Assembly (NCBI GenBank): GCA_902571315.1
Contig: CACGBM010000003.1
Coordinates: 1-64,000 of the forward strand
Source of the DNA: Rhodospirillaceae bacterium
GTDB taxonomy: Bacteria > Pseudomonadota > Alphaproteobacteria > TMED109
Direction: 5' to 3'
Length of the DNA: 64,000 nt
In this document: positions 1 through 64,000 of the stretch, piece after piece
Position numbering within the stretch: the stretch's first letter is position 1
How the letters are laid out: every line of letters begins with the position of its first letter
Notes under the pieces: model-generated
The model's database searches: none
The model's input: the letters and a program-made list of their open reading frames with translations, nothing else
What the model was told of the DNA's origin: nothing
Program-made: the position numbers and the translations under genes

Positions 1-1916
1 TTAACTGTTAAAGGCACTGACCCTATTGGCTTTTCTTTAAGTTTTCTATCAGTCATTTTATCTTCACTATTATTCGAATCTGATTCATTTTGTTTGTCAT
101 CTTTAATTACTTTTTTTCCTTTAAGTAGATCTTTAATTTCAGATGCGGTGAGAGTTTCATATTCAAGTAATCCTTTTGCAATGATATGTAAATCTTTTAG
201 CTTAGCATTAATAATTTTTTTTGCTGTAGATTCACCTTTTTTCACTAAGACTTTAACTTCATTATCAATAATACGAGCGGTTTCATCTGATATATTAGTT
301 TGCTGGGAAACTGAGTGGCCAAGAAAAACTTCTTCTTGATTACTTTCATATCTGAGAGGACCTAGCTTATCAGAAAAACCAAACTCTTTAACCATTCTCT
401 TAGCCAAATTAGTTGCTTGTTGTATATCATTACCTGCTCCTGTAGTAATATTATCTTTTCCATAGATTAACTCCTCAGCAATTCTTCCACCAAAAAGCGA
501 AGCTAATTGAGCATTCAACTCATTATAGGTATGCGCCAATTTATCTCTTTCTGGCAACCACATAGTTACTCCTAAAGCTCTTCCTCTAGGAATAATAGTT
601 ACTTTATGAAGAGGTTCATGACCTTTAGCATTTAACATTACCAAGGCATGACCTGCTTCATGGTAAGCTGTTTTCTCCTTTTCATCCTCTGTCATTACCA
701 TAGATCTTCTTTCACTACCCATCATAACTTTGTCTTTAGCTTCTTCAAATTCAACCATAGAAACATTTTTTTTATTTTTTCTGGCAGCTAGTAAAGCTGC
801 TTCATTTACAATATTAGCTAGATCAGCTCCAGAAAATCCAGGGGTTCCTCTAGCTATTGTTCTAGGTTCAACATCTGCAGATAACGGGACTTTTTTCATG
901 TGTACTTTGAGAATTTTTTCTCTACCAACAATATCGGGGTTGGGAACTACTACTTGTCTATCAAATCTTCCAGGTCTAAGAAGTGCGGGATCTAACACAT
1001 CAGGTCTATTTGTGGCCGCTATGAGAATAACACCTTCATTAGTTTCAAACCCATCCATTTCTACTAACAATTGGTTTAAAGTTTGCTCCCTTTCATCATT
1101 GCCACCTCCTAAACCAGCGCCTCTATGTCTGCCTACTGCATCAATTTCATCAACAAATATGATGCAAGGAGCATTTTTTTTCCCTTGTTCAAACATATCT
1201 CTGACTCTAGAAGCACCAACACCAACAAACATTTCAACAAAATCTGATCCAGAAATAGTGAAAAAAGGTACATTAGCTTCTCCCGCAACAGCTCTAGCTA
1301 TCAAAGTTTTACCAGTACCAGGAGGCCCTACAAGTAATACTCCTTTTGGTATTTTTCCACCCAATCTTTGAAATTTAATTGGATTTTTTAAATACTCAAC
1401 AACCTCTTCTAATTCCTCTTTAGCTTCATCAACTCCAGCTACATCTTTAAATGTTACTTTACCATGCTTCTCAGTTAAAAGCTTGGCTTTGGAGCGTCCA
1501 AAGCCTAGAGAACCTCCTCCTTTTCCTTGCATTTGTCTCATAAAGAAAATCCAAACACCAATAAAGAGTAACATAGGTAACCAATTTAAAAACAGACCTA
1601 AAAGAGGAGAAACTGCTTCTTCTTCAGGTGCTGAGTTTATTACAATGTTTCTAGATGATAGTTTTTCTATGATATTTGGATCATTAGGTGGTGTATATGT
1701 AGAAAATTTACTACCGTCATCAAGATGTCCTGAAATAGTTCTTCCAACAATTGAAACATCATTTACTTTATCACTGTCTACAAGCTTTAAAAATTCTGAG
1801 TAAGGTACTTTAGTCGCTCTCGTTTGTCCTGTATTTTGATTAAAAAGATTAAAAACCAAAACCAGTACTATCGCAATGATTACCCAAATAAAAACATTTT
1901 TTCCTGAATTATTCAA
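1..1916 (-). CDS. ftsH: ATP-dependent zinc metalloprotease FtsH (3' end cut by window edge)
   Basis: Membrane-anchored AAA+ protease that extracts and degrades misfolded membrane proteins and short-lived regulators. I read 638 codons and the frame is still open at base 1; the family is usually about 640 residues, so only a few residues are missing. The N-terminus has two membrane segments flanking a periplasmic region, then the AAA module with Walker A GPPGTGKT near residue 200, Walker B (IIFVDEID), and the zinc-binding HEAGH near residue 419. The start is TTG at 1916, chosen because GAGAAGG lies 6 bases upstream and the next residues begin the first membrane helix. It is the last visible gene of the long leftward run and sits directly after tilS, as is usual in alphaproteobacteria. 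Confidence 0.97.
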
Positions 1917-1928
1917 TTATTATCCTTC

Positions 1929-3245
1929 TCAAATTATATTGTCATATTTTTTATTAAAAAAATCAATAGTATGTAACCTAATATTATTTTCTAATAAATC
2001 TAGTTCACATATATTTAAATGGGGTATGTTGACCAAACCTTCAAGAGTAAATATAACAGGTAAGGTTTTTCTAACTTGAAATGGCAGAATTTTTATTTTC
2101 TTTTTATTGATTTTAAAGCTTTTTTTGTAAAAAGAGTTATTCAAAAAAGAACCTAAGGGTAAAATTTTTAATGAATGCTTTGTATTATTTTTAATTAAAA
2201 ACCTATTATCCCAAATTATTTTTTTATAACTAGCAATTAGCAGGGGATCTTTCTTTAAATCATTGTATTCTCTACATATATATATTTTTTTTTTTTTTAA
2301 AATTATAATACAACCACCTATTGAATAAGTTATAATTTTATTTTGCAAGGCATGAAAATATACTTTCTCTAAAACTTCTAATTTTGAAAAATACTTTTTA
2401 TTTCCTAATCTAATAATTGCTTTCTTTATAAAATTAAAAACTAAAAATTTTGGATATTTTTCTAAAATTTCTTTTCTTATTTCTAAAAAACCCTCATTTT
2501 TATAATAGAAATAACTTTTTAATTCTTTTTTTATAAATTTATCATTAAATTTTCTAATTTTACAAAAAAGCAAGGAAGCTTTAATTAGATCATATTTTAA
2601 TTTTTCTTCTTTGTTAAGTATCTTTCTTACTCTTGTTCTAAAATATTTATTATTTGAATTTGAGCGATCATTAATAAACTCAATTTTTTTTATTGAATTA
2701 AGTTGTAGAATCTGATTTTTAGAGAAACGTAAAAATGGTCTAAAAAATTTTACATTAAAAATTTCTCTTAACTCAAAAATAGGACACAGTCCTTCTAGAT
2801 AAGAATTATTAATAATTCTCATTGACACTGTTTCGGCAATATCATCCGCATGGTGACCCAGAAAAAGAGTTTTAATTTTTAATTCTAAACATTTTTTAGT
2901 TATGTAAGAATATCTAGCAATCCTAGCTTGTTCCATGAGCGCCGTTTTAGGTTTTCTATTCCAACTAAGTTTTATAAAATTACATTTTAATAATTTACAT
3001 GCTTTTTCAACTAGTAAAAGTTCACTAATACTCTCTTTTCTCAAGTTGTGATCAAAAGAAAATACATGCAAAGATTTATCTTCAAGGCTAGCCCATCTAC
3101 TTAGTACATTTAGTAGTAACATACTATCAGGTCCACCGGAAACTGCAATTCCGTAGTGTCTTTCATGTTTTATGAAATAGTATTTATTTAAAGTTTGGCG
3201 AACTTCATTTTCAAATTCTAAAAAATCTAAGTTAGCATTTTGCAC
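1929..3245 (-). CDS. tilS: tRNA(Ile)-lysidine synthase TilS
   Basis: Cytoplasmic N-type ATP pyrophosphatase that attaches lysine to C34 of the CAU-anticodon tRNA-Ile so that it reads AUA. The ATP-binding PP-loop SGGPDS is at residues 36-41, followed by the GHHADDIAET segment typical of the family. 438 residues is a normal length; the C-terminal part is Lys/Asn/Ile-rich and diverged. It overlaps the cpoB stop region by 14 bases, so the two are probably cotranscribed and translationally coupled. A run of 14 A on the coding strand (2285-2298) encodes four lysines and is a potential slippage point. AUA is common in this AT-rich window, so the enzyme should be essential here. Confidence 0.95.
   Translation of the reverse strand: MQNANLDFLEFENEVRQTLNKYYFIKHERHYGIAVSGGPDSMLLLNVLSRWASLEDKSLHVFSFDHNLRKESISELLLVEKACKLLKCNFIKLSWNRKPKTALMEQARIARYSYITKKCLELKIKTLFLGHHADDIAETVSMRIINNSYLEGLCPIFELREIFNVKFFRPFLRFSKNQILQLNSIKKIEFINDRSNSNNKYFRTRVRKILNKEEKLKYDLIKASLLFCKIRKFNDKFIKKELKSYFYYKNEGFLEIRKEILEKYPKFLVFNFIKKAIIRLGNKKYFSKLEVLEKVYFHALQNKIITYSIGGCIIILKKKKIYICREYNDLKKDPLLIASYKKIIWDNRFLIKNNTKHSLKILPLGSFLNNSFYKKSFKINKKKIKILPFQVRKTLPVIFTLEGLVNIPHLNICELDLLENNIRLHTIDFFNKKYDNII
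2285..2298 (-). repeat. 14-nt poly(A) homopolymer inside tilS
   Basis: Fourteen consecutive T on the plus strand (A on the coding strand) encode Lys-Lys-Lys-Lys in tilS, preceded by an alternating TA stretch. The tilS frame is open across exactly 14 A. It is the longest homopolymer I noticed in the window. Confidence 0.9.
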
Positions 3246-4203
3246 GTTTTATATATTCTTTTGCTCTGTTGCTAATTCTATTTGGAGCATTTGGAAATTC
3301 CGATTCTAACTTGGAAAATGCTGCACAGGCATCTTCAATCTTACCCAAATTCATGAATGTTAGAGCTAGTTTGAACAATTGATCTATAGCTTTATTACCC
3401 TTAGGAAAATTTTGGAAACCTCTTGCAAAACTAATTGCAGCCAATTGAAATTTTTTCTGTACATAATAAGTCTCACCTAACCAATAGTAAGCATTAGATG
3501 CAAGAGGATCATCAGGATGTTCTCCTATAAATGCCTTAAAAGAATTTTCTGCTTCAATAAAGTTCTCTCTGACTAGCATATCGTATGCATAGCTATATAT
3601 TTCAGAAGGATTTTTTAATAATGCAGTAATTTTATCTTCGCTAATTTCTCCCTGTTGAGGTGCTCCTCCTATAGTCTCAGGAATGTTGTTTTCTGAAAAA
3701 ATTTCTTCATTTTCTTTGTTTAAATTTTCATTTACTGTACCCAAAACTTTCATGCTAGGATTTTTTTTGATGTTAGGATCTTCAATTATAGTTGTTTCTT
3801 TCTCAATTGATTGCATTTCAGAACCATTATTGTTTAACTTAAGATCATTTTCTTCTGTACTTAATTGATCTGACTGGGCCAATTCTTTTCTACTCAATAA
3901 CTTATAAAGATTATCTATTTTAAAGTTTAATTCTTCCATAACTCCATTTATGCCTCTAATCTCTTCTTCTAATTCAATTAACCTCTGTTCATGACCTGCA
4001 ATTGCATTTGTATACTTATCATAATTATTTAAATTACTGGGACTGCCAGTTTGAATACTTTTAAGTTCTGACTCCAACTCATTCATTCTTTGAATAACTG
4101 ATTTTAAATAGTTTTCTTCTTGGCTTTTGCTGAGGTTAGTGATTAGGAGCAATAAAAAAATAAATAAAAGATATTTTGGCTTATTGTTGTTAAATTTATT
4201 CAT
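3232..4203 (-). CDS. cpoB: Tol-Pal cell division coordinator CpoB (YbgF)
   Basis: Periplasmic TPR protein that links the Tol-Pal machine to septal peptidoglycan synthesis. 323 residues: a signal peptide at about 1-27 with a Lys-poor leucine/isoleucine core, a predicted coiled coil from about 30 to 105 (heptad-like ELESELKSIQ, RLIELEEEIR), an acidic, Asn/Ser-rich linker to about 195, then TPR-like repeats with the family pattern (AYYWLGETYY, QFAARGF-type helices) to the C-terminus. It lies directly downstream of pal as in most proteobacteria and overlaps tilS. The long low-complexity linker is the least conserved part. Confidence 0.93.
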   Translation of the reverse strand: MNKFNNNKPKYLLFIFLLLLITNLSKSQEENYLKSVIQRMNELESELKSIQTGSPSNLNNYDKYTNAIAGHEQRLIELEEEIRGINGVMEELNFKIDNLYKLLSRKELAQSDQLSTEENDLKLNNNGSEMQSIEKETTIIEDPNIKKNPSMKVLGTVNENLNKENEEIFSENNIPETIGGAPQQGEISEDKITALLKNPSEIYSYAYDMLVRENFIEAENSFKAFIGEHPDDPLASNAYYWLGETYYVQKKFQLAAISFARGFQNFPKGNKAIDQLFKLALTFMNLGKIEDACAAFSKLESEFPNAPNRISNRAKEYIKRAKC

Positions 4204-4206
4204 AAA

Positions 4207-4764
4207 TTAAGGATTTATGATAGTAATTGCTGTTCTAGATTGGGCCCATGCCTTTTCATTGTTTTCTAGAGATTGTAGTTTTTCTTTTCCAAAAGAAATA
4301 ATAGATATTCTACTCTCCTCTACTCCCAGAGAAGTTAAAAAAGATTTAACTGAATAAGCTCTTCTTTCTCCTAAAGCTAAATTATATTCTCTGGTTCCTC
4401 TAGCATCGCAGTGACCTTCAATCGTTACTGTAATATTCTGGTTTGCTATTAAAAATCTAGCCTGTCTTTTGAGAGTTTCTATTCCTTCTTTTCTAAAGCT
4501 AGATTGATCATAGTCAAAAAATACTCTATCTCCGACCTCTACCAGTTTTTCATTTAAAACTTTAGTTTTTTTAGCAGTTTCTGATAAATTATCTTCTATA
4601 CTAATATTTTGATTATCTTCCTGACCAACTTCAGCCTCTTCTTCTATACTAGTAGATACTTCACTACTTGCACCTTCAACCAAAATTTTTTCATTTTGAG
4701 TTGTGCACCCAATTATATTAAATATTAAAAAACATAGATAAAAAAATTTTAAGATTATTTTCAT
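4207..4764 (-). CDS. pal: Peptidoglycan-associated lipoprotein Pal
   Basis: Outer-membrane lipoprotein that binds peptidoglycan through an OmpA-type domain and TolB, holding the outer membrane to the wall during constriction. The signal peptide ends at a lipobox with Cys20 (IIGC). A Ser/Glu-rich tether follows to about residue 70, then the OmpA domain with FFDYDQSSF, the signature EGHCDARGTREYN and the helix LGERRAYSVKSFL. 185 residues is usual. It lies 3 bases from cpoB and 31 bases after tolB, in the Tol-Pal operon order. Confidence 0.96.
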   Translation of the reverse strand: MKIILKFFYLCFLIFNIIGCTTQNEKILVEGASSEVSTSIEEEAEVGQEDNQNISIEDNLSETAKKTKVLNEKLVEVGDRVFFDYDQSSFRKEGIETLKRQARFLIANQNITVTIEGHCDARGTREYNLALGERRAYSVKSFLTSLGVEESRISIISFGKEKLQSLENNEKAWAQSRTAITIINP

Positions 4765-4795
4765 AATATTAGTATTACATAATTTTTATAAAAAA

Positions 4796-6118
4796 TTAAT
4801 AATTAATTGAAGGACCCCAATCTGGATCAGAAGCTTCGCCTTTAGTATCTAATTTTTTTTCTAGGTTTCCGGTAATATCAATTGTAAAAATAGAAGAAAT
4901 TAGTTTATTATTTAATTTAAATACTTTATTAAATATTAAAGTTCGTCCATTTGGAGACCAAGAAGGGCTTTCAGTTAGATATCCAGTAGCAATAATTCTT
5001 TCACCAGAACCGTCTTTTTTAATAAGTCCAATAAAAAATTTATTTCTATATGTTTTAGTAAAAGCAATATAGTCTCCTCTAGGTGACCAAACAGGAGTTG
5101 CATAACTACCCTCACCATATGAAATTCTTTTGGCTTTTTTTGATATGTCACCATTGTTTCGTTTGATATATAAATTTTGTTTTCCGGACCTATCAGAACT
5201 AAATACTATCCATTTATTGTCCGGGGAAAATGAAGGAGAAGTATTGATGTGCCTATTATTAGTGATTTGAATAATTTCATTATTATATAATTTCTGTATG
5301 AAAATATTTGAGCTGCCTTTTTTTGTAAGAGAAAATATAATGTTTTCACCATCTGGAGAAAACCTAGGTGCAAAACTCATGCCTGAAAAATTTCCTAAAA
5401 TTTTTTCCTTTTTTGTATTTATATCTAATAAATAGACTGTGGGTTTTTTATCTGAAAATGACAAGTAAGCAATTTTTTTTCCATCTGGAGAAAATCTTGG
5501 AGTAATTGCTATATCTTTGCCATCAGTTAAATACTCATGATTATTTCCATCATAATCCATGATAGCTATTCTTTTAGATACATTATTAGCTGTTTTTTCT
5601 TCAGCGATATATACTAACCTGGTATCAAAATATCCTCTTTCTCCAGTTACACGTTGGTAAACTAAATTTGATATAATATGAGCTATCACTCTTAAGTTAT
5701 CATTATTTAAAACTTCAATTTTTTTACTCAGAATTAATTTTTCTCTATAGACATCCCATAGTTTAATATTAATTAGCAGTTTGTCTTCATCTATATTTAT
5801 TTTTCCACTTACAATAAGGTTAGCATCTATTAAACTCCAATCTCTAAATAAAGGTTGGAAAAAAACTTCTTCTTCATTTTGTAAAAATGCGCTATTTGCT
5901 ATTTGTCTGAATAAGCCTGAGTTACTTAAATCATTGGAAACGATTTCAAAAATCTTACTACTAATTATTTTTTCTTTTACTGATTTATAATTAAATTTAG
6001 TTATTGCTATCGGTAATGGTTCAATAACGCCTTTTGTTACATCAATTTCTATAGGAGTTGAATGTAGATTTTTAAATAAAAAAACAATTAAAAGTAAATA
6101 TAATTTTAAGTTAATCAT
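4796..6118 (-). CDS. tolB: Tol-Pal system beta-propeller protein TolB
   Basis: Periplasmic protein that shuttles between Pal and TolA. 440 residues: signal peptide at about 1-20, an N-terminal alpha/beta domain to about 165, then a six-bladed propeller recognised from repeated PRFSPDGKKIAYLS-like blades near residues 208, 252, 295, 341 and 385. It shares its first base with the last base of the tolA stop region, a tight junction implying cotranscription. All expected domains are present. Confidence 0.97.
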   Translation of the reverse strand: MINLKLYLLLIVFLFKNLHSTPIEIDVTKGVIEPLPIAITKFNYKSVKEKIISSKIFEIVSNDLSNSGLFRQIANSAFLQNEEEVFFQPLFRDWSLIDANLIVSGKINIDEDKLLINIKLWDVYREKLILSKKIEVLNNDNLRVIAHIISNLVYQRVTGERGYFDTRLVYIAEEKTANNVSKRIAIMDYDGNNHEYLTDGKDIAITPRFSPDGKKIAYLSFSDKKPTVYLLDINTKKEKILGNFSGMSFAPRFSPDGENIIFSLTKKGSSNIFIQKLYNNEIIQITNNRHINTSPSFSPDNKWIVFSSDRSGKQNLYIKRNNGDISKKAKRISYGEGSYATPVWSPRGDYIAFTKTYRNKFFIGLIKKDGSGERIIATGYLTESPSWSPNGRTLIFNKVFKLNNKLISSIFTIDITGNLEKKLDTKGEASDPDWGPSINY

Positions 6119-6921
6119 TACCTTGCTTCTATTGGTTTAAAATTAATAATTAATTCCTTCCATTTATTATACCTATCTTTTTTTAATCCTTCAAATGGTG
6201 AGGCTTTTTTTATTGCTCTGATGGCAGAATCAAGATATGGCTGTAAAATATTATTTCTATTAATTTCATTCATAGTACTTTTATGAATTTTTAGTTCGAT
6301 AACGTTACCGTTAATATCAAGTCTTACTATCATTTTTATGATAAGATCTTTTGTAGTTTTTATTCCAGGTGGTCTTGACCAGTTTTCATCAATTTGATTA
6401 AGTATTAATTTTTCTATATTGTTTAATTCATTTTGATTAAGTATTTTTTTATTTAAATTATTGCTATTTTTTAATTTTTGTTCAGAGAGTTTTTGTAGTT
6501 TTTTATCAAAACTATCTTGTGTTTCTAAAGGTAGTTTTTTTTTAGCTAAATCCTTTAACAAATCATCAAACTCATCTTTGCTTGAACTTTTTTCTTTTTT
6601 TTCTTTAGGGGGTTTATTTGATTTTATTTCCTTTTTTGATTTTTCTATAATAGGTTTAAGCGATTTCATGTCTTTTTTTTGCTTTTCTTTTTCTTTAACG
6701 GATCTATCTGACTTTACTTTCTTTTTAGGCTTTTCTTTTTCTCTAGCGGATTTATCTGACCTTACTTTCTTTTTAGGCTTTTCTTCAATAATTTTTTTTT
6801 CCAGTGACAGATTTACATTAATTGCTTGTTGTTCATTCTTTTTAAGATCAATAATTTCAAGTTTGAAAGCTACCAGAAGTGATAAATGAAAAATAAATGA
6901 GAAAAATACAAATTTAAACAA
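6118..6921 (-). CDS. tolA: Cell envelope protein TolA
   Basis: Inner-membrane anchored energy transducer of the Tol-Pal system. An N-terminal membrane helix (about residues 3-20) is followed by a very lysine-rich, highly charged domain and a TonB-like C-terminal domain from about residue 170 (LILNQIDENWSRPPG, then VRLDINGNV). The charged region contains a 16-residue repeat of the type KPKKKVRSDKSAREKE, two near-identical copies plus degenerate ones. At 267 residues it is shorter than enterobacterial TolA (about 420), mostly in the helical spacer. Position between tolR and tolB supports the call despite low-complexity sequence. Confidence 0.9.
   Translation of the reverse strand: MFKFVFFSFIFHLSLLVAFKLEIIDLKKNEQQAINVNLSLEKKIIEEKPKKKVRSDKSAREKEKPKKKVKSDRSVKEKEKQKKDMKSLKPIIEKSKKEIKSNKPPKEKKEKSSSKDEFDDLLKDLAKKKLPLETQDSFDKKLQKLSEQKLKNSNNLNKKILNQNELNNIEKLILNQIDENWSRPPGIKTTKDLIIKMIVRLDINGNVIELKIHKSTMNEINRNNILQPYLDSAIRAIKKASPFEGLKKDRYNKWKELIINFKPIEAR
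6653..6790 (-). repeat. 48-bp tandem repeat in the tolA spacer
   Basis: Two nearly identical 48-bp units start at 6701 and 6749 (plus-strand reading), each encoding a 16-residue Lys/Glu-rich unit, with a degenerate third copy on the low-coordinate side. The repeat lengthens the charged spacer of TolA and could expand or contract without breaking the frame. Confidence 0.75.
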
Positions 6922-6928
6922 GTAGACC

Positions 6929-7342
6929 TCATTTTTTAGGCAAAGTTATTAAATTCACATTTAAAATGCCACTATCGATTATTTGTTTCATTACTTTCAT
7001 TAAAGTATCATAAGTAACAGATTTGTCTGCTCTAATATAAATTTGAGTTTTTGGATTTGCTTTCCTAATTTCTTTTAATTTGTCATTCAGAATATCTGAA
7101 GTAATAAGTTTCTCTGATATAAAGGTTTCGTTTTTTTTATTTATGGTGATTATAATTGGATCTTTGTTTTCAGGAATATTTGGTGTATCAACTTCCGGTA
7201 ACTCAATTTCAACTCCAGTTTGAAGCAGAGGCGCAGTGATCATAAATACAATTAGAAGAACAAGCATGACGTCAACAAAAGGCGTAACATTAATATCAGA
7301 AAGGAATTTTTTTCTACCTCTATATTTAGAATAATATCTCAT
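6929..7342 (-). CDS. tolR: Tol-Pal system protein TolR
   Basis: ExbD/TolR-family subunit of the TolQR proton-driven motor in the inner membrane. 137 residues with one N-terminal helix (PFVDVMLVLLIVFMI) carrying the proton-pathway Asp24, and a periplasmic domain with the ExbD pattern IYIRADKSVTYDTLMKVM. The stop is 7 bases before tolA, and the start ATG touches the tolQ stop at 7342, so Q-R-A are tightly coupled. Confidence 0.97.
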   Translation of the reverse strand: MRYYSKYRGRKKFLSDINVTPFVDVMLVLLIVFMITAPLLQTGVEIELPEVDTPNIPENKDPIIITINKKNETFISEKLITSDILNDKLKEIRKANPKTQIYIRADKSVTYDTLMKVMKQIIDSGILNVNLITLPKK

Positions 7343-8058
7343 TATTTTTTGTTGTGAATATGTCTAGATAGAATATTTGACAGGTCATATAAAAAAATTT
7401 CTAGTGAGTTATAGTATCTATTGGTATCTGATGAAATTTTATTGTATGCCATAACTGCAGGAATTGCAGCTAAAAGACCCATTGCAGTTGCAAGAAGAGC
7501 TTCTGCAATTCCAGGAGCTACTATAGCCAAAGAGGTATTTTTAGATGTTGCGATAGACTGAAAGCTATTCATAATACCCCACACTGTTCCAAATAAGCCA
7601 ATAAATGGAGCAGAAGAACCTGTGGTAGCAAGGAAATTTAAATTTTTTTCTAGTTGTTCTATTTCTCTATTTAGTGTGGAAAACATTGCCTTCTCAATTC
7701 TTTTTTCTAAAACAATATTTTCATCATGATTTATGTTTTTTCTATTTGCAGCGGTGAGTTCTTTCATACCAGTGACAAAAATTGCTTCCATTGGATGGCT
7801 GGGAGAACTTTCTATACTTTTATGAAGTTTTTCTATATTAATACCGGACCAAAAATCATCTTCAAAATTTTTAGACATTTTTCTAAGTTTTCTTAATTTA
7901 GTAATTTTTTCAAATATAATACCCCAGCTAAAAATTGACAAAAAAAGTAGTGATAACATAACCAATCTTACAACTAAATCAGCCTCTAAGATCAGCCCCC
8001 AAATGCTCATATCTAAATCATTTATTATATTAATATCATCGTTCATAACTTTAACCAA
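7342..8058 (-). CDS. tolQ: Tol-Pal system protein TolQ
   Basis: MotA/ExbB/TolQ-family subunit of the Tol motor, with three membrane segments: about residues 25-50, about 140-165 (LFGTVWGIMNSF region) and about 175-205 (EALLATAMGLLAAIPAVMAYN). Conserved glycines and the GTVWGIM motif are all present. The start at 8058 overlaps ybgC by 8 bases; an alternative in-frame ATG four codons later (8046) would remove the overlap. Confidence 0.97.
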   Translation of the reverse strand: MVKVMNDDINIINDLDMSIWGLILEADLVVRLVMLSLLFLSIFSWGIIFEKITKLRKLRKMSKNFEDDFWSGINIEKLHKSIESSPSHPMEAIFVTGMKELTAANRKNINHDENIVLEKRIEKAMFSTLNREIEQLEKNLNFLATTGSSAPFIGLFGTVWGIMNSFQSIATSKNTSLAIVAPGIAEALLATAMGLLAAIPAVMAYNKISSDTNRYYNSLEIFLYDLSNILSRHIHNKK

Positions 8059-8464
8059 AATTTAAAATTTTATGATATAAGGATTTTGGCATTCTAGCAA
8101 CTTTTCCTGTGTTTGATACACAACATAATGTAACTAGAATTTCTGAAATTTCCTTTTTATCTTTATAAAATGTATGCCTAAAGCAGAGTTTTGCTCTATT
8201 AATACTTTCTAAATCAGTAACTAATTTTATTTTATCATCTAATTTACAAGCTAGAATGTAACTAACTTTGAGACTTTTTACTAAAAATTGTACGTTATAT
8301 TTTTCTTTAATAAAAGTTTGTTCTAGTGAGAGGTTCCTTAAAAATTCTGCTCTAGCTCTTTCCGCGAAGTTTAAATATTTTGAATGATAAACAACTCCTC
8401 CAGCATCAGTATCTTCATAATAAATGCGTATATTAATAGAAGAACTTAAATTGTATAAAGACAT
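8051..8464 (-). CDS. ybgC: Tol-Pal system-associated acyl-CoA thioesterase YbgC
   Basis: Hot-dog fold thioesterase encoded with the tol genes throughout proteobacteria; it hydrolyses short or medium acyl-CoA and is linked to phospholipid metabolism. The catalytic signature YYEDTDAGGVVYHSKYLNF includes the conserved Asp20. 137 residues is typical. The stop overlaps tolQ and the start is one base from ruvC, so it sits at the head of the tol part of the operon. Confidence 0.95.
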   Translation of the reverse strand: MSLYNLSSSINIRIYYEDTDAGGVVYHSKYLNFAERARAEFLRNLSLEQTFIKEKYNVQFLVKSLKVSYILACKLDDKIKLVTDLESINRAKLCFRHTFYKDKKEISEILVTLCCVSNTGKVARMPKSLYHKILNFG

Positions 8465-8465
8465 A

Positions 8466-8942
8466 TTAATTAGAATTAAATTTTTCTAACCAGAATAAAG
8501 TCAATAAAGCTGCTTCTGCAATACCGTCATTACTTTTAATATTCCAAAGGTCAGATTCCCCGAATTTTAATCTAGCTAGATCTAAACTTTCTTTTTTAGA
8601 AGGACCTAATCCCATTGATTTTTTCCAAATAGCAGGTGCTACATAATCTACTCTTTTAGAATAAATATATGCTAGTGTCTCTATTCCTCCGAAGTTTCTT
8701 CCAAACTGAAAGCTTGAGGTTACTCCTTGTCTTGGCATAGCATGAACTTTTTCGATAATACTTACATCAATAGAATATGTTTGTAATCCTTCAACTACTT
8801 TCTTTGTATCTACTACTTTTTTTCCATAAATTTTAACTATTGGCATTCTTAAAGCAGTAATAATCTTTGGCAAAGAATTTAGACTATTCTTTACAATTGC
8901 TAATCCTCCAGAACTTCCAGGATCTATACCTAAAACTATCAT
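8466..8942 (-). CDS. ruvC: RuvC-like Holliday junction resolvase, phage-type variant
   Basis: RNase-H-fold nuclease in the ruvC position between yebC and ybgC. Acidic residues fitting the active site are Asp7 (IDPGS), Glu64 (IIEKVHA) and the pair Asp139/Glu143 (NDGIAEAALL); classical RuvC has an Asp-Asp pair spaced by three in the last motif. The stretch EKVHAMPRQGVTSSFQFGRN resembles the RuvC-like resolvases of phages more than chromosomal RuvC, as judged from memory. No ruvA or ruvB follows, although they normally lie between ruvC and ybgC. 158 residues is slightly short. Function as a resolvase is likely; whether it replaces RuvC is inference. Confidence 0.8.
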   Translation of the reverse strand: MIVLGIDPGSSGGLAIVKNSLNSLPKIITALRMPIVKIYGKKVVDTKKVVEGLQTYSIDVSIIEKVHAMPRQGVTSSFQFGRNFGGIETLAYIYSKRVDYVAPAIWKKSMGLGPSKKESLDLARLKFGESDLWNIKSNDGIAEAALLTLFWLEKFNSN

Positions 8943-8966
8943 TTTATTTTAACTAACAAACTGTTT

Positions 8967-9704
8967 TTACTCTTTCATGCTAGCGTTTAAATTAACATTA
9001 GAATATACACTTTGTACATCATCATTTTCTTCTAATAACTCTATTAAAGACAATATTTTTTTTTCAATATCGGGATTTAATTGTAAAGGGTTTTTTGCTT
9101 GCCATATTAATTCTGATTTCTCTGGATCTCCAAATTCTATCTCTAACTCATCTCTAAACTTACCGAAGTTTTCTGGAAGACAAGTTGAAATTATATAAGT
9201 GTTTTCTTCAACGACATCTAGTGCGTTTTTATCAATAGAAAAATCAAAAAATTTATCTTTGGAAATATTTTTAGAATTGTATTTTATTGATCCTATCTTA
9301 TCAAAATTAAAACTTGCAGAACCTGTTTCTCCTAACATTCCGCCATTTTTATTTAAGATAGTTCTAATTTCAGAAGCAGTTCTGTTTTTATTATCAGTAA
9401 GGGTTTCAATAATGAAAAAAACTCCATTGCTCGCCACGCCCTCATACCTAATTTCATCATATTGAGTGCTATCTTCATTAGAGTTTGCTTTTTGCAAAGC
9501 CTTATTAATTTTATCATTGGGCATATTTTCATGTCTAGCATTAATTATTGCATTTCTAAGTCTTGGGTTTTGTTTAGGATCAGGCATGCCAGTTTTTCCT
9601 GCTACCGTAATTTCTCTAGCTAACTTAGCAAATAGTTTTGCTCTTTTTGCGTCTTGAGCGCCTTTTCTATGCATTATATTTTTAAACTGTGAATGTCCTG
9701 CCAT
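8967..9704 (-). CDS. yebC: YebC/TACO1-family translation or transcription regulator
   Basis: Conserved YebC/PmpR family; members are described as DNA-binding regulators and, more recently, as ribosome-associated factors easing stalled translation. The N-terminal signature MAGHSQFKNIMHRKGAQDAK is intact, followed by FAKLAREITVA and the family segment YEGVASNGVFFIIETLTDN. 245 residues is standard. It precedes ruvC as in nearly all alphaproteobacteria and is 8 bases from the metallophosphoesterase gene. Confidence 0.95.
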   Translation of the reverse strand: MAGHSQFKNIMHRKGAQDAKRAKLFAKLAREITVAGKTGMPDPKQNPRLRNAIINARHENMPNDKINKALQKANSNEDSTQYDEIRYEGVASNGVFFIIETLTDNKNRTASEIRTILNKNGGMLGETGSASFNFDKIGSIKYNSKNISKDKFFDFSIDKNALDVVEENTYIISTCLPENFGKFRDELEIEFGDPEKSELIWQAKNPLQLNPDIEKKILSLIELLEENDDVQSVYSNVNLNASMKE

Positions 9705-9711
9705 TTAATTA

Positions 9712-10539
9712 TCATAAAAATAATTTTTCATTAGGTATTTTATTTTCTAAAATATCACCTAATATTAATTGTTTCGCAACACTTGACAAGCCTGTATCTT
9801 CAAAAACCTTAATGATTACTCCGCACATAGTATGGTTAGTGCAGGCTGGTTTAATTTTTTTATAACCCGGCTTTTTTAAAAAATTTTCTATCCACTCATT
9901 CTTTTCTCCTCCTATCACTGAATCATAATCTCCACACATTCCAGCATCTGTTTGATATGCAGTGCCATTAGGTAATATTCTGAGGTCTGAAGTAGGAACA
10001 TGTGTGTGTGTTCCAATTATAGCTGTAACTTTTCCGTCTAAGTAATTAGCAAATGCTTGTTTTTCAGAAGCAGCTTCACCATGAATATCTATTATAATAG
10101 CATCACAATTTTTTTTTAATTTAAAATTTTTCATTATATTTTTAATTGATTCGAAAAGATTATCTGACTTTCTCATAAATAGATTACATAGTAGGTTTAT
10201 AACTAATATTTTTTTATTTTTTTTTGTTTCAAATAGAAAAAAACCTTGTCCTACTGACTGGTTTGTTAAATTATTAGGTTTCAATAAATTATTATTTTTT
10301 GCAATGTATGGGATTATTTCATTTTTATCCCAAATATGATTGCCTGTACTAATGACATTTACTCCGGCCTTAAAGAGATTTTCGCTAATTTTTGGTGTAA
10401 TACCATAGCCCTCGGCAACATTTTCAGCATTTGCTATAACAAAGTTAATATTATATTTAGTACAAATATTTCTTAAATTTTTTTTTAAGAAATAAAAACT
10501 GTTCTTTCCAACTAAATCGCCCAAAAATAATATATTCAT
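9712..10539 (-). CDS. YmdB-type metallophosphoesterase (TIGR00282 family)
   Basis: Dinuclear metal phosphoesterase; the characterised Bacillus YmdB hydrolyses 2',3'-cyclic nucleotides. Metal-binding motifs are all visible: GDLVGK near residue 7, NAENVAEG near 39, GNHIWDKNE near 65, DIHGEA near 150 and GTHTHVPT near 177. 275 residues is normal. Its start overlaps the preceding cyclo-ligase stop by 4 bases (ATGA). Its substrate in this organism is not deducible. Confidence 0.9.
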   Translation of the reverse strand: MNILFLGDLVGKNSFYFLKKNLRNICTKYNINFVIANAENVAEGYGITPKISENLFKAGVNVISTGNHIWDKNEIIPYIAKNNNLLKPNNLTNQSVGQGFFLFETKKNKKILVINLLCNLFMRKSDNLFESIKNIMKNFKLKKNCDAIIIDIHGEAASEKQAFANYLDGKVTAIIGTHTHVPTSDLRILPNGTAYQTDAGMCGDYDSVIGGEKNEWIENFLKKPGYKKIKPACTNHTMCGVIIKVFEDTGLSSVAKQLILGDILENKIPNEKLFL

Positions 10540-11087
10540 AATTTCATAATATTTATAGATTTATTAGTAATAATAGCATCTAATTTAAGGTCAAAACTTT
10601 CAACAGGTAGACTGCTTACTTCCTGAAAATCATAACCATAACCTAAATACTTCAAATCTCTATTTTTTTCAAAAAATTTATCATAATATCCTTTTCCATA
10701 ACCAAGCCTATAACCTCTATGATCAAAAGCTAGCATTGGCACTAAAATTAGTTCTGGTTTTCTTTGAATTAATTTCTGTGCAGGTTCATAAAACTTTAGT
10801 CTGTTAAATATGAGATCATCATTTAATTTCCATTGTAAAAATTTTAATTGACCTGAAAAAACTGAGGGTAAAAAAATATCAAATTTTTTTTCTAATAATA
10901 ATTTTATTAATGGTCTAGTATCTAGTTCATACAAAATAGGCCAATATAGACCAATTGATTTAATATTTTTTTTTAAATTAAAAAAAAAATTCTTAGATGC
11001 TGCCCATGCAGCGTTTTCATCTATCGAATAATTTCGTTTTCTTTGAAGCATCATTTTTTTTCGTATACTATTTTTACTATTGTGCAT
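10536..11087 (-). CDS. 5-formyltetrahydrofolate cyclo-ligase
   Basis: Converts 5-formyl-THF to 5,10-methenyl-THF with ATP, keeping folate one-carbon units usable. The C-terminal ATP-binding signature GYRLGYGKGYYDKFF (about residues 124-138) and the segment LILVPMLAFD identify the family; 183 residues is typical. It overlaps zapA by 11 bases. In many proteobacteria zapA and this gene flank 6S RNA; here the overlap leaves no room for it. Confidence 0.93.
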   Translation of the reverse strand: MHNSKNSIRKKMMLQRKRNYSIDENAAWAASKNFFFNLKKNIKSIGLYWPILYELDTRPLIKLLLEKKFDIFLPSVFSGQLKFLQWKLNDDLIFNRLKFYEPAQKLIQRKPELILVPMLAFDHRGYRLGYGKGYYDKFFEKNRDLKYLGYGYDFQEVSSLPVESFDLKLDAIITNKSINIMKL

Positions 11088-11355
11088 TAGAAAATTTTTT
11101 AGCTAATCCTTCTATTTTCTCAGCAGCAATACTTATAATCTTTTCTGCTTCTTTCTCAACTTCATCTGATTTGTCTAATAAAACTAAAGAAGCTAGTAAT
11201 ATCATTCTTGCTTCTCCTAATTGTCCAATTTTTTCTGAAAGTTTTTTTACTTGACTATTTATCAAAGTTGCCAAAGATTTTATTCTTTCTTCCTCACCGT
11301 CTTTGCAAGAGATTCTGTATGACCTTCCATTAATAGTTATGTCAACTTCAGCCAT
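11077..11355 (-). CDS. zapA: Cell division protein ZapA
   Basis: Small cytoplasmic protein that bundles FtsZ filaments. 92 residues: an N-terminal beta region with the family motif VDITINGRSYRISC and then a long C-terminal coiled coil from about residue 35 to 85. The start overlaps the upstream coiled-coil gene by 8 bases. Gene order (coiled-coil protein, zapA, cyclo-ligase, divergent tkt) is the usual alphaproteobacterial one. Confidence 0.93.
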   Translation of the reverse strand: MAEVDITINGRSYRISCKDGEEERIKSLATLINSQVKKLSEKIGQLGEARMILLASLVLLDKSDEVEKEAEKIISIAAEKIEGLAKKFSNAQ

Positions 11356-11584
11356 TATTACCTTTATCTTTAATTACATTCTTTCTTAATAATTTTATTT
11401 CTTGTAAGGCTTGATCAATTAATTCTAGAGAAGTAATTTTTTCTTTTTTTAATATAACTATTGTATTCTCTAAATCTTTTTTTAATTTAACATTTTCCTC
11501 TGCTTCTAATAATTTATTATAATTTCCTTCTATGCTTTTGATTGCAATCTCAATTTTTTCAAAATATTTCTTTAAATTGTTCAT
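11348..11584 (-). CDS. Small coiled-coil protein upstream of zapA (DUF4164-like)
   Basis: 78-residue, highly charged protein predicted to be almost one continuous coiled coil (YFEKIEIAIKSIEGNYNKLL, then ENTIVILKKEKITSLELIDQ). In alphaproteobacteria a short DUF4164-type protein commonly occupies this position between tkt and zapA; the assignment rests on position, size and heptad pattern, not on conserved residues. A role in division next to ZapA is inference. It is the first gene of the long leftward transcription unit. Confidence 0.72.
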   Translation of the reverse strand: MNNLKKYFEKIEIAIKSIEGNYNKLLEAEENVKLKKDLENTIVILKKEKITSLELIDQALQEIKLLRKNVIKDKGNNG

Positions 11585-11723
11585 ATTATATAATTAAAAT
11601 TTATGTTATTAAATTATTTATTTTAAACTATATACGTAAAAATTTAAAATAAATTAAAAATATAGAAAAAACTTTTGCTTTTTAAGCAAGAAATTATCAT
11701 AGTTATTTTAATTTTGGATTAAT
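11585..11723. promoter_or_regulatory. Divergent intergenic region between the zapA unit and tkt
   Basis: 139 bases of nearly pure A/T must hold the promoters for both the leftward zapA-to-ftsH genes and the rightward tkt unit. I see no clear -35/-10 pair. A short inverted repeat TTGCTT-TTT-AAGCAA lies at 11675-11689 in the tkt leader; it is too weak to call an operator. Confidence 0.45.
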
Positions 11724-13709
11724 ATGAAGTTAACTGAAGATGAAATAAAAAAATATTTAGCAATGGCTAATGCTATTAGGTTTTTGTCTGCGGATGCTGT
11801 TGAAAATGCTAAATCAGGACATCCAGGAATGCCAATGGGAATAGCAGAAGCAGCTACTGTACTTTTTGCTAAACATTTAAAATTTAACCCAAAAAATCCT
11901 GATTGGGAAAATAGAGATCGTTTTATTTTGTCTGCAGGACATGGCTCTATGTTAATTTATTCTTTATTATATTTCTTGGGATATCCCAAAATTTCAATGA
12001 CACATATTAAAAACTTTAGAAAAGTAAATTCACCAGCAGCAGGACATCCTGAATACGGTGAATTACCAGGAATAGAAACTACTACGGGACCATTAGGCCA
12101 AGGGTTAGGAAATAGCCTTGGTATGGCTATATCTGAGAAAATTATGAGAACTAGGTATGGAAAAAACATATTTAACCATTATACTTATGTTCTAGCAGGA
12201 GATGGATGTCTTATGGAAGGTATTAGTCACGAATTTGCTTCTTTAGCCGGACATCTGAGTTTGTCAAACTTAATTTTAATTTACGATGATAATAGAGTTT
12301 CGATTGACGGACCGACCTCATTAACCATGTCTGATAACACTTTAGAAAGATTTAATTCTATGGGTTGGCATACTACAAGTATTAATGGTTATAATTTAGA
12401 AGAAATAAATAATGCCATCTCTAATGCAAAATTAGATCCTAGACCATCCTTAATTTCTTGTAAAACCACAATAGGGTATGGATCTCCAAATAAACAAAAT
12501 ACTGCTGGTAGTCATGGGGCACCTCTTGGTGAAGAAGAAATTCAATTGTCTAAAAAAAATATGAAGTGGAACTACGACAAATTTGAACTTCCAAATAAAG
12601 TTTTACAAGATTGGAAAGATGTAGGAAAAAGAAATATAAAATTATCTGAAGATTGGGAAAACAAAAATTCCTCTACCTTAAAAAAGCTTAAAAAAATCAA
12701 AGATGAATTGCTAGAAAATATTGAGAAAGGAAAAAAAGAAAGTATTAATTTTTTTTTAAATAATAAAGAAAATTTAGCTACCAGAAAGTCTAGCGAGATT
12801 GTTTTAGAGTTCATGAATAAATATAATCTCAATCTAATTGGCGGTTCAGCAGATTTAACAGGTTCTAATAATACTTTTGTCAAGGGTATGAATAAAATTT
12901 CAAAAATCAATTTTAAAGGTGACTACTTACATTGGGGAGTTAGAGAGCATTGTATGGCAGCTGCTATGAATGGAATTGCCTTGCATGGTTTCTTTATTCC
13001 ATACGGAGGCACTTTTCTGGTATTTAGTGACTATTGCAGACCCTCAATAAGACTTTCAGCACTTATGAAACAAAGAGTTATTTATGTGTTTACACATGAC
13101 TCTATTGGTTTAGGCGAAGATGGTCCTACACATCAACCTATTGAACATTTATCCTCATTAAGAGATATTCCAAATTTGAAGGTTTTTAGACCCTGTGACT
13201 CAATAGAGACTGCTGAATGTTGGGCATTAGCATTGGCGAATAAAAAAGGTCCGTCTGTATTAGCATTATCAAGACAAAACCTTAAATTTATTAGAGATGA
13301 AAAATTTAACATTGAAGAAAATTATTCACATAAAGGTGCTTATATAATTTTAGACTATGATATTCCTGACTTAAATATTATAGCTAGTGGCTCAGAAGTT
13401 GAAATAGCAGTAAATGCATCTAAAAAGCTACAAGAAAAAAATATTAAGGCTAGAGTTATATCTATGCCATGTATGGAGTTATTTAATGAAAAAAATATTG
13501 ATTATAAAAATAAAATTTTAAACGCCTCAATAAATATTTTTATTGAGGCTGCAACTATGCAATCATGGACGCGGTATATGAATCCTAAAGATGTTTTTAT
13601 TGGATTAAAAAGTTTTGGTTTGTCTGGGCCTGCTAAAGATGTTTATGAGAATTTTCAAATTACTGAAGATAGAGTTTTAGAAGAAGCAATGAAAGTTTTA
13701 AATATTTAA
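11724..13709 (+). CDS. tkt: Transketolase
   Basis: Thiamine-diphosphate enzyme moving two-carbon ketol units between pentose, triose and hexose phosphates. 661 residues, family length. The ThDP motif starts GDGCLMEG near residue 155 and ends in DDNRVSIDG; the substrate signature GEDGPTHQPIEHL lies near residue 468. It opens a plus-strand block tkt-gap-pgk-aldolase, a common alphaproteobacterial cluster for pentose-phosphate and lower glycolysis or gluconeogenesis. Confidence 0.97.
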   Translation: MKLTEDEIKKYLAMANAIRFLSADAVENAKSGHPGMPMGIAEAATVLFAKHLKFNPKNPDWENRDRFILSAGHGSMLIYSLLYFLGYPKISMTHIKNFRKVNSPAAGHPEYGELPGIETTTGPLGQGLGNSLGMAISEKIMRTRYGKNIFNHYTYVLAGDGCLMEGISHEFASLAGHLSLSNLILIYDDNRVSIDGPTSLTMSDNTLERFNSMGWHTTSINGYNLEEINNAISNAKLDPRPSLISCKTTIGYGSPNKQNTAGSHGAPLGEEEIQLSKKNMKWNYDKFELPNKVLQDWKDVGKRNIKLSEDWENKNSSTLKKLKKIKDELLENIEKGKKESINFFLNNKENLATRKSSEIVLEFMNKYNLNLIGGSADLTGSNNTFVKGMNKISKINFKGDYLHWGVREHCMAAAMNGIALHGFFIPYGGTFLVFSDYCRPSIRLSALMKQRVIYVFTHDSIGLGEDGPTHQPIEHLSSLRDIPNLKVFRPCDSIETAECWALALANKKGPSVLALSRQNLKFIRDEKFNIEENYSHKGAYIILDYDIPDLNIIASGSEVEIAVNASKKLQEKNIKARVISMPCMELFNEKNIDYKNKILNASINIFIEAATMQSWTRYMNPKDVFIGLKSFGLSGPAKDVYENFQITEDRVLEEAMKVLNI

Positions 13710-13722
13710 TAGGAGATAGGAG

Positions 13723-14727
13723 TTGTTAAAAATAGGTATTAATGGTTTTGGTAGAATAGGTAGATTAGTTTTAAGAGCACTTTTAGAAAAAAATGAAAAT
13801 AATATAAAAGTTCTAGCAATTAATGATTTAGGGAATTTAGAACAAAATATCCACTTGCTAAGATATGACACTATACATGGAAAATTTCAATTTGAAACTT
13901 CTTTCAAAGATCAAATGGCATTTATAGGTGGTGAAGAAATAAAGTTTTACAATAAGAGGTCTCCAAATGAAATACCTTGGGATGACCACGGCATTGATAT
14001 TGTTTTAGAATGTACAGGTATATTTACTAAAGCTGAAGATGCTAGAAAGCATCTTAAAGGAAGTGTGAAAAAAGTTTTGATATCTGCTCCTGCTAGCAAT
14101 GCAGATATTACCGTCGTGTATGGTGTAAATGATAAGTTATTAGAAAAAAAGCATGAAATAGTGTCAAATGCTTCCTGCACTACAAATTGTTTAGCACCAA
14201 TTGCTAAAGTTATTAACGATAATTTTGAAATAGAAGCAGGTTTTATGACAACCGTTCATTCATTTACATCTGATCAACGTATACTTGATGGATTGCATAA
14301 CGATTTGAGAAGGGCAAGAACTGCAAGTTCTTCTATGATACCTACTTCTACGGGCGCAGCAAAAGCTGTAGGTTTGGTTTTACCAGAACTTTCAGGAAAA
14401 CTGGACGGAACGGCAATTAGAATACCTACTCCTAATGTATCCATGATTGACTTTACATTTAACACTAAAAAAACCATTAGCGCAGAAAATATTAACGAAA
14501 AAATGAAACAAGCATGTCTTAGCTCATTTAAAGATATTATCGAATACAATGAATTACCACTAGTTTCAATAGATTTTAATCATAATCCTGCAAGTTCTAT
14601 TTTTGACTCAACACAAACACAAACTACGGGAGTAAATTTTGGTAGAATTCTATCATGGTATGATAATGAATGGGGTTTTTCTAATAGGATGGTTGATGTA
14701 TGTAAAAGTCTTGGGCAATTATTATGA
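13723..14727 (+). CDS. gap: Glyceraldehyde-3-phosphate dehydrogenase, type I
   Basis: NAD-dependent phosphorylating GAPDH. Rossmann motif INGFGRIGR at 6-14, catalytic Cys152 in SNASCTTNC, and His179 in TTVHSFTSDQ. 334 residues. NAD specificity fits Asp35 in AINDLG. The start is TTG at 13723, supported by AGGAGATAGGAG immediately upstream and by the conserved N-terminus beginning at this codon. Its stop overlaps the pgk start (ATGA), so translation is probably coupled. Confidence 0.97.
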   Translation: MLKIGINGFGRIGRLVLRALLEKNENNIKVLAINDLGNLEQNIHLLRYDTIHGKFQFETSFKDQMAFIGGEEIKFYNKRSPNEIPWDDHGIDIVLECTGIFTKAEDARKHLKGSVKKVLISAPASNADITVVYGVNDKLLEKKHEIVSNASCTTNCLAPIAKVINDNFEIEAGFMTTVHSFTSDQRILDGLHNDLRRARTASSSMIPTSTGAAKAVGLVLPELSGKLDGTAIRIPTPNVSMIDFTFNTKKTISAENINEKMKQACLSSFKDIIEYNELPLVSIDFNHNPASSIFDSTQTQTTGVNFGRILSWYDNEWGFSNRMVDVCKSLGQLL

Positions 14728-15920
14728 ATCTAAAAACATTAGATAACTTAGAATTAGAAGGAAAAACTGTAATTTTAAGATGCGATCTCAATGTTCCTTT
14801 AGACAACAATGGTAAAGTTACAGATTTAACCAAAATCAAAAGACATAAAACCACCATTGATGAGTTGCTGGATAAAAAAGCAAAAGTTTTGGTTATATCT
14901 CACTTAGGTAGACCTAAAGGTAAAGAGATAAAAAAGCTTTCCTTGAATAATATTTCTGATGAATTTGTTAAAGTAATGAATATAAAAGAAATTACTGTTT
15001 TGCCTTATTGTGGGCCAGAAGTAATTGATAGTGTTTTAAAAGATAAAAAATCAGGTTCGATTACTCTTATGGAAAATATTAGGTTTTATCCAGAGGAAGA
15101 AGAAAATAATCAGGAATTTGCAAAAAAACTTTCTAAAATAGCTGATTATTTTGTAAATGATGCTTTTTCAGTTTCTCATAGAAAACATATATCAACTTAT
15201 ACTCTATCAAATTTACTACCTAGTTATCTAGGAAGATCGTTGGAACTTGAGTTAAACATGTTGAACAAAATCAATGAAAATATTGATAAGCCTGTAATGG
15301 CAATAATAGGAGGATCAAAAATATCAACAAAAATAAACCTTTTGTCTAACCTTGTTAAAAAAGTAGATTACCTAGTAGTTGGGGGAGCAATGGCAAATAC
15401 CTTTTTATTAGAAAAAGGATTTAACATTGGTGGTTCTTTAGTAGAAAAAGATAAATTAGATATAGTCAAAAATGTCTTACAAAAAGCTAAAGAAAATAAT
15501 TGTTCGATAATATTACCAAAAGAAGTAGTTGTTAGTAAAAGTATAAATAGTGATGAAGAAGCAAAAAATATAGATATTTCAAAAATGGTACATGATTTGG
15601 CCATTTTTGACGTAGGTGAAAAGACTATTGAAGAGATTTGTAACACAGCGTCAATTTGTAAAACAATTTTTTGGAATGGGCCGCTGGGAGTTTATGAAAC
15701 TCCTCCTTTTGATAATTCAACTAATATGATTGGTAGAACTATTGCTATTTTAACAAAAGCTAACTTAGTTACTTCAGTTGTGGGAGGTGGAGATACGGTG
15801 GCAGCTTTAAACAATGCAGAACTTACTGGCGGATTTTCATACGTTTCAATAGCTGGAGGAGCATTGGTAGAATGGTTAGAAGGTAAGAAATTACCAGGTT
15901 TATTATTTTTAGAAAATTAA
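14724..15920 (+). CDS. pgk: Phosphoglycerate kinase
   Basis: Interconverts 1,3-bisphosphoglycerate plus ADP with 3-phosphoglycerate plus ATP. 398 residues with the complete signature set: RCDLNVPLD near residue 19, SHLGRPKG near 60, GGSKISTK near 195, NGPLGVYE near 317 and GGGDTVAAL near 354. Four-base overlap with gap and a clear AGGAG before the following aldolase indicate one transcript. Confidence 0.98.
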   Translation: MNLKTLDNLELEGKTVILRCDLNVPLDNNGKVTDLTKIKRHKTTIDELLDKKAKVLVISHLGRPKGKEIKKLSLNNISDEFVKVMNIKEITVLPYCGPEVIDSVLKDKKSGSITLMENIRFYPEEEENNQEFAKKLSKIADYFVNDAFSVSHRKHISTYTLSNLLPSYLGRSLELELNMLNKINENIDKPVMAIIGGSKISTKINLLSNLVKKVDYLVVGGAMANTFLLEKGFNIGGSLVEKDKLDIVKNVLQKAKENNCSIILPKEVVVSKSINSDEEAKNIDISKMVHDLAIFDVGEKTIEEICNTASICKTIFWNGPLGVYETPPFDNSTNMIGRTIAILTKANLVTSVVGGGDTVAALNNAELTGGFSYVSIAGGALVEWLEGKKLPGLLFLEN

Positions 15921-15931
15921 TAGGAGATAAA

Positions 15932-16843
15932 ATGGTTTACACTGATAACATTAAACAAATACTAAGAAATTATGAAAATACTAATGCTGGCGTAAAATCT
16001 AACTTAGTAAATATTCTTATGAATGGAAAGCTCGGAGGGACTGGTCGGTTATTAATTCTTCCTGTAGATCAAGGTCATGAACATGGACCTGATAAGTCCT
16101 TTATGATTAACCCCGATGCTTATGACCCTTTATATCATTATAGTTTAGCAATAGAGGCAGGATTAAGTGCATATGCAGCTCCTTTGGGTTTTCTTGAGGC
16201 AGGAGCCGAAACTTTTGCTGGTCTAATACCTACAATTTTAAAAATTAATAGCTCAAATTCGCTTTTAGACATTAAAAATCAATCTAAAAATGGCTCAGTA
16301 AAAGAAGCTTTGAGACTTGGCTGTTCTGCCGTTGGCTTTACTATTTATCCAGGATCAGACTATCAATATGAAATGATAGAAGAGTTTAAAGAAATATCCT
16401 TAGAAGCAACAGAACATGGATTACCTTCAGTTTTGTGGTCATATCCAAGGGGGCCTAAGATAAGTAAGGAATCAGAAACCAGCATTGATACTATAAGTTA
16501 TGCTACCCATATAGCAGCTTTATTAGGTGCACATATTATTAAAGTAAAACCACCTACTTCTTTGGTAGCAGAAAGTAATTTGAAAGAAAAATACAATAAG
16601 TTAATTAATTTAAATTCTTTATCTGATAGAATAAAACATATCAAGAAGTGTGCGTTTAATTCTAAAAGAATAGTAGTTTTTTCAGGTGGGAATGCCAAGG
16701 GTGATAAGGAAATTTTAGAGGAAATAAAACAAATTAAAGAAGGAAGAGGTAACGGTTCTATAATAGGTAGAAATACTTTTCAAAGACCTAGAAAAGAAGC
16801 TCTAAATCTTTTAAATAATATAATTGAAATCTATAAAAATTAA
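15932..16843 (+). CDS. fbaB: Class I fructose-bisphosphate aldolase (DhnA/FbaB type)
   Basis: Schiff-base aldolase of the archaeal/DhnA type. Recognised from LILPVDQGHEHGP (about residues 40-52), the segment VLWSYPRGP, and the Schiff-base lysine region AHIIKVKPP near residue 206. 303 residues. RBS AGGAG lies 8 bases before the ATG. A class I enzyme in this cluster is usual in marine alphaproteobacteria; I see no class II aldolase in the window. Confidence 0.93.
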   Translation: MVYTDNIKQILRNYENTNAGVKSNLVNILMNGKLGGTGRLLILPVDQGHEHGPDKSFMINPDAYDPLYHYSLAIEAGLSAYAAPLGFLEAGAETFAGLIPTILKINSSNSLLDIKNQSKNGSVKEALRLGCSAVGFTIYPGSDYQYEMIEEFKEISLEATEHGLPSVLWSYPRGPKISKESETSIDTISYATHIAALLGAHIIKVKPPTSLVAESNLKEKYNKLINLNSLSDRIKHIKKCAFNSKRIVVFSGGNAKGDKEILEEIKQIKEGRGNGSIIGRNTFQRPRKEALNLLNNIIEIYKN

Positions 16844-16846
16844 AAA

Positions 16847-17500
16847 TTGTATAATATTTTTTATAAAGAACAATTTAGAAAACCTCTAATTTATTTAATT
16901 TCTCCAACAAAAGTAAATATAAAAACTTTTCCTTATATCCTTTCAAATGTTTTGGATACCCGAATGGTAAAAGTTTTTCAGTTAAGGCTTAAAAATTATA
17001 ATGATGTAGATTTAATAAAAATAGCTTCTTTATTAAATAAAATTTGTATAAAAAAAAATGTAACTTTTATTTTAAATGATAGAGCTGATATAGCAAAAAT
17101 ATTAAATTTAGACGGAGTACATATTGGTAAGGAAGACGGTAGTATAAAAGAAGCTAGAAGTATCCTTGGAAATCTTAAAATTATTGGAAGCAGTTGTTAT
17201 AATAACAAAAATTTATCTATTAAATCTCAAAATTTAGGAGCAAATTATATCGCTTTTGGCGCATTCTTTGATACTTCAACAAAAGAAAAAACAACCAAAA
17301 TAGTAATATCAGACTTTAAAAATATAAGAAAAAATATTAATATACCAATAGTAGGGATTGGCGGCTTGAATGAACATAATATAAAAAAACTAATTTATTT
17401 TAAACCTGATTTTTTAGCTTTTTGTTCAGCTATTTGGAATACAAAAAATAAACCTCAGCATCAAATAAAAAGAATAAAAAATGTATTAGACAATTTTTAA
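16847..17500 (+). CDS. thiE: Thiamine-phosphate synthase ThiE
   Basis: Joins HMP-pyrophosphate and thiazole phosphate to make thiamine phosphate. TIM-barrel motifs: VFQLRLK at 43-49, LNDRADIAKILNLDGVHIG at 76-94, IGSSCYN and the late phosphate loop VGIGGL near 166. 217 residues. The start is TTG at 16847, 3 bases after the aldolase stop, without an obvious RBS, so it may rely on translational coupling. No other thi genes or TPP riboswitch are visible nearby. Confidence 0.9.
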   Translation: MYNIFYKEQFRKPLIYLISPTKVNIKTFPYILSNVLDTRMVKVFQLRLKNYNDVDLIKIASLLNKICIKKNVTFILNDRADIAKILNLDGVHIGKEDGSIKEARSILGNLKIIGSSCYNNKNLSIKSQNLGANYIAFGAFFDTSTKEKTTKIVISDFKNIRKNINIPIVGIGGLNEHNIKKLIYFKPDFLAFCSAIWNTKNKPQHQIKRIKNVLDNF

Positions 17501-17534
17501 CTAGAAACTAAAATGAGATAAAAGAGTAACAAAA

Positions 17535-18101
17535 ATGAAGGTAAATGGAAATAATTTAAAGGCAGGTATGATTATTAATCATAAAGGTGGTATGTGGAAA
17601 GTAGTAACAACGCAATCTGTCAAACCTGGAAAAGGTGGAGCATTTGCTCAAGTAGAATTAAAAAATTTAAAAGATTCCTCCAAACTTAATGAAAGGTTTA
17701 GGTCTAGTGAAGTAGTTGAAAGATTATACGTAGAAACCAAAAGCTTTCAGTATTCTTATAACGACGGAGATGCCTATCATTTTATGGATACCAATACTTA
17801 TGAACAGATCAGTTTAGATAAAAATATTATCAGTGAATTAAATATTTTTCTTCAAGATAATATGATAGTTTCTGTAGAGTTTATAGAAAATAATCCAGTG
17901 TCTATTAAATTGCCTGAACATATTGTTGAAGAAGTTACTGAAACCGAGGCAGTAATCAAAGGTCAAACAGCAGCATCTTCTTTTAAACCTGCTGTATTAT
18001 CTAATGGTTTTAAAATTATGGTTCCTCCTCATATTGAAAATGGTACAAAAATAGTTATTTCTACAACAAATTTTTCCTATGTAGAAAAAGCTAAAAATTA
18101 A
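17535..18101 (+). CDS. efp: Elongation factor P
   Basis: Relieves ribosome stalling at polyproline. 188 residues with KOW-like, OB and C-terminal domains; the tip loop VKPGKGGAF carries Lys33, equivalent to the residue modified in other EF-Ps, and the C-terminal signature (PPHIENGTKIVIST) is intact. The modification genes epmA/epmB are not in the window. It is followed without spacing by the SuhB-like gene, the standard alphaproteobacterial arrangement. Confidence 0.97.
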   Translation: MKVNGNNLKAGMIINHKGGMWKVVTTQSVKPGKGGAFAQVELKNLKDSSKLNERFRSSEVVERLYVETKSFQYSYNDGDAYHFMDTNTYEQISLDKNIISELNIFLQDNMIVSVEFIENNPVSIKLPEHIVEEVTETEAVIKGQTAASSFKPAVLSNGFKIMVPPHIENGTKIVISTTNFSYVEKAKN

Positions 18102-18824
18102 ATGACTCAGTCTTCTAATATTCGTGTGATGTCTTCAGCTCTGTTGAAAGTAGCTAAAATACTTAGAAGAGATTTTAGTGAATTAGAAAAAATACAAAAT
18201 TCTAAACAAAATATAGAAAAATTTGTCTTTAAATCTATTGAAAATATTAAAGAATCTCTCAAAGTTGATCTTCTTAAGGCTAGATCAGATGCAGAATTAT
18301 TTTTTGTAGAGGAGAATGTAAAAATTCAACAAAATACTTTTTTTTTTTTAGTAGATCCAGTCTCAGGAGTTAAAAACTATTCACACGGTATTAGTTATTT
18401 TGCTTCTTCTATTGTTTTAATAACAGAAGGTAGAGCAATTGCATCTGTTATATATGATCCAATCAGGGATGAAATGTTTTTTGCAGAAAAAGGTAAAGGC
18501 GCATATTTAAATAACTCTAGAATAAGAGTTTCTTCCAATAATAAAAGAAACAGAGCCTTATTAGTTTTAGAGAGTATAGATCTAATAAATTTCTTCAACA
18601 TACGAAATGAAGTGTATGAAAGTTTTAGAGTATTTGGCAGTAGCTCACTAGATCTAGCAAATACTGCAAATGGAAAAATAGATTGTTATTATTCAAAAAA
18701 TTTTAATCTGCAAAATTCAGCAGCAGGTTTATTTTTAGTAAAGGAAGCTGGAGGAGTATTACATGAGGATAAATATAAAAGGTATAGCATGATTACAAAT
18801 AATAATATGATTGCTAACTATTAA
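18102..18824 (+). CDS. Degenerate inositol-monophosphatase (SuhB-like) family protein
   Basis: Belongs to the inositol monophosphatase/SuhB family by position after efp and by motifs DPVSGVKNYSHG (near residue 84) and AAGLFLVKEAGG (near residue 207). The active site is damaged: the family DPxDGT reads DPVSG, losing the second metal-binding Asp; the WD before AAG reads QN, losing the third-metal or catalytic Asp; the early D of the TxxD segment is also absent. Family members are about 260 residues; this has 240. It is probably catalytically weak or dead and may keep a structural or RNA-polymerase/ribosome-related role like SuhB of E. coli. A 12-T run (18348-18359) lies just before the DP motif. 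Confidence 0.85.
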   Translation: MTQSSNIRVMSSALLKVAKILRRDFSELEKIQNSKQNIEKFVFKSIENIKESLKVDLLKARSDAELFFVEENVKIQQNTFFFLVDPVSGVKNYSHGISYFASSIVLITEGRAIASVIYDPIRDEMFFAEKGKGAYLNNSRIRVSSNNKRNRALLVLESIDLINFFNIRNEVYESFRVFGSSSLDLANTANGKIDCYYSKNFNLQNSAAGLFLVKEAGGVLHEDKYKRYSMITNNNMIANY

Positions 18825-18830
18825 AAATAT

Positions 18831-19376
18831 ATGTTTTATGCTTTTACAATTCTTTTTTTTTTACTTATTGGGGCACCAAAAATAAAATCAGCAGACAATG
18901 AGTTAGACTATTTTACTTCAGCAGAAAATAAATTACCTGAGTCAAGGTTATTAATAGATAGGCAGCAAGAAAATACAGAAAAAAATACATACATAGAAAA
19001 AGAAAAAAATAACAATGAAATTATAAAAAAAGAAAAAATTAAAATTATAAAAAAGCTGGATCCTAAAAAAAACTATAAGTTTAAAATTAATTTTATACCG
19101 GAAGAAGAGAAACCCAGTGCTGAGGAAATAAAAATTTTTTATGATAATTTAGTAAAACTTGACAAAAACTCAAGTATTACAATCAAAGGTTATGCTAAGA
19201 AACGAGATAATGATAGCACTAGTAAGGTAAGGAGACTTTCTTTAAAAAGAGCTTTATTTTTGAGATCATTACTTATTCAAGAAAACTATAAGATTTCTCA
19301 AATTTATATAAAGGCCTTAGGAAATGATAGTAATTTGCAAGGCAATAAAGATGTTGTAATCATATCTATTAACTAA
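18831..19376 (+). CDS. Secreted protein with divergent OmpA-like C-terminal domain
   Basis: 181 residues: signal peptide at about 1-21 (cleavage near KSA), a Lys/Glu/Asn-rich linker to about 95, then a C-terminal region resembling an OmpA/MotB fold (LDKNSSITIKGYA, then LSLKRALFLRSLLI and IKALGND). The usual peptidoglycan-binding Asp/Arg signature is only partly recognisable. It lies between the SuhB-like gene and the MotA/OmpA-like pair, suggesting a third component of that module. No specific function can be given. Confidence 0.6.
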   Translation: MFYAFTILFFLLIGAPKIKSADNELDYFTSAENKLPESRLLIDRQQENTEKNTYIEKEKNNNEIIKKEKIKIIKKLDPKKNYKFKINFIPEEEKPSAEEIKIFYDNLVKLDKNSSITIKGYAKKRDNDSTSKVRRLSLKRALFLRSLLIQENYKISQIYIKALGNDSNLQGNKDVVIISIN

Positions 19377-19422
19377 GATAAATAATTATTTTTTTTAGTA
19401 TGTTTATATAGTATTATAGTTC

Positions 19423-20457
19423 ATGTTTAATTATAGAAAGTACGTTGCAAGAATTACACTGCTCTTATTTATAATTACATTATTGTGTTTTTTTTTACAA
19501 GAGGAGTTAAAAAAAACTTTTATACATAATATTGAGCTAAACAGTACGATCCTTTTAATGTTTTTAATAGGAACAATAATAGCATTGAAAAATATAATTA
19601 GTTTAAATAAAGAACAACTCTGGCTCACACACTTTTTAAATGAGAAGAAATTAAGCATTAATTATGAACCAAGAATACTAAATAATTTTAAGGACTTACG
19701 AAAAGATGATTTTTTTTTCGAAGATAAAATTAAAGAATGTATCTATAAAGTTATAGAAAAGTTAGATAATGATAGAGAACTTTTAAAGTATATAATATCT
19801 TTGCTAATTTTTTTAGGTCTTATAGGCACCTTTTGGGGCTTATTGAAAACTATAGACTCTGTAGGTCTTACAATAAAAAATTTGAGCATAGATGAGGTTA
19901 ATATTGTGAGTAATTTTATGAATCTTAAAAATGGCTTGAATGAACCTTTAGCTGGTATGGGCACAGCATTCTCCTCATCACTTTTTGGTTTAACAGGATC
20001 ATTATGTCTAGGTTTTATTGATTTATTAACAGGAAGAGCACAAAATGATTTTATTGCATTTCTTGAAAAAAAGGTTGTAATAAAAAAACCTAATTTAAGC
20101 GTTGATAATAGCAAAGAAATTGGTAAAGAATATATTCAAGCTCTTCTTTTGCAAACAATAGAATCTCTGAATAATCTAGAAAAATTTATAATGAAAAGTG
20201 AGCTAAGTAGAAATAACTTTGAAAATTTGATAGTCGAGTCCAGTAAGGTTATGGTAAAGATAAACAATGAAATTAGTTTAAGAGTAGGACAATATAATAA
20301 AAATGAATTAACAAATATTGATGCATTAAATAAAATAGAAATGCAATTAAGAGAGCTAAAAAACCAAATTGATAAAAAGAATGAATATAACAATGATGAA
20401 TTAGCAAAAGAAATTCAAGTGCTTGCAAAAACTATTTCCTTAATGAATAAAACTTAA
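19423..20457 (+). CDS. MotA/TolQ/ExbB-family membrane protein with coiled-coil tail
   Basis: 344 residues. Membrane segments lie at about 10-25, 40-60, 125-145 (ISLLIFLGLIGTFWGLLKTI) and 185-205 (GTAFSSSLFGLTGSLCLGF); the GTFWGL and GMGTAFSSSL motifs match the pore helices of MotA/ExbB-type proton channels. From about residue 240 a long cytoplasmic coiled coil follows. The stop shares one base with the start of the OmpA/MotB-like partner, so the two form a stator-like pair. It lacks the extra features of flagellar MotA and is not in a flagellar context; its cargo is unknown. Confidence 0.82.
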   Translation: MFNYRKYVARITLLLFIITLLCFFLQEELKKTFIHNIELNSTILLMFLIGTIIALKNIISLNKEQLWLTHFLNEKKLSINYEPRILNNFKDLRKDDFFFEDKIKECIYKVIEKLDNDRELLKYIISLLIFLGLIGTFWGLLKTIDSVGLTIKNLSIDEVNIVSNFMNLKNGLNEPLAGMGTAFSSSLFGLTGSLCLGFIDLLTGRAQNDFIAFLEKKVVIKKPNLSVDNSKEIGKEYIQALLLQTIESLNNLEKFIMKSELSRNNFENLIVESSKVMVKINNEISLRVGQYNKNELTNIDALNKIEMQLRELKNQIDKKNEYNNDELAKEIQVLAKTISLMNKT

Positions 20458-21515
20458 TGAGAAGAAAAAAAATAGGTTTAATAAATATTTGGCCTGGTTT
20501 TGTTGATGCAATTTCAACACTTTTATTAGTTTTTGTTTTTTTATTAGTTGTGTTAATGATTTCAGAAAACTTTTTAACACAATCTTTAACTGGTAAAAAT
20601 ACAGCATTAGATAATTTAAGAATTAAGCTTAAATCTCTTGAATTGAATATAAAAGATAGTTCTGAAAAAAATAAAAATTTATCTAGTTTATTGCTTCAAT
20701 TAAATGAAGAGTTAGAAAAACTTAAAATAAATAAAATGGATCTAGAAAAAAATTTAGAAACAGAGAATATTCAAAATAAGAATTTAAAATTAAATATTTC
20801 AGAGCTAGAAAATAAAGTAATTACTTTAGTTGATCAATTAGGAATAGAAAAATTAAAAACTACAAAACAACAATCCATAAACTCAGATTTAAATTTTACT
20901 ATTGAGGATTTAAATAATAATATTATTTCATTGAATGACGAGTTACTAAAAGTTCAGGCCATGCTAAAAAAATCCAATAAAAATATTGAAGCAAAGGATT
21001 TAGAGATTACCAATTTAGGTGAAAAACTTAATTTAGCTCTAAAGGAAAAAGTAGGAGAATTACAAGAATTTAGATCAGAGTTTTTTGGAAAATTAAAAAA
21101 AATAATAGGGGAAGAAAAAGAGATAAATATAGTAGGTGATAGATTTGTTCTACAATCTGAGATTTTTTTTAAATCTGGGTCTGCAAAAATAGGTAATAAA
21201 GGCATTGAAAAGGTTGAAGAAATTACAGAAATTTTGATTTCCATTACTAATAAAATTCCTAAAAATATTAATTGGCTTATTCAGGTAGAAGGTCATACAG
21301 ATAATATTCCTATAGCAACCAAAGAATTCCCATCAAATTGGGAACTATCCACTGCCAGAGCTATTGCAGTTGCTAAGATTATGATGAAAAATGGCTTACC
21401 TTCAAATAAAATTAATGTAGCAGGATACGGAGAATACAAACCTCTTTTAGAAAATAATAATTCTTCTAATAGAGAAAAAAATCGTAGAATTGAATTAAAA
21501 CTTACCCAACCATAA
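20457..21515 (+). CDS. MotB/OmpA-like protein with long periplasmic coiled coil
   Basis: 352 residues: cytoplasmic N-tail, one membrane helix at about 11-36 with Asp17 (GFVDAISTLLLV), placed like the proton-carrying Asp of MotB, then a coiled coil of about 150 residues (45-200) and a C-terminal OmpA domain (FFKSGSAKIGNKG; VEGHTDNIPI; ELSTARAIAVAKIMM; GYGEYKP; NRRIEL) that should bind peptidoglycan. Adjacent MotA/ExbB-like gene completes an ion-driven stator. The stalk is much longer than in MotB. Alternative: an envelope-tethering machine rather than a motor. Confidence 0.85.
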   Translation: MRRKKIGLINIWPGFVDAISTLLLVFVFLLVVLMISENFLTQSLTGKNTALDNLRIKLKSLELNIKDSSEKNKNLSSLLLQLNEELEKLKINKMDLEKNLETENIQNKNLKLNISELENKVITLVDQLGIEKLKTTKQQSINSDLNFTIEDLNNNIISLNDELLKVQAMLKKSNKNIEAKDLEITNLGEKLNLALKEKVGELQEFRSEFFGKLKKIIGEEKEINIVGDRFVLQSEIFFKSGSAKIGNKGIEKVEEITEILISITNKIPKNINWLIQVEGHTDNIPIATKEFPSNWELSTARAIAVAKIMMKNGLPSNKINVAGYGEYKPLLENNNSSNREKNRRIELKLTQP

Positions 21516-21533
21516 AATATATAAGGAGAATAT

Positions 21534-21743
21534 ATGACTATAAAAAAAAACGATATAAGTTTTGAAGAAGCTTTAAAAGATTTAGAAAAAATTGTTGAGG
21601 AATTAAATCATGGAGATATGGAATTAGAAAAAGCAATTACTGCCTATGAGAAAGGTATTAAACTTAAAAATATTTGTGAGGAGAGGTTGAAGAATGCACA
21701 AGAAAGAATAGAGTTAATACAAAATAAAAAACAGGAGAATTAG
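21534..21743 (+). CDS. xseB: Exodeoxyribonuclease VII small subunit
   Basis: Small helical subunit of ExoVII. 69 residues with the family core FEEALKDLEKIVEELNHGDM and a second helix LEKAITAYEKGIKL. RBS AAGGAG lies 8 bases before the ATG. It precedes ispA as in most proteobacteria; xseA is elsewhere. Confidence 0.95.
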   Translation: MTIKKNDISFEEALKDLEKIVEELNHGDMELEKAITAYEKGIKLKNICEERLKNAQERIELIQNKKQEN

Positions 21744-21758
21744 ATTAATTAATTTAAA

Positions 21759-22664
21759 ATGCAATTATATAATAAAAAGTCTATTTTGATAGATTTAAAA
21801 AAACATAAAGATTTTTTAGATAAAAATATGAAGAGATATATAAAAAGTCTTAACGCTCCAAAAGAAATAAAAGATATTATGGCTTATGCTGTTTTAGGAG
21901 GAGGTAAAAGGATCAGACCATTCTTACTTGCAGAAACTGCTAAATTATATGGAATTAGTTCTGAAATTTATAAGTATCCTTGTATGGCAGTTGAACTAGC
22001 ACATAGTTTTTCATTGGTTTATGATGACTTGCCTTGTATGGATAATGATGATTTAAGAAGAGGAAAGGCTGCAGTTCACAAAGCGTTCAATGAAGCTAAT
22101 GCATTACTTGGAGGAGCATCATTATTGGTTTATTCATATAAGCTTTTGAGTCTTAATTCCTTTAAAATTGATTTAGAGGATAAGTTAAAAGTGATAAGTT
22201 TTTTTTCTGATGTTACTGGTGCGGAAGGAGTATTAGCTGGTCAATACTTAGATCTGTTGGCCGAGGATGAAAAATTTAGATTAACTTTAAATAATTTTAA
22301 AGAAATTCAAAAAAAGAAAACTAGTTTGTTAATAGCATTCTGTACTTTAACTGGTTCTATATTGGGTAAAGCAAGTGAAAATGAGCAAAATGATATGTTT
22401 GAGATAGGTCTCTTACTAGGTGCTTTATTTCAAATTCAAGATGATATCCTTGACCAAGTAGGTAATCAAGAAGAGATGGGAAAAAAAGTACGTAAGGATA
22501 AAGATCTTAATAAAGCTACTATAATAAGACTTAAAGATATTAACTATGCAAAAAAAGAAGTCACAAAAGTAGGTTTAAAAATTAAGAGTAAGTTATCATC
22601 AATAAATAAAAACACAGAAAGATTAGTAATGTTTACAAATTTTTTAATGCATAGAACTAGCTAA
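21759..22664 (+). CDS. ispA: Farnesyl (polyprenyl) diphosphate synthase
   Basis: Condenses IPP with DMAPP and GPP to make farnesyl diphosphate for quinones and undecaprenyl carrier. First Asp-rich motif at residues 89-95 (DDLPCMD), second Asp-rich motif DDILD near residue 228, and GGGKRIRPFL at 47-56. 301 residues. Ends in a 1-base overlap with tlyA. The dxs gene that commonly separates ispA and tlyA in alphaproteobacteria is absent here. Confidence 0.96.
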   Translation: MQLYNKKSILIDLKKHKDFLDKNMKRYIKSLNAPKEIKDIMAYAVLGGGKRIRPFLLAETAKLYGISSEIYKYPCMAVELAHSFSLVYDDLPCMDNDDLRRGKAAVHKAFNEANALLGGASLLVYSYKLLSLNSFKIDLEDKLKVISFFSDVTGAEGVLAGQYLDLLAEDEKFRLTLNNFKEIQKKKTSLLIAFCTLTGSILGKASENEQNDMFEIGLLLGALFQIQDDILDQVGNQEEMGKKVRKDKDLNKATIIRLKDINYAKKEVTKVGLKIKSKLSSINKNTERLVMFTNFLMHRTS

Positions 22665-23428
22665 TGAAAATCAAGGAAAGATTAGATAAATTATTAGTTA
22701 TTAAAGGTTGTGTTGAAAGTGCTAGTAAAGCAAAAGCACTGATAATGGCAGGAAAAATTATAGTTAATGGAAAAAAAATAGAAAAAGCTGGAGCTAAGTT
22801 TTCAGAAAATATTGATATTAGAGTTTTAAATAAGGATCATCAATGGGTTTCACGTGGAGGTATAAAGTTGTCAGATGCTATCAAAAAATTCGATGTAGAT
22901 ATTAATGAAAAAGTCTGTGTTGATGTTGGGGCCTCTACAGGAGGGTTCACACAAGTACTTCTTAAAAATAATGCGCGGCATGTATACTGTATAGATGTTG
23001 GTAGAGGGCAGTTAGATTGGAAACTAAGTACTAATAAAAAAGTAACTATATTAGACAGAACAAATGCCAGAAATATTGATCTTGCAGAAATTGACAAAAA
23101 TATAGAAGTAATAACTTGTGATCTTTCTTTTATAAGCGCTAAAAAGGGCCTATCAAAAATTATTGAATTCGAAAAAAACAATCTAGGTCTTATAGTATTG
23201 GTTAAGCCACAGTTTGAATTATCTAAAGACAAAATTGGTAAAAATGGTATTGTACTTGAACCTAGTTATAGAAATGAAGCAGTCAAAGCAGTAAGTGATT
23301 GGTTAGTTTCCAAAAATTGGGAAGTGGTTAGCATTATAGAAAGTTGCATAACTGGTATCAAAGGAAACCAAGAGTTCTTTATTTATAGTGTAAAAAAAAA
23401 GCTATTTAAAAATAATATTCTGCATTAG
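22664..23428 (+). CDS. tlyA: TlyA-family rRNA 2'-O-methyltransferase
   Basis: SAM-dependent methyltransferase of the TlyA family (2'-O-methylation of rRNA cytidines; some members are described as hemolysins). An N-terminal S4 RNA-binding domain (residues 1-60: RLDKLLVIKGCVESASKAKA) is followed by a FtsJ-like domain with SAM motif VDVGASTGGFTQ near 87. 254 residues. The 3' end overlaps the convergent AhpD-like gene by 23 bases. Confidence 0.93.
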   Translation: MKIKERLDKLLVIKGCVESASKAKALIMAGKIIVNGKKIEKAGAKFSENIDIRVLNKDHQWVSRGGIKLSDAIKKFDVDINEKVCVDVGASTGGFTQVLLKNNARHVYCIDVGRGQLDWKLSTNKKVTILDRTNARNIDLAEIDKNIEVITCDLSFISAKKGLSKIIEFEKNNLGLIVLVKPQFELSKDKIGKNGIVLEPSYRNEAVKAVSDWLVSKNWEVVSIIESCITGIKGNQEFFIYSVKKKLFKNNILH

Positions 23429-23969
23429 GTACCATATTACTACCAGAAGCAATTCTATTGGTCATATTAAAAAAAGCAGCAACCTCTATTATTTCTAAAA
23501 TCTGAAATTCATTAAATCGTATTTTTCTAAGTTTATTTCTATCATCTTCATTTATTTTGTGAGAATTTTGGGTTAGCTTAGAAGCAAAATCAAGCATCAT
23601 TTTATGTTTTTTTGAAATTTTCGCTACTTCATAATTAATTAAAATATTTTTTGCTTTTACTGAATCTTTTAGAAGTTTTCCTAGAGAATAGCTATGAGAA
23701 ACACAGCAATATAGACATCTATTTGTAGAAGATACTACTACCGCTATCATCTCTTTTTCAATTTTTGATAAATAATTATCTTCTTGCATTAATCTGTTAT
23801 AAAAAAAATTAAAAGCATCAAATTTTTTTTTATCAATAGTATTAGTTTTTAAAATATTAGGAATTAAGCCTAACTTTTCTTTGCAAATTCTCAAATAATT
23901 TTGTATGTCTTTATCTTTAAAATTATTTTTAATAGGAATTTTTAGAGACCATAATTTTTCATTTTTCAT
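23406..23969 (-). CDS. AhpD/carboxymuconolactone decarboxylase-like peroxidase-related protein
   Basis: 187 residues. Redox motif CLYCCVSH with Cys85, Cys88 and His92 matches the CxxC-x3-H active site of AhpD-like peroxidase-related proteins; the segment LGLIPNIL near residue 34 and the C-terminal NRIASG are also family-typical. It likely reduces peroxides using a lipoyl or thiol donor, though substrate is unknown. It ends inside the 3' end of convergent tlyA and lies 15 bases downstream of aroC. Confidence 0.82.
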   Translation of the reverse strand: MKNEKLWSLKIPIKNNFKDKDIQNYLRICKEKLGLIPNILKTNTIDKKKFDAFNFFYNRLMQEDNYLSKIEKEMIAVVVSSTNRCLYCCVSHSYSLGKLLKDSVKAKNILINYEVAKISKKHKMMLDFASKLTQNSHKINEDDRNKLRKIRFNEFQILEIIEVAAFFNMTNRIASGSNMVPNAEYYF

Positions 23970-23984
23970 ATAAATACCTTTGAT

Positions 23985-25055
23985 TTAGACTTGAGTTTTT
24001 CTTCTTAATAAATGATCAGCTAATACTAAGGCAACCATTGCTTCTGCTATTGGAACACACCTTATGCCGACACACGGATCGTGTCTACCTTTCGTTTTTA
24101 TTGTAGTATTTTTATTTTTTGTATTTATTGTTTTCTGAGTTTTTAATATAGAAGAGGTAGGTTTTACAGCGATGGAACACACTATATCTTGTCCTGAGGA
24201 AATACCTCCTAAAATACCTCCTGCGTTATTAGATAAAAAAGTTACTTTTCCTTTTTTATCTATTACCATTTCATCTGAGTTTTGTTCTCCTTGCATATTA
24301 ACCACCTCAAACCCTGAGCCAATTTCTACACCTTTAACAGCATTAATCCCCATTAAGGCTGAGGCGAGTTCAGCATCTAATTTACCATATATAGGTTCTC
24401 CTAATCCCACTGGAACACCTTTCACAATAACTTTAATCAAAGCACCACAGGACGACCCAGATTTTCTTATTGATAATAAATAATTTTCCCAATCGTTTAA
24501 TACAGAGGAGTCTGGACAAAATAGATGATTTTTTTTTTGAAAATCTTTTTCCCATTTTTCTTTTTTTATTTTTTTATTTCCTATTTGAATTACAGCTCCC
24601 GTAATAGATATTTTTTTTCCTAGGATAAGTCTAGCAATTGCACCTGCGGCTACTCTCATAGCAGTTTCTCTTGCACTGGATCTCCCACCTCCTCTGTAGT
24701 CTCTTATTCCATATTTTTTAAAATATGTGTAATCTGCATGAGCAGGCCTATACTTTTCTTTAATTTCTGAATAGTCTTTACTTTTGTGGTCAGTATTCTT
24801 TATTATTAAACTTATTGGTGTTCCAGTCGAATACCCATTGAATACACCTGATACAATATTTATTTTGTCTTTTTCTTTTCTCTGAGTAACAAATTTAGAT
24901 TGACCGGGTGCTCGCATATTTAAAAATTTTTGAATGTAGCTTTCACTTATTTTGATATTTGACGGAACTCCATCCAGTACGGCTCCTATCTCTGTTCCGT
25001 GACTTTCTCCCCAAGTAGTTAATTTTAATATTTTACCTATGCTATTATAGGACAT
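23985..25055 (-). CDS. aroC: Chorismate synthase
   Basis: Last shikimate-pathway step, converting EPSP to chorismate with reduced FMN. 356 residues with the signatures GESHGTEIGAVLDGVP near 14, DYRGGGRSSARETA near 118 and RHDPCVGIRCVPIAEAM near 324. The start is one base from the fabI stop, so the two are probably cotranscribed. Confidence 0.98.
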   Translation of the reverse strand: MSYNSIGKILKLTTWGESHGTEIGAVLDGVPSNIKISESYIQKFLNMRAPGQSKFVTQRKEKDKINIVSGVFNGYSTGTPISLIIKNTDHKSKDYSEIKEKYRPAHADYTYFKKYGIRDYRGGGRSSARETAMRVAAGAIARLILGKKISITGAVIQIGNKKIKKEKWEKDFQKKNHLFCPDSSVLNDWENYLLSIRKSGSSCGALIKVIVKGVPVGLGEPIYGKLDAELASALMGINAVKGVEIGSGFEVVNMQGEQNSDEMVIDKKGKVTFLSNNAGGILGGISSGQDIVCSIAVKPTSSILKTQKTINTKNKNTTIKTKGRHDPCVGIRCVPIAEAMVALVLADHLLRRKTQV

Positions 25056-25056
25056 T

Positions 25057-25872
25057 CTAAACTTTACTTATATCAGGAGCATTAACATTTTTCATACCTA
25101 TTACATTATATCCAGCATCCACATGAAGTATTTCACCGGTAGTTCCACTGCTTAATTCAGATAATAAATATATTGATGCACCGCCAACATCGTCTAGTGT
25201 GATATTTCTTTCGAGTGGAGAATTATATTCATTCCATTTTAAAATATACCTAAAGTCTGATATGCCAGAGGCAGCTAGCGTTCTTACAGGTCCGGCAGAT
25301 ATAGCATTTACTCTAAATCCTTTTTTCCCTAAGTCAACGGCTAGATACTTTACGCTAGTTTCTAATGCTGATTTAGCTATTCCCATTACATTATAATGAG
25401 GAATCACTTTTTCAGCGCCAAAATATGATAAAGTTAAAAAATTTGCATGTTCATTCATAAATGGGAGAGACTCTCTGATTAGCGCAGTAAAAGAATAGCA
25501 GGAAATTTCCATGGTATTTAAAAAATTATTTTTTGAGGTATCAACATAATCTCCCTTTAATTCTTCTTTATCTGAAAAAGCTACTGCATGAACTATAAAA
25601 TCTAGCTTACCAAAATCTTGACTTATATTTTTAAAAAAACTATGAGTTGTTTCATAGTTTTGAATATCAAATTCATAAACGTTTTTAGAATTAATTTTTT
25701 CCGCTAATGGAATAATTCTTTTTTTAAGTGCATCATTTTGATAGGTTAGGGCTAATCTTCCTCCATGCTGGTTAATACATTTTGCTATTCCCCATGCAAG
25801 TGATCTTTCATTTGCAATACCGACGATTAATCCTTTTTTATCTTTTAGGATAGAACTTTTTTTCTCTTCCAT
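25057..25872 (-). CDS. fabI: Enoyl-[acyl-carrier-protein] reductase (NADH) FabI
   Basis: Final reduction of each fatty-acid elongation cycle. Divergent SDR fold: GIANERSLAWGIA near residue 18, the tyrosines in SYFGAEKVIPHYNVMGIAKSA with the Y-x6-K catalytic pair, and the substrate-loop segment AAS GISDFR. 271 residues. Diverges from the HAD gene across a 62-base AT-rich gap. Confidence 0.96.
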   Translation of the reverse strand: MEEKKSSILKDKKGLIVGIANERSLAWGIAKCINQHGGRLALTYQNDALKKRIIPLAEKINSKNVYEFDIQNYETTHSFFKNISQDFGKLDFIVHAVAFSDKEELKGDYVDTSKNNFLNTMEISCYSFTALIRESLPFMNEHANFLTLSYFGAEKVIPHYNVMGIAKSALETSVKYLAVDLGKKGFRVNAISAGPVRTLAASGISDFRYILKWNEYNSPLERNITLDDVGGASIYLLSELSSGTTGEILHVDAGYNVIGMKNVNAPDISKV

Positions 25873-25934
25873 AATTTATATTAATATATTTTAATTATAT
25901 ATTACAATAAATAATTTAATAAGTTATTTTTAAG
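25873..25934. promoter_or_regulatory. Divergent gap between fabI and the HAD gene
   Basis: 62 bases of nearly pure A/T between divergent starts; promoters for both genes must lie here but no -35/-10 pair stands out. Confidence 0.35.
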
Positions 25935-26645
25935 ATGAAAGCTTTATTTTTCGATATATTTGGAACATTAGTAGATTGGAGATCATCTATTATGGAGGGG
26001 CTAAAAGAACTAGAGTTTTTTAAAAAAAAAAACCCTGAACAATTAGAAAAATTAGTAATAAATTGGAGAAAAGAATATCAACCTATAATAAATAAGGTAA
26101 ACAATAACACTTTGCCATGGCAAACATTAGACGAACTTCATACCCGTACATTAAAAAAAGTTCTAAAGAAAATGGGCTTTGATAAAATGAAAGAAACAGA
26201 AAAAAAATATTTAGTATTACTTTGGCATCAAATTAGACCATGGAAAGATAGTTGTGCAGCTATTAATCAATTAAATAAAAATTACATAACTGCCAGTCTT
26301 TCAAATGGAAATGTTTTGCTGCAAAAAAATCTTCTTAAGTATGCAAAATTAAATTTTGATTTTATCTTTTCTGCCGAACATTTTAAAAAATATAAACCAA
26401 ACAAGCTAGTATATATGGGAGCAATAGATATGCTTAATTTAAAAGTAAGTCAATGTGCTTTAGTAGCATCTCATAAAAATGATTTATATGCTGCTAGTAA
26501 AATAGGAATGAAGACCATCTATATTCATAGAGAAAAAGAATATGGAAATTATAAAAGTTCTTTTAAAGAAAAAAATTTTCAAGCAGATTTAGAATTATCT
26601 AGCTTAAAAAATATAACTAACAGTATCAAAAAAATAAAATTTTAA
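25935..26645 (+). CDS. HAD-family hydrolase, 2-haloacid dehalogenase type
   Basis: 236 residues. Nucleophile motif FDIFGTLVDWR (Asp7), motif II SLSNGN near 119 and the Lys region KYKPNKLVY near 155 match (S)-2-haloacid dehalogenase type II proteins. Real substrates of this group vary (haloacids, phosphates). A monocistronic gene: it diverges from fabI and ends in a 4-base TTAA overlap with the convergent MaoC-like gene. Confidence 0.85.
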   Translation: MKALFFDIFGTLVDWRSSIMEGLKELEFFKKKNPEQLEKLVINWRKEYQPIINKVNNNTLPWQTLDELHTRTLKKVLKKMGFDKMKETEKKYLVLLWHQIRPWKDSCAAINQLNKNYITASLSNGNVLLQKNLLKYAKLNFDFIFSAEHFKKYKPNKLVYMGAIDMLNLKVSQCALVASHKNDLYAASKIGMKTIYIHREKEYGNYKSSFKEKNFQADLELSSLKNITNSIKKIKF

Positions 26646-27118
26646 GAGAATAGTAAGCTTAAGGTTTGAGCAGACAAAGCAGGCTTTTTAGAATTTTTAA
26701 TTTCAATATTTATATCACTAGTTAATAAAACACCTCCCTTATAATCTTTTGCATCTAATACTGAAATAGCTGCTCTTATTTGATTATTACATATTACAGG
26801 AGATATAAATCTTATTTTTTCAGTTCCGTAGTTTAATACTAATTTTAGATTTTTACATTCCCATACTTCATAGACAAACATTGGTATTAAAGATAAAGAA
26901 TAATATCCATGAGCAATTGTTTTTTTGAAAGGACTTTGTTTCTCTGCTTTTTCCTCGTTTACATGTATCCACTGAAAATCTCCAGTGGCCTCAGCAAATT
27001 TATTTATTTCTTTTTGGGTAACTAAAATCCATTCGCTATAACCTAAAAACTCTCCTTTCATGCTTTTGAATATTTCAGGGTTTTCAATGATTTTTTTTTG
27101 CATAATTAAAGTTAACAT
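26642..27118 (-). CDS. MaoC-like (R)-specific enoyl-CoA hydratase
   Basis: Single hot-dog domain, 158 residues. The hydratase-2 motif FAEATGDFQWIHVNEEKA holds the catalytic Asp/His pair, followed by IAHGYYSLSLIP. Likely hydrates enoyl-CoA or a related thioester. The first Met (MLTLIMQ) could be replaced by the ATG at 27103, giving a start MQKKII. Relation to the nearby beta-oxidation genes is possible but they are separated by convergent msrB. Confidence 0.85.
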   Translation of the reverse strand: MLTLIMQKKIIENPEIFKSMKGEFLGYSEWILVTQKEINKFAEATGDFQWIHVNEEKAEKQSPFKKTIAHGYYSLSLIPMFVYEVWECKNLKLVLNYGTEKIRFISPVICNNQIRAAISVLDAKDYKGGVLLTSDINIEIKNSKKPALSAQTLSLLFS

Positions 27119-27146
27119 TTTATAAAAAAGATGTTAATTAATATTT

Positions 27147-27512
27147 ATGTTTAGTAAAAAAAATTTAATACATCAAGTCACTAGAGAAGGGCATACCGAG
27201 CCACCTTTTTCAGGAGAATATGTTAATAATAAAAAAATAGGAAACTACTCATGCATTAATTGTGATACGGTGATATTTTCCTCAGAGCACAAATTTGACT
27301 CAGGAACAGGCTGGCCGTCTTTCTACAGTGCCTTAGATAACAAAGCCGTAATAGAAACAGAAGATAATAGCTATGGCATGAAAAGAGTAGAAGTTAAGTG
27401 TAGCAAATGTAACTCTCACTTGGGACATGTATTTCCAGATGGGCCACCTCCTAGCGGTTTAAGATATTGCATTAATTCCGTTGCATTAAATTTTACAGAA
27501 AAAAAGGATTAA
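27147..27512 (+). CDS. msrB: Peptide-methionine (R)-S-oxide reductase MsrB
   Basis: Repairs methionine-R-sulfoxide. 121 residues with structural zinc cysteines 36/39 and 85/88, the motif FDSGTGWPSF at 50-59, and catalytic Cys108 in GLRYCINSVAL. The N-terminus begins directly at the fold (HQVTREGHTEPPFSG), so no export signal. Diverges from the MaoC gene and converges on the hydratase-like gene with 10 bases between. Confidence 0.96.
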   Translation: MFSKKNLIHQVTREGHTEPPFSGEYVNNKKIGNYSCINCDTVIFSSEHKFDSGTGWPSFYSALDNKAVIETEDNSYGMKRVEVKCSKCNSHLGHVFPDGPPPSGLRYCINSVALNFTEKKD

Positions 27513-27522
27513 TTTGAGTATA

Positions 27523-28260
27523 TTAATGTTTTTTTAAATTATTCAATATTAGCCACTTTGCCCATCTTTTTTCAATGGACATTCCAACATTGGGTTCACA
27601 GATTGAACTTTCGAAAACTATCGAAAGAATTGCATTATATGCAGGTTTCTTATTTTTATAAATGCTATGTATTTTAGAATTAAAATATATAAAAGTATTA
27701 GTAAACTCTTGATCCCAATAAGGTTTTTTATTATCAATATTATTATCTCTTTCATTATTAATAACTTTTAATCTAGTGGCTTCGTCTAAGTCTAGTTTGT
27801 CGTTTGACAAAAGAACTTGAAGAGCTTTTTTATAACCCAATATTTTAATAATTCTTTGTACGGTTCCAAAAAAAGGTATTTGATCTTTATTTGTAAAACT
27901 AAAATCTAATAAAGTATTAGATACAGCTTTGATAAAATTACATGACAATGCTAATTCTAGTGCAGGACCCCTCATAATTCCATTTACATGCGAGGTAAAA
28001 ATAATATTACTTCTCTCGATAGTTTCGGTAATGCTATGTAAAGAAGATAAAGACTCATCTATCATACTAGAATTATCAAAAATACAATTAAATTCTAGCT
28101 CAGTATTAAAATTTCCTATTAAATTGATTTTTTTAATTTTATTTTCTTTAGTTATTTTTTGTAAAATAGTATTAAGAGTTTTTAGCGAGTTCAAATCAAA
28201 AGAACTACCTTGAATTTTAACAGAGTTAGAGTCTGATAATTCAAAGTTTACTTTGGTCAA
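27523..28260 (-). CDS. Crotonase-domain protein resembling the N-terminal part of FadJ/FadB
   Basis: 245 residues with a crotonase fold: GIMRGPALELALSCNF (near 97) and FGTVQRIIKILGYKKALQVL (near 130), then a tail (IEKRWAKWL) like the linker that joins hydratase and dehydrogenase halves of FadJ. The 3-hydroxyacyl-CoA dehydrogenase half is absent and the next gene, msrB, follows at once. One catalytic Glu is kept (LEL), but the second (LPE in active enzymes) aligns with a Phe. It lies one base after a thiolase gene, so it was probably a full trifunctional-type subunit that decayed or specialised. Confidence 0.75.
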   Translation of the reverse strand: MTKVNFELSDSNSVKIQGSSFDLNSLKTLNTILQKITKENKIKKINLIGNFNTELEFNCIFDNSSMIDESLSSLHSITETIERSNIIFTSHVNGIMRGPALELALSCNFIKAVSNTLLDFSFTNKDQIPFFGTVQRIIKILGYKKALQVLLSNDKLDLDEATRLKVINNERDNNIDNKKPYWDQEFTNTFIYFNSKIHSIYKNKKPAYNAILSIVFESSICEPNVGMSIEKRWAKWLILNNLKKH

Positions 28261-28261
28261 C

Positions 28262-29470
28262 TTAGACTCTTTCTATAATAGTCGCAGTACCCATACCTGC
28301 TCCTACACATAAAGTTACAAGTCCAGTATTTAAATCTCTTCTTTCTAATTCATCTAAAAGTGTTCCCAATAACATTGACCCTGTTGCTCCAAGAGGATGT
28401 CCCATCGCGATTGACCCCCCATTTACATTAACCTTATTTTCATTAATATTTAGAGCTTCCAAATATCTTAACACCACTGCCGCGAAGGCCTCATTAACTT
28501 CAAATAAATCGATATCTTTTGAGTCCATTTTGGCTCTCTTAAAAACTTTCTCTGTAGCATGCTCAGGTCCTGTTAACATTATAGTGGGTTCAGTTCCTAT
28601 AGAGGAGAATGCTTTTATTTTAGCTCTAGGTTTTAAATTAAGTTTTTTACCGATTTCTTTGTTACCAATTAAAATAGCAGCAGCACCGTCAACTATACCA
28701 GAAGAGTTACCAGCATGGTGTACGTGATTTATATGATTATTTTTCGGATATTTCATTAACGCAATTTCATCTAAGCCAGAATTCTTTCCTATTTTTGCAA
28801 AAGATGGCTCTAGAGAAGCTAAACTTTGCATAGTTGTTTCCTTCCTTATTAGCTCGTCATGATTGAGCATTAAGTCACCATTTTGATCATATATGTCTAT
28901 TATACTATTTTTGAAATATTTTTTTTCCCAGGCTTCATTGGCTTTTTTTTGCGAGTTTACTGCAAATAGATCAACATCATCTCTACTGTAATTATATTTA
29001 GTAGCTAAAAGATCTGCAGAAATTCCTTGTGGTACAAAATAAGTTTTAAATGCTATAGAGGGATCTGTCATCCATGCTCCTCCAGCACTACCCATTGGAA
29101 CTCTAGACATTGATTCAACACCTCCTCCAATGGTAAGATCAGATTGACCACTCATTATTTGAGCTGCAGCAATATTACATGCTTCTAAACCAGAAGCACA
29201 AAATCGATCAATTTGTGTACCAGGTACTGATTGATTATAATCTGCATCCAAAACAGCGATTCTAGCTATATCAGACCCTTGTTCATTTACTGGGTGAACG
29301 CACCCTAGAACCACATCGTCTATAAACTTTGTATTAAGATTATTTCTTTCCTTTAGTTTTTTCAATGTTTTTGAGGCTAGTTTTATAGGTGTTATTTGGT
29401 GTAAAGATCCATTACTTTTTCCTTTACCTCTTGGAGTTCTAATTGCATCATAAATGTAAGCTTCAGTCAT
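28262..29470 (-). CDS. Acetyl-CoA C-acyltransferase (thiolase)
   Basis: Thiolase-family enzyme cleaving or forming 3-ketoacyl-CoA. Active-site Cys91 in DRFCASGLEAC, the His in NGGSIAMGHPLGATG and the second Cys in CVGAGMGTA are all present; 402 residues. It sits between the acyl-CoA dehydrogenase and the crotonase-like gene, spaced 8 and 1 bases, so a fatty-acid or related acyl-CoA degradation operon is likely. Confidence 0.93.
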   Translation of the reverse strand: MTEAYIYDAIRTPRGKGKSNGSLHQITPIKLASKTLKKLKERNNLNTKFIDDVVLGCVHPVNEQGSDIARIAVLDADYNQSVPGTQIDRFCASGLEACNIAAAQIMSGQSDLTIGGGVESMSRVPMGSAGGAWMTDPSIAFKTYFVPQGISADLLATKYNYSRDDVDLFAVNSQKKANEAWEKKYFKNSIIDIYDQNGDLMLNHDELIRKETTMQSLASLEPSFAKIGKNSGLDEIALMKYPKNNHINHVHHAGNSSGIVDGAAAILIGNKEIGKKLNLKPRAKIKAFSSIGTEPTIMLTGPEHATEKVFKRAKMDSKDIDLFEVNEAFAAVVLRYLEALNINENKVNVNGGSIAMGHPLGATGSMLLGTLLDELERRDLNTGLVTLCVGAGMGTATIIERV

Positions 29471-29478
29471 ATATTTTC

Positions 29479-30615
29479 CTATAGATTTCTACTAATTATC
29501 TCTTTCATAATTTCACTTGTTCCACCATATATTCTTTGTACTCTGGCATCCATGAATGCTTTAGCTATAGGATATTCATTCATATAGCCATAGCCGCCAA
29601 ATAATTGAAGACATTCATCAATTACTTTGAATTGTAATTCAGTACACCAAAGTTTCGCTATAGCTCCATCTTCAGCAGAAAAATTATTATTTATGTGTTC
29701 AAAGATACATCTATCTATATATGCTCTTGCTACTGATAGCTCAGATTTTAATTTTGCTAAGGTAAATTTTGTATTTTGAAAATCAATAATTTTAGTATCA
29801 AAAGCAGTTCTCTCTTTGGTATATGAAATTGTCCATTCTAAAGCTGATTCAGCAGCAGCAACAGCAGTAACTGCAATTGATAATCTCTCTTGGGGTAACT
29901 CATCCATTAATTGAGAAAAACCTTGACCTGATTGTCCTAAAATATTTTCAATGGGAAGTTCTACATCATGAAAAAAAAGCTCAGAAGTATCTTGGGCTTG
30001 CATTCCTATTTTTTTCAAATTCTTTCCTTTTTCAAATCCTTTTCTATAATCTTCACATAAAACTATTGAGATACCTTTAGCTTTTTTTGTACTATCTGTT
30101 TTAGCGACTACTAAAACTAAGTTTGCATTTTGTCCATTTGTTATAAAAGTTTTAGAACCATTTAAAATTATATTATTTTCTTTAACAGTTGCCTTTGTTT
30201 TTATATTTTGAAGATCCGAACCAGTTCCAGGTTCTGTCATAGCTATTGCTGTAATAATTTCTCCTTTTACCATTTTTGGCAAATACTCCTTTTTTTGAGT
30301 ATCAGAGCTATAGTTAATCAAGTAAGGGGCTACAATATCAGAGTGTACTGCAAATCCTGGTCCACTAGCACCAACTTTTGCAAGCTCCTCAATAACAATA
30401 ACATTAAATCTAAAGTCACCACCTATACCACCATATTCTTTTTGTATATTTGGACAGAGGATCCCTAAATCACCAGCTTTTAACCATATCTCTTTTGGAA
30501 CAATTCCTTCTTTTTCCCACAAGCTATGATGAGGTAATACTTCTTTACTAACAAATTTAGCTACTGTCTCCCTAAAGTAATTTTGTTCATCATTGAATAC
30601 AGTTCGTTGAAACAT
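29479..30615 (-). CDS. Acyl-CoA dehydrogenase
   Basis: FAD enzyme introducing the first double bond in acyl-CoA oxidation. 378 residues: N-terminal helical domain, middle beta domain with AMTEPGTGSDL (near 127) and C-terminal helical domain ending in the signature LFGGYGYMNEYP. The usual catalytic Glu site near the C-terminus reads YGGTSEI, as in long-chain or isovaleryl types where the base comes from an earlier helix; a Glu in SALEWTISY fits that role. First gene of the operon with the thiolase. Confidence 0.93.
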   Translation of the reverse strand: MFQRTVFNDEQNYFRETVAKFVSKEVLPHHSLWEKEGIVPKEIWLKAGDLGILCPNIQKEYGGIGGDFRFNVIVIEELAKVGASGPGFAVHSDIVAPYLINYSSDTQKKEYLPKMVKGEIITAIAMTEPGTGSDLQNIKTKATVKENNIILNGSKTFITNGQNANLVLVVAKTDSTKKAKGISIVLCEDYRKGFEKGKNLKKIGMQAQDTSELFFHDVELPIENILGQSGQGFSQLMDELPQERLSIAVTAVAAAESALEWTISYTKERTAFDTKIIDFQNTKFTLAKLKSELSVARAYIDRCIFEHINNNFSAEDGAIAKLWCTELQFKVIDECLQLFGGYGYMNEYPIAKAFMDARVQRIYGGTSEIMKEIISRNL

Positions 30616-30656
30616 ATCTAAATTTTATAGTAAAAAAAAAGTTTGTAAATATTATC

Positions 30657-31442
30657 TTAAACTACAAATTTGTTATATAACTTACGCATACCCAATATCC
30701 ACTTATCAGTGTCTTCAGATTTTATTTTAATATATTTCTTTACTATCTCATGAGGAGTAATTAAAAACTTACCTACAGCCATTTGATCCAGACTAATTTT
30801 AGCAACATCTTCAGCTTCTAACATTCCATTAATTCCTGCAACTCCACCATCTTTAATTTTTTCTGTCATTGGAGTATTTACGCCTTGAGGACATAATAAA
30901 CTTACACCGATATTTTTTTCACCATACGTAATAGATAACCATTCTGCAAAACCAACTGTAGCATGCTTGGTTGTAGAATAAGTAGCAGATCCTACCTGTG
31001 ATAATAAGCCTGCAGCCGAAGCTGTTATAAGAAACCATCCACTTTTATTTTCTAACATTTTTGAGATAGTATGCCTTACTATATTAGTATGCTGTAAAAC
31101 GTTAATTTTCCAAATACTATCCCAATGTTTAGCAGATGCAAGCCCATCATCATCAACTGCTACACCTGCATTACTACAAAACAAATCAATTATTTTATGC
31201 TTTTTATATATTTCGTTTATAGTTTTTTCTACTTCACTATCATTAGCAACATCACATTGAAAAAAATCTGTATTTTTTTCATTGCCTTGTTTTATATCTA
31301 TATTAATTATAGTTTTTGCTTTTCTTGATTTTAACTCTTTTATAAGAGCTGCTCCAATTCCGCTAGAGCCACCAGTAACAACACATATCTTGTCTAATGG
31401 ATTAAAATTAATTTTATTAGCATAGGTAATGTTTTCATTCAT
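30657..31442 (-). CDS. Short-chain dehydrogenase/reductase (SDR)
   Basis: Classical SDR with the cofactor loop VTGGSSGIGAAL, the NAG-type SNAGVAV segment and catalytic YSTTK. About 261 residues from the ATG at 31442; a longer reading from 31478 would overlap the divergent mtnA leader and has no family support. Substrate unknown. Being upstream of the acyl-CoA dehydrogenase on the same strand it may belong to the same transcription unit (41-base gap). Confidence 0.87.
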   Translation of the reverse strand: MNENITYANKINFNPLDKICVVTGGSSGIGAALIKELKSRKAKTIINIDIKQGNEKNTDFFQCDVANDSEVEKTINEIYKKHKIIDLFCSNAGVAVDDDGLASAKHWDSIWKINVLQHTNIVRHTISKMLENKSGWFLITASAAGLLSQVGSATYSTTKHATVGFAEWLSITYGEKNIGVSLLCPQGVNTPMTEKIKDGGVAGINGMLEAEDVAKISLDQMAVGKFLITPHEIVKKYIKIKSEDTDKWILGMRKLYNKFVV

Positions 31443-31494
31443 AAAAAAACTCTTCAAAAAAAACTTATTATGGCACAATATTAAATTAAAAAAA

Positions 31495-32580
31495 ATGCTT
31501 ATTAATAATGAATCATATAGAACAATTTGGTTTGATAGAAAAAAAGAAGAAGTTAAGATAATTGATCAAACAAAACTACCTTTTTATTTAGAAATAGTTT
31601 CTTTAAATAATTTAGAAGATGTAATTAATGCTATAAATTTTATGCAAGTTAGAGGAGCACCATTAATAGGAGCGACAGCTGCTTATGGCGTTTATCTGGC
31701 TTATAGAAATTTAAAAGATAAAAATAAAATAATTGATCAAGCAAATAAAATTAAAAATACTAGACCTACGGCAATAAATCTTTTTTGGGCTGTTGATAAT
31801 ATGCTTTCAGTAATAAAAGATAATTTGTCGTCTTCTGAAATAGAGAAAAGTCTTTTAGATCAGGCTAATAAAATTTGTGAGGATGATATAAATAGATGCA
31901 AGAAAATTGGAGAACTTGGTTTTAAAATTATAGAGTCATTACATAATAAAAAGGGAAAAGTAAATATTCTTACTCATTGTAATGCAGGATGGCTAGCAAC
32001 TATTGATTGGGGAACTGCTACGGCACCAATTTATTTTGCTAAAAAAAATAATTTAAATATTCATGTTTGGGTCGATGAGACAAGGCCTAGAAACCAAGGA
32101 GCCTCTTTAACAAGTTATGAATTAAATAATGAAAATATAGCAAATACGATCATTACTGATAATGCTGCCGGTATTTTGATGCAAAGAGGGGAAATAGATA
32201 TATGTATTGTTGGAGCTGATAGGGTAATAGTTTCTGGAGATGTTATTAATAAAATAGGAACATTTTTAAAAGCTATAGCAGCAAAAGAATTTAATATTCC
32301 ATTCTATGTAACCATACCTTTGAATACTATAGATTGGAAAATAAAAAATTTTAGAGATGTAGAAATAGAAGAGAGAAGTAGTAATGAATTAAGAAAAATT
32401 AAAGGTCTAGATGAAAAAAATAATTTAAGAACAGTTGATGTTTATCCAAAAGATAGTAAAGCGTATAATCCTGCTTTTGATATTACGCCTAAGCAATTTG
32501 TAACAAAACTTATTACAAATAAAGGAATTATAAATGCAAATATTAATGAAATCCTAAACTTAAAAAATGAACAATATTAA
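31495..32580 (+). CDS. mtnA: S-methyl-5-thioribose-1-phosphate isomerase
   Basis: Isomerises 5-methylthioribose-1-phosphate (or 5-deoxyribose-1-phosphate) to the ribulose form in methylthioadenosine salvage. 361 residues from the ATG at 31495, chosen because the family begins with YRTIWFD here; the open frame extends 22 codons further upstream into the region facing the divergent SDR. Motifs: RGAPLIGATAAYG near 56, NILTHCNAGWLA near 157 and GADRVIVSGDVINKIGT near 240. Overlaps the class II aldolase by 14 bases. Confidence 0.95.
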   Translation: MLINNESYRTIWFDRKKEEVKIIDQTKLPFYLEIVSLNNLEDVINAINFMQVRGAPLIGATAAYGVYLAYRNLKDKNKIIDQANKIKNTRPTAINLFWAVDNMLSVIKDNLSSSEIEKSLLDQANKICEDDINRCKKIGELGFKIIESLHNKKGKVNILTHCNAGWLATIDWGTATAPIYFAKKNNLNIHVWVDETRPRNQGASLTSYELNNENIANTIITDNAAGILMQRGEIDICIVGADRVIVSGDVINKIGTFLKAIAAKEFNIPFYVTIPLNTIDWKIKNFRDVEIEERSSNELRKIKGLDEKNNLRTVDVYPKDSKAYNPAFDITPKQFVTKLITNKGIINANINEILNLKNEQY

Positions 32581-33226
32581 TAAAAAAAAAGAGATAGTAA
32601 AATATTCTAAATTATTTTCAACTGAAAGTTTTTCACCAATTAGATCTGGTAATATCTCAATAAGAAGTAAACTCAATGATAAGGAAGGTTTTTTTATTTC
32701 ACCGTCTGGAAAAAAAAATTTAGAACTAACTATTAAAGATATAGTATTTGTATCATTAAAAGGAGATATAGAAAAAAATAAGAAACCTTCTTCAGAGTGG
32801 AGATTCCATTTAGATTTATATAATTCTACTGAATGTAATGCTATTGTTCATGCTCATTCAAAGTTTGCTGTAATTTGTTCATGCTTATATAAAAAAATAC
32901 CATCTTTTCATTACATGATTGCTTTGACTGGAAAAAAAACTGTCAAAGTTGCAAATTACGCTTTATTTGGTAGTAAAAAATTATCTATTAATATATTGAA
33001 TGCTATAAAAGGCTCAAAAAGCTGTCTGATATCTAATCATGGTCAAATTTCAATAGGAAATAATTTATCAGATGCATATGAATTGGCTAATGAAGTTGAA
33101 CTATTATGTGAGTATTATTATTATTGTAGGTTACAAAAACAACCTAAAATTTTAAATAATAAAGAGATGCAGAGTGTGCTTAACAAAATAAAAAGTTATA
33201 AAAGTAAGAATGGTGCCCTCAGGTAG
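32567..33226 (+). CDS. Class II aldolase/adducin-family protein (MtnB- or Ald2-like)
   Basis: Zinc-dependent aldolase fold, 219 residues. Expected ligands are His95 and His97 (HAHS) and His158 (NHGQ), with Glu77 in the catalytic position; GNIS at 28-31 and SPSG at 45-48 bind phosphate. With mtnA overlapping upstream it probably acts on 5-methylthioribulose-1-phosphate, either as the dehydratase MtnB or as the aldolase of the DHAP shunt (DHAP plus an aldehyde). The sequence alone does not decide. Its last five codons and stop lie inside the antisense tRNA-Thr gene. Confidence 0.83.
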   Translation: MNNINKKKEIVKYSKLFSTESFSPIRSGNISIRSKLNDKEGFFISPSGKKNLELTIKDIVFVSLKGDIEKNKKPSSEWRFHLDLYNSTECNAIVHAHSKFAVICSCLYKKIPSFHYMIALTGKKTVKVANYALFGSKKLSINILNAIKGSKSCLISNHGQISIGNNLSDAYELANEVELLCEYYYYCRLQKQPKILNNKEMQSVLNKIKSYKSKNGALR

Positions 33227-33285
33227 AATTGAACTACCATCTGACCCTTACCAAGGGTCTGTAATAACCATTATACTATGAGGGC
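33211..33285 (-). tRNA. tRNA-Thr (GGU anticodon)
   Basis: Cloverleaf on the minus strand: acceptor stem GCCCTCA/TGAGGGC, anticodon stem GACCC/GGGTC with loop TTGGTAA (anticodon GGU), T stem GGTAG/CTACC with loop TTCAATT, discriminator A and an encoded CCA at 33213-33211. The 3' 16 bases overlap the end of the opposite-strand class II aldolase gene. It is the only tRNA I found in the window. Confidence 0.96.
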
Positions 33286-33331
33286 TCTATGGAACTAATA
33301 TAACAAATTTTTATCTTTAATAAATGTTTAT

Positions 33332-34207
33332 ATGATAAAAGAAAAGAAAGAATTCAAAGTTTCCGTTGTTATTCCAACTTATAACAGAGTACCTTATTTG
33401 GGTAGAGCTATAACTTCAGTATTAAAACAATCTTATCCAGTAAATGAAATTATAGTAATAGATAATGGTTCTACTGATCAAACTTTAAGTTTCATTAAAA
33501 AAAAATTTAATAATATCAGAGTAATTATCGAAAAAAAAAGAGGAGTAAGTTTTGCTAGAAACTTAGGTATAAAAAATTGCAAATATAATTGGATAGCTTT
33601 TCTTGACTCTGATGACGAATGGATAGCTGATAAAATAGAGAAACAATTTGTATTATTAAAAAAAAGTAATTTTAAATATCAGTTTGTTCATACTAATGAA
33701 ATATGGATTAAAAATGGAATATTAAAAAATCAAAAAAAAAAACACTTAAAGAGAGGTGGCAATATTTTTGAAGATTGTTTAGATATTTGTAAGATATCTC
33801 CTTCTAGTGTTTTGATTAAGAAAGAATTATTTGATAAATACGGACTATTTGATTATAAGTTTAAAGTTTGTGAGGATTATGAACTTTGGTTGAGGGTTAC
33901 TAGTAAAATAAAAATTGGTTATTTAGATAAACCTTTGATTAAAAAGTATGGAGGACATAAGGGTCAGCTTTCTGATAAGTATTGGGGTATTGATAGATAT
34001 AGAATTAAAGCTCTAGAAAAGATATTAATAAATGATAGTTTAAATAAGCAACAAAAATTAAAAGTTTTAGAGCATTTGTTAAAGAAAATTAATATTATAC
34101 TTTTAGGTGCAATTAATAGAAATAATAAAAGAATATTTAATATGTATACTAAAAAAAAATTTTTATGGCTGAATTATAATTATAATGTCAAAAACAAAAA
34201 TAATTAA
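33332..34207 (+). CDS. Family 2 glycosyltransferase
   Basis: GT-A fold transferase, 291 residues. N-terminal VVIPTYNRVPYLGRAITSVL (near 12), IDNGSTDQT (near 46) and the metal-binding FLDSDDEW (near 90); CEDYELWLRV near 184 is the acceptor-side motif. No membrane segment. Likely adds a sugar to a cell-surface glycan; donor and acceptor are unknown. The stop overlaps the nucleosidase gene by 23 bases. It is the first gene of a four-gene plus-strand run. Confidence 0.88.
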   Translation: MIKEKKEFKVSVVIPTYNRVPYLGRAITSVLKQSYPVNEIIVIDNGSTDQTLSFIKKKFNNIRVIIEKKRGVSFARNLGIKNCKYNWIAFLDSDDEWIADKIEKQFVLLKKSNFKYQFVHTNEIWIKNGILKNQKKKHLKRGGNIFEDCLDICKISPSSVLIKKELFDKYGLFDYKFKVCEDYELWLRVTSKIKIGYLDKPLIKKYGGHKGQLSDKYWGIDRYRIKALEKILINDSLNKQQKLKVLEHLLKKINIILLGAINRNNKRIFNMYTKKKFLWLNYNYNVKNKNN

Positions 34208-34997
34208 TTTCTTAGTAGCTTTAAAACATGAAGCACTTCCAATAATAGATTATTTTGGATTAAACCTTAATGACAAAAAACATAGAAATATCTATAGTAA
34301 TGTGGAACAGAATGTTTTTCTTATTATTTCAGGCATTGGAATAGAAAATGCTAAAAAAGCTGTTATTAAATTAAAAAAACTAAATAATAATAAGGATGAT
34401 ATTTGGATTAATATAGGTATAGCAGGTCATAAAACACTTAAGGTAGGATCTATTTATGAGGTAAAAAAAGTAATTTCTAGCAATAATGAAAACACTTTTT
34501 TCACAAACTCTTTTTATAACAAAGTACCAACAAGCACTGTATGTTGTGTTAATAAAGAAGAAAAAAAATATAATAATAAATATCTTTATGATATGGAGAG
34601 TTATGGTTTTTTAGAGGCTTTAGATAGTCCAACGATAAAAGAAAATATTTTTATGTTTAAGATAGTTTCAGATAATTTACAATTTAAGCCAAAGAGTTAT
34701 AAAAATTTTTCTGTATCTTTTATTTCAAAACACATTAGGAAAATTAATACTATTCTTGATAAATATAGAAATAAACCTCCAGAAAGTTTTTATGATATAT
34801 CCTTAATACTAAATATAATAAAAAATAAATATCACGTAACATTTTATAACAAAAAAAAATTGGAAAAAATCTTAACAAAAATTTTTATAATAAAAAGTCA
34901 AAAAGAAATTAAAAATGACGTCTTGGTTTCAAAGTCATTAAATGGCTTAATAAAAAAATATGAAAGCTACTTAACAAAATATATCTTGAAAATCTAA
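34185..34997 (+). CDS. Nucleoside phosphorylase/nucleosidase-family protein
   Basis: 270 residues of the purine nucleoside phosphorylase/MTA nucleosidase superfamily. Visible motifs: ALKHEALPI (Glu16), ISGIGIENA near 48, the ribose-binding DMES at 136-139 and VSD at 161-163, whose Asp163 fits the catalytic Asp of MTA/SAH nucleosidase. The C-terminal 75 residues are Lys-rich and not family-typical. The gene is one base from a spore-photoproduct-lyase-family gene; I infer that it may remove or recycle 5'-deoxyadenosine or act on a damaged nucleoside. Confidence 0.78.
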   Translation: MSKTKIINFLVALKHEALPIIDYFGLNLNDKKHRNIYSNVEQNVFLIISGIGIENAKKAVIKLKKLNNNKDDIWINIGIAGHKTLKVGSIYEVKKVISSNNENTFFTNSFYNKVPTSTVCCVNKEEKKYNNKYLYDMESYGFLEALDSPTIKENIFMFKIVSDNLQFKPKSYKNFSVSFISKHIRKINTILDKYRNKPPESFYDISLILNIIKNKYHVTFYNKKKLEKILTKIFIIKSQKEIKNDVLVSKSLNGLIKKYESYLTKYILKI

Positions 34998-34998
34998 A

Positions 34999-35976
34999 AT
35001 GACTAAAATTATATATATAGAACGTGAAATAAAGGATCATTTTAGAACCAAATTAATATGCAGTAAAATTAGTAATCCAGAAATTATTGTAATTGATAGG
35101 TTTAGTGAGATCTTTAATAAAAAAAACCAAAGTTTTAAACTTCAAAAGAATGATCCAGCATTAATAATAGCAAAAAAATATAAAAATCTGATTCATAAAA
35201 CACCCGAGAATTACGGAATAGGAAATAAATATAATTATTATTTTTCTTATATGTATAATTGCCTTTTTGATTGCAAATATTGTTTTTTACAAGGCATGTA
35301 TTCTTCTGCAAACTACGTAATATTTGTTAACTATGAAGATTATTATGATGAAATAAAAAAAATTTCTATTACTAATAAAAAAAAGAATATTACAATATTT
35401 TCAGGGTATGATTGCGACTCTTTAGCTTTTGAAGCAATTTCAAATTTTATGTCTTGTTTAATAAAAAAAATGCCAGAATATGAAAACATAGAATTAGAAA
35501 TAAGAACCAAAAGCACATACTCTAAACTCTTTTCAAAAAATATAATTAAAAATGTTATAATTGCTTATAGTTTTACCCCTGATAGATTTTCAAATAAATA
35601 TGAAAAAGGTGTTCCTAGTGTAGATAAAAGATTAAAGGTAATAAAAAGACTTTCAAATTTAGGTTGGAAATTAGGCTTTCGTTTTGATCCTGTGATTATT
35701 TATGAAGGATGGCAAGAAGATTATAAAGAGTTGTTTATTAAAATTTTTCAAAATATTGATATTGATAATGTGCATTCCATAACATTTGGCAAATTAAGGT
35801 TTCCAGATACTATTTATAAAAAGTTAATCAAAGAAAATATGACAGAAAGTCTTTTTTTTAATTTAGAAAAGAAAAAAAATTCCTATGAAAGTAGTAATGA
35901 AAATAATATTGAGGGCTTTTTGATTGAAAATCTAACTAAATTTATTGATGAAAGAAAAATTTTTTTTAATAATTAA
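34999..35976 (+). CDS. Spore photoproduct lyase-family radical SAM protein
   Basis: 325 residues. Radical SAM cluster motif with Cys88, Cys92 and Cys95 in CLFDCKYC, followed by FLQGMY and a barrel. Cys139 lies where the spore photoproduct lyase uses Cys141 as hydrogen donor (alignment from memory). Family members repair the thymine spore photoproduct in spore formers; homologues in non-sporulating bacteria are of uncertain role. The preceding nucleosidase gene is one base away and the SDR two bases downstream. No photolyase is in the window. Confidence 0.84.
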   Translation: MTKIIYIEREIKDHFRTKLICSKISNPEIIVIDRFSEIFNKKNQSFKLQKNDPALIIAKKYKNLIHKTPENYGIGNKYNYYFSYMYNCLFDCKYCFLQGMYSSANYVIFVNYEDYYDEIKKISITNKKKNITIFSGYDCDSLAFEAISNFMSCLIKKMPEYENIELEIRTKSTYSKLFSKNIIKNVIIAYSFTPDRFSNKYEKGVPSVDKRLKVIKRLSNLGWKLGFRFDPVIIYEGWQEDYKELFIKIFQNIDIDNVHSITFGKLRFPDTIYKKLIKENMTESLFFNLEKKKNSYESSNENNIEGFLIENLTKFIDERKIFFNN

Positions 35977-35978
35977 TT

Positions 35979-36674
35979 ATGAATAAAGTTATTATTACAG
36001 GTACATCTACAGGTATAGGGAATGCTATTGCTAAAAATCTTCTGAAACAAAATGTTACAGTCATTGGCATATCAAGAAAACACACCATAAAACATAAAAA
36101 TTATTTTGCAATATTTTTTGACTTAAATGATGTCAGAAATATTAAAAAAATTTTAGATGATATTATTTATAATCATAAAAAAATAGATGCTATTATAAGT
36201 AGTGCAGGTTACGGAGTTTTTGAAAACTTAGAAAATTTAAAGGAAAAAGAAGTTATAGATTTTTTTAATGTGAATTTATTAGCTCATATATTAATTTCAA
36301 AGATTTTAGTTTCACATTTTAAGAAAAAGAAAACTGGATATTTTATTTTTATGGGTTCAGAGGCTTCTCTGAAAGGTAACCAAAAGTCCACTCTTTATGC
36401 TACAGCTAAACATGGTTTGTTGGGTTTTGTTAAATCCTTTAGAGAAGAATGTAATAAGTCTGAAATTAGAGTTACAATTATAAATCCAGGGATGGTAAAT
36501 AGCTCCTTTTTTAAAAAATTAAAATTTTCTCCAGGGAAAAGCGTTAAAAATTCAATTAAATTAGCTGACATTGCAGAACTAGTTTTTTTTATATTAAAAA
36601 GCAATCGAAATATTAACTACAATGATATTTACTTGAGCCCAATAAAAAAAGTTATAAATTTTAAAAATAATTAA
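35979..36674 (+). CDS. Short-chain dehydrogenase/reductase (SDR)
   Basis: 231 residues; cofactor loop GTSTGIGNAIA at 8-18, SSAGYG near 74 and catalytic YATAK near 143 with upstream Ser in MGSEAS. Last gene of the glycosyltransferase-nucleosidase-SPL-SDR run, spaced 2 bases from the radical SAM gene. Substrate not deducible. A sigma-54-like promoter starts 6 bases after its stop. Confidence 0.85.
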   Translation: MNKVIITGTSTGIGNAIAKNLLKQNVTVIGISRKHTIKHKNYFAIFFDLNDVRNIKKILDDIIYNHKKIDAIISSAGYGVFENLENLKEKEVIDFFNVNLLAHILISKILVSHFKKKKTGYFIFMGSEASLKGNQKSTLYATAKHGLLGFVKSFREECNKSEIRVTIINPGMVNSSFFKKLKFSPGKSVKNSIKLADIAELVFFILKSNRNINYNDIYLSPIKKVINFKNN

Positions 36675-36679
36675 AAATC

Positions 36680-36695
36680 TGGCATAAAGATTGCG
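36680..36695 (+). promoter_or_regulatory. Sigma-54 (RpoN)-type promoter upstream of fliG
   Basis: TGGCATAAAGATTGCG matches the -24/-12 consensus TGGCAC-N5-TTGC with the invariant GG and GC dinucleotides at exact spacing. It lies 60 bases upstream of the fliG ATG (36755) in an 80-base intergenic gap, giving an expected leader of about 50 bases. Sigma-54 control of flagellar genes is well known in alphaproteobacteria such as Caulobacter. Confidence 0.72.
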
Positions 36696-36754
36696 TTATT
36701 TATAAAAGTAATAACTAAATGTTAATATTTTGACATTTGAAAGGATGTGCTATA

Positions 36755-37804
36755 ATGGCAAATACTAATATGGCAGAGGAACAAAATACAGATGCTCAAG
36801 AAGTGTTTGAGTCACTTAGTGGTACTCAAAAATGTGCTATTTTAATGTTGCTGATAGGTGAGGAAGAAGCTGCTAACATTATGACAAATTTAAACCCTGA
36901 TGAAGTTAAATCATTGGGAACAGCTATGTATCAAGTTCAAGATATAGACCAAGATACTGTAAATATGGTATTAGATGAGTTTTTGTCCATAATTAAAGCT
37001 AATACAGCACTAGGGTTTGGAGCAACTAATTATATTTCTACAGTCATGTCAAAAGCACTAGGTCAAGAAAAAGCTCAATCAGTATTATCTAAAATAACTC
37101 CACAAGATGCACAAAAGCCTATAGACATTCTCCAATGGATGGATGCTAAATCAATTTCAGAATTAATAAATGATGAACATCCGCAAATTATTGCTGTTAT
37201 ATTGTCGTACCTTGAATCAGCGGTAGCTTCAGATGTTTTAAGTCAATTAGACCCTAAAATACAGCCTGATATTATTTATAGACTATCCACATTAGAAAAT
37301 ATTCAGCCTGAAGCTTTAAAAGAGTTAGAATCAGTAATGGAAAGAAAGTTTAATTCCAATGCTTCTTTAAGAGCTACTCAAGCAGGTGGAATAAGAGCCG
37401 CTGCTAATGTAATGAATTATCTTAAATCAAATGTTGAAGCTACTGTTATGAAAGAATTGACTAAAAGAGATAAAGATGTTGCAAAAGAAATTCAAGAAAA
37501 TATGTTTGACTTCGAGAACTTAGCTGGAATTGATGATAAGAGCATGCAGTTCTTAATTAGGAGTTTAGATAATGAATTAATAGTTGTAGCCTTAAAAGGA
37601 GCAGATGACTCATTGTCAGAAAAGTTTTTTGCTAGTATGTCTCAAAGAGCTGCGGCAAACATAAAGGATGAAATGGAAGCCTTAGGTCCTATGAGGTTAA
37701 CTGATGTTCAAGAAGCGCAAAAACAAGTGATAGCAGTAGCTAGGCAATTAGCTGACGAAGGACAAATAGTGCTTTCTGGTAGAGGTGGAGACGAATATTT
37801 ATAG
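36755..37804 (+). CDS. fliG: Flagellar motor switch protein FliG
   Basis: Rotor protein that transmits stator torque and sets rotation direction. 349 residues from ATG 36755; AAGGATG lies about 10 bases upstream. N-domain GTQKCAILMLLIGEEEAA; middle-domain EHPQ motif at 141-144 (EHPQIIAVILSYL); C-domain MFDFENLAGIDDKSMQ and the charged torque helix SLDNELIVVALKGA; typical tail DEGQIVLSGRGGDEYL. It is the only flagellar structural gene in the window, a lone fliG rather than part of a fliF-fliG-fliN block. A TATAAT overlaps the ATG but is poorly spaced from TTGACA. Confidence 0.93.
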   Translation: MANTNMAEEQNTDAQEVFESLSGTQKCAILMLLIGEEEAANIMTNLNPDEVKSLGTAMYQVQDIDQDTVNMVLDEFLSIIKANTALGFGATNYISTVMSKALGQEKAQSVLSKITPQDAQKPIDILQWMDAKSISELINDEHPQIIAVILSYLESAVASDVLSQLDPKIQPDIIYRLSTLENIQPEALKELESVMERKFNSNASLRATQAGGIRAAANVMNYLKSNVEATVMKELTKRDKDVAKEIQENMFDFENLAGIDDKSMQFLIRSLDNELIVVALKGADDSLSEKFFASMSQRAAANIKDEMEALGPMRLTDVQEAQKQVIAVARQLADEGQIVLSGRGGDEYL

Positions 37805-37808
37805 TCCA

Positions 37809-38111
37809 ATGAATGAAAGTAAACTAGAACATTATACTGAAAGATTTTTACTATTATTTTTTTTATTTCTTATAGTAAGCAAGTCTTGGGCTCCAGCAAG
37901 AATGCATAAAAATACGATAATTTATCCTACTGGACATAAGTATGAACAAAAAGAAAAATATGAAGTTTGTAGGTTAAAAAAGGAATTAAGAAAACCAACA
38001 GAAATTAAGTGCTTCTATACAAGGCAAGATAAATTAGGCTCTGAATTAATTATTACTAATGATCAACCCACTTTTTCTTGTTTAAAAGAGATGAAGTGTA
38101 AGAGAGAATAA
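37809..38111 (+). CDS. Small secreted or membrane-anchored four-cysteine protein
   Basis: 100 residues from the ATG at 37809, four bases after the fliG stop (an overlapping earlier Met at 37785 would extend it 8 residues into fliG). Hydrophobic segment at about 13-27 followed by SWAPA, compatible with signal peptidase cleavage. The remaining 70 residues are basic and contain Cys54, Cys68, Cys91 and Cys97, suggesting two disulfides in the periplasm. I do not recognise the family. Immediate linkage to fliG suggests a shared transcript and perhaps an envelope role connected to the motor. Confidence 0.62.
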   Translation: MNESKLEHYTERFLLLFFLFLIVSKSWAPARMHKNTIIYPTGHKYEQKEKYEVCRLKKELRKPTEIKCFYTRQDKLGSELIITNDQPTFSCLKEMKCKRE

Positions 38112-38157
38112 TAGCTTTTTTATTGACCTATAGATTTTGTAGTATTATTGTATAAAT

Positions 38158-38805
38158 ATGGCTGGTAGAGGGAAAGAAGAAGAAGGTTATTCAGTAGAAG
38201 CTCAAGAAAATATGGGCGTTGCTATAGAAGAATTTAAAGAGTCTCTAATTCCAATTGGATCAGAAGAAGCAAACAAAAATGTCTTCGCAACAATAAAAAT
38301 AATGGTTAAGGGTGTCAGAAGAAGGCTAGTTGATTTAGGAAATGTTGATGCTCCGGAGGGTCCATTAAAAATCCAACTAATGATTTTTAATAAAGAGCAT
38401 ATACCTCTAATCATAGAACAATTAAAAGAAGAGGGGTTCAAACCTCGTACTGATGCAGGATCTCAATATGTTAAAGTTGATGTTCCTCCACCAACAAGAT
38501 TACAATTAATGGATGTAGCTTCTGATGTAGATAGAAGAACTAAGTCTTGTATAGGTAAAATAAATAAAATACGAAGCAATACTGCCATAAGAATTACAAA
38601 GGCTGTAGAAAATGAATTTATAGACCCAAGAACAGCAGGTATTGCTAATAAAAAAATAGAGAAAAACTTTATTAAATATGAAACAGATGCTATCAAAGCT
38701 GGAATGTTAAAAAAAATTGATATCTTGGGAAAGTGGTTCTCTCCTGAGAATGAAAGAGAAAAAAATTTAATGGCACAAATTAATAAAAAAAAAAAGCAGG
38801 AATAG
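38158..38805 (+). CDS. Divergent ribosome-recycling-factor-like protein
   Basis: 215 residues, soluble, highly charged. By eye it aligns to RRF (185 residues): an N-terminal helix ENMGVAIEEFKESLIPI, then LKIQLMIF, DAGSQYVKVDVPPPT matching RRF GSDIRVPLPPLT, and a long helix in which Arg139 falls exactly on the essential E. coli Arg132 without gaps. The domain II segment differs and there is about 30 residues more at the C-terminus. The true frr gene normally follows pyrH and is not here, so this is probably a paralogue. It follows fliG and the cysteine protein and may be cotranscribed; function unknown. Confidence 0.68.
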   Translation: MAGRGKEEEGYSVEAQENMGVAIEEFKESLIPIGSEEANKNVFATIKIMVKGVRRRLVDLGNVDAPEGPLKIQLMIFNKEHIPLIIEQLKEEGFKPRTDAGSQYVKVDVPPPTRLQLMDVASDVDRRTKSCIGKINKIRSNTAIRITKAVENEFIDPRTAGIANKKIEKNFIKYETDAIKAGMLKKIDILGKWFSPENEREKNLMAQINKKKKQE

Positions 38806-38812
38806 TAGAAGA

Positions 38813-39238
38813 TTAACCTTTATTAATATCTTTTTTAATAGAAGAAAGAAGATGCAGTTGCCTCCATATTTCCTCAGACTTTTTGTTACTATCGTGAAGC
38901 CTTAAAGATAATGTTCTTATTATCGCCTTTAATATAGGATCGGCATTTTCTACTTTACTAAAAAAAAGTTCTTTTTCTATTATTAGTAAACGACTATCTT
39001 TTGCAGCTTTAGCAGAAACACTATGGTCTTTATTAAAGAGGCTACTTATTTCTCCAAAAAGTTCTCCTTCTTTAACACTTCCTATCACATAATCACTAGC
39101 ACTAATGATTTCAACTTCTCCGGTATAAATATAATATGCAAATTTTGGTTTTTCATTTACTTTATAAATGAAGGAGTCTTTTTTATAGTTTATTTGCTCT
39201 AATCCGGAATTAGTGATATTTGTTGTTATATTACTCAT
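38813..39238 (-). CDS. Single-domain cyclic-nucleotide-binding (CRP-type effector) protein
   Basis: About 141 residues from the ATG at 39238. A cNMP-binding beta-roll with YYIYTGEVEIIS, the phosphate-cassette segment FGEISSLFNKDHSVSAKA and RLLIIEKELF. No DNA-binding domain follows, only a C-terminal helical tail, so it must act by protein contact. The cassette lacks the typical RxA arginine pattern (HSVSAKA), so ligand binding is uncertain. Diverges from rhomboid and converges on the RRF-like gene with 7 bases between. Confidence 0.82.
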   Translation of the reverse strand: MSNITTNITNSGLEQINYKKDSFIYKVNEKPKFAYYIYTGEVEIISASDYVIGSVKEGELFGEISSLFNKDHSVSAKAAKDSRLLIIEKELFFSKVENADPILKAIIRTLSLRLHDSNKKSEEIWRQLHLLSSIKKDINKG

Positions 39239-39279
39239 AATTAAGTGTACCAAATATTTGACTGTTTTATTATAAAATT

Positions 39280-39996
39280 ATGTTTCCTTTAAAAGATGAT
39301 AACCCTACTCAAACTAAACCTATAGTTACAATAGCCCTGATAGCTATTTGTGTTTGTATATTTCTATACCAATTCTCCTTATTACATTCAGAGAATACCT
39401 TTATTATTAATAGTTTTGGTATGAAACCAAAAGAGCTTTTTCTTAATCCAGGTTTAACTAATTATTCTACAGTTTTTTCTAGTATGTTTTTGCACGGAGG
39501 ATTTATGCATTTAATAGGGAATATGCTTTTTCTATGGATTTATGGAAATAATATCGAAGATGCTATGGGGCATACTAAATTTTTACTATTCTATTTTGCG
39601 TGTGGATTAGCAGCGGCTCTTTCACAAGCTCTAGTAACACCCAACTCAGATATTCCAATGATCGGTGCCTCTGGTGCCGTATCGGGAGTTTTAAGCGCTT
39701 ACTTGCTGCTCTATCCTAAAGCCAGAGTATCAACTTTAATTTTTATCTTTTTCTTTATTACCGTTATTAGAATACCAGCAGGTATACTGATATTAATTTG
39801 GTTTGCTACTCAGCTCGTTAATGCTAATTTGACTGATCCTAATAGCCCTGGAGTAGCATGGTTTGCTCATATAGGAGGTTTTTTGATGGGAATATTATTA
39901 TTACCTTTTCTAAAGAAAAAAAATATAAAATATTTTGCCTCAGGTAATAAACATAGTCTTGTACAAAAAAATATAAGATTGCGTTTTAGGAAATAA
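39280..39996 (+). CDS. Rhomboid-family intramembrane serine protease
   Basis: 238 residues, about six membrane segments. Catalytic Ser131 in IGASGAVSGVLSAYL and His197 in AHIGGFLMG, plus the HGGFMHLIGNMLFLW motif at 72-86. Substrate unknown. It diverges from the cyclic-nucleotide-binding gene and converges on the Y-family polymerase with 2 bases between. Confidence 0.93.
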   Translation: MFPLKDDNPTQTKPIVTIALIAICVCIFLYQFSLLHSENTFIINSFGMKPKELFLNPGLTNYSTVFSSMFLHGGFMHLIGNMLFLWIYGNNIEDAMGHTKFLLFYFACGLAAALSQALVTPNSDIPMIGASGAVSGVLSAYLLLYPKARVSTLIFIFFFITVIRIPAGILILIWFATQLVNANLTDPNSPGVAWFAHIGGFLMGILLLPFLKKKNIKYFASGNKHSLVQKNIRLRFRK

Positions 39997-39998
39997 AA

Positions 39999-41258
39999 TT
40001 ATTCATAAAATTCTTTTATATCAGGAATCCTTGTAAAAGCTACTTTAGTACCAGAAAAGTCAGATATATTTTTAGGTAAGCTGCCTATTGTTATACTATC
40101 TCTACCAAATTTTGAATTTATCATATCTATAGTATCGGATAAACTCTTTCTCTTTTTTATAGTGTTTTCAAAGTTATTATTTAGATATTGAAAAAAGTTA
40201 GTTTGAGCTGACTCTAGAGGCTCTAAATCATATAAAACAACACTAACTTGTTTAATTCTTTTTATTTTATTTGATATTAGTATTTCTTTCCATGTTAAAT
40301 CTGATTGTTCCAATAAAGTAATACTGTCATTTATTTTATTAAACTTTTTTTTTCCTTCTATAGAGTAACCACTTTTTATTTTGATATATATTTTTATTTT
40401 TTTACAAAAATACCTTTTTCTTCTTAATCTACTCGCTGCTTTTAGTACAAGTCTATTTAGTATGTGCTTTGCTAAATTAGGCCTTCTCCAATTTGGATGT
40501 AACACATGACTGTGACCAATAGTACTTGTCTTAGTAGTTATTTCTTCAATGTCATTACCTCTTAACATATTCCAAAATCTTTCTCCTTGTACACTGCCCC
40601 ATATCGTCCGCATATTTTTAGGAGATAATTTATACAGGTCATTAATAGTTTGTACATTGGCTAGTATTAACCTTCTCTCCATTCTTTTTCCTATGCCTGT
40701 TAGATCAGAAAGTTTAAGTTTTTTTATTTTGTGAGGTAGTGCGTCTCTAAAAAGTATTTTTAACCCATTAGGTTTTTTTAAATTACTTGCTGTTTTTGCT
40801 AAAAATTTATTAGTTGATATGCCTATGGAACAGCTTATGTAATCTCCCACATTCTTTTTAATACCTGACTTTATATTAATAGCTAAAGAGACAGCATTTT
40901 TAGGTTTACATTCTTTTCCTATTAATTTACAAGCTACCTCATCTATAGAGCAAACACGTTCTATGGGAATGTGCTTGTTAATCTCATTGATCAACTTATG
41001 ATGATAAGCTATATATTTTTCATGATTTGCTTGAATACAAATAATATCAGGGCAAAGCTTTTTTGCTTCTGCTATCATGGTACCAGTTTTTATACCCTTT
41101 TTTTTAGCTTCATAACTTGCAGCAATAGCACAAGTATAATCTGTAATAGATGGAACTATAGCAATAGGGCGATTTCTAAGAGGTGGATTTATTTGTTGTT
41201 CAATAGTAGCAAAGTAACTATTGAAGTCTAAATATAACCATTTCAGATTTTTGTTCAT
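39999..41258 (-). CDS. dinB: Y-family DNA polymerase (DinB-like)
   Basis: Translesion polymerase, 419 residues. Catalytic acids Asp11 (LYLDFNSYFA) and Asp106/Glu107 (CSIDEVAC) are kept; GISTNKFLAKTAS and the helix-hairpin-helix LSDLTGIGKRMERRL follow, then a little-finger domain. The C-terminal GTKVAFTRIPDIKEFYE is typical of an alphaproteobacterial subgroup. LexA-type repeats overlap and precede the start codon, so it should be SOS-regulated. The second Asp of the first motif (DxD) is Asn. Confidence 0.92.
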   Translation of the reverse strand: MNKNLKWLYLDFNSYFATIEQQINPPLRNRPIAIVPSITDYTCAIAASYEAKKKGIKTGTMIAEAKKLCPDIICIQANHEKYIAYHHKLINEINKHIPIERVCSIDEVACKLIGKECKPKNAVSLAINIKSGIKKNVGDYISCSIGISTNKFLAKTASNLKKPNGLKILFRDALPHKIKKLKLSDLTGIGKRMERRLILANVQTINDLYKLSPKNMRTIWGSVQGERFWNMLRGNDIEEITTKTSTIGHSHVLHPNWRRPNLAKHILNRLVLKAASRLRRKRYFCKKIKIYIKIKSGYSIEGKKKFNKINDSITLLEQSDLTWKEILISNKIKRIKQVSVVLYDLEPLESAQTNFFQYLNNNFENTIKKRKSLSDTIDMINSKFGRDSITIGSLPKNISDFSGTKVAFTRIPDIKEFYE

Positions 41259-41278
41259 TATTTGTTCACTTTATGTTC
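41253..41278 (-). promoter_or_regulatory. LexA (SOS) operator: three phased GTTC half-sites upstream of dinB
   Basis: Plus-strand GTTC at 41253-41256, 41264-41267 and 41275-41278, each separated by exactly 7 bases, giving two overlapping copies of the alphaproteobacterial LexA box GTTC-N7-GTTC. The lowest half-site shares one base with the dinB start codon (41258). The position fits repression of the Y-family polymerase. Confidence 0.82.
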
Positions 41279-41313
41279 TTATATAAAAATGTCAATAACG
41301 TATTCTAAGATTC

Positions 41314-42201
41314 TTAAAAAATAAAGTCCTTAATAATATAATTTGGAAAAGCTGAATATTTTTTGCAAAGTTTATCAATACTATTTTTATATACTTCATA
41401 ATTATTACTGTTAGTTAATTCATGTTTATGAATGCCATTAGTAATTAATAAAGAATTAAGTTTATTGTTATTAGCACCTAGTATGTCTGTTTCAAGAGAG
41501 TCACCTATAACTAAAACTTTATCTAAAGCTAACTTAGTATTGAAACTTTTTAAAATATTAAAAGATTTTTCATACATAGCCTGAAAAGGCTTTCCATATC
41601 TAAACACTTCACCTCCATTATTATGATAATAATCTGCTAATATGCCAGCACAAGTAATTAATTGTCCATTTTGTCTAATCACTACTTTATCAGGGTTAGC
41701 ACATACTAAAGGTAAATTATATTTTAATGCCTCATTAAGCTCTTTTTTATAATTGTTGAGTGTATGATCAAAATCTCTGGTTCCACAGACTAATACGAAA
41801 GAGCTTTTACTTATAGAAGAGACTTCTTTGATTTCAAGATTTTTTGCTATACCCTTATCAAGTTCTTGACCAATGAAGTAATAATTTTTACCTAGTAAAG
41901 ATAATCTTTTCTTATTAGAAAGACAATCTTCACGGCAGACTTCACCTGATGAAACAATATTATCATATAAATTGTTATTAATTCCTATGGAACTCAACTT
42001 ATCAGATACTATTTTAGCTCTTCTAGGAGCATTGGAAAGAAGAATGATATTTTTATTTTTTTCTTTTAATTTTTTTAAAGTTAATTTTGCATATTTATAA
42101 GCTTCTATGCCGTCCCATAGGACTCCCCAAATATCAATAATAAAGGCATCATAGTTATTGATGATTTGATTTATATTATTTAATGATTTATAGCTTTGCA
42201 T
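41314..42201 (-). CDS. HAD class IIA hydrolase (TIGR01459-type)
   Basis: 295 residues of the NagD/PGPase-like class IIA HAD group. Motif I DAFIIDIWGVLWDG, motif II LLSNAPRR, motif III region with RYGKPFQAMYEKSF and motif IV VIGDSLETDILGAN. This alphaproteobacterial subgroup has no firm substrate; sugar phosphates are likely. It lies 4 bases after pyrD on the same strand. Confidence 0.87.
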   Translation of the reverse strand: MQSYKSLNNINQIINNYDAFIIDIWGVLWDGIEAYKYAKLTLKKLKEKNKNIILLSNAPRRAKIVSDKLSSIGINNNLYDNIVSSGEVCREDCLSNKKRLSLLGKNYYFIGQELDKGIAKNLEIKEVSSISKSSFVLVCGTRDFDHTLNNYKKELNEALKYNLPLVCANPDKVVIRQNGQLITCAGILADYYHNNGGEVFRYGKPFQAMYEKSFNILKSFNTKLALDKVLVIGDSLETDILGANNNKLNSLLITNGIHKHELTNSNNYEVYKNSIDKLCKKYSAFPNYIIKDFIF

Positions 42202-42205
42202 GAAA

Positions 42206-43243
42206 TTACTTATTTAGTTTAGATAATTTAATGAAATCAAGAACCATATTATCTACTATGCTTATTCCATTATATATTAAAGAACTATAAACTTGAACAG
42301 CGTTGGCCCCTAGTTTAATTTTTTTAAAAACTTTTTCACCGCTATCAATGCCTCCAACTCCTATTAAAGTAATATTGCCTTTAGAAAATTTTTGTAATTT
42401 TTTTAAAATATTATTCGAATTTTTATATAGGGCATTTCCTGATATACCACCTTGTAATTTAGTATATTTTTTATTTTGAATAATTTTTTTATTTATAGAA
42501 GTGTTAGTAGCAATAATACCTTCAATTTGAAAGCTTTTTATAAGTTTAACAATACTTTTTAAATCAGAGTCTACTAGATCGGGAGCAATTTTTAATACTA
42601 GAGGAATTTTTCTTTTATTTTTTTTAAAATATTCTTCTCTTTTATTACTAAGGGTTTTTAATAAGGGAGCTAAGTTATTTTGCAGTTGAAGTTTTCGTAA
42701 GCCTGGAGTGTTAGGAGATGAAACGTTTATAGTAATGTAATCAGCAACTGAACAAAAAATTTCAAAGCATTTCTCATAGTCTTTTAGTGGATTTTTAGTA
42801 TTTTTATTACAGCCAATGTTAACGCCTATTAGAGGTTCTAAGCCTAAGGTGTGATATTTTCTAATTTTACATAGATTGTTAAATATTTTTGAAGCTCCTA
42901 AGTTGGGAAAACCTAATTTATTAATTATAGATTTTTCTTCTGGTACTCTAAAAACTCTTGGTTTACTATTTCCAACTTGAGGAAGTGGTGTCACTGTACC
43001 AATTTCTATAAAACTAAAGTTTTGCTTTAATAAGCCAGGCAATGCCTCTGCATTTTTGTCAAAACCTGCTGCAAGTCCTACAGGATGTGTTAATTTAAAG
43101 TTTAAAAATTTAATTTTTGTTATAGATTTTATAATTTTTTTTTTTGTGGGAACTAAATTATATTTCAATAAGAATATTGCAATTCTATGTGATATTTCCT
43201 CAGGTAACCTAAGTAAAAGCGATAAAAAGTATTTTTCTAACAT
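42206..43243 (-). CDS. pyrD: Dihydroorotate dehydrogenase (quinone), class 2
   Basis: Membrane-associated flavoenzyme of pyrimidine synthesis. 345 residues: an N-terminal helical segment for the membrane/quinone (LLRLPEEISHRIAIFLLKY), then LTHPVGLAAGFDKNAEA, NINVSSPNTPGLR-type motif (TINVSSPNTPGLRKLQ) with catalytic Ser, and IGVGGIDSGE for FMN phosphate. Diverges from purE. Confidence 0.96.
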   Translation of the reverse strand: MLEKYFLSLLLRLPEEISHRIAIFLLKYNLVPTKKKIIKSITKIKFLNFKLTHPVGLAAGFDKNAEALPGLLKQNFSFIEIGTVTPLPQVGNSKPRVFRVPEEKSIINKLGFPNLGASKIFNNLCKIRKYHTLGLEPLIGVNIGCNKNTKNPLKDYEKCFEIFCSVADYITINVSSPNTPGLRKLQLQNNLAPLLKTLSNKREEYFKKNKRKIPLVLKIAPDLVDSDLKSIVKLIKSFQIEGIIATNTSINKKIIQNKKYTKLQGGISGNALYKNSNNILKKLQKFSKGNITLIGVGGIDSGEKVFKKIKLGANAVQVYSSLIYNGISIVDNMVLDFIKLSKLNK

Positions 43244-43264
43244 AATACATTTATTATCATTTAA

Positions 43265-43292
43265 TTGAATTAAATAAAAGCAAAGTTATAAT
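43265..43292 (+). promoter_or_regulatory. Probable sigma-70 promoter for purE-purK
   Basis: TTGAAT at 43265-43270 and TATAAT at 43287-43292 with 16-base spacing, 34 bases before the purE ATG. The perfect -10 and plausible leader length make this one of the clearest vegetative promoters in the window. Confidence 0.6.
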
Positions 43293-43326
43293 ACTAACTT
43301 AATTATATTTCTTTTTGGAGTTAAAT

Positions 43327-43815
43327 ATGAAAAAAGATAAGGTAAGTATTATAATGGGAAGTCAGTCTGACTGGAAAACATTACAATTAGCAGAAAATAT
43401 ATTAAATGATTTTAACATTTCTAATGAAGTTAAAATAGTTTCGGCTCATAGAACTCCAGAGAGACTGTATAGATATGCTAAAAATGCTCATAAAAATAAT
43501 ATTAAAGTTATAATAGCAGGAGCTGGAGGAGCAGCCCATCTGCCAGGAATGGTAGCCTCGTTAACTAAAATTCCAGTATTAGGTGTCCCAATAGAAAGTA
43601 AGCTAATGAACGGACTTGATAGTTTATTATCTATAGTACAAATGCCTTATGGTATACCTACTGCAACTTTTGCGATTGGTGAATCAGGAGCTAAAAATGC
43701 TGCTTTATTTGCTGTATCCCTATTCGCAAATACTGACAAAAATATTTCAAAAAAATTAAGTAAGTGGAGAGACGATTTAACAAAGGCTGTAAGTGTAATT
43801 CCTAAAAGAAAATGA
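43327..43815 (+). CDS. purE: N5-carboxyaminoimidazole ribonucleotide mutase
   Basis: Purine pathway mutase converting N5-CAIR to CAIR. 162 residues from ATG 43327 (TTTGGAG 8-10 bases upstream); starting four codons earlier at a TTG would remove the RBS. Motifs: MGSQSDW near 11, [10 protein letters not shown] near 40 and [15 protein letters not shown] near 68. Overlaps purK by 4 bases. Confidence 0.97.
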
Positions 43816-44885
43816 AAAACGATGTTATTAAAAATATAACTAATAAGACATTAGGGATTTTAGGAGGAGGACAACTTGGTAAAATGATTGCTATTGAAGC
43901 CTCCCGTCTTGGAATTAAAACTTGTATATTTGATCCAAATAAAAACGCACCAGCTTTTCAAAATGCAAATATAATAATTAATAGTGATTACACGAATAAA
44001 AAAGCTCTAGGACAATTTGTTAAATGCTCAGATAAGATTACTTATGAGTTTGAAAATATTCCTTTAGAAAGCTTGAATTTTTTAGAAAAAAATAGTCAAA
44101 TTTTTCCTGGCATAAAAGCATTAAAGTATTCTCAAGATAGATTGTTAGAAAAAGAATTTATTTCTAGCTTAGGTATTTCTGTAGCTCCTTTTTATCAAAT
44201 AAAAAAGTACGTTGATGTTAAAGGTGCTTTAGAAAAGTTAAAAGGTACTGCTATTTTAAAAACAAGAAAGTTTGGTTATGACGGTAAAGGGCAACATATA
44301 ATAAAAAAATATAGCATTCCAAATATAAAAAATAATATTGAAAAAAATAAATATATCATTGAAGGAATTATAAAGTTTAAAAAAGAAATTTCAGTAATAG
44401 TAATAATAAAAAAAGATGGATCTGCAATATGTTATGAACCATCTGAAAATAAGCATATAAATGGAATATTAAGGGAAACTGTATTTCCTGCAAAGATAAG
44501 TATAAAAACTAAAAATAAAGCAAAAGCTATTGCTGTACAATTAGCCAGATCTTTGAATATTATTGGCATCATTGCAATAGAAATGTTTGTTGATAAGAGC
44601 AATGAAATTATTGTAAATGAAGTTGCTCCTAGACCTCATAACTCTGGTCATTGGACTATGGATGCGTGTAATGTTTCTCAATTTGAAGCCTTAGTAAGAG
44701 TTATTTTTGACCTGCCAATTCCAAATATTATATACCATCATAAATGTAAGATGATAAATATTTTGGGCGAAAATTATAATGTTATAGGGCAATCCTTACA
44801 TAAAAAAAATCATAAAGTTTATATATATGGAAAAGATGAAATTAAAGAAGGTAGAAAACTAGGTCACATTAATATTTTGTTTTAA
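43812..44885 (+). CDS. purK: 5-(carboxyamino)imidazole ribonucleotide synthase
   Basis: ATP-grasp enzyme making N5-CAIR for PurE. 357 residues: [20 protein letters not shown] at the N-terminus, the ATP-grasp segment [13 protein letters not shown] near 157 and [14 protein letters not shown] near 277. The 4-base ATGA overlap with purE indicates coupling. Ends in a 4-base TTAA overlap with the convergent coq9 gene. Confidence 0.97.
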
Positions 44886-45505
44886 TGTAAAAAATCAAAT
44901 TTAGTAAGAAAATTCTTAGGTGCTACTTCAGAGATAACCTTTTTAAAATTACTTTTATAATACCCAAACTTTCCTAATAAAAATATTTGTTTTTCTATAA
45001 AAATTTCTGTTTTGTTAAGATTATTAGAACCTCTCCAGTACAATATAGAATTAATTAATATTTGTGATAATATCATACGTTTAGTGTAATAATTAAAATC
45101 AACTGACTTATCTTCTAAAAGACGCCAGACTCTATCTGCAAATTTAATAGTCATTTTTTTCAAATATATTGGTTTTCTAGAAATATAGTTTAGAAAAAAT
45201 AAACTTACTTCTTTGTCCTCATTCAAAAGCTTAATTAATTCAAATAATATAAAGTTTACTCTCTTACTAATGCTTTTTTCATTTTTAATTTTACTTTTAA
45301 TTTTTTTTTCTAGCTTTAACTGTAAATCGATGAAGAAATAACTACATAAGCTTTTGGTTTTGAGAGGAAAAAAGTAATAAAAATCCTCTTCAGAAATTGA
45401 ATTTTTTTTTAAAATAGCCTTTATATTAAGATCAATAAAAGTCTCATTTTTAAATTCTGAGTTAAGCTTAGTAAAAATCTCTTTTTCTTTTTTTTTGCTT
45501 ACCAT
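44882..45505 (-). CDS. coq9: COQ9-family ubiquinone biosynthesis protein
   Basis: Lipid-binding TetR-fold protein needed for ubiquinone biosynthesis. 207 residues; the C-terminal part RVWRLLEDKSVDFNYYTKRM matches the COQ9 signature, and location next to rpsU is the usual alphaproteobacterial one. The N-terminal half is Lys/Glu-rich and diverged. A plain TetR regulator is the alternative but lacks that signature. Diverges from rpsU. Confidence 0.83.
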   Translation of the reverse strand: MVSKKKEKEIFTKLNSEFKNETFIDLNIKAILKKNSISEEDFYYFFPLKTKSLCSYFFIDLQLKLEKKIKSKIKNEKSISKRVNFILFELIKLLNEDKEVSLFFLNYISRKPIYLKKMTIKFADRVWRLLEDKSVDFNYYTKRMILSQILINSILYWRGSNNLNKTEIFIEKQIFLLGKFGYYKSNFKKVISEVAPKNFLTKFDFLH

Positions 45506-45580
45506 ATTTTTATTTTAATTATTCTCTTCACTTTATCAATAGCTTATGTTATTAAATAAATCTTTATATAGGAGAAAATA

Positions 45581-45778
45581 TTGGAAGTTATAGTTAGAGA
45601 TAATAATATTGATCATGCCTTAAGAACATTGAAGAAAAAAATGCAGAGAGAAGGCATGTATAGAGAAATGAAAAAAAGAAGAGCTTATGAAAAACCTTCT
45701 GAGAAAAAAGCAAGAGAAAAGGCTGAGTCCGTAAGAAGGTGGAGAAAATTGCAAAGAAAAGGTAGTAGAGGATACTAA
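45581..45778 (+). CDS. rpsU: 30S ribosomal protein S21
   Basis: Small basic ribosomal protein, 65 residues: [40 protein letters not shown] and a basic tail. Start is TTG at 45581 with a good GGAG 8 bases upstream; the conserved N-terminus (V-V-R-D-N) begins here. Stop TAA is shared with the stop of the convergent dehydrogenase gene (4-base overlap). Confidence 0.97.
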
Positions 45779-46777
45779 AGTTTCTTTACGACATTTATTA
45801 AGCTTTTTTTAGTATATAGCCTATTTATATTATTACTTATTACTTTAGATCTCCTTTCTATCATATTTTCTGACCAAGCAGATATATGAGGTGACATTAC
45901 AACATTTTTCATTTTATTAAATAAAAATTTAGAAGGTTTAAACCCATTCTGTTCTTTACTCTGAGGATATCTAAACCAAGTATCTATTATTGCTCCACCT
46001 ATTAATTTCTTTTTAAGGGCATTGTACAAGTCACTTTCATTAATAATACCACCTCTAGCTATATTTATAATTACGGCATTCTTTTTCATGGATTTAAATA
46101 TATTAGCATTTATCATATCTTTCGTTTTGTTGGTTAAGGGACAAGAAATTATTAAATAATCTAACTTATTAACTGTTTTTTTTAAGTCCTTGCTTAAATA
46201 TAAATTATTTAGATATTTATCTCTCTTTTTAAAACTTCTAGTATAACCTACTAAACTTGTTCCGAATGGTTTTATTCTTTTAGCTATTTCTTTACCTATT
46301 TTTCCATATCCTAATATTCCAATATTTTTTTGAAATAATTCACTGTGTGTTGGACCGTCAAATATCATACAATCGCTCCAATCTAGATTTTTAAATCTAT
46401 TTAATTTTTGTACTAAATTCATTTCCCAATTTAATATATTGGCTAAACAGTATTCTGCTATAGGTATTTCATGTTCATAGACATTACAAATCTTACAGTT
46501 TCTAGGTAACTCAGAAAAATTTATAGCATCTGTACCCGCACCAGGTAAATGTATTAATTTTAAATTCTCTACTTTTGGTATCTTTAAATTATCTGTACCC
46601 CCCCCACATAGTTTTACCCCAACTCATTGTTATGACTACATCAGCTTTTTGAAGTTTTTTAAAATAGTTTTCATTTTGTTTTGCAAAATAATATATTTTA
46701 TAAGGTATTTTTATAAAATAATTAAGGTAAGTAACAATTTTTCTTGTTCCTTGTACTACTATTATGTATTCTTTCAT
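45775..46777 (-). pseudogene. D-2-hydroxyacid dehydrogenase split by a frameshift in a G8 tract
   Basis: Two reading frames together make one NAD-dependent D-2-hydroxyacid dehydrogenase: an N-terminal piece ending at 46589 and a piece carrying GILGYGKIGKEIAKRI and ARGGIINESDLYNAL. Between them eight consecutive C on the plus strand (46598-46605; G on the coding strand) cause a +1 shift; with seven G the frame continues as WGGTDNLKIPKVEN and gives about 333 residues, a normal length. Catalytic His and the Arg/Glu region are present in the second piece (HISAWSENMIERRS). Alternatives to decay are phase variation, slippage rescue or a sequencing error. Confidence 0.85.
46598..46605 (-). repeat. 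G8 homopolymer at the dehydrogenase frameshift
   Basis: Eight C on the plus strand. In a window as AT-rich as this, eight identical G/C bases are exceptional, and removal of one restores the full-length dehydrogenase frame. Confidence 0.9.
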
Positions 46778-46800
46778 ATATATCTCTTAGTAAATTTATA

Positions 46801-47589
46801 ATGATAATAAAACAAATTTATACATATAACAATTATAGAAACTTTAATTATTTAATCGGATGTGAAAATACCAGAGAAGCAATAGCTGTGGATCCTCTTG
46901 CTTATGAATTATGTTTAAATGAAGCTAAAAAAAGTAATTTAAAAATTGTTTCGGTTATAAATACTCATGAACATTTGGATCATACGGGAGGTAATGAAAA
47001 AATTATTCAACATACTGGTGCTAAATTATATGCACATTATAATGCTAAAAACTCAATTAAAGGAGTCGATATTGGACTTAAGGCAGGAGATAAAATCAAA
47101 GTTGGTAATACTGTATCTTTAGATATTTTAGACACTCCAGGGCATACTATGTCTCACATTTCATTACTTTCAAGTGGCCCAGAAAAATCTTTATTTTGTG
47201 GTGATACACTTTTTAATGCTGGCGTAGGAAATTGTCATAATGGTGGTAATCCATTAAGTCTATATAATACTTTTTATAACCAACTGATAAAACTAGATAA
47301 AAAAACAAAAATTTATCCAGGACATGATTATTTAATAACTAACTTACAATTTACCTTGTCCTTGGAACCTGATAATAAAAGCGCCTATGATTTATTACAA
47401 AAGTGTAAAATGGAAGACTTTAGTACGAGCTTTATATCTTGCCTTGAGACAGAATTAAAAGTAAATGTTTTTTTTAGATTAAAAGAAAGAAGTATTTTGG
47501 AATCGTTAAAAAATAAAAACTTATTATCTGCAAGCGAAAGTCCTCAGGAGGTTTTTTTAGCTTTAAGAGAATTAAGAAACGAGTGGTAA
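46801..47589 (+). CDS. gloB: Hydroxyacylglutathione hydrolase (glyoxalase II)
   Basis: Metallo-beta-lactamase-fold enzyme that completes methylglyoxal detoxification. 262 residues from ATG 46801; an upstream frame extension to 46744 lies inside the divergent dehydrogenase gene. Metal motif THEHLDH at 55-61, GHTMSHIS with the next His, CGDTLFNAGVGNC and GHDYL. Ends 1 base before convergent pntB. A glyoxalase I gene is not in the window. Confidence 0.95.
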   Translation: MIIKQIYTYNNYRNFNYLIGCENTREAIAVDPLAYELCLNEAKKSNLKIVSVINTHEHLDHTGGNEKIIQHTGAKLYAHYNAKNSIKGVDIGLKAGDKIKVGNTVSLDILDTPGHTMSHISLLSSGPEKSLFCGDTLFNAGVGNCHNGGNPLSLYNTFYNQLIKLDKKTKIYPGHDYLITNLQFTLSLEPDNKSAYDLLQKCKMEDFSTSFISCLETELKVNVFFRLKERSILESLKNKNLLSASESPQEVFLALRELRNEW

Positions 47590-47590
47590 A

Positions 47591-48982
47591 TTAATCTAAC
47601 TCTTTTACTATTTCTTCAGATATTTTTTTTGCGTCACCAAATAACATTAAGGTATTTTCATTATAAAAGACTTTATTGTCTATGCCTGCGTAACCTGGAG
47701 ATAGACTTCTTTTTACAAATAATACAGTTTTGGCGTTTTCAACGTCTAAAATTGGCATACCTGCTATTGGACTTCCAGGATCTGTTTTAGCGGCCGGATT
47801 AGTAATATCATTAGCTCCTATTACAAAAGCTACATCACAACTGCTAAAGTCTGAATTTATCTCCTCTAATTCAAAAACTTCATCATACGATACGTTAGCT
47901 TCAGCTAATAGCACATTCATGTGACCGGGCATTCTTCCGGCAACTGGATGAATCGCAAAAGAGACTTTTACTCCATTTTTCTTTAATAAGTCTGCCATTT
48001 CTTTTATTACATGCTGCGCTTGTGAAACTGCCATGCCATATCCAGGTACTATTATTACATGTTCGGAATTTTTCATAATAAAAGAACCATCAGTTGCTCC
48101 TCCTGATTTGACCGTTTTATCTTTTTGCGTGATCTCGCTTGAGGAAGGATCTTCTCCAAAGCCTCCTAAAATGACACTAATGAACGATCTATTCATTGCC
48201 TTACACATTATATAAGAAAGAATTGCTCCTGAACTTCCTACCAATGCACCAACAATAATTAATGAGATATTTTCTAAAGTAAAACCAATCCCAGCTGCTG
48301 CCCAACCAGAATAAGAATTTAACATTGAAACAACTACTGGCATGTCTGCTCCACCGATTGGTATTATTATAAGTATGCCAATGGTTAATGCCATAATAGA
48401 AAGTAATATAAACAATTCATTACTTTGTATTTTAACAAACAAAAAAATGCTAACAATAATCATAATTCCTAACGAAGCATTCAATATATGTTGAAGTTTA
48501 AATGTTACAGGGTTTCCAGACATTAGTGACTGCAGTTTTAAAAAAGCTATTATTGATCCAGAAAAGGTAATAGCACCAACAACTAAACCAATTGACATCT
48601 CAATAGCACTAATTAATTTTATTTCATTGCCGGATGAAATACCAAATTTTTCTGGAGCATAGAAGGCTCCTGCAGCAACAAAAACTGCTGCTAAACCAAC
48701 TAGACTATGAAATCCTGCTACTAATTGAGGCATTGCTGTCATTTTAATTTTTAAACCTAAAGTTGTACCAATAGCACCACCTAACAAGATACAAATTATA
48801 ACTGGAATAAAATTAGAAGTATTAGGTTGAAGAATTAACGTAGTAACTGCTGTTAGCATACCTAATATGCCAAAGATATTACCTCTTCTTGCAGTTTCTG
48901 GCGATGATAATCCCTTTAAGGCCAATATAAAAAAAACGGAAGAAATTAAATAAAGTATTGCTGAAAAGTTTGCATTAATCAT
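47591..48982 (-). CDS. pntB: NAD(P) transhydrogenase subunit beta
   Basis: Membrane and NADP-binding subunit of the proton-pumping transhydrogenase. 463 residues: about eight membrane helices to residue 260, then a soluble dIII domain with VIIVPGYGMAVSQAQH, FAIHPVAGRMPGHMNVLLAE and GANDITNPAA. It uses the proton gradient to make NADPH. Overlaps pntAB by 8 bases. Confidence 0.97.
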   Translation of the reverse strand: MINANFSAILYLISSVFFILALKGLSSPETARRGNIFGILGMLTAVTTLILQPNTSNFIPVIICILLGGAIGTTLGLKIKMTAMPQLVAGFHSLVGLAAVFVAAGAFYAPEKFGISSGNEIKLISAIEMSIGLVVGAITFSGSIIAFLKLQSLMSGNPVTFKLQHILNASLGIMIIVSIFLFVKIQSNELFILLSIMALTIGILIIIPIGGADMPVVVSMLNSYSGWAAAGIGFTLENISLIIVGALVGSSGAILSYIMCKAMNRSFISVILGGFGEDPSSSEITQKDKTVKSGGATDGSFIMKNSEHVIIVPGYGMAVSQAQHVIKEMADLLKKNGVKVSFAIHPVAGRMPGHMNVLLAEANVSYDEVFELEEINSDFSSCDVAFVIGANDITNPAAKTDPGSPIAGMPILDVENAKTVLFVKRSLSPGYAGIDNKVFYNENTLMLFGDAKKISEEIVKELD

Positions 48983-49304
48983 TTTTATTTTTTTTCTTGT
49001 ACATTGCTAACATTCTTTGTGTAACTACAAAACCACCAAATACGTTTATACTTGCTAAAATAGTAGCTAAGTAACCCATTAATGATGATATGTCTAAAAA
49101 GTTTTGAAGATCATTATTTTCGGGACTTAGAATAATTAACGTTAAACTTCCTACTATAATTATTCCTGAAATGGCATTTGTAACACTCATTAAAGGTGTA
49201 TGTAGAGCGGGAGTAACAGCCCATACCACGAAGTAACCAACAAATATAGCCAAAATAAATACTATAAAATTAATTACAAAAGGATCAATGTTTTCCATAC
49301 TCAA
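48975..49304 (-). CDS. pntAB: NAD(P) transhydrogenase subunit alpha part 2
   Basis: 109-residue membrane subunit (dII-alpha) with about three or four helices: FIVFILAIFVGYFVVWAVTP and the conserved TPALHTPLMSVTNAISGIII. In alphaproteobacteria the alpha subunit is split in two polypeptides, as here. The start overlaps pntAA by 4 bases (49301-49304). Confidence 0.96.
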   Translation of the reverse strand: MSMENIDPFVINFIVFILAIFVGYFVVWAVTPALHTPLMSVTNAISGIIIVGSLTLIILSPENNDLQNFLDISSLMGYLATILASINVFGGFVVTQRMLAMYKKKNKND

Positions 49305-50425
49305 CCATCAAAAAAATTTTCTGTTTTATTTCCATTTTTTATTAATATGGTTTTCAATAATAATTCATCTTTAGACTCAATATCAAATGTTTTATTTTCA
49401 GTAATAAAGTTAGTAATAAAATTAAAAACATTTTTTGAAAATAAAAGACTTGAATCATAGGAAATAAGACTGGGTAGATTTTGCGGAGCATATATTACGC
49501 AATTATTAATATTAATTTTTCTTCCAACTTTTGAACCTTCAATATTTCCTCCGGAACTTGCAGCTAAATCAATTAATACGCTTCCACTTTTCATTTCCAT
49601 TATGGTATCAGATTTTATAAGTAAGGGTGCATCTTTTCCAGGAATTAAGGCAGTAGATATTATAATATCCATATTAATAGCAATATCATGGATAGCTTTT
49701 AATTGTTTCTTTTTATAATCTTCGCTCATTTCTTTTGCATAAACCATTTCATTATCTTTTGTGTTGGTCTCAGATTCTACTTTAATAAATTTCGCTCCTA
49801 AACTATTCACTTGTTCTTCTACCTCTGGTCTTACGTCAAAAGCTGAAACAACGCACCCCAATCTTTTCGCTGTAGCAATGGCTTGTAGTCCTGCTACCCC
49901 TGCTCCAAGTATTAAACATTTAGCGGGTATAATTGTTCCTGCTGCAGTCATCATCATAGGAAGAGCTTTTTTAAAAATACTACTGGCTTCAATTACTGCT
50001 TTATATCCTGCTAAATTAGCTTGAGATGATAGTATATCCATAGATTGAGCTCTACTAATTCTAGGAAGAAAGTCTAAAGAAATTAAACTAATATCTTTAC
50101 CTATAATTTTTTTTATTTTGTTACTATTTTCATATGGATTAAACCCACCTATGATCACAGAGTTTTTTTTTAAAATTTCCATGTCTGAATTTTCAGGAAT
50201 AGTGCTTACACTGATTAAAATATCAGCTTTTTTTAAAACTTCTTCTCTTTCTAAAACCTGAGCTCCAGAATCTTTATAGACAGTATCCAAAAAGCTAGAA
50301 TTTAGTCCTGAGTTTTTTTCTATAATGACATCCAGCCCAGCTTTAACATAGCTTTTACATGTATCAGGAGTAATAGATACTCTATTTTCTGATTCATTTT
50401 TCTCTTTTATTGTAGCGACAATCAT
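49301..50425 (-). CDS. pntAA: NAD(P) transhydrogenase subunit alpha part 1
   Basis: 374-residue soluble NAD(H)-binding dI domain. AKCLILGAGVAGLQAIATAKRLG near residue 168 forms the nucleotide loop, and SRAQSMDILSSQANLAGY is family-conserved. First gene of pntAA-pntAB-pntB; it starts 19 bases after mlaC, so the two could be cotranscribed although functions differ. Confidence 0.97.
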   Translation of the reverse strand: MIVATIKEKNESENRVSITPDTCKSYVKAGLDVIIEKNSGLNSSFLDTVYKDSGAQVLEREEVLKKADILISVSTIPENSDMEILKKNSVIIGGFNPYENSNKIKKIIGKDISLISLDFLPRISRAQSMDILSSQANLAGYKAVIEASSIFKKALPMMMTAAGTIIPAKCLILGAGVAGLQAIATAKRLGCVVSAFDVRPEVEEQVNSLGAKFIKVESETNTKDNEMVYAKEMSEDYKKKQLKAIHDIAINMDIIISTALIPGKDAPLLIKSDTIMEMKSGSVLIDLAASSGGNIEGSKVGRKININNCVIYAPQNLPSLISYDSSLLFSKNVFNFITNFITENKTFDIESKDELLLKTILIKNGNKTENFFDG

Positions 50426-50444
50426 AATTCAAAATAAATTTTAG

Positions 50445-51056
50445 TTACTCACCAGGTATTTTCAGGTCAGGTATTTGATTCATGCTTTCTAATGTCATTA
50501 TCAACCCGTCTATACCTTGACTGTCTAAAACCATTTTAAAATCATTTCTTTTTGTTCTTAGCAAGCTAACACCTTCTACTTGCATATCTATAACTTTTAG
50601 TCCTTCACCAAGATCTCTCACTCTCCAAACAATATTTGTATTAGGAAAGTCAGGAGACTCAATGCTAGAATAGACAAAAGCATCCTTTTTTTTAATTTCT
50701 GTATTTTTAACATTAAACTTTTGTCCCTTATATGTTCCTAATTGTGATGAATAAATTTTGACAATATGAATCTCAAATATATTAGAAAATTTTCTAAATT
50801 TTTCTTCTGAAGTATTTTTATAAATTTCTTTCCCAAGTATTATCTTCGCAATAAATGGCATATCAAACTTTTCTTGAAGTAAATTTTGAAGTTCTTTTTT
50901 TCTTTTTTCCTTATCATCAACGGGTATCTTCAGAATTTTTATAGCTTGATTTCCAATATCCACCACAAATTGATTGGCATCTTCTTTATTAATTGCAATT
51001 ACATTATTAGATAAAACACAAATGATTAAAGTTATAATAATTCCTATTTTTTTCAT
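50445..51056 (-). CDS. mlaC: Periplasmic phospholipid-binding protein MlaC
   Basis: Carries phospholipids between the outer-membrane MlaA complex and the inner-membrane MlaFEDB. 203 residues: signal peptide to about residue 22, then the Ttg2/MlaC fold (FDMPFIAKIILGKEIYK; IVWRVRDLGEGLKVIDMQVEGVSL). It lies 9 bases after mlaA, a common pairing; mlaFED are not in the window. Confidence 0.92.
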   Translation of the reverse strand: MKKIGIIITLIICVLSNNVIAINKEDANQFVVDIGNQAIKILKIPVDDKEKRKKELQNLLQEKFDMPFIAKIILGKEIYKNTSEEKFRKFSNIFEIHIVKIYSSQLGTYKGQKFNVKNTEIKKKDAFVYSSIESPDFPNTNIVWRVRDLGEGLKVIDMQVEGVSLLRTKRNDFKMVLDSQGIDGLIMTLESMNQIPDLKIPGE

Positions 51057-51065
51057 AAAAAACCT

Positions 51066-51824
51066 CTATTCTATATCAAATTCCTGAAAAGGATCTTGTT
51101 GGTCAGCTGATTGATTTCGTATCATTCTATTTCTTCTCTCTAGATAAAGACTTCTAATGGTTGCATAGAAATCAACTGAGGTAGCTTCTAAATTATCAAT
51201 TTTTTCTAGATTTTGTTCTCTAAAATCTATTCCATTTACAGCGGTACCAATCCATATCCAGTTTTCTTTTCCATCTTGATTTAAGGCAATTGTAACAGGA
51301 TCAGCTATGAAACCTGTTACTTTTCCTATTGCATCTCTGACTGTACTAGGGCCTAATAATGGTAATACCAAATAGGGCCCTGGATCAACTCCATATACAG
51401 CAAGAGTCTGTCCAAAATCTTCTTTTTGTTTCTTATAACCTAAACTTGTTGCTACATCAAATATTCCTAATAAACCTACAGTAGTATTCAAACCAAATCT
51501 AACAATGGATGTCCCAGAATTTTTGAAATCGCCCTGTAAAGCTGCATTAATAGATGTCCATGGTTCTTTTAAATTACTCAAAAAATTTCTTATGCCTTTT
51601 CTTACTTCACCAGGAAGTACTATTCGGTAGCCTTTTGCCAATGGAGCTAATAGATACTTATCAAAAACCTTGTTAAAGGCAAAAGTTCCTCTATTAAAAT
51701 TCTCCCAAGGGTCCTGCGTCTGAGGTGTTTTATCCATTATATTTTGTGAATTATTATTAACTGCACAGTTAGCTAAAAGAAAGAAAGTGGATACTATTAA
51801 AAATTTAAATAAAAATCTCATCAT
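51066..51824 (-). CDS. mlaA: Outer-membrane lipid-asymmetry lipoprotein MlaA (VacJ)
   Basis: Removes misplaced phospholipids from the outer leaflet. 252 residues: signal peptide and lipobox LLANC with Cys near residue 20, then DPWENFNRGTFAFN near 37, RFGLNTTVGLLGIFDVAT and DFGQTLAVYGVDPGPYLVLPLLGPS, all hallmark MlaA segments. Starts the mlaA-mlaC-pnt run on the minus strand. Confidence 0.95.
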   Translation of the reverse strand: MMRFLFKFLIVSTFFLLANCAVNNNSQNIMDKTPQTQDPWENFNRGTFAFNKVFDKYLLAPLAKGYRIVLPGEVRKGIRNFLSNLKEPWTSINAALQGDFKNSGTSIVRFGLNTTVGLLGIFDVATSLGYKKQKEDFGQTLAVYGVDPGPYLVLPLLGPSTVRDAIGKVTGFIADPVTIALNQDGKENWIWIGTAVNGIDFREQNLEKIDNLEATSVDFYATIRSLYLERRNRMIRNQSADQQDPFQEFDIE

Positions 51825-51889
51825 TACTCTCTACAAAAAGTTTATAATATATATACATTATTACAACAACTAAAATTTTACTTTTAAAA

Positions 51890-54800
51890 TTAGTCATATC
51901 CTGCTCCTCCAGGTGTTTTTATAACAATTGTATCCCCTTTGGATACTTTTATTTGACACGCATGAGTAAGTTTAACAGATTTATTTTTTTTAATAATTAT
52001 ATTCTCTCCTTTTTTAGCCTTATTAGAATCACTTAAACCAAAAGGATTTACAACTCTTCTATTAGATAAAATAGTTAAATATAGAGGTTTTAAAAAAACT
52101 ATTTTTCTTATAACTCCATTACCTCCAATCCATTTTCCTTTACCGCCACTATTTTTTCTAATAGAAAACTCATTTAATCTAACAGGATAAAACCACTCTA
52201 AGATTTCAGGGTCCGTTATACTTGTATTTGTCATATGACAATGAACAGCATCCGTACCGTTGTTTCCAAAAGACGCACCCTCTCCTCCGCAAATAGTTTC
52301 GTAATATCCAAAACTTTTATCTCCAAATGTTATATTATTCATTGTTCCATAACATGCTGATTGAACTTTTAGCGCGACATTTAAAATATCTATGAGATGT
52401 TGAGATGTTTCAACATTTCCAGCTACAACTGGAGAAGGATAACTAGGATTCAGCATCGAATTTTCAGGAATTACTATTTTAATATCACTAAGAAAACCTT
52501 CATTTAATGGAATATTCTTAGTAATTAAAGTTCTTAAAAAATAAATTATTACCGATTTTGTAACAGCTAAAGGAGCATTAAAATTATTTTTTAATTGTTT
52601 AGAAGAGCCATTAAAATTTATAACAAGTTTTTTTATTTTATTATCGAAGTAAATTTGTATTTTTATAATGGCACCATTATCCATTTTTGATGAAAATTCA
52701 GAATAAGAGATTTTCTTTATTTCCTTAAATATACTTTCACTACAGTTTTCTTTTATAAAATTTACATAGTTGCTGACTGTAGTCTTTCCATAATAAGATA
52801 TAATTCTCTTCAATTCTAAAATACCTCTTTGATTAGATGCTAACTGAGCCTTAATATCATATAAATTTTGTTCTGAATCTCTGGAACCATATATTTTATT
52901 CTTCAATTTTTTTAATATTTGTTTTTCTTTAATTTTACCTTTTTCTAAAATGGGAAATCCTTCAAATATTATACCTTCTTCATTTATATTTTTTGAAAAA
53001 GCAGGCATTGAGCCTGGGGTAATTCCTCCAATATCTGAGTGGTGAGCTCTATTTGCTAAATAATAAATAATCTTATTTTTATCTAATAGTGGAGTAATTA
53101 CTGTCAAGTCTGGAAGATGGGTACCTCCTGAAAATGGATTATTGTGAAGAAGACTTATACCTTTTTTGAATAAATGGAGATATTTTCTTATTAAAAACTT
53201 TACAGTATCACTCATAGCTCCTAGGTGTATAGGTATGTGTGGAGCATTTGCAATTAATTCTCCATTGCTATTGAATAATGCACAACTAAAATCCATTCTT
53301 TCTTTAATATTAATTGATTGTGCGGTATTTTTTAAAACTATACCCATCTGTTCTGCAACGGAAAAAAACAAATTATTGAAAATTTCAAGCATTTCGGGTG
53401 AAGCTTTTTTATTTGATAATAATAATCTTTCTTTTGAGATTGATGTTTTTTTTCTTAATATAAAATCTCCGGATTTCATTTTTTCCATTATCCAATTTTT
53501 CTCTATAAATATTGTAGTATTAAAATCAGAGAAAATTGCCGGACCTTTAATAAGCTTTTCTATTGATAAAGAGTAATTATTAAATTTTTTTACTTTTTCC
53601 CATTTTCCTTTAATATAAACTTTAAATAATTTTGAGGTACTTATTGTTTGTTTAAACCCTTTATTATTAGATAAATACAAGGCCTTTTTTTTTTTTAAAA
53701 AAAGCTCTATTTCGATTGAATCTATATAAATTTTTCTATTTTGATAGTTAAAGCCAAAAAGTTTTTTATGTTTTTTAAAAAACTCTTCTTTAATATTTTT
53801 AATTTTTTTATTTTTTAATTTAATTGGAATTATAGTATTACATCCAAAGTATTTTATTCTTAATGTATATATTTCCTCATAAGTATTTTTTTTTAATCTT
53901 AAAATTCTTTTTATTTTATTTATATTTTGTCTTATTATGTTCCTTTTTAGTAATGATTCTATGGAAAACTGATGTACAGATCCATATTTAGCTATTCCAA
54001 TCCCATGAGCTGATAGTACGCTAGAATATGGACTAAAAAGTATTTTTTTTACTCCTATTTTTTCTGCTATGTTACAACAGTATTGACCAGAAGCTGATCC
54101 AAAAATTAACAGAGCATGATTTCTAATATCTATACCTTTTTGTATAGTTATTTTTTTAATCGCAGCGGCCATGTTTTCTATTGATACATTTAAAAAGGAA
54201 TCTGCCAATTGATAGATGTTTTTAAAGGTAGAAAAATCTTTATTTACTTTTAAAAATATTTTTTTTAATTTTTTATTTGTTTCATTAATGCTAATACTAG
54301 ATTTTTTATTCTTCCCAAAAAATTTAGGAAAATCTTCCTTAAAAATTCTGCCAAGAATTAAATTACAATCAGTTAGTGTAATAGGTCCATTATTTCTATA
54401 ACAAGCTGGACCAGGAAAAGAACCGGCGCTCTCGGGTCCTACTACAAATCTTTTATTTTGATATTTTGTAATAGACCCACCACCTGCAGCAATAGTATCT
54501 ATTTTAAGTAAAGGTGTTTTAATAAAAATATCTGATATTTTTGTCTGCGTTTGTTTCTCAATCTCTCCGTCATAATGCCATATATCTGCAGAAGTACCAC
54601 CCATATCAAACCCAATAATATTTTTAATTTTATTTTTTTTCGCTATTTGTATACCTCCCACTACGCCTCCTGCTGGTCCAGATAGAATAGCATTCTTTCC
54701 ATTGAAGTTTATTTTTTTTGCTAAGAACCCACTTGATTGCATGTAGTTTGTATTTTTTGCTTTTAAATTTTTTTCTAGTTTTTTGATATATGTTTGTATG

Positions 54801-55453
54801 ATTGGGTTTAAATAAGCATCAACTAATGTAGTAAATCCTCTTGAAGTAAAATTAATAGTAGGACTGACCTCAGAACTGCAAGATATATTTTCAAAACCTA
54901 TTTTTTCAGCTATTTCTTTAATCTTTTTTTCATGATCAGGGTAAAGAAAACTATTTATTAAAGTTATCGCGATAGATTTAATTCCATTTGTAAAAAATTT
55001 TTTTAATGATCTAAAAATTTTTTTCTCATTTAAATTGACAATTACTTTGCCCTTTGAAGTAATTCTCTCTTCAACTTCTAATATTGAAGAATAAATATTT
55101 TTTTTTCTAATATGATGTCTACCAAAAATTTTATTTCTTTGTTGAGTGCCTATTACAAAATTATCTCTAAAACCTTTAGTTACAACTAATAATACTTTGT
55201 AGCCTTTTCTTTCTAAAAGAGCATTAGTAGCAATAGTTGTTCCAATACTAATTTGGTTAATTGGCGAATTAGAAAATATACTATATTCTTTTCTTATTTC
55301 TTTTATACCTTCAATTACTGGATTATAGGATACATTATTTTTACTGCTAAGAACCTTTTTAATAATTAATTTTTTATCAGGAGCAACGCCTATTATGTCT
55401 GTAAAAGTTCCTCCCTGATCAATATTAAAATTCCAATATCCAGAAAATTTCAT
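51890..55453 (-). CDS. Fused HyuA-HyuB 5-oxoprolinase/hydantoinase-family protein
   Basis: 1187 residues, the length of fused ATP-dependent 5-oxoprolinase. N-terminal half: NIDQGGTFTDIIGV near 10, IIGFDMGGTSADIW near 280 and DTIAAGGGSI (HyuA-type ATP/acid kinase-like fold). C-terminal half from about 665: GIVLKNTAQSINIKERMDFS, PIHLGAMSDTV, NNPFSGGTHLPD and NVETSQHLID (HyuB). Probably opens 5-oxoproline or a hydantoin-like ring. Single gene flanked by intergenic gaps; a 12-A run at 53685-53696 lies in the middle. Confidence 0.88.
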   Translation of the reverse strand: MKFSGYWNFNIDQGGTFTDIIGVAPDKKLIIKKVLSSKNNVSYNPVIEGIKEIRKEYSIFSNSPINQISIGTTIATNALLERKGYKVLLVVTKGFRDNFVIGTQQRNKIFGRHHIRKKNIYSSILEVEERITSKGKVIVNLNEKKIFRSLKKFFTNGIKSIAITLINSFLYPDHEKKIKEIAEKIGFENISCSSEVSPTINFTSRGFTTLVDAYLNPIIQTYIKKLEKNLKAKNTNYMQSSGFLAKKINFNGKNAILSGPAGGVVGGIQIAKKNKIKNIIGFDMGGTSADIWHYDGEIEKQTQTKISDIFIKTPLLKIDTIAAGGGSITKYQNKRFVVGPESAGSFPGPACYRNNGPITLTDCNLILGRIFKEDFPKFFGKNKKSSISINETNKKLKKIFLKVNKDFSTFKNIYQLADSFLNVSIENMAAAIKKITIQKGIDIRNHALLIFGSASGQYCCNIAEKIGVKKILFSPYSSVLSAHGIGIAKYGSVHQFSIESLLKRNIIRQNINKIKRILRLKKNTYEEIYTLRIKYFGCNTIIPIKLKNKKIKNIKEEFFKKHKKLFGFNYQNRKIYIDSIEIELFLKKKKALYLSNNKGFKQTISTSKLFKVYIKGKWEKVKKFNNYSLSIEKLIKGPAIFSDFNTTIFIEKNWIMEKMKSGDFILRKKTSISKERLLLSNKKASPEMLEIFNNLFFSVAEQMGIVLKNTAQSINIKERMDFSCALFNSNGELIANAPHIPIHLGAMSDTVKFLIRKYLHLFKKGISLLHNNPFSGGTHLPDLTVITPLLDKNKIIYYLANRAHHSDIGGITPGSMPAFSKNINEEGIIFEGFPILEKGKIKEKQILKKLKNKIYGSRDSEQNLYDIKAQLASNQRGILELKRIISYYGKTTVSNYVNFIKENCSESIFKEIKKISYSEFSSKMDNGAIIKIQIYFDNKIKKLVINFNGSSKQLKNNFNAPLAVTKSVIIYFLRTLITKNIPLNEGFLSDIKIVIPENSMLNPSYPSPVVAGNVETSQHLIDILNVALKVQSACYGTMNNITFGDKSFGYYETICGGEGASFGNNGTDAVHCHMTNTSITDPEILEWFYPVRLNEFSIRKNSGGKGKWIGGNGVIRKIVFLKPLYLTILSNRRVVNPFGLSDSNKAKKGENIIIKKNKSVKLTHACQIKVSKGDTIVIKTPGGAGYD

Positions 55454-55516
55454 AATATTATTTACCTTATCTTACCATCAATATATATTAACTTTAATTA
55501 GTATAATATAAATTTT

Positions 55517-56284
55517 ATGAGTATTTGGGGAAAATTAATAGGAGGGGCAGCCGGGATGGCTTTAGGAGGACCAATTGGAGCAATCTTAGGTCTTGCCGCG
55601 GGTCATGGAGTTGATAAAGTAAGAAAATTTGATGCTATTGAAAGTAACAATAATTTTAGTAAGGATGAAAAAGAACAAATTTTTGCTACCAGTGTTATAG
55701 CATTAGCTGCTAAACTTGCAAAAGTAGATGGAAAAATTACTGATAGTGAGATTTTAGTATTTAAAAAAATATTTGCATTTCCAGCAGAAGATGAAAAAGC
55801 TATTAGTGATATATTTAATTCAGCAAAAAAAAATATTAATGATTATAAAGATATTGCAGAACAAGTCTTTGAAGTTTTTAAATTTGAAAAAGAGCTACTC
55901 TTTGAGTTATTAAATTCGTTATTTTCTATTGCTTATGCAGATGGAGAACTGCATCCGAAAGAGCAGCTTATGTTGTCTGAAATTTCCAATATATTCAAAT
56001 TTTCTAATAACGAATTTGAAAGCATAAGAAATATTTTTGAGTCAAAGGTATCTAAGAATAATACTATGTTAAATAAGCATTATAAAATCTTAGGTTTGCA
56101 AGAAAATGCAAATTTAGAGGAAGTATCAAACCAATACAGAAAGCTCGTTAAGGAATATCATCCCGATAGATTGCAGGGAATGGGATTGCCAAAAGAATTT
56201 ATAGAACTTGCTAATCAAAAATTAACAGCTATTAATAAAGCTTACAATGAAATTAAAAATGAAAAAAAAAAAAGTGAATTATAG
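55517..56284 (+). CDS. djlA: DjlA-like TerB/J-domain co-chaperone
   Basis: 255 residues: N-terminal glycine-rich hydrophobic stretch (GGAAGMALGGPIGAILGLAAG) likely membrane-associated, a TerB-like helical domain (about 50-170) and a C-terminal J domain with HYKILGL and the DnaK-contacting HPD in EYHPDRL near 213. Stimulates DnaK at the membrane. Its end overlaps the amidase gene by 26 bases or more across a 12-A run. Confidence 0.9.
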   Translation: MSIWGKLIGGAAGMALGGPIGAILGLAAGHGVDKVRKFDAIESNNNFSKDEKEQIFATSVIALAAKLAKVDGKITDSEILVFKKIFAFPAEDEKAISDIFNSAKKNINDYKDIAEQVFEVFKFEKELLFELLNSLFSIAYADGELHPKEQLMLSEISNIFKFSNNEFESIRNIFESKVSKNNTMLNKHYKILGLQENANLEEVSNQYRKLVKEYHPDRLQGMGLPKEFIELANQKLTAINKAYNEIKNEKKKSEL

Positions 56285-56996
56285 TGAAGTATTATCACCT
56301 AATTTTTCGAGAAGAAATAAAAAAATTAAATATATAATAATTCATTATACGGGAACCAAATCTCTTATAGAGACCTTGAATATCTTCAAGGATAAGAGTT
56401 CTCAGGTCAGTTGTCACTGGTTAATTTCTAAAAGAGGCAAGCTCTATAAAATAGTAGATGAAGAAAATATTGCATGGCACGCGGGAACTTCTTTTTGGAA
56501 GGGAGAAAATAATTTAAATGATAGTTCCATAGGAATTGAATTAGATAATATTGGTCACGGTATCCATTATAAAACATTTTCAAATATACAAATGAAAGTT
56601 CTAGAAAAACTTTTAAATATTTTAATCAAAAAATATAATATTAAAAAACAAAATGTATTAGGTCATTCCGATATAGCTCCAGATAGAAAACTAGATCCAG
56701 GAGAGCTATTTAATTGGAGTAGATTAGAAAAAAAAAATTTAGCTTATTATCCAGAAATAAAAAAATATAAATACAGAAATATTTTTTTTAAATTAGGTGA
56801 TAAAAATATAGAAATAAAAATAATTAAGAAAAAGCTCAATAAAATTGGGTATAAATGTTCACAAAACAATTGCTTTGACACGGGTCTGAAGTTAGTAGTA
56901 GAAGCATTTCAAAGAAGGTTTTTGCCAGAAAAAATCAATGGGATTATTGACTCAAAAGTTTACAGTAGAATTATACATGTATCTAAAAATACTTGA
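56259..56996 (+). CDS. ampD: N-acetylmuramoyl-L-alanine amidase (AmpD-like) with peptidoglycan-binding domain
   Basis: Zinc amidase removing peptides from (anhydro)muramyl groups in wall recycling. Start at 56259 or at 56247 four codons earlier; neither has an RBS outside djlA. Amidase_2 domain with IIHYTGT, CHWLISKRGKLY, GIELDN and GHSDIAPDRKLDPG (zinc ligands) followed from about residue 180 by a PG_binding_1-like helical module (KLGDKNIEIKIIKKKLNKIG). No export signal, so probably cytoplasmic. The stop overlaps the rnpB -35. Confidence 0.88.
   Translation: MKKKKVNYSEVLSPNFSRRNKKIKYIIIHYTGTKSLIETLNIFKDKSSQVSCHWLISKRGKLYKIVDEENIAWHAGTSFWKGENNLNDSSIGIELDNIGHGIHYKTFSNIQMKVLEKLLNILIKKYNIKKQNVLGHSDIAPDRKLDPGELFNWSRLEKKNLAYYPEIKKYKYRNIFFKLGDKNIEIKIIKKKLNKIGYKCSQNNCFDTGLKLVVEAFQRRFLPEKINGIIDSKVYSRIIHVSKNT
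56262..56273 (+). repeat. 12-nt poly(A) run in the djlA/ampD overlap
   Basis: Twelve consecutive A directly after the ATG at 56259 lie inside both the end of djlA and the start of the amidase gene. Slippage by one base would change the C-terminus of the first or the start of the second. Confidence 0.88.
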
Positions 56997-57021
56997 CAAA
57001 TTGTTCTAAAATTAAATGATT
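56993..57021 (+). promoter_or_regulatory. rnpB promoter
   Basis: Consensus -35 TTGACA at 56993-56998, overlapping the ampD stop codon. A weak -10 lies at about 57015-57021 (ATGATT-like), 17 bases downstream, with the RNA 5' end expected near 57027. Confidence 0.55.
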
Positions 57022-57026
57022 ATCTA

Positions 57027-57361
57027 TGAAGATAGTCGAGCGGCTACTTTGCATGTAAGTTGTAAAGAGGAAAGTCCGGTCTCCAGGAGTAACGGTGCCG
57101 GGTAACACCCGGCAAAGGTGACTTTAGGGAAAGTGCCACAGAAAATATACCGCTAGTGAGCTAGTAAGGGTGAAAAGGTGTGGTAAGAGCACACCGCATT
57201 TATGGTAACATGAATGGCATGGCAAACCCCACCGGGAGCAAAACCAAATAGAGGCTATACCACTCCAATCTTAGTCTGGGTAGGTTGCTTGAAATTAATA
57301 GTAATATTGATTCTAGATAGATAGCTGCATAACACAGAAACCGGCTTATAGACTATCTTCA
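57027..57361 (+). ncRNA. rnpB: RNase P RNA
   Basis: Catalytic RNA of RNase P, matures tRNA 5' ends. Helix P1 is 11 perfect base pairs between 57027-57037 and 57351-57361. Conserved cores are visible: GAGGAAAGTCCGG near 57067, ACAGAAA near 57138, and ACAGAAACCGGCTTATAG near 57334. About 335 nt, a normal bacterial type A length. Position immediately upstream of mraZ is typical for alphaproteobacteria. Confidence 0.97.
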
Positions 57362-57490
57362 TAAGATGTAAAACAAAAGTAGAACATAAATAATATATAT
57401 ATAGAACAAAGCAATTTTTTTGATTTGTGTCATTGACGACCATAAATTCCCATGATAGCACTATAATTTACCATATTAGGGGATATTTTT
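57362..57490 (+). promoter_or_regulatory. Intergenic region between rnpB and mraZ
   Basis: 129 bases without a gene. A TATAAT at 57462-57467 lies 23 bases downstream of TTGACG (57433-57438), too far for a standard pair. No clear MraZ repeat boxes or terminator hairpin are visible; AGGGGA before the mraZ TTG is its RBS. Confidence 0.5.
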
Positions 57491-57922
57491 TTGATTGAAT
57501 TTGTAGGAAAGTTTCTTAATAAGATTGATAAAAAAGGTAGGGTAAGTGTTCCTGCCTTTTGGCGTCCCAAATTATTGGGAAAAGAATTTTCAGGTATAGT
57601 TGTTCAAAATGCTGAAGGTTATAAAGCAATAGACGGTTATTCTCAAAAATATTTAGAGAGATATCAGGAATGGCTTGATTCCAAGGATCCTTTATTAGAA
57701 ACAAATGAATTTGAGGCTACTTTAATATTTGGATCTTCTATGTTGCCGTTTGATCAAGAAGGAAGAGTTTTGTTACCAGAACATTTGCGAAAATCGGCTT
57801 TGTTAAATACTGAAGCTTTATTTGTTGGCATGGGCCGAAGGTTTAGAATATGGGAACCATTAGCCTTTAACAATTATGAAAGTAAAGCTAGAGAATATAT
57901 GAAAAAAAGAAAACAAAATTAG
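57491..57922 (+). CDS. mraZ: Transcriptional regulator MraZ
   Basis: AbrB-like double-domain regulator of the dcw cluster. 143 residues with two SpoVT/AbrB-type repeats: NKIDKKGRVSVPAFWR at 9-24 and LPFDQEGRVLLPEHLR near 84. Start is TTG at 57491, with AGGGGAT upstream and the conserved N-terminal FVGKF following. Heads the division/cell-wall operon. Confidence 0.95.
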   Translation: MIEFVGKFLNKIDKKGRVSVPAFWRPKLLGKEFSGIVVQNAEGYKAIDGYSQKYLERYQEWLDSKDPLLETNEFEATLIFGSSMLPFDQEGRVLLPEHLRKSALLNTEALFVGMGRRFRIWEPLAFNNYESKAREYMKKRKQN

Positions 57923-57926
57923 TAAA

Positions 57927-58862
57927 ATGGTTATAAATTCACATACACCTGTTATGATGAAACAAGCTATAGAGGCATTAAATGTCCGTAATAAACTAGA
58001 CTATATTGATGCAACATTTGGTGGTGGTGGTTACTCAGAAGAAATTCTTAAAAAAGCTGACTGCAACCTATTATCCATAGACAAAGATCCTAAGGTAAAA
58101 AATTATGCGCATAAATTAAAAATCAAATATAAAAAAAGATTTAAATTTATTAACAGTGACTTTGAAAATTTAGAAAGTATACTTAAAAAAAATAATAAGA
58201 CTTCAGTTAGTGGCGGAATAGTAGCCGATTTAGGAGTATCCTCATTTCAACTTGATGACTCAAATAGAGGTTTTTCATTTAACAAAGACGGGCCATTGGA
58301 TATGAGGATGAGTGGTGAAGGAATTACAGCAAAAGAACTTATTTATAGCTTAGACGAGAAAGAGTTAGCTAAAATATTATGGGAATATGGAGACGAGGAA
58401 AAGAGTAGATCAATCGCTAGAGTGATAGTCAAGGAACGTAGCAGAGAGGAAATAAATACTACGTTTAAACTAGTAAAATTAATAAAAAGAGTAAAAAAAG
58501 GTTATAAAAGAAAAAAGCATCCAGCAACAAAATCTTTTCAAGCATTAAGAATTGCAACGAATAAAGAACTTGTTTCATTAAAAAAATTGCTAATGATTTC
58601 AGAAAAAATTTTATTGCCCGGATCAAGATTAGTAGTAGTAACATTTCATTCTGTAGAAGATAGAATAGTAAAATTATTTTTCAAGGATATATCAGGTAAA
58701 ACAGAAAATTTAAATAGACATCTTCCACAAGTAATAAAAGATAAAAAAGTAAAATTTAAGTTTATCAATAAAAAACCATTACTACCTAGTATTGATGAAG
58801 TTGAGTCAAATAAAAGAGCAAGATCTGCAAAATTAAGAGTAGTAGAAAGAATGGCAATTTAA
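57927..58862 (+). CDS. rsmH: 16S rRNA (cytosine-1402 N4)-methyltransferase RsmH
   Basis: Methylates C1402 of 16S rRNA in the P site. 311 residues: HTPVMMKQAIEAL near the start, the SAM motif YIDATFGGGGYSEEIL, DLGVSSFQLDDSNRGFSF and ATKSFQALRIATNKEL, all family signatures. Spaced 4 bases from mraZ and 3 bases from ftsL. Confidence 0.97.
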   Translation: MVINSHTPVMMKQAIEALNVRNKLDYIDATFGGGGYSEEILKKADCNLLSIDKDPKVKNYAHKLKIKYKKRFKFINSDFENLESILKKNNKTSVSGGIVADLGVSSFQLDDSNRGFSFNKDGPLDMRMSGEGITAKELIYSLDEKELAKILWEYGDEEKSRSIARVIVKERSREEINTTFKLVKLIKRVKKGYKRKKHPATKSFQALRIATNKELVSLKKLLMISEKILLPGSRLVVVTFHSVEDRIVKLFFKDISGKTENLNRHLPQVIKDKKVKFKFINKKPLLPSIDEVESNKRARSAKLRVVERMAI

Positions 58863-58865
58863 ACT

Positions 58866-59153
58866 ATGAAAAAAGTTTTATTTTTAACATTTTTATTTTC
58901 TATCTTATTTATTTTATTGACTTTCTTAAACTATAAAATAGAGGTTATTGAAACAGAAATTAGAGATTTAGAAATCATCAATAAAAAATTAGAAAAAGAT
59001 TTAGTTTTTTATAAGAGTGAATGGGAATATATAAATTCCCCAGAAAATATAAGTTCTTTATCTAATAAATATTTAGATCACAAACCTGCAGAGTTAATTA
59101 AATTTCAGTATTTTATAAAATTATTTTCAAATGAAAGACTCAATAATGAATAA
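58866..59153 (+). CDS. ftsL: Cell division protein FtsL
   Basis: Small bitopic divisome protein; 95 residues with a membrane helix at about 3-24 and a periplasmic leucine-zipper-like coiled coil (IEVIETEIRDLEIINKKLEK). The identification rests on size, topology and position between rsmH and ftsI. Overlaps ftsI by 23 bases. Confidence 0.88.
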   Translation: MKKVLFLTFLFSILFILLTFLNYKIEVIETEIRDLEIINKKLEKDLVFYKSEWEYINSPENISSLSNKYLDHKPAELIKFQYFIKLFSNERLNNE

Positions 59154-60825
59154 ACTATTTATTTCAGATCTCTTAGAGTCTAACAAAAAAGAAAAAAAAC
59201 ATAATAAAATACTTTTGATAATTTCTTTTTTAATAGGAATTTTAGGTTTGGTAATAATGATGAGGCTAGTTGAGATTTCATTTCCAAAAAAAAAATTCAG
59301 TATGATAAAAAAAGAAGAAATTAAAAAAATGCATGAAGAAAATAGAGGTATGTTATTAGACAGAAATAACAGAATATTAGCTTCTAATATTTATATTTAT
59401 AATTTGAAGGCATATCCTAAAAAAATTAAGGATTCTGTAAATACTTTAAATATACTTAGCAATCAAATAAGCTTGTATGACAGCACAGCATTATTAAAAA
59501 AACTAAATAATAAAGATAAGTATGAAGTTCTAATAAAAAAAAATATTACTGCACCGGAGGCAAAAAAAATTAATGATCTCGGTATTCCAGGAGTTGAGTT
59601 CGTTCCTGTAATTAAAAGGTTTTACCCTCACAGAGAAATTACTTCTCATTTTGTAGGGCATGTAAATGGTAATATGGTTGGACAATTAGGAGCAGAAAGA
59701 ACTTTTCATAATAGGTTGCATTTGGGAGAGAATATAAATCTAAGTTTAGACATAAGATTACAATTTATAGTTAGAGATGAGTTGCAAAAAGCTAGAACTA
59801 AATATAATTCAAAAAGCGCTGCTGCAATTATAGCTGATTTAAGTAATGGTGAAATTCTGTCATTGGTTAGCTTGCCTGATTTTAATCCTAATCAGAGTAT
59901 TAATCCTAAACTAACTAGTTATACAAATACTGCAACACTAAACCTATATGAAATGGGATCCACATTCAAATTATTTACCATTGCGGCGGCTATAGATTTG
60001 GCACAAGTAGATTTAGAAACTAAGTTTGACGCCAGTAAGCCAATTGAAATAGCAAACTATAAAATAAAAGATTACAAACCACAAAATAGAATATTATCTA
60101 CAAAAGAAATTTTTTTAAATTCTTCTAATATTGGAAGCAGTCTTATTGCTTTAGAGTTAGGTAAATTAAAATTAAAAACCTTTTATGAAAAGATAGGTCT
60201 TTTGAAAAAATCTTATATTAATTTAACTGAAAAAACAAAACCAATTATTCCTAAAAAGTGGGGTAAAATACAAACAGCAACTTTATCTTATGGACATGGT
60301 CTTTCTGTGTCGCCAATTCAAATGATAGAGGTTTCATCCAAATTATTTAATAATAATTTAAAATTCAAAACCCAAATTCACAAAGAGGAGGAAGGTAAAA
60401 TTATAGAACAAAAAAGATTTTTATCAGTTAACACTATTAATACACTGAAATATCTTATGCATGAAAACACAATAAATGGCACAGCTAAAAAAGCAAAATT
60501 AAACGGATTTAATATTGGAGGCAAAACAGCTACAGGCGAGAAAGCAGAAAAAGGAAAATATGACAAAACTAAGTTAATTTCATCATTTTTGTCTATATTT
60601 CCAATTGAAAAACCAAAATATATAAGTTTAGTATTATTTGATGAACCTTCTTTAGATAATGTAAGAAATCAGAGACAAGGTGCTACGGGTGGAAAAACAG
60701 CAGCACCAGTAACAGCAAATATTTATAAAAGGATATTTCCTATTTTGGGAATTACTAAAAATTTTAACTTAGACCAAGAGTTATTAGTTGATAATGAAGG
60801 TGAGGTAAACTTTGTATCTTACTAA
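59131..60825 (+). CDS. ftsI: Peptidoglycan D,D-transpeptidase FtsI (PBP3)
   Basis: Septal transpeptidase. 564 residues from 59131; an alternative ATG at 59146 would start MNKLF. N-terminal membrane helix at about 25-50, pedestal domain, then penicillin-binding motifs STFK with Ser near 277, SSN near 331 and KTAT near 464. The third motif is normally KTG; here it reads KTA-T-G. Overlaps ftsL (23 bases) and murE (14 bases). Confidence 0.96.
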   Translation: MKDSIMNKLFISDLLESNKKEKKHNKILLIISFLIGILGLVIMMRLVEISFPKKKFSMIKKEEIKKMHEENRGMLLDRNNRILASNIYIYNLKAYPKKIKDSVNTLNILSNQISLYDSTALLKKLNNKDKYEVLIKKNITAPEAKKINDLGIPGVEFVPVIKRFYPHREITSHFVGHVNGNMVGQLGAERTFHNRLHLGENINLSLDIRLQFIVRDELQKARTKYNSKSAAAIIADLSNGEILSLVSLPDFNPNQSINPKLTSYTNTATLNLYEMGSTFKLFTIAAAIDLAQVDLETKFDASKPIEIANYKIKDYKPQNRILSTKEIFLNSSNIGSSLIALELGKLKLKTFYEKIGLLKKSYINLTEKTKPIIPKKWGKIQTATLSYGHGLSVSPIQMIEVSSKLFNNNLKFKTQIHKEEEGKIIEQKRFLSVNTINTLKYLMHENTINGTAKKAKLNGFNIGGKTATGEKAEKGKYDKTKLISSFLSIFPIEKPKYISLVLFDEPSLDNVRNQRQGATGGKTAAPVTANIYKRIFPILGITKNFNLDQELLVDNEGEVNFVSY

Positions 60826-62275
60826 ATTAACAGACCAAACTATTGAAGTTTATAAAACTGAAAATAAAAGATTAGTAGTATCAGGTATATCTTCTGATTC
60901 TAGAAAAATTAAAAAAGGAATGCTATTCGCAGCTATAAAAGAAAATAAAAAACATATATCGGACGCATTAAAACTTGGAGCTAGTGCAGTGTTATGTAAA
61001 AAAAGATATGTAAATAATTTAAATAAAAAAATAAAAAATATTCTTGTAACTGATGATATTAGATTAGCTGTTGCTAAAATAGCAAAATATTTTTTTCCTT
61101 ATGAACCTAAATATATTTCAGTTGTAACGGGAACAAATGGAAAAACCTCTGTCGTAAATTTTTTATATCAAATATGGAAAAAAAATAATATTAGTGCAGC
61201 TAGTTTTGGTACTTTAGGTATTAAATATAAAAATTTTTACAAAAGTACTAAATTAACGACATTAGATGCAGTAAATCTTCACAAAGAATTGGATTGCTTA
61301 AAAAGAAAAAAAATTAACTACTTGGCAATGGAGGCTTCAAGTCATGCATTGGTTCAAAAGAGAATAGATAAAGTAAAAGTTAAATTTGCATTATTTACAA
61401 ACCTAAGTAGAGACCATCTTGATTATCATAAAGATATGAAAGGGTATTTTTTTAGCAAAAAAAGGTTATTCGAAAGCTTATTAGATAAAAAGGGTACAGC
61501 AGTAATTTGTATTAATGATAAGTACGGAAAAAAAATAAAGAATATTTGCGAAAAAAAACAAATCAATAATATTACATATGGATTTGAAGAGCAATGTGAT
61601 TGGAGAATATTAAATACTGACAGACTTTCAAATTACACTAATGTCACTTTAAGTAATAACAAGAAAAAATATAGTTTTAAATGCAAATTAATTGCTGATT
61701 ATGAAATTGAAAACTTGTTAGGAGCTATCATTTTAGCAATGCTAAATGGTTTAAAAATTAATAAAATTTTAGATGTTACCCGAGATATTAAGCAGGCAAA
61801 AGGAAGACTTAAAAAGATATCAATGAAGAAAAAAACTTTATCCATTTACATTGATTATGCACATACTCCTGAAGCTCTTAAAAAAAGCTTATGTGCTCTC
61901 AGATTAATTTTAAAATCTAAAGCAAGGCTAATATTAGTTTTTGGATGTGGGGGAGATAGAGATAAAGGCAAGCGAAAAATGATGGGTAAAGTAGCAGAAA
62001 AATTTGCTGACATAGTTTTTATAACTGATGATAACCCCCGATATGAGGATCCAAATACTATTAGAAATGAAATTGCTTCTAACTGTACAAAATCAATAAA
62101 TATAAAGGATAGAAAAAATGCAATTGCAAAAGCTATTAATATAATGTCAAAAAACGACATTCTTCTAATAGCTGGTAAAGGCCATGAGAAAACTCAAGAG
62201 ATAAATGGTAAAATTTTATTTTTTGATGATGAGATAATAGCAAAGGAATATTTATATAAGAGGTTTTGCCAATGA
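60812..62275 (+). CDS. murE: UDP-N-acetylmuramoyl-L-alanyl-D-glutamate-2,6-diaminopimelate ligase
   Basis: Adds meso-diaminopimelate to the stem peptide. 487 residues; ATP loop VVTGTNGKTS near 106, EASSHALVQKR near 172, and DNPRYEDP near 410, the motif that selects meso-DAP. Start is TTG at 60812 with AGGTGAGG upstream, inside the end of ftsI. Stop overlaps murF in ATGA. Confidence 0.97.
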   Translation: MYLTKLTDQTIEVYKTENKRLVVSGISSDSRKIKKGMLFAAIKENKKHISDALKLGASAVLCKKRYVNNLNKKIKNILVTDDIRLAVAKIAKYFFPYEPKYISVVTGTNGKTSVVNFLYQIWKKNNISAASFGTLGIKYKNFYKSTKLTTLDAVNLHKELDCLKRKKINYLAMEASSHALVQKRIDKVKVKFALFTNLSRDHLDYHKDMKGYFFSKKRLFESLLDKKGTAVICINDKYGKKIKNICEKKQINNITYGFEEQCDWRILNTDRLSNYTNVTLSNNKKKYSFKCKLIADYEIENLLGAIILAMLNGLKINKILDVTRDIKQAKGRLKKISMKKKTLSIYIDYAHTPEALKKSLCALRLILKSKARLILVFGCGGDRDKGKRKMMGKVAEKFADIVFITDDNPRYEDPNTIRNEIASNCTKSINIKDRKNAIAKAINIMSKNDILLIAGKGHEKTQEINGKILFFDDEIIAKEYLYKRFCQ

Positions 62276-63663
62276 GTATTTTATGGAGTTCTTCATTATT
62301 GAAAGAATTGGTTAATGCCAATTCTAATCATGAATGGGAAGCCTCAGGAGTAGAAATTGATAGTAGAAAAATTAAAAAAGGTGATCTATTTTGTGCTTTA
62401 AATGGAGTTAATCATAATGGCCATGATTATGTTAATTCTGCGTTTGAAAAAGGAGCAACCGCTTGTCTGGTAACTGAAAATTTACAAAATACTAAAAATA
62501 TTGCTCTGGCAAAAGTTGATAATGTTTTAGATGCCTTAGAAAAAATGGCTAAAAATGCTCGTATGAGATCAAAAGCTAAATTTATAGCTATTACTGGAAG
62601 TGTTGGTAAGACAGGGACAAAGGATATGATGCAATTAGCTTTATCAAAAATAGCTAATACATACTCAAATGAAAGTAGTTATAATAACTTTTTAGGAGTT
62701 CCTTTATCATTAGCAAGAGTACCTCCAAATATAAATTTTTGTGTTCTGGAACTTGGGATGAATAAAAAAGGAGAGATTAGGAAACTTGTAAAATTAGTTA
62801 AGCCTGAAGTTGCTGTATTAACAGCGATAGAAAAATCACATTTAAAAGGTCTTAAGTCACTTAAAAATATTGCTGAGGCAAAAAGTGAAATCCTAGAAAG
62901 CGTAGATAAAAATGGCTGTTTAATAATTAATAATGATACGAATTTTAGCCAATATATTAAAACCAAAGCAAAAAAAATTGGCATACACAATATCATTACT
63001 TACGGCTGTAGAAGTGAGAATAATATTAGACTTCTAAATTACTCTTTGAGTAATAAAAAATACCTTGTAAAGGCTACATGCTATGGAAAAAAAATATCAT
63101 GGTTTATGCCTTTATTAGGAGAGCATTGGATCTACAATAGTTTATCTATTGTAGGACTAGCAAGCTATTTTAAAATAGATATTGCAAAAGTACTTGATGG
63201 ATTATCTTGTTTCAAAGTACCTGAGGGTAGAGGTAATATAATTAATTTAAGATATAAGAATAAATATTTTCTTTTAATTGATGATACTTATAACTCTAAT
63301 CCTGCATCATTAAATGCTTCTTTAAAAAACTTTTCAAACTTAAAAGTAAAAGGAAAAAAATATCTAGTATTAGGAGACATGTTAGAATTGGGTAAGGAAA
63401 GTATAGAAATTCATATAGGCTTCAGAGAAAAAATAGAAAAATTTGAATTTAATGTTTTGTACACTGTAGGAAGAAATATGTTTGAAATGAGTAAAGGATT
63501 AAAAAATATTAAGTATAAATACCATAATAATAACTTACAGCAGATAGCAGAAGAAATTTTAAAGTCTTTAAAAAATGGGGATGCTATTTTATTAAAAGGT
63601 TCTAATTCGATAAATTTAAAAGAAATTATCAGTAAGATAATAAAAGAGTGTGAAATACTATGA
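62272..63663 (+). CDS. murF: UDP-N-acetylmuramoyl-tripeptide-D-alanyl-D-alanine ligase
   Basis: Adds D-Ala-D-Ala to the UDP-MurNAc tripeptide. 463 residues from ATG 62272, which overlaps the murE stop by 4 bases; a TTG two codons earlier is an inferior option. Motifs: VEIDSRKIKKGDLF, ITGSVGKTGTKDMM, VLELGMNKKGEI, and LIDDTYNSNPAS. Its stop overlaps the mraY ATG. Confidence 0.97.
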   Translation: MSILWSSSLLKELVNANSNHEWEASGVEIDSRKIKKGDLFCALNGVNHNGHDYVNSAFEKGATACLVTENLQNTKNIALAKVDNVLDALEKMAKNARMRSKAKFIAITGSVGKTGTKDMMQLALSKIANTYSNESSYNNFLGVPLSLARVPPNINFCVLELGMNKKGEIRKLVKLVKPEVAVLTAIEKSHLKGLKSLKNIAEAKSEILESVDKNGCLIINNDTNFSQYIKTKAKKIGIHNIITYGCRSENNIRLLNYSLSNKKYLVKATCYGKKISWFMPLLGEHWIYNSLSIVGLASYFKIDIAKVLDGLSCFKVPEGRGNIINLRYKNKYFLLIDDTYNSNPASLNASLKNFSNLKVKGKKYLVLGDMLELGKESIEIHIGFREKIEKFEFNVLYTVGRNMFEMSKGLKNIKYKYHNNNLQQIAEEILKSLKNGDAILLKGSNSINLKEIISKIIKECEIL

Positions 63664-64000
63664 TTTATTATATTTCTTTATTATTTATAGATCAGTTTAG
63701 CTTTTTAAATGTTTTTAAATATCTAACCTTTAGAGCAAGCGGAGCTTTCATTACTTCTATTTTAATAAGTTTTTTTGTAGGACCAAAACTTATAGAATAC
63801 TTTAAAACTAAACAAAAATTAGGACAACCAATTAGAGATGATGGACCAAAATGGCATATAGAAGCAAAAAAAGGTACTCCTACTATGGGGGGAGCTTTGA
63901 TCTTATTCGCTTTAACCGTATCTATAATACTTTGGACAGACTTATTTAATATTTATTTATGGCTAATATTATTCATAACACTTAGTTTTGGTCTAATAGG
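63660..64000 (+). CDS. mraY: Phospho-N-acetylmuramoyl-pentapeptide transferase MraY (5' part only)
   Basis: First membrane step of peptidoglycan synthesis, transferring phospho-MurNAc-pentapeptide to undecaprenyl phosphate. The visible 113 codons run off the right edge. ATG 63660 overlaps the murF stop (ATGA). Membrane segments at about 22-42 and the cytoplasmic signature QPIRDDGPKWHIEAKKGTPT plus MGG identify MraY. Confidence 0.95.
   Translation, partial: MIYYISLLFIDQFSFLNVFKYLTFRASGAFITSILISFFVGPKLIEYFKTKQKLGQPIRDDGPKWHIEAKKGTPTMGGALILFALTVSIILWTDLFNIYLWLILFITLSFGLI

Follow-up and report, generated by a model that had tools for sequence, protein, structure and literature searches.

The window, by which we mean the whole 64,000-nucleotide stretch of DNA analysed here, contains a gene for a protein of 158 amino acids with an ATG start (8466..8942, minus strand) that profile matches, the predicted fold and a protein tree mark as a phage-type RuvC resolvase. 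Its upstream flank is yebC (8967..9704, minus strand; NF001030, 303.9 bits versus a cut-off of 243, with TIGR01033 also over its cut-off). Its downstream flank is the gene for a ybgC-type acyl-CoA thioesterase (8051..8464, minus strand), which exceeds the cut-off of TIGR00051 (92.7 versus 68.7) and stays under that of TIGR02799 (124.3 versus 141.35). tolQ follows (7342..8058, minus strand; TIGR02796 over cut-off), and then two genes that we take to be tolR (6929..7342, minus strand) and tolB (4796..6118, minus strand), in a gene order that is the same among relatives. On the other side lie a gene of conserved position for a ymdB-like metallophosphoesterase (9712..10539, minus strand), whose match to TIGR00282 falls just below the cut-off (253.1 versus 254.15 bits), and, as outer flank, what is presumably a 5-formyltetrahydrofolate cyclo-ligase-like gene (FTCL; 10536..11087, minus strand). 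The complete string reads FTCL-ymdB-yebC-(phage-type RuvC)-ybgC-tolQ-tolR-tolB. One base (8465) separates the resolvase gene from ybgC and 24 bases (8943-8966) separate it from yebC, and therefore neither ruvA nor ruvB can fit at this locus. A preliminary description of this DNA had placed a phage-type RuvC in the ruvC slot with ruvA and ruvB missing, and the arrangement from yebC to tolQ agrees with it. The G+C content of the gene is 30.8%, compared with 28.2% for the whole window.

The protein stays below the thresholds of the cellular RuvC models, with 12.1 bits against TIGR00228 (cut-off 100.65) and 19.9 bits against PF02075 (gathering cut-off 22.2; E 7.1e-4), and its sequence points to a distant relative of the cellular RuvC family described by PF02075. 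Its residues 1-155 match PHROG 1770 (E 1.3e-23), a family annotated as 'Holliday junction resolvase', and of the solved structures chloroplast MOC1 comes closest to it in sequence (E 6.7e-4). An AlphaFold2 model built from 38 aligned sequences (pLDDT 92.2, pTM 0.88) likewise has MOC1 as its top match (Z 21.2, rmsd 1.9, 150 residues aligned, 25% identity) and reaches Z values of up to 17.6 against cellular RuvC. All 18 structural matches listed with Z >15 are MOC1 or RuvC, and Foldseek returned the same leading structures. The protein is thus predicted by its model to be a member of the RuvC-fold (RNase H-like) nuclease family.

Both motifs singled out in the preliminary description, EKVHAMPRQG (residues 64-73) and NDGIAEA (residues 138-144), are present and invariant in an eight-row alignment of the closest relatives. 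NDGIAEA is also invariant in 25 aligned rows, in part as a product of the search, since viral relatives were sought with this very motif. Among 38 aligned proteins from hosts and viruses, D7 and E64 do not vary, and D139 is retained in at least 90%. Placed by alignment with MOC1 and by spacing relative to the RuvC of phage bIL67, the catalytic acids are putatively D7, E64, and D139 and/or E143. The catalytic tetrad reported for tobacco MOC1, D116, D118, E175 and E258 (PMC7078210), aligns with D7, G9, E64 and E143, and we match D139 and E143 to the last two bIL67 RuvC acids because both pairs have the same four-residue spacing.

Relatives in the marine alphaproteobacterial family f1 bear out the suggested replacement in situ. 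Seven loci from genera g2, g4, g5, g7 and g8 read yebC-ruvC-ruvA-ruvB-ybgC-tolQ-tolR-tolB, and five loci from the sister genera g1 and g6, the window included, carry a single phage-type gene instead of ruvCAB between the same flanks and in otherwise the same order. The remaining f1 loci with the phage-type gene have a consistent order up to their contig ends; the position is the same in all eight gene-bearing f1 genomes and in AG-900-F16, a single-cell genome with the same slot arrangement. An assembly gap hiding ruvAB at the slot was considered and rejected, as contigs span the slot with both flanks. A quick tree built from the flanking proteins in concatenation unites g1 with g6 (SH-aLRT 100) and places this clade within f1 (100), beside the ruvCAB genera. 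The phage-type gene is under purifying selection in f1, with dN/dS values of 0.10-0.32 (21 pairs) next to 0.08-0.28 for yebC (15 pairs); G020 was left out for an ambiguous base, and G014 additionally from the yebC set. The simplest account is one replacement in the ancestor of g1 and g6, followed by vertical descent under purifying selection.

A genome-wide profile search of the window genome (G000; 1.03 Mb, 54% complete) gave no ruvA match, no ruvB over the cut-off and no TIGR00228 match. As this genome is only 54% complete, the claim that ruvABC has been lost rests on its relatives. All ten g1 and g6 genomes gave the same result for the three genes, and those that carry the window protein include two that are >90% complete (G010, 97%; G014, 91%). 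The genome-wide search for ruvA and ruvB that the preliminary description proposed as a check found neither across these ten genomes, for ruvB in the sense of none over the cut-off. Within f1 as a whole, ruvA was found in 16 of 28 genomes, with ruvB and ruvC over cut-off in those same 16, and the window protein in eight (four of six in g1, four of four in g6). No f1 genome has both ruvABC and the window protein (0/28), and four have neither: G007, G013 and two members of g1, G002 (57% complete) and G005 (61% complete). In G005, G007 and G013 the profile search likewise did not find yebC; the slot may simply be unassembled there, and these genomes are evidence neither way.

Relatives of the window protein are encoded on 31 viral contigs, with identities of up to 54%, in a sample drawn with host motifs as the search seed; for isolated phages the best identity is 34.9% among the matches listed. 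Profile searches of 90 viral loci gave no match to yebC, ybgC, tolQ, ymdB or tilS, and at three of the loci (L028, L029 and L032) primase-, terminase- and portal-like genes, named by reading translations, lie nearby. The protein tree started from 190 proteins, of which 147 remained once duplicates and those of <130 residues had been removed (L074 was omitted for its damaged start); clustering brought the viral and prophage rows down from 133 to 62, and the final 77 rows have no classical RuvC among them. The f1 proteins and that of AG-900-F16 form one clade (99/94), sister to the viral L028/L033 (98/87) and within a larger viral clade. A viral ancestry, with the window protein nested among viral proteins, is well supported by this tree. 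The preliminary description would have been contradicted by ruvAB elsewhere in the genome together with a protein grouping with ordinary RuvC; instead, we found no ruvA and no ruvB over the cut-off in the ten g1 and g6 genomes, and the model scores and a tree without classical RuvC point to phage RuvC.

A grouping of the flanking genes of AG-900-F16 with those of f1 g1 and g6 was rejected (AU p 0.0001). If the flanking-gene tree is right, the resolvase gene would therefore have been captured twice, from related phages, or have passed from one host to another. As a separate observation, the chloroplast proteins NtMOC1 and ZmMOC1 group with the viral RuvC-type protein L250 in the 77-row tree (93/89) on a long branch, as might be expected if MOC1 came from a phage.

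The window case is one of several replacements at this slot. A profile search matched ruvA in 350 of 385 alphaproteobacterial genomes. Six genomes had a ruvA match under the cut-off, and three of these with weak matches (G076, G187 and G200; E 2.8e-4 to 9.5e-4) were counted as lacking the gene, together with the 35 genomes in which ruvA had no match (for 15 of these the absence was deduced), giving a ruvA-lacking set of 38. Directly after yebC, 17 of the 38 carry a phage-type resolvase gene: the window genome, four genomes of family f98, one of f118, eight of f31, f24 and f141, and three of f50. Family scans covered two type A proteins, one type B protein, one f98 protein and the f118 protein. 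The f98 and f118 slot proteins are two further RuvC types and both match PHROG 1770 (E 6.3e-36 and 7.7e-22). The slot of f31, f24 and f141 holds a nuclease of ~105 residues (type A) that matches PHROG 2002, also named 'Holliday junction resolvase' (E 8.5e-8 for f31, 2.1e-6 for f24). For type A, neither of two Pfam scans brought up a family above its cut-off, and sequence matches to solved structures were at chance level. The type A motif E..D..ExK (E10, D35, E44, K46) is invariant in 15 viral rows, and when the structure predicted for a viral relative (pLDDT 81.7) serves as query, archaeal Hjc ranks first, though weakly (Foldseek E 0.021, Z 7.2). We label type A Hjc-like because of the PHROG 2002 match, the E..D..ExK pattern and this weak match of the viral relative's model. 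The f50 slot holds a nuclease of 168 residues (type B), represented in the scans by one protein that matches PF24608 PDDEXK_15 (79.9 bits versus a gathering cut-off of 27; E 2.7e-22) and PHROG 244, 'RusA-like Holliday junction resolvase' (E 1.3e-13).

No ruvB match exceeds the cut-off in any of 17 genomes from f98, f118, f141, f50, f31 and f24 (0/17), a set that includes one genome whose slot was not seen (G295). Weak ruvB matches in these genomes (17.6-38.9 bits versus a cut-off of 299, mostly to part of the profile) were rejected as real RuvB, and the f50 gene labelled RuvB is an AAA+ match that we take to be FtsH. The surroundings of the slot vary: at the f50 loci L325 and L326 the nuclease gene is followed by a tilS-like gene, named by reading, and then by an AAA+ gene, probably ftsH, rather than tolQ. 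At seven loci of f31, f24, f141 and f98 (L323, L324, L327, L328, L330, L321 and L322, two of them from f98) no ybgC match lies between resolvase and tolQ. The other 21 ruvA-lacking genomes, 16 of which were read by eye, comprise six with classical ruvC after yebC, seven with no resolvase in the stretch read and three in which yebC was not found; in one of the seven, G044, ruvC was found elsewhere. The six with classical ruvC after yebC and no detected RuvA are G134, G145, G246, G348, G110 and G175 (loci L092, L093, L095, L098, L112 and L115).

A 16S probe for SAR11 matches two f98 genomes exactly and the other two with two mismatches, and it matched none of 20 other genomes tried, drafts that may lack 16S. 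On account of these probe matches, f98 is probably SAR11.

Several lines of evidence bear on whether these enzymes entered their hosts once or repeatedly. A single origin of the 13 host RuvC-type proteins was rejected (AU p 4.8e-6), as were joint origins of the f1 type with the f98 type (p 1.1e-5) and with the f118 type (p 5.1e-6), counting AG-900-F16 with f1. The f118 type lies inside another viral clade (100/88), the place of the f98 type among viral RuvC proteins is weakly supported (92/80), and their viral relatives are up to 53% and 48% identical, respectively. The two PD-(D/E)XK slot types belong to different family matches; relatives of type A occur on 54 viral contigs with identities of up to 77%, and the f50 type has a single viral relative at 67% identity. 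A single host origin of the Hjc-like nuclease is compatible with the data (AU p 0.10; f31 with f141, p 0.36). On the flanking genes, a single clade of the replaced rows (n=15, f50 excluded for short data) was rejected (AU p 0.0008) in tests that omit six of 34 rows with <900 columns, both f50 rows included. The flanking-gene tests are limited by uneven base composition, and groups were picked after the trees were seen. In the viral loci L120 and L122, the gene for the Hjc-like resolvase stands directly before one that reads as a large terminase, an arrangement that suggests a phage role in DNA packaging for this resolvase.

We propose that ruvC-ruvA-ruvB was lost in the ancestor of g1 and g6, and that the gene of a tailed-phage resolvase would have taken its place within the yebC-ybgC-tolQ string. 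Most likely, the protein is a nuclease of the RNase H fold that depends on metal and works as a dimer; it would cut Holliday junctions, probably along with other kinds of branched DNA, and do so without being loaded by RuvAB, while junctions would be moved by RecG and by spontaneous migration. The displacement itself is well supported: the family and predicted fold of the protein, its position, the missing ruv genes, its viral ancestry and purifying selection are all shown here. We infer the dimer, the cutting activity, the independence from RuvAB and the cooperation with RecG, and RuvAB-free function of the window protein would follow by analogy with the bIL67 enzyme. Taken together, we hold it to be highly probable that a stand-alone phage resolvase displaced RuvABC in g1 and g6, with RecG moving junctions, and that such displacement recurred at the same site elsewhere.

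RecG is reported to be able to move junctions (PMC1193525). Of the genes that the preliminary description suggested looking for, recG was recovered in part: full-length matches of 560-573 bits occur in five of the ten g1 and g6 genomes (G001, G004, G010, G014 and G017), and none was found in the window genome, which is 54% complete. No RecG match in the 28 f1 genomes reaches the curated cut-off of 659.4, with full-length matches at 560-649 bits, and for this reason RecG was called in f1 by length and score. Full-length RecG matches also occur in 17 of 17 genomes of f98, f118, f141, f50, f31 and f24, over the cut-off in five. Genus g8 (G012, G015, G018, G021, G023, G025 and G027; 92-97% complete) shows the reverse of g1 and g6, where RecG is found without RuvABC: all seven genomes have ruvABC, and their best RecG-model matches cover about positions 209-608 in frames of ~1200 residues and look like Mfd.

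The viral ancestry of the window protein would also be expected of a prophage or mobile-element remnant at a chance site with no role in host recombination. We rejected such a remnant, and consider it very improbable, on the strength of its conserved position within a housekeeping string on both sides in all eight gene-bearing f1 genomes and AG-900-F16, dN/dS values like those of yebC, an ordinary G+C content, and the lack of any f1 genome that combines it with ruvABC. Vertical descent from a cellular RuvC that diverged after the loss of RuvAB and acquired phage-like motifs by convergence would account for a gene in the ruvC position. The nesting among viral proteins, supported at several nodes of a tree without classical RuvC, and the 12.1 bits against TIGR00228, a model matched over cut-off in all 16 ruvCAB-bearing f1 genomes, make this explanation exceedingly improbable.

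Displacement of RuvABC must also be weighed against a role of the enzyme at forks, flaps or branched phage DNA, with Holliday junctions left to RecG, YqgF or an unrecognised resolvase. Promiscuity is described as typically greater among viral than among bacterial resolvases (PMC3864405), and YqgF has been named as a possible resolvase (PMC1193525). Such a role is at odds with the mutual exclusion of the gene and ruvABC in f1, and with the fact that the slot is elsewhere filled by other families with PHROG-named Holliday junction resolvase functions. As those families differ and share this annotation, their common property seems to be junction cutting, which argues for resolution as the selected function, and we regard a purely fork- or flap-directed role as improbable. 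In another, unlikely history, the streamlined lineages would descend from a common ancestor that had lost ruvCAB once, long ago, and stand-alone resolvases would later have been swapped for one another. The proximity of f98, f31, f141, f24 and AG-900-F16 in the flanking-gene tree and the compatibility of the Hjc-like host protein with one origin are in keeping with it. It conflicts with the position of g1 and g6 inside f1 beside ruvCAB genera, and with the rejection both of a single clade of replaced rows and of a clade uniting f1 g1/g6 with AG-900-F16, within the limits set by composition bias and post-hoc groups.

Because further streamlined Alphaproteobacteria show a similar displacement at this place, involving four additional phage-type resolvase lineages, we describe the site as acting like a 'resolvase slot'. 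With less assurance, we lean towards the view that the yebC-ybgC/tolQ junction is an alphaproteobacterial resolvase slot in which the whole of RuvABC was replaced by stand-alone phage resolvases of five lineages, three of them RuvC types, one Hjc-like and one PDDEXK_15, probable SAR11 included. RuvABC is the textbook bacterial resolvasome. If our account is true, some of the most abundant bacteria of the ocean permanently finish recombination with a captured phage debranching nuclease and RecG, and resolvases are exchangeable parts supplied by the phage pool. Phage pressure on RuvABC could drive such swaps. If f98 is SAR11, these data would show how a highly abundant bacterial group resolves recombination junctions. 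The ruvCAB-bearing sister genera provide a natural control, and the system makes the sufficiency of RuvAB-free resolution testable in a free-living, recombining bacterium. We found no earlier report of such a displacement of RuvABC in the open-licence literature, and novelty is accordingly unproven.

Several known systems resemble the one described here. The phage genes of PHROG 1770 are alike in that the match is near full length and the nearest non-cellular relatives are viral (up to 54% identical), whereas the window gene is chromosomal, keeps its position over two genera and occupies the ruvC slot without ruvAB. Chloroplast MOC1, which is not known to depend on RuvAB, offers the closest solved fold and the best sequence match; however, its second aspartate (NtMOC1 D118) corresponds to G9, and the full tetrad is absent from the window protein. 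The RuvC of Lactococcus phage bIL67 is reported to restore UV resistance to E. coli delta-ruvABC, with a survival of 0.60 compared with 0.62 in ruvABC+ cells carrying the same gene, and its catalytic acids are given as D8, E71, D145 and D149 (PMC3864405). It shares with the window protein the RuvC fold (Z 15.5) and a final pair of acids four residues apart, but it is a phage gene, is 16% identical over aligned residues, and has an aspartate in place of E143. RecU is described as having replaced RuvC in Firmicutes and Mollicutes by non-orthologous displacement (PMC1193525, PMC3403352), and RuvA and RuvB are reported for every RuvC-containing organism examined in one of these studies (PMC3403352). 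In the RecU case RuvAB is retained and recU lies mostly apart from ruvAB. In contrast, what is new here is that all three ruv genes are missing and that a phage-type newcomer sits in their old locus, in several families.
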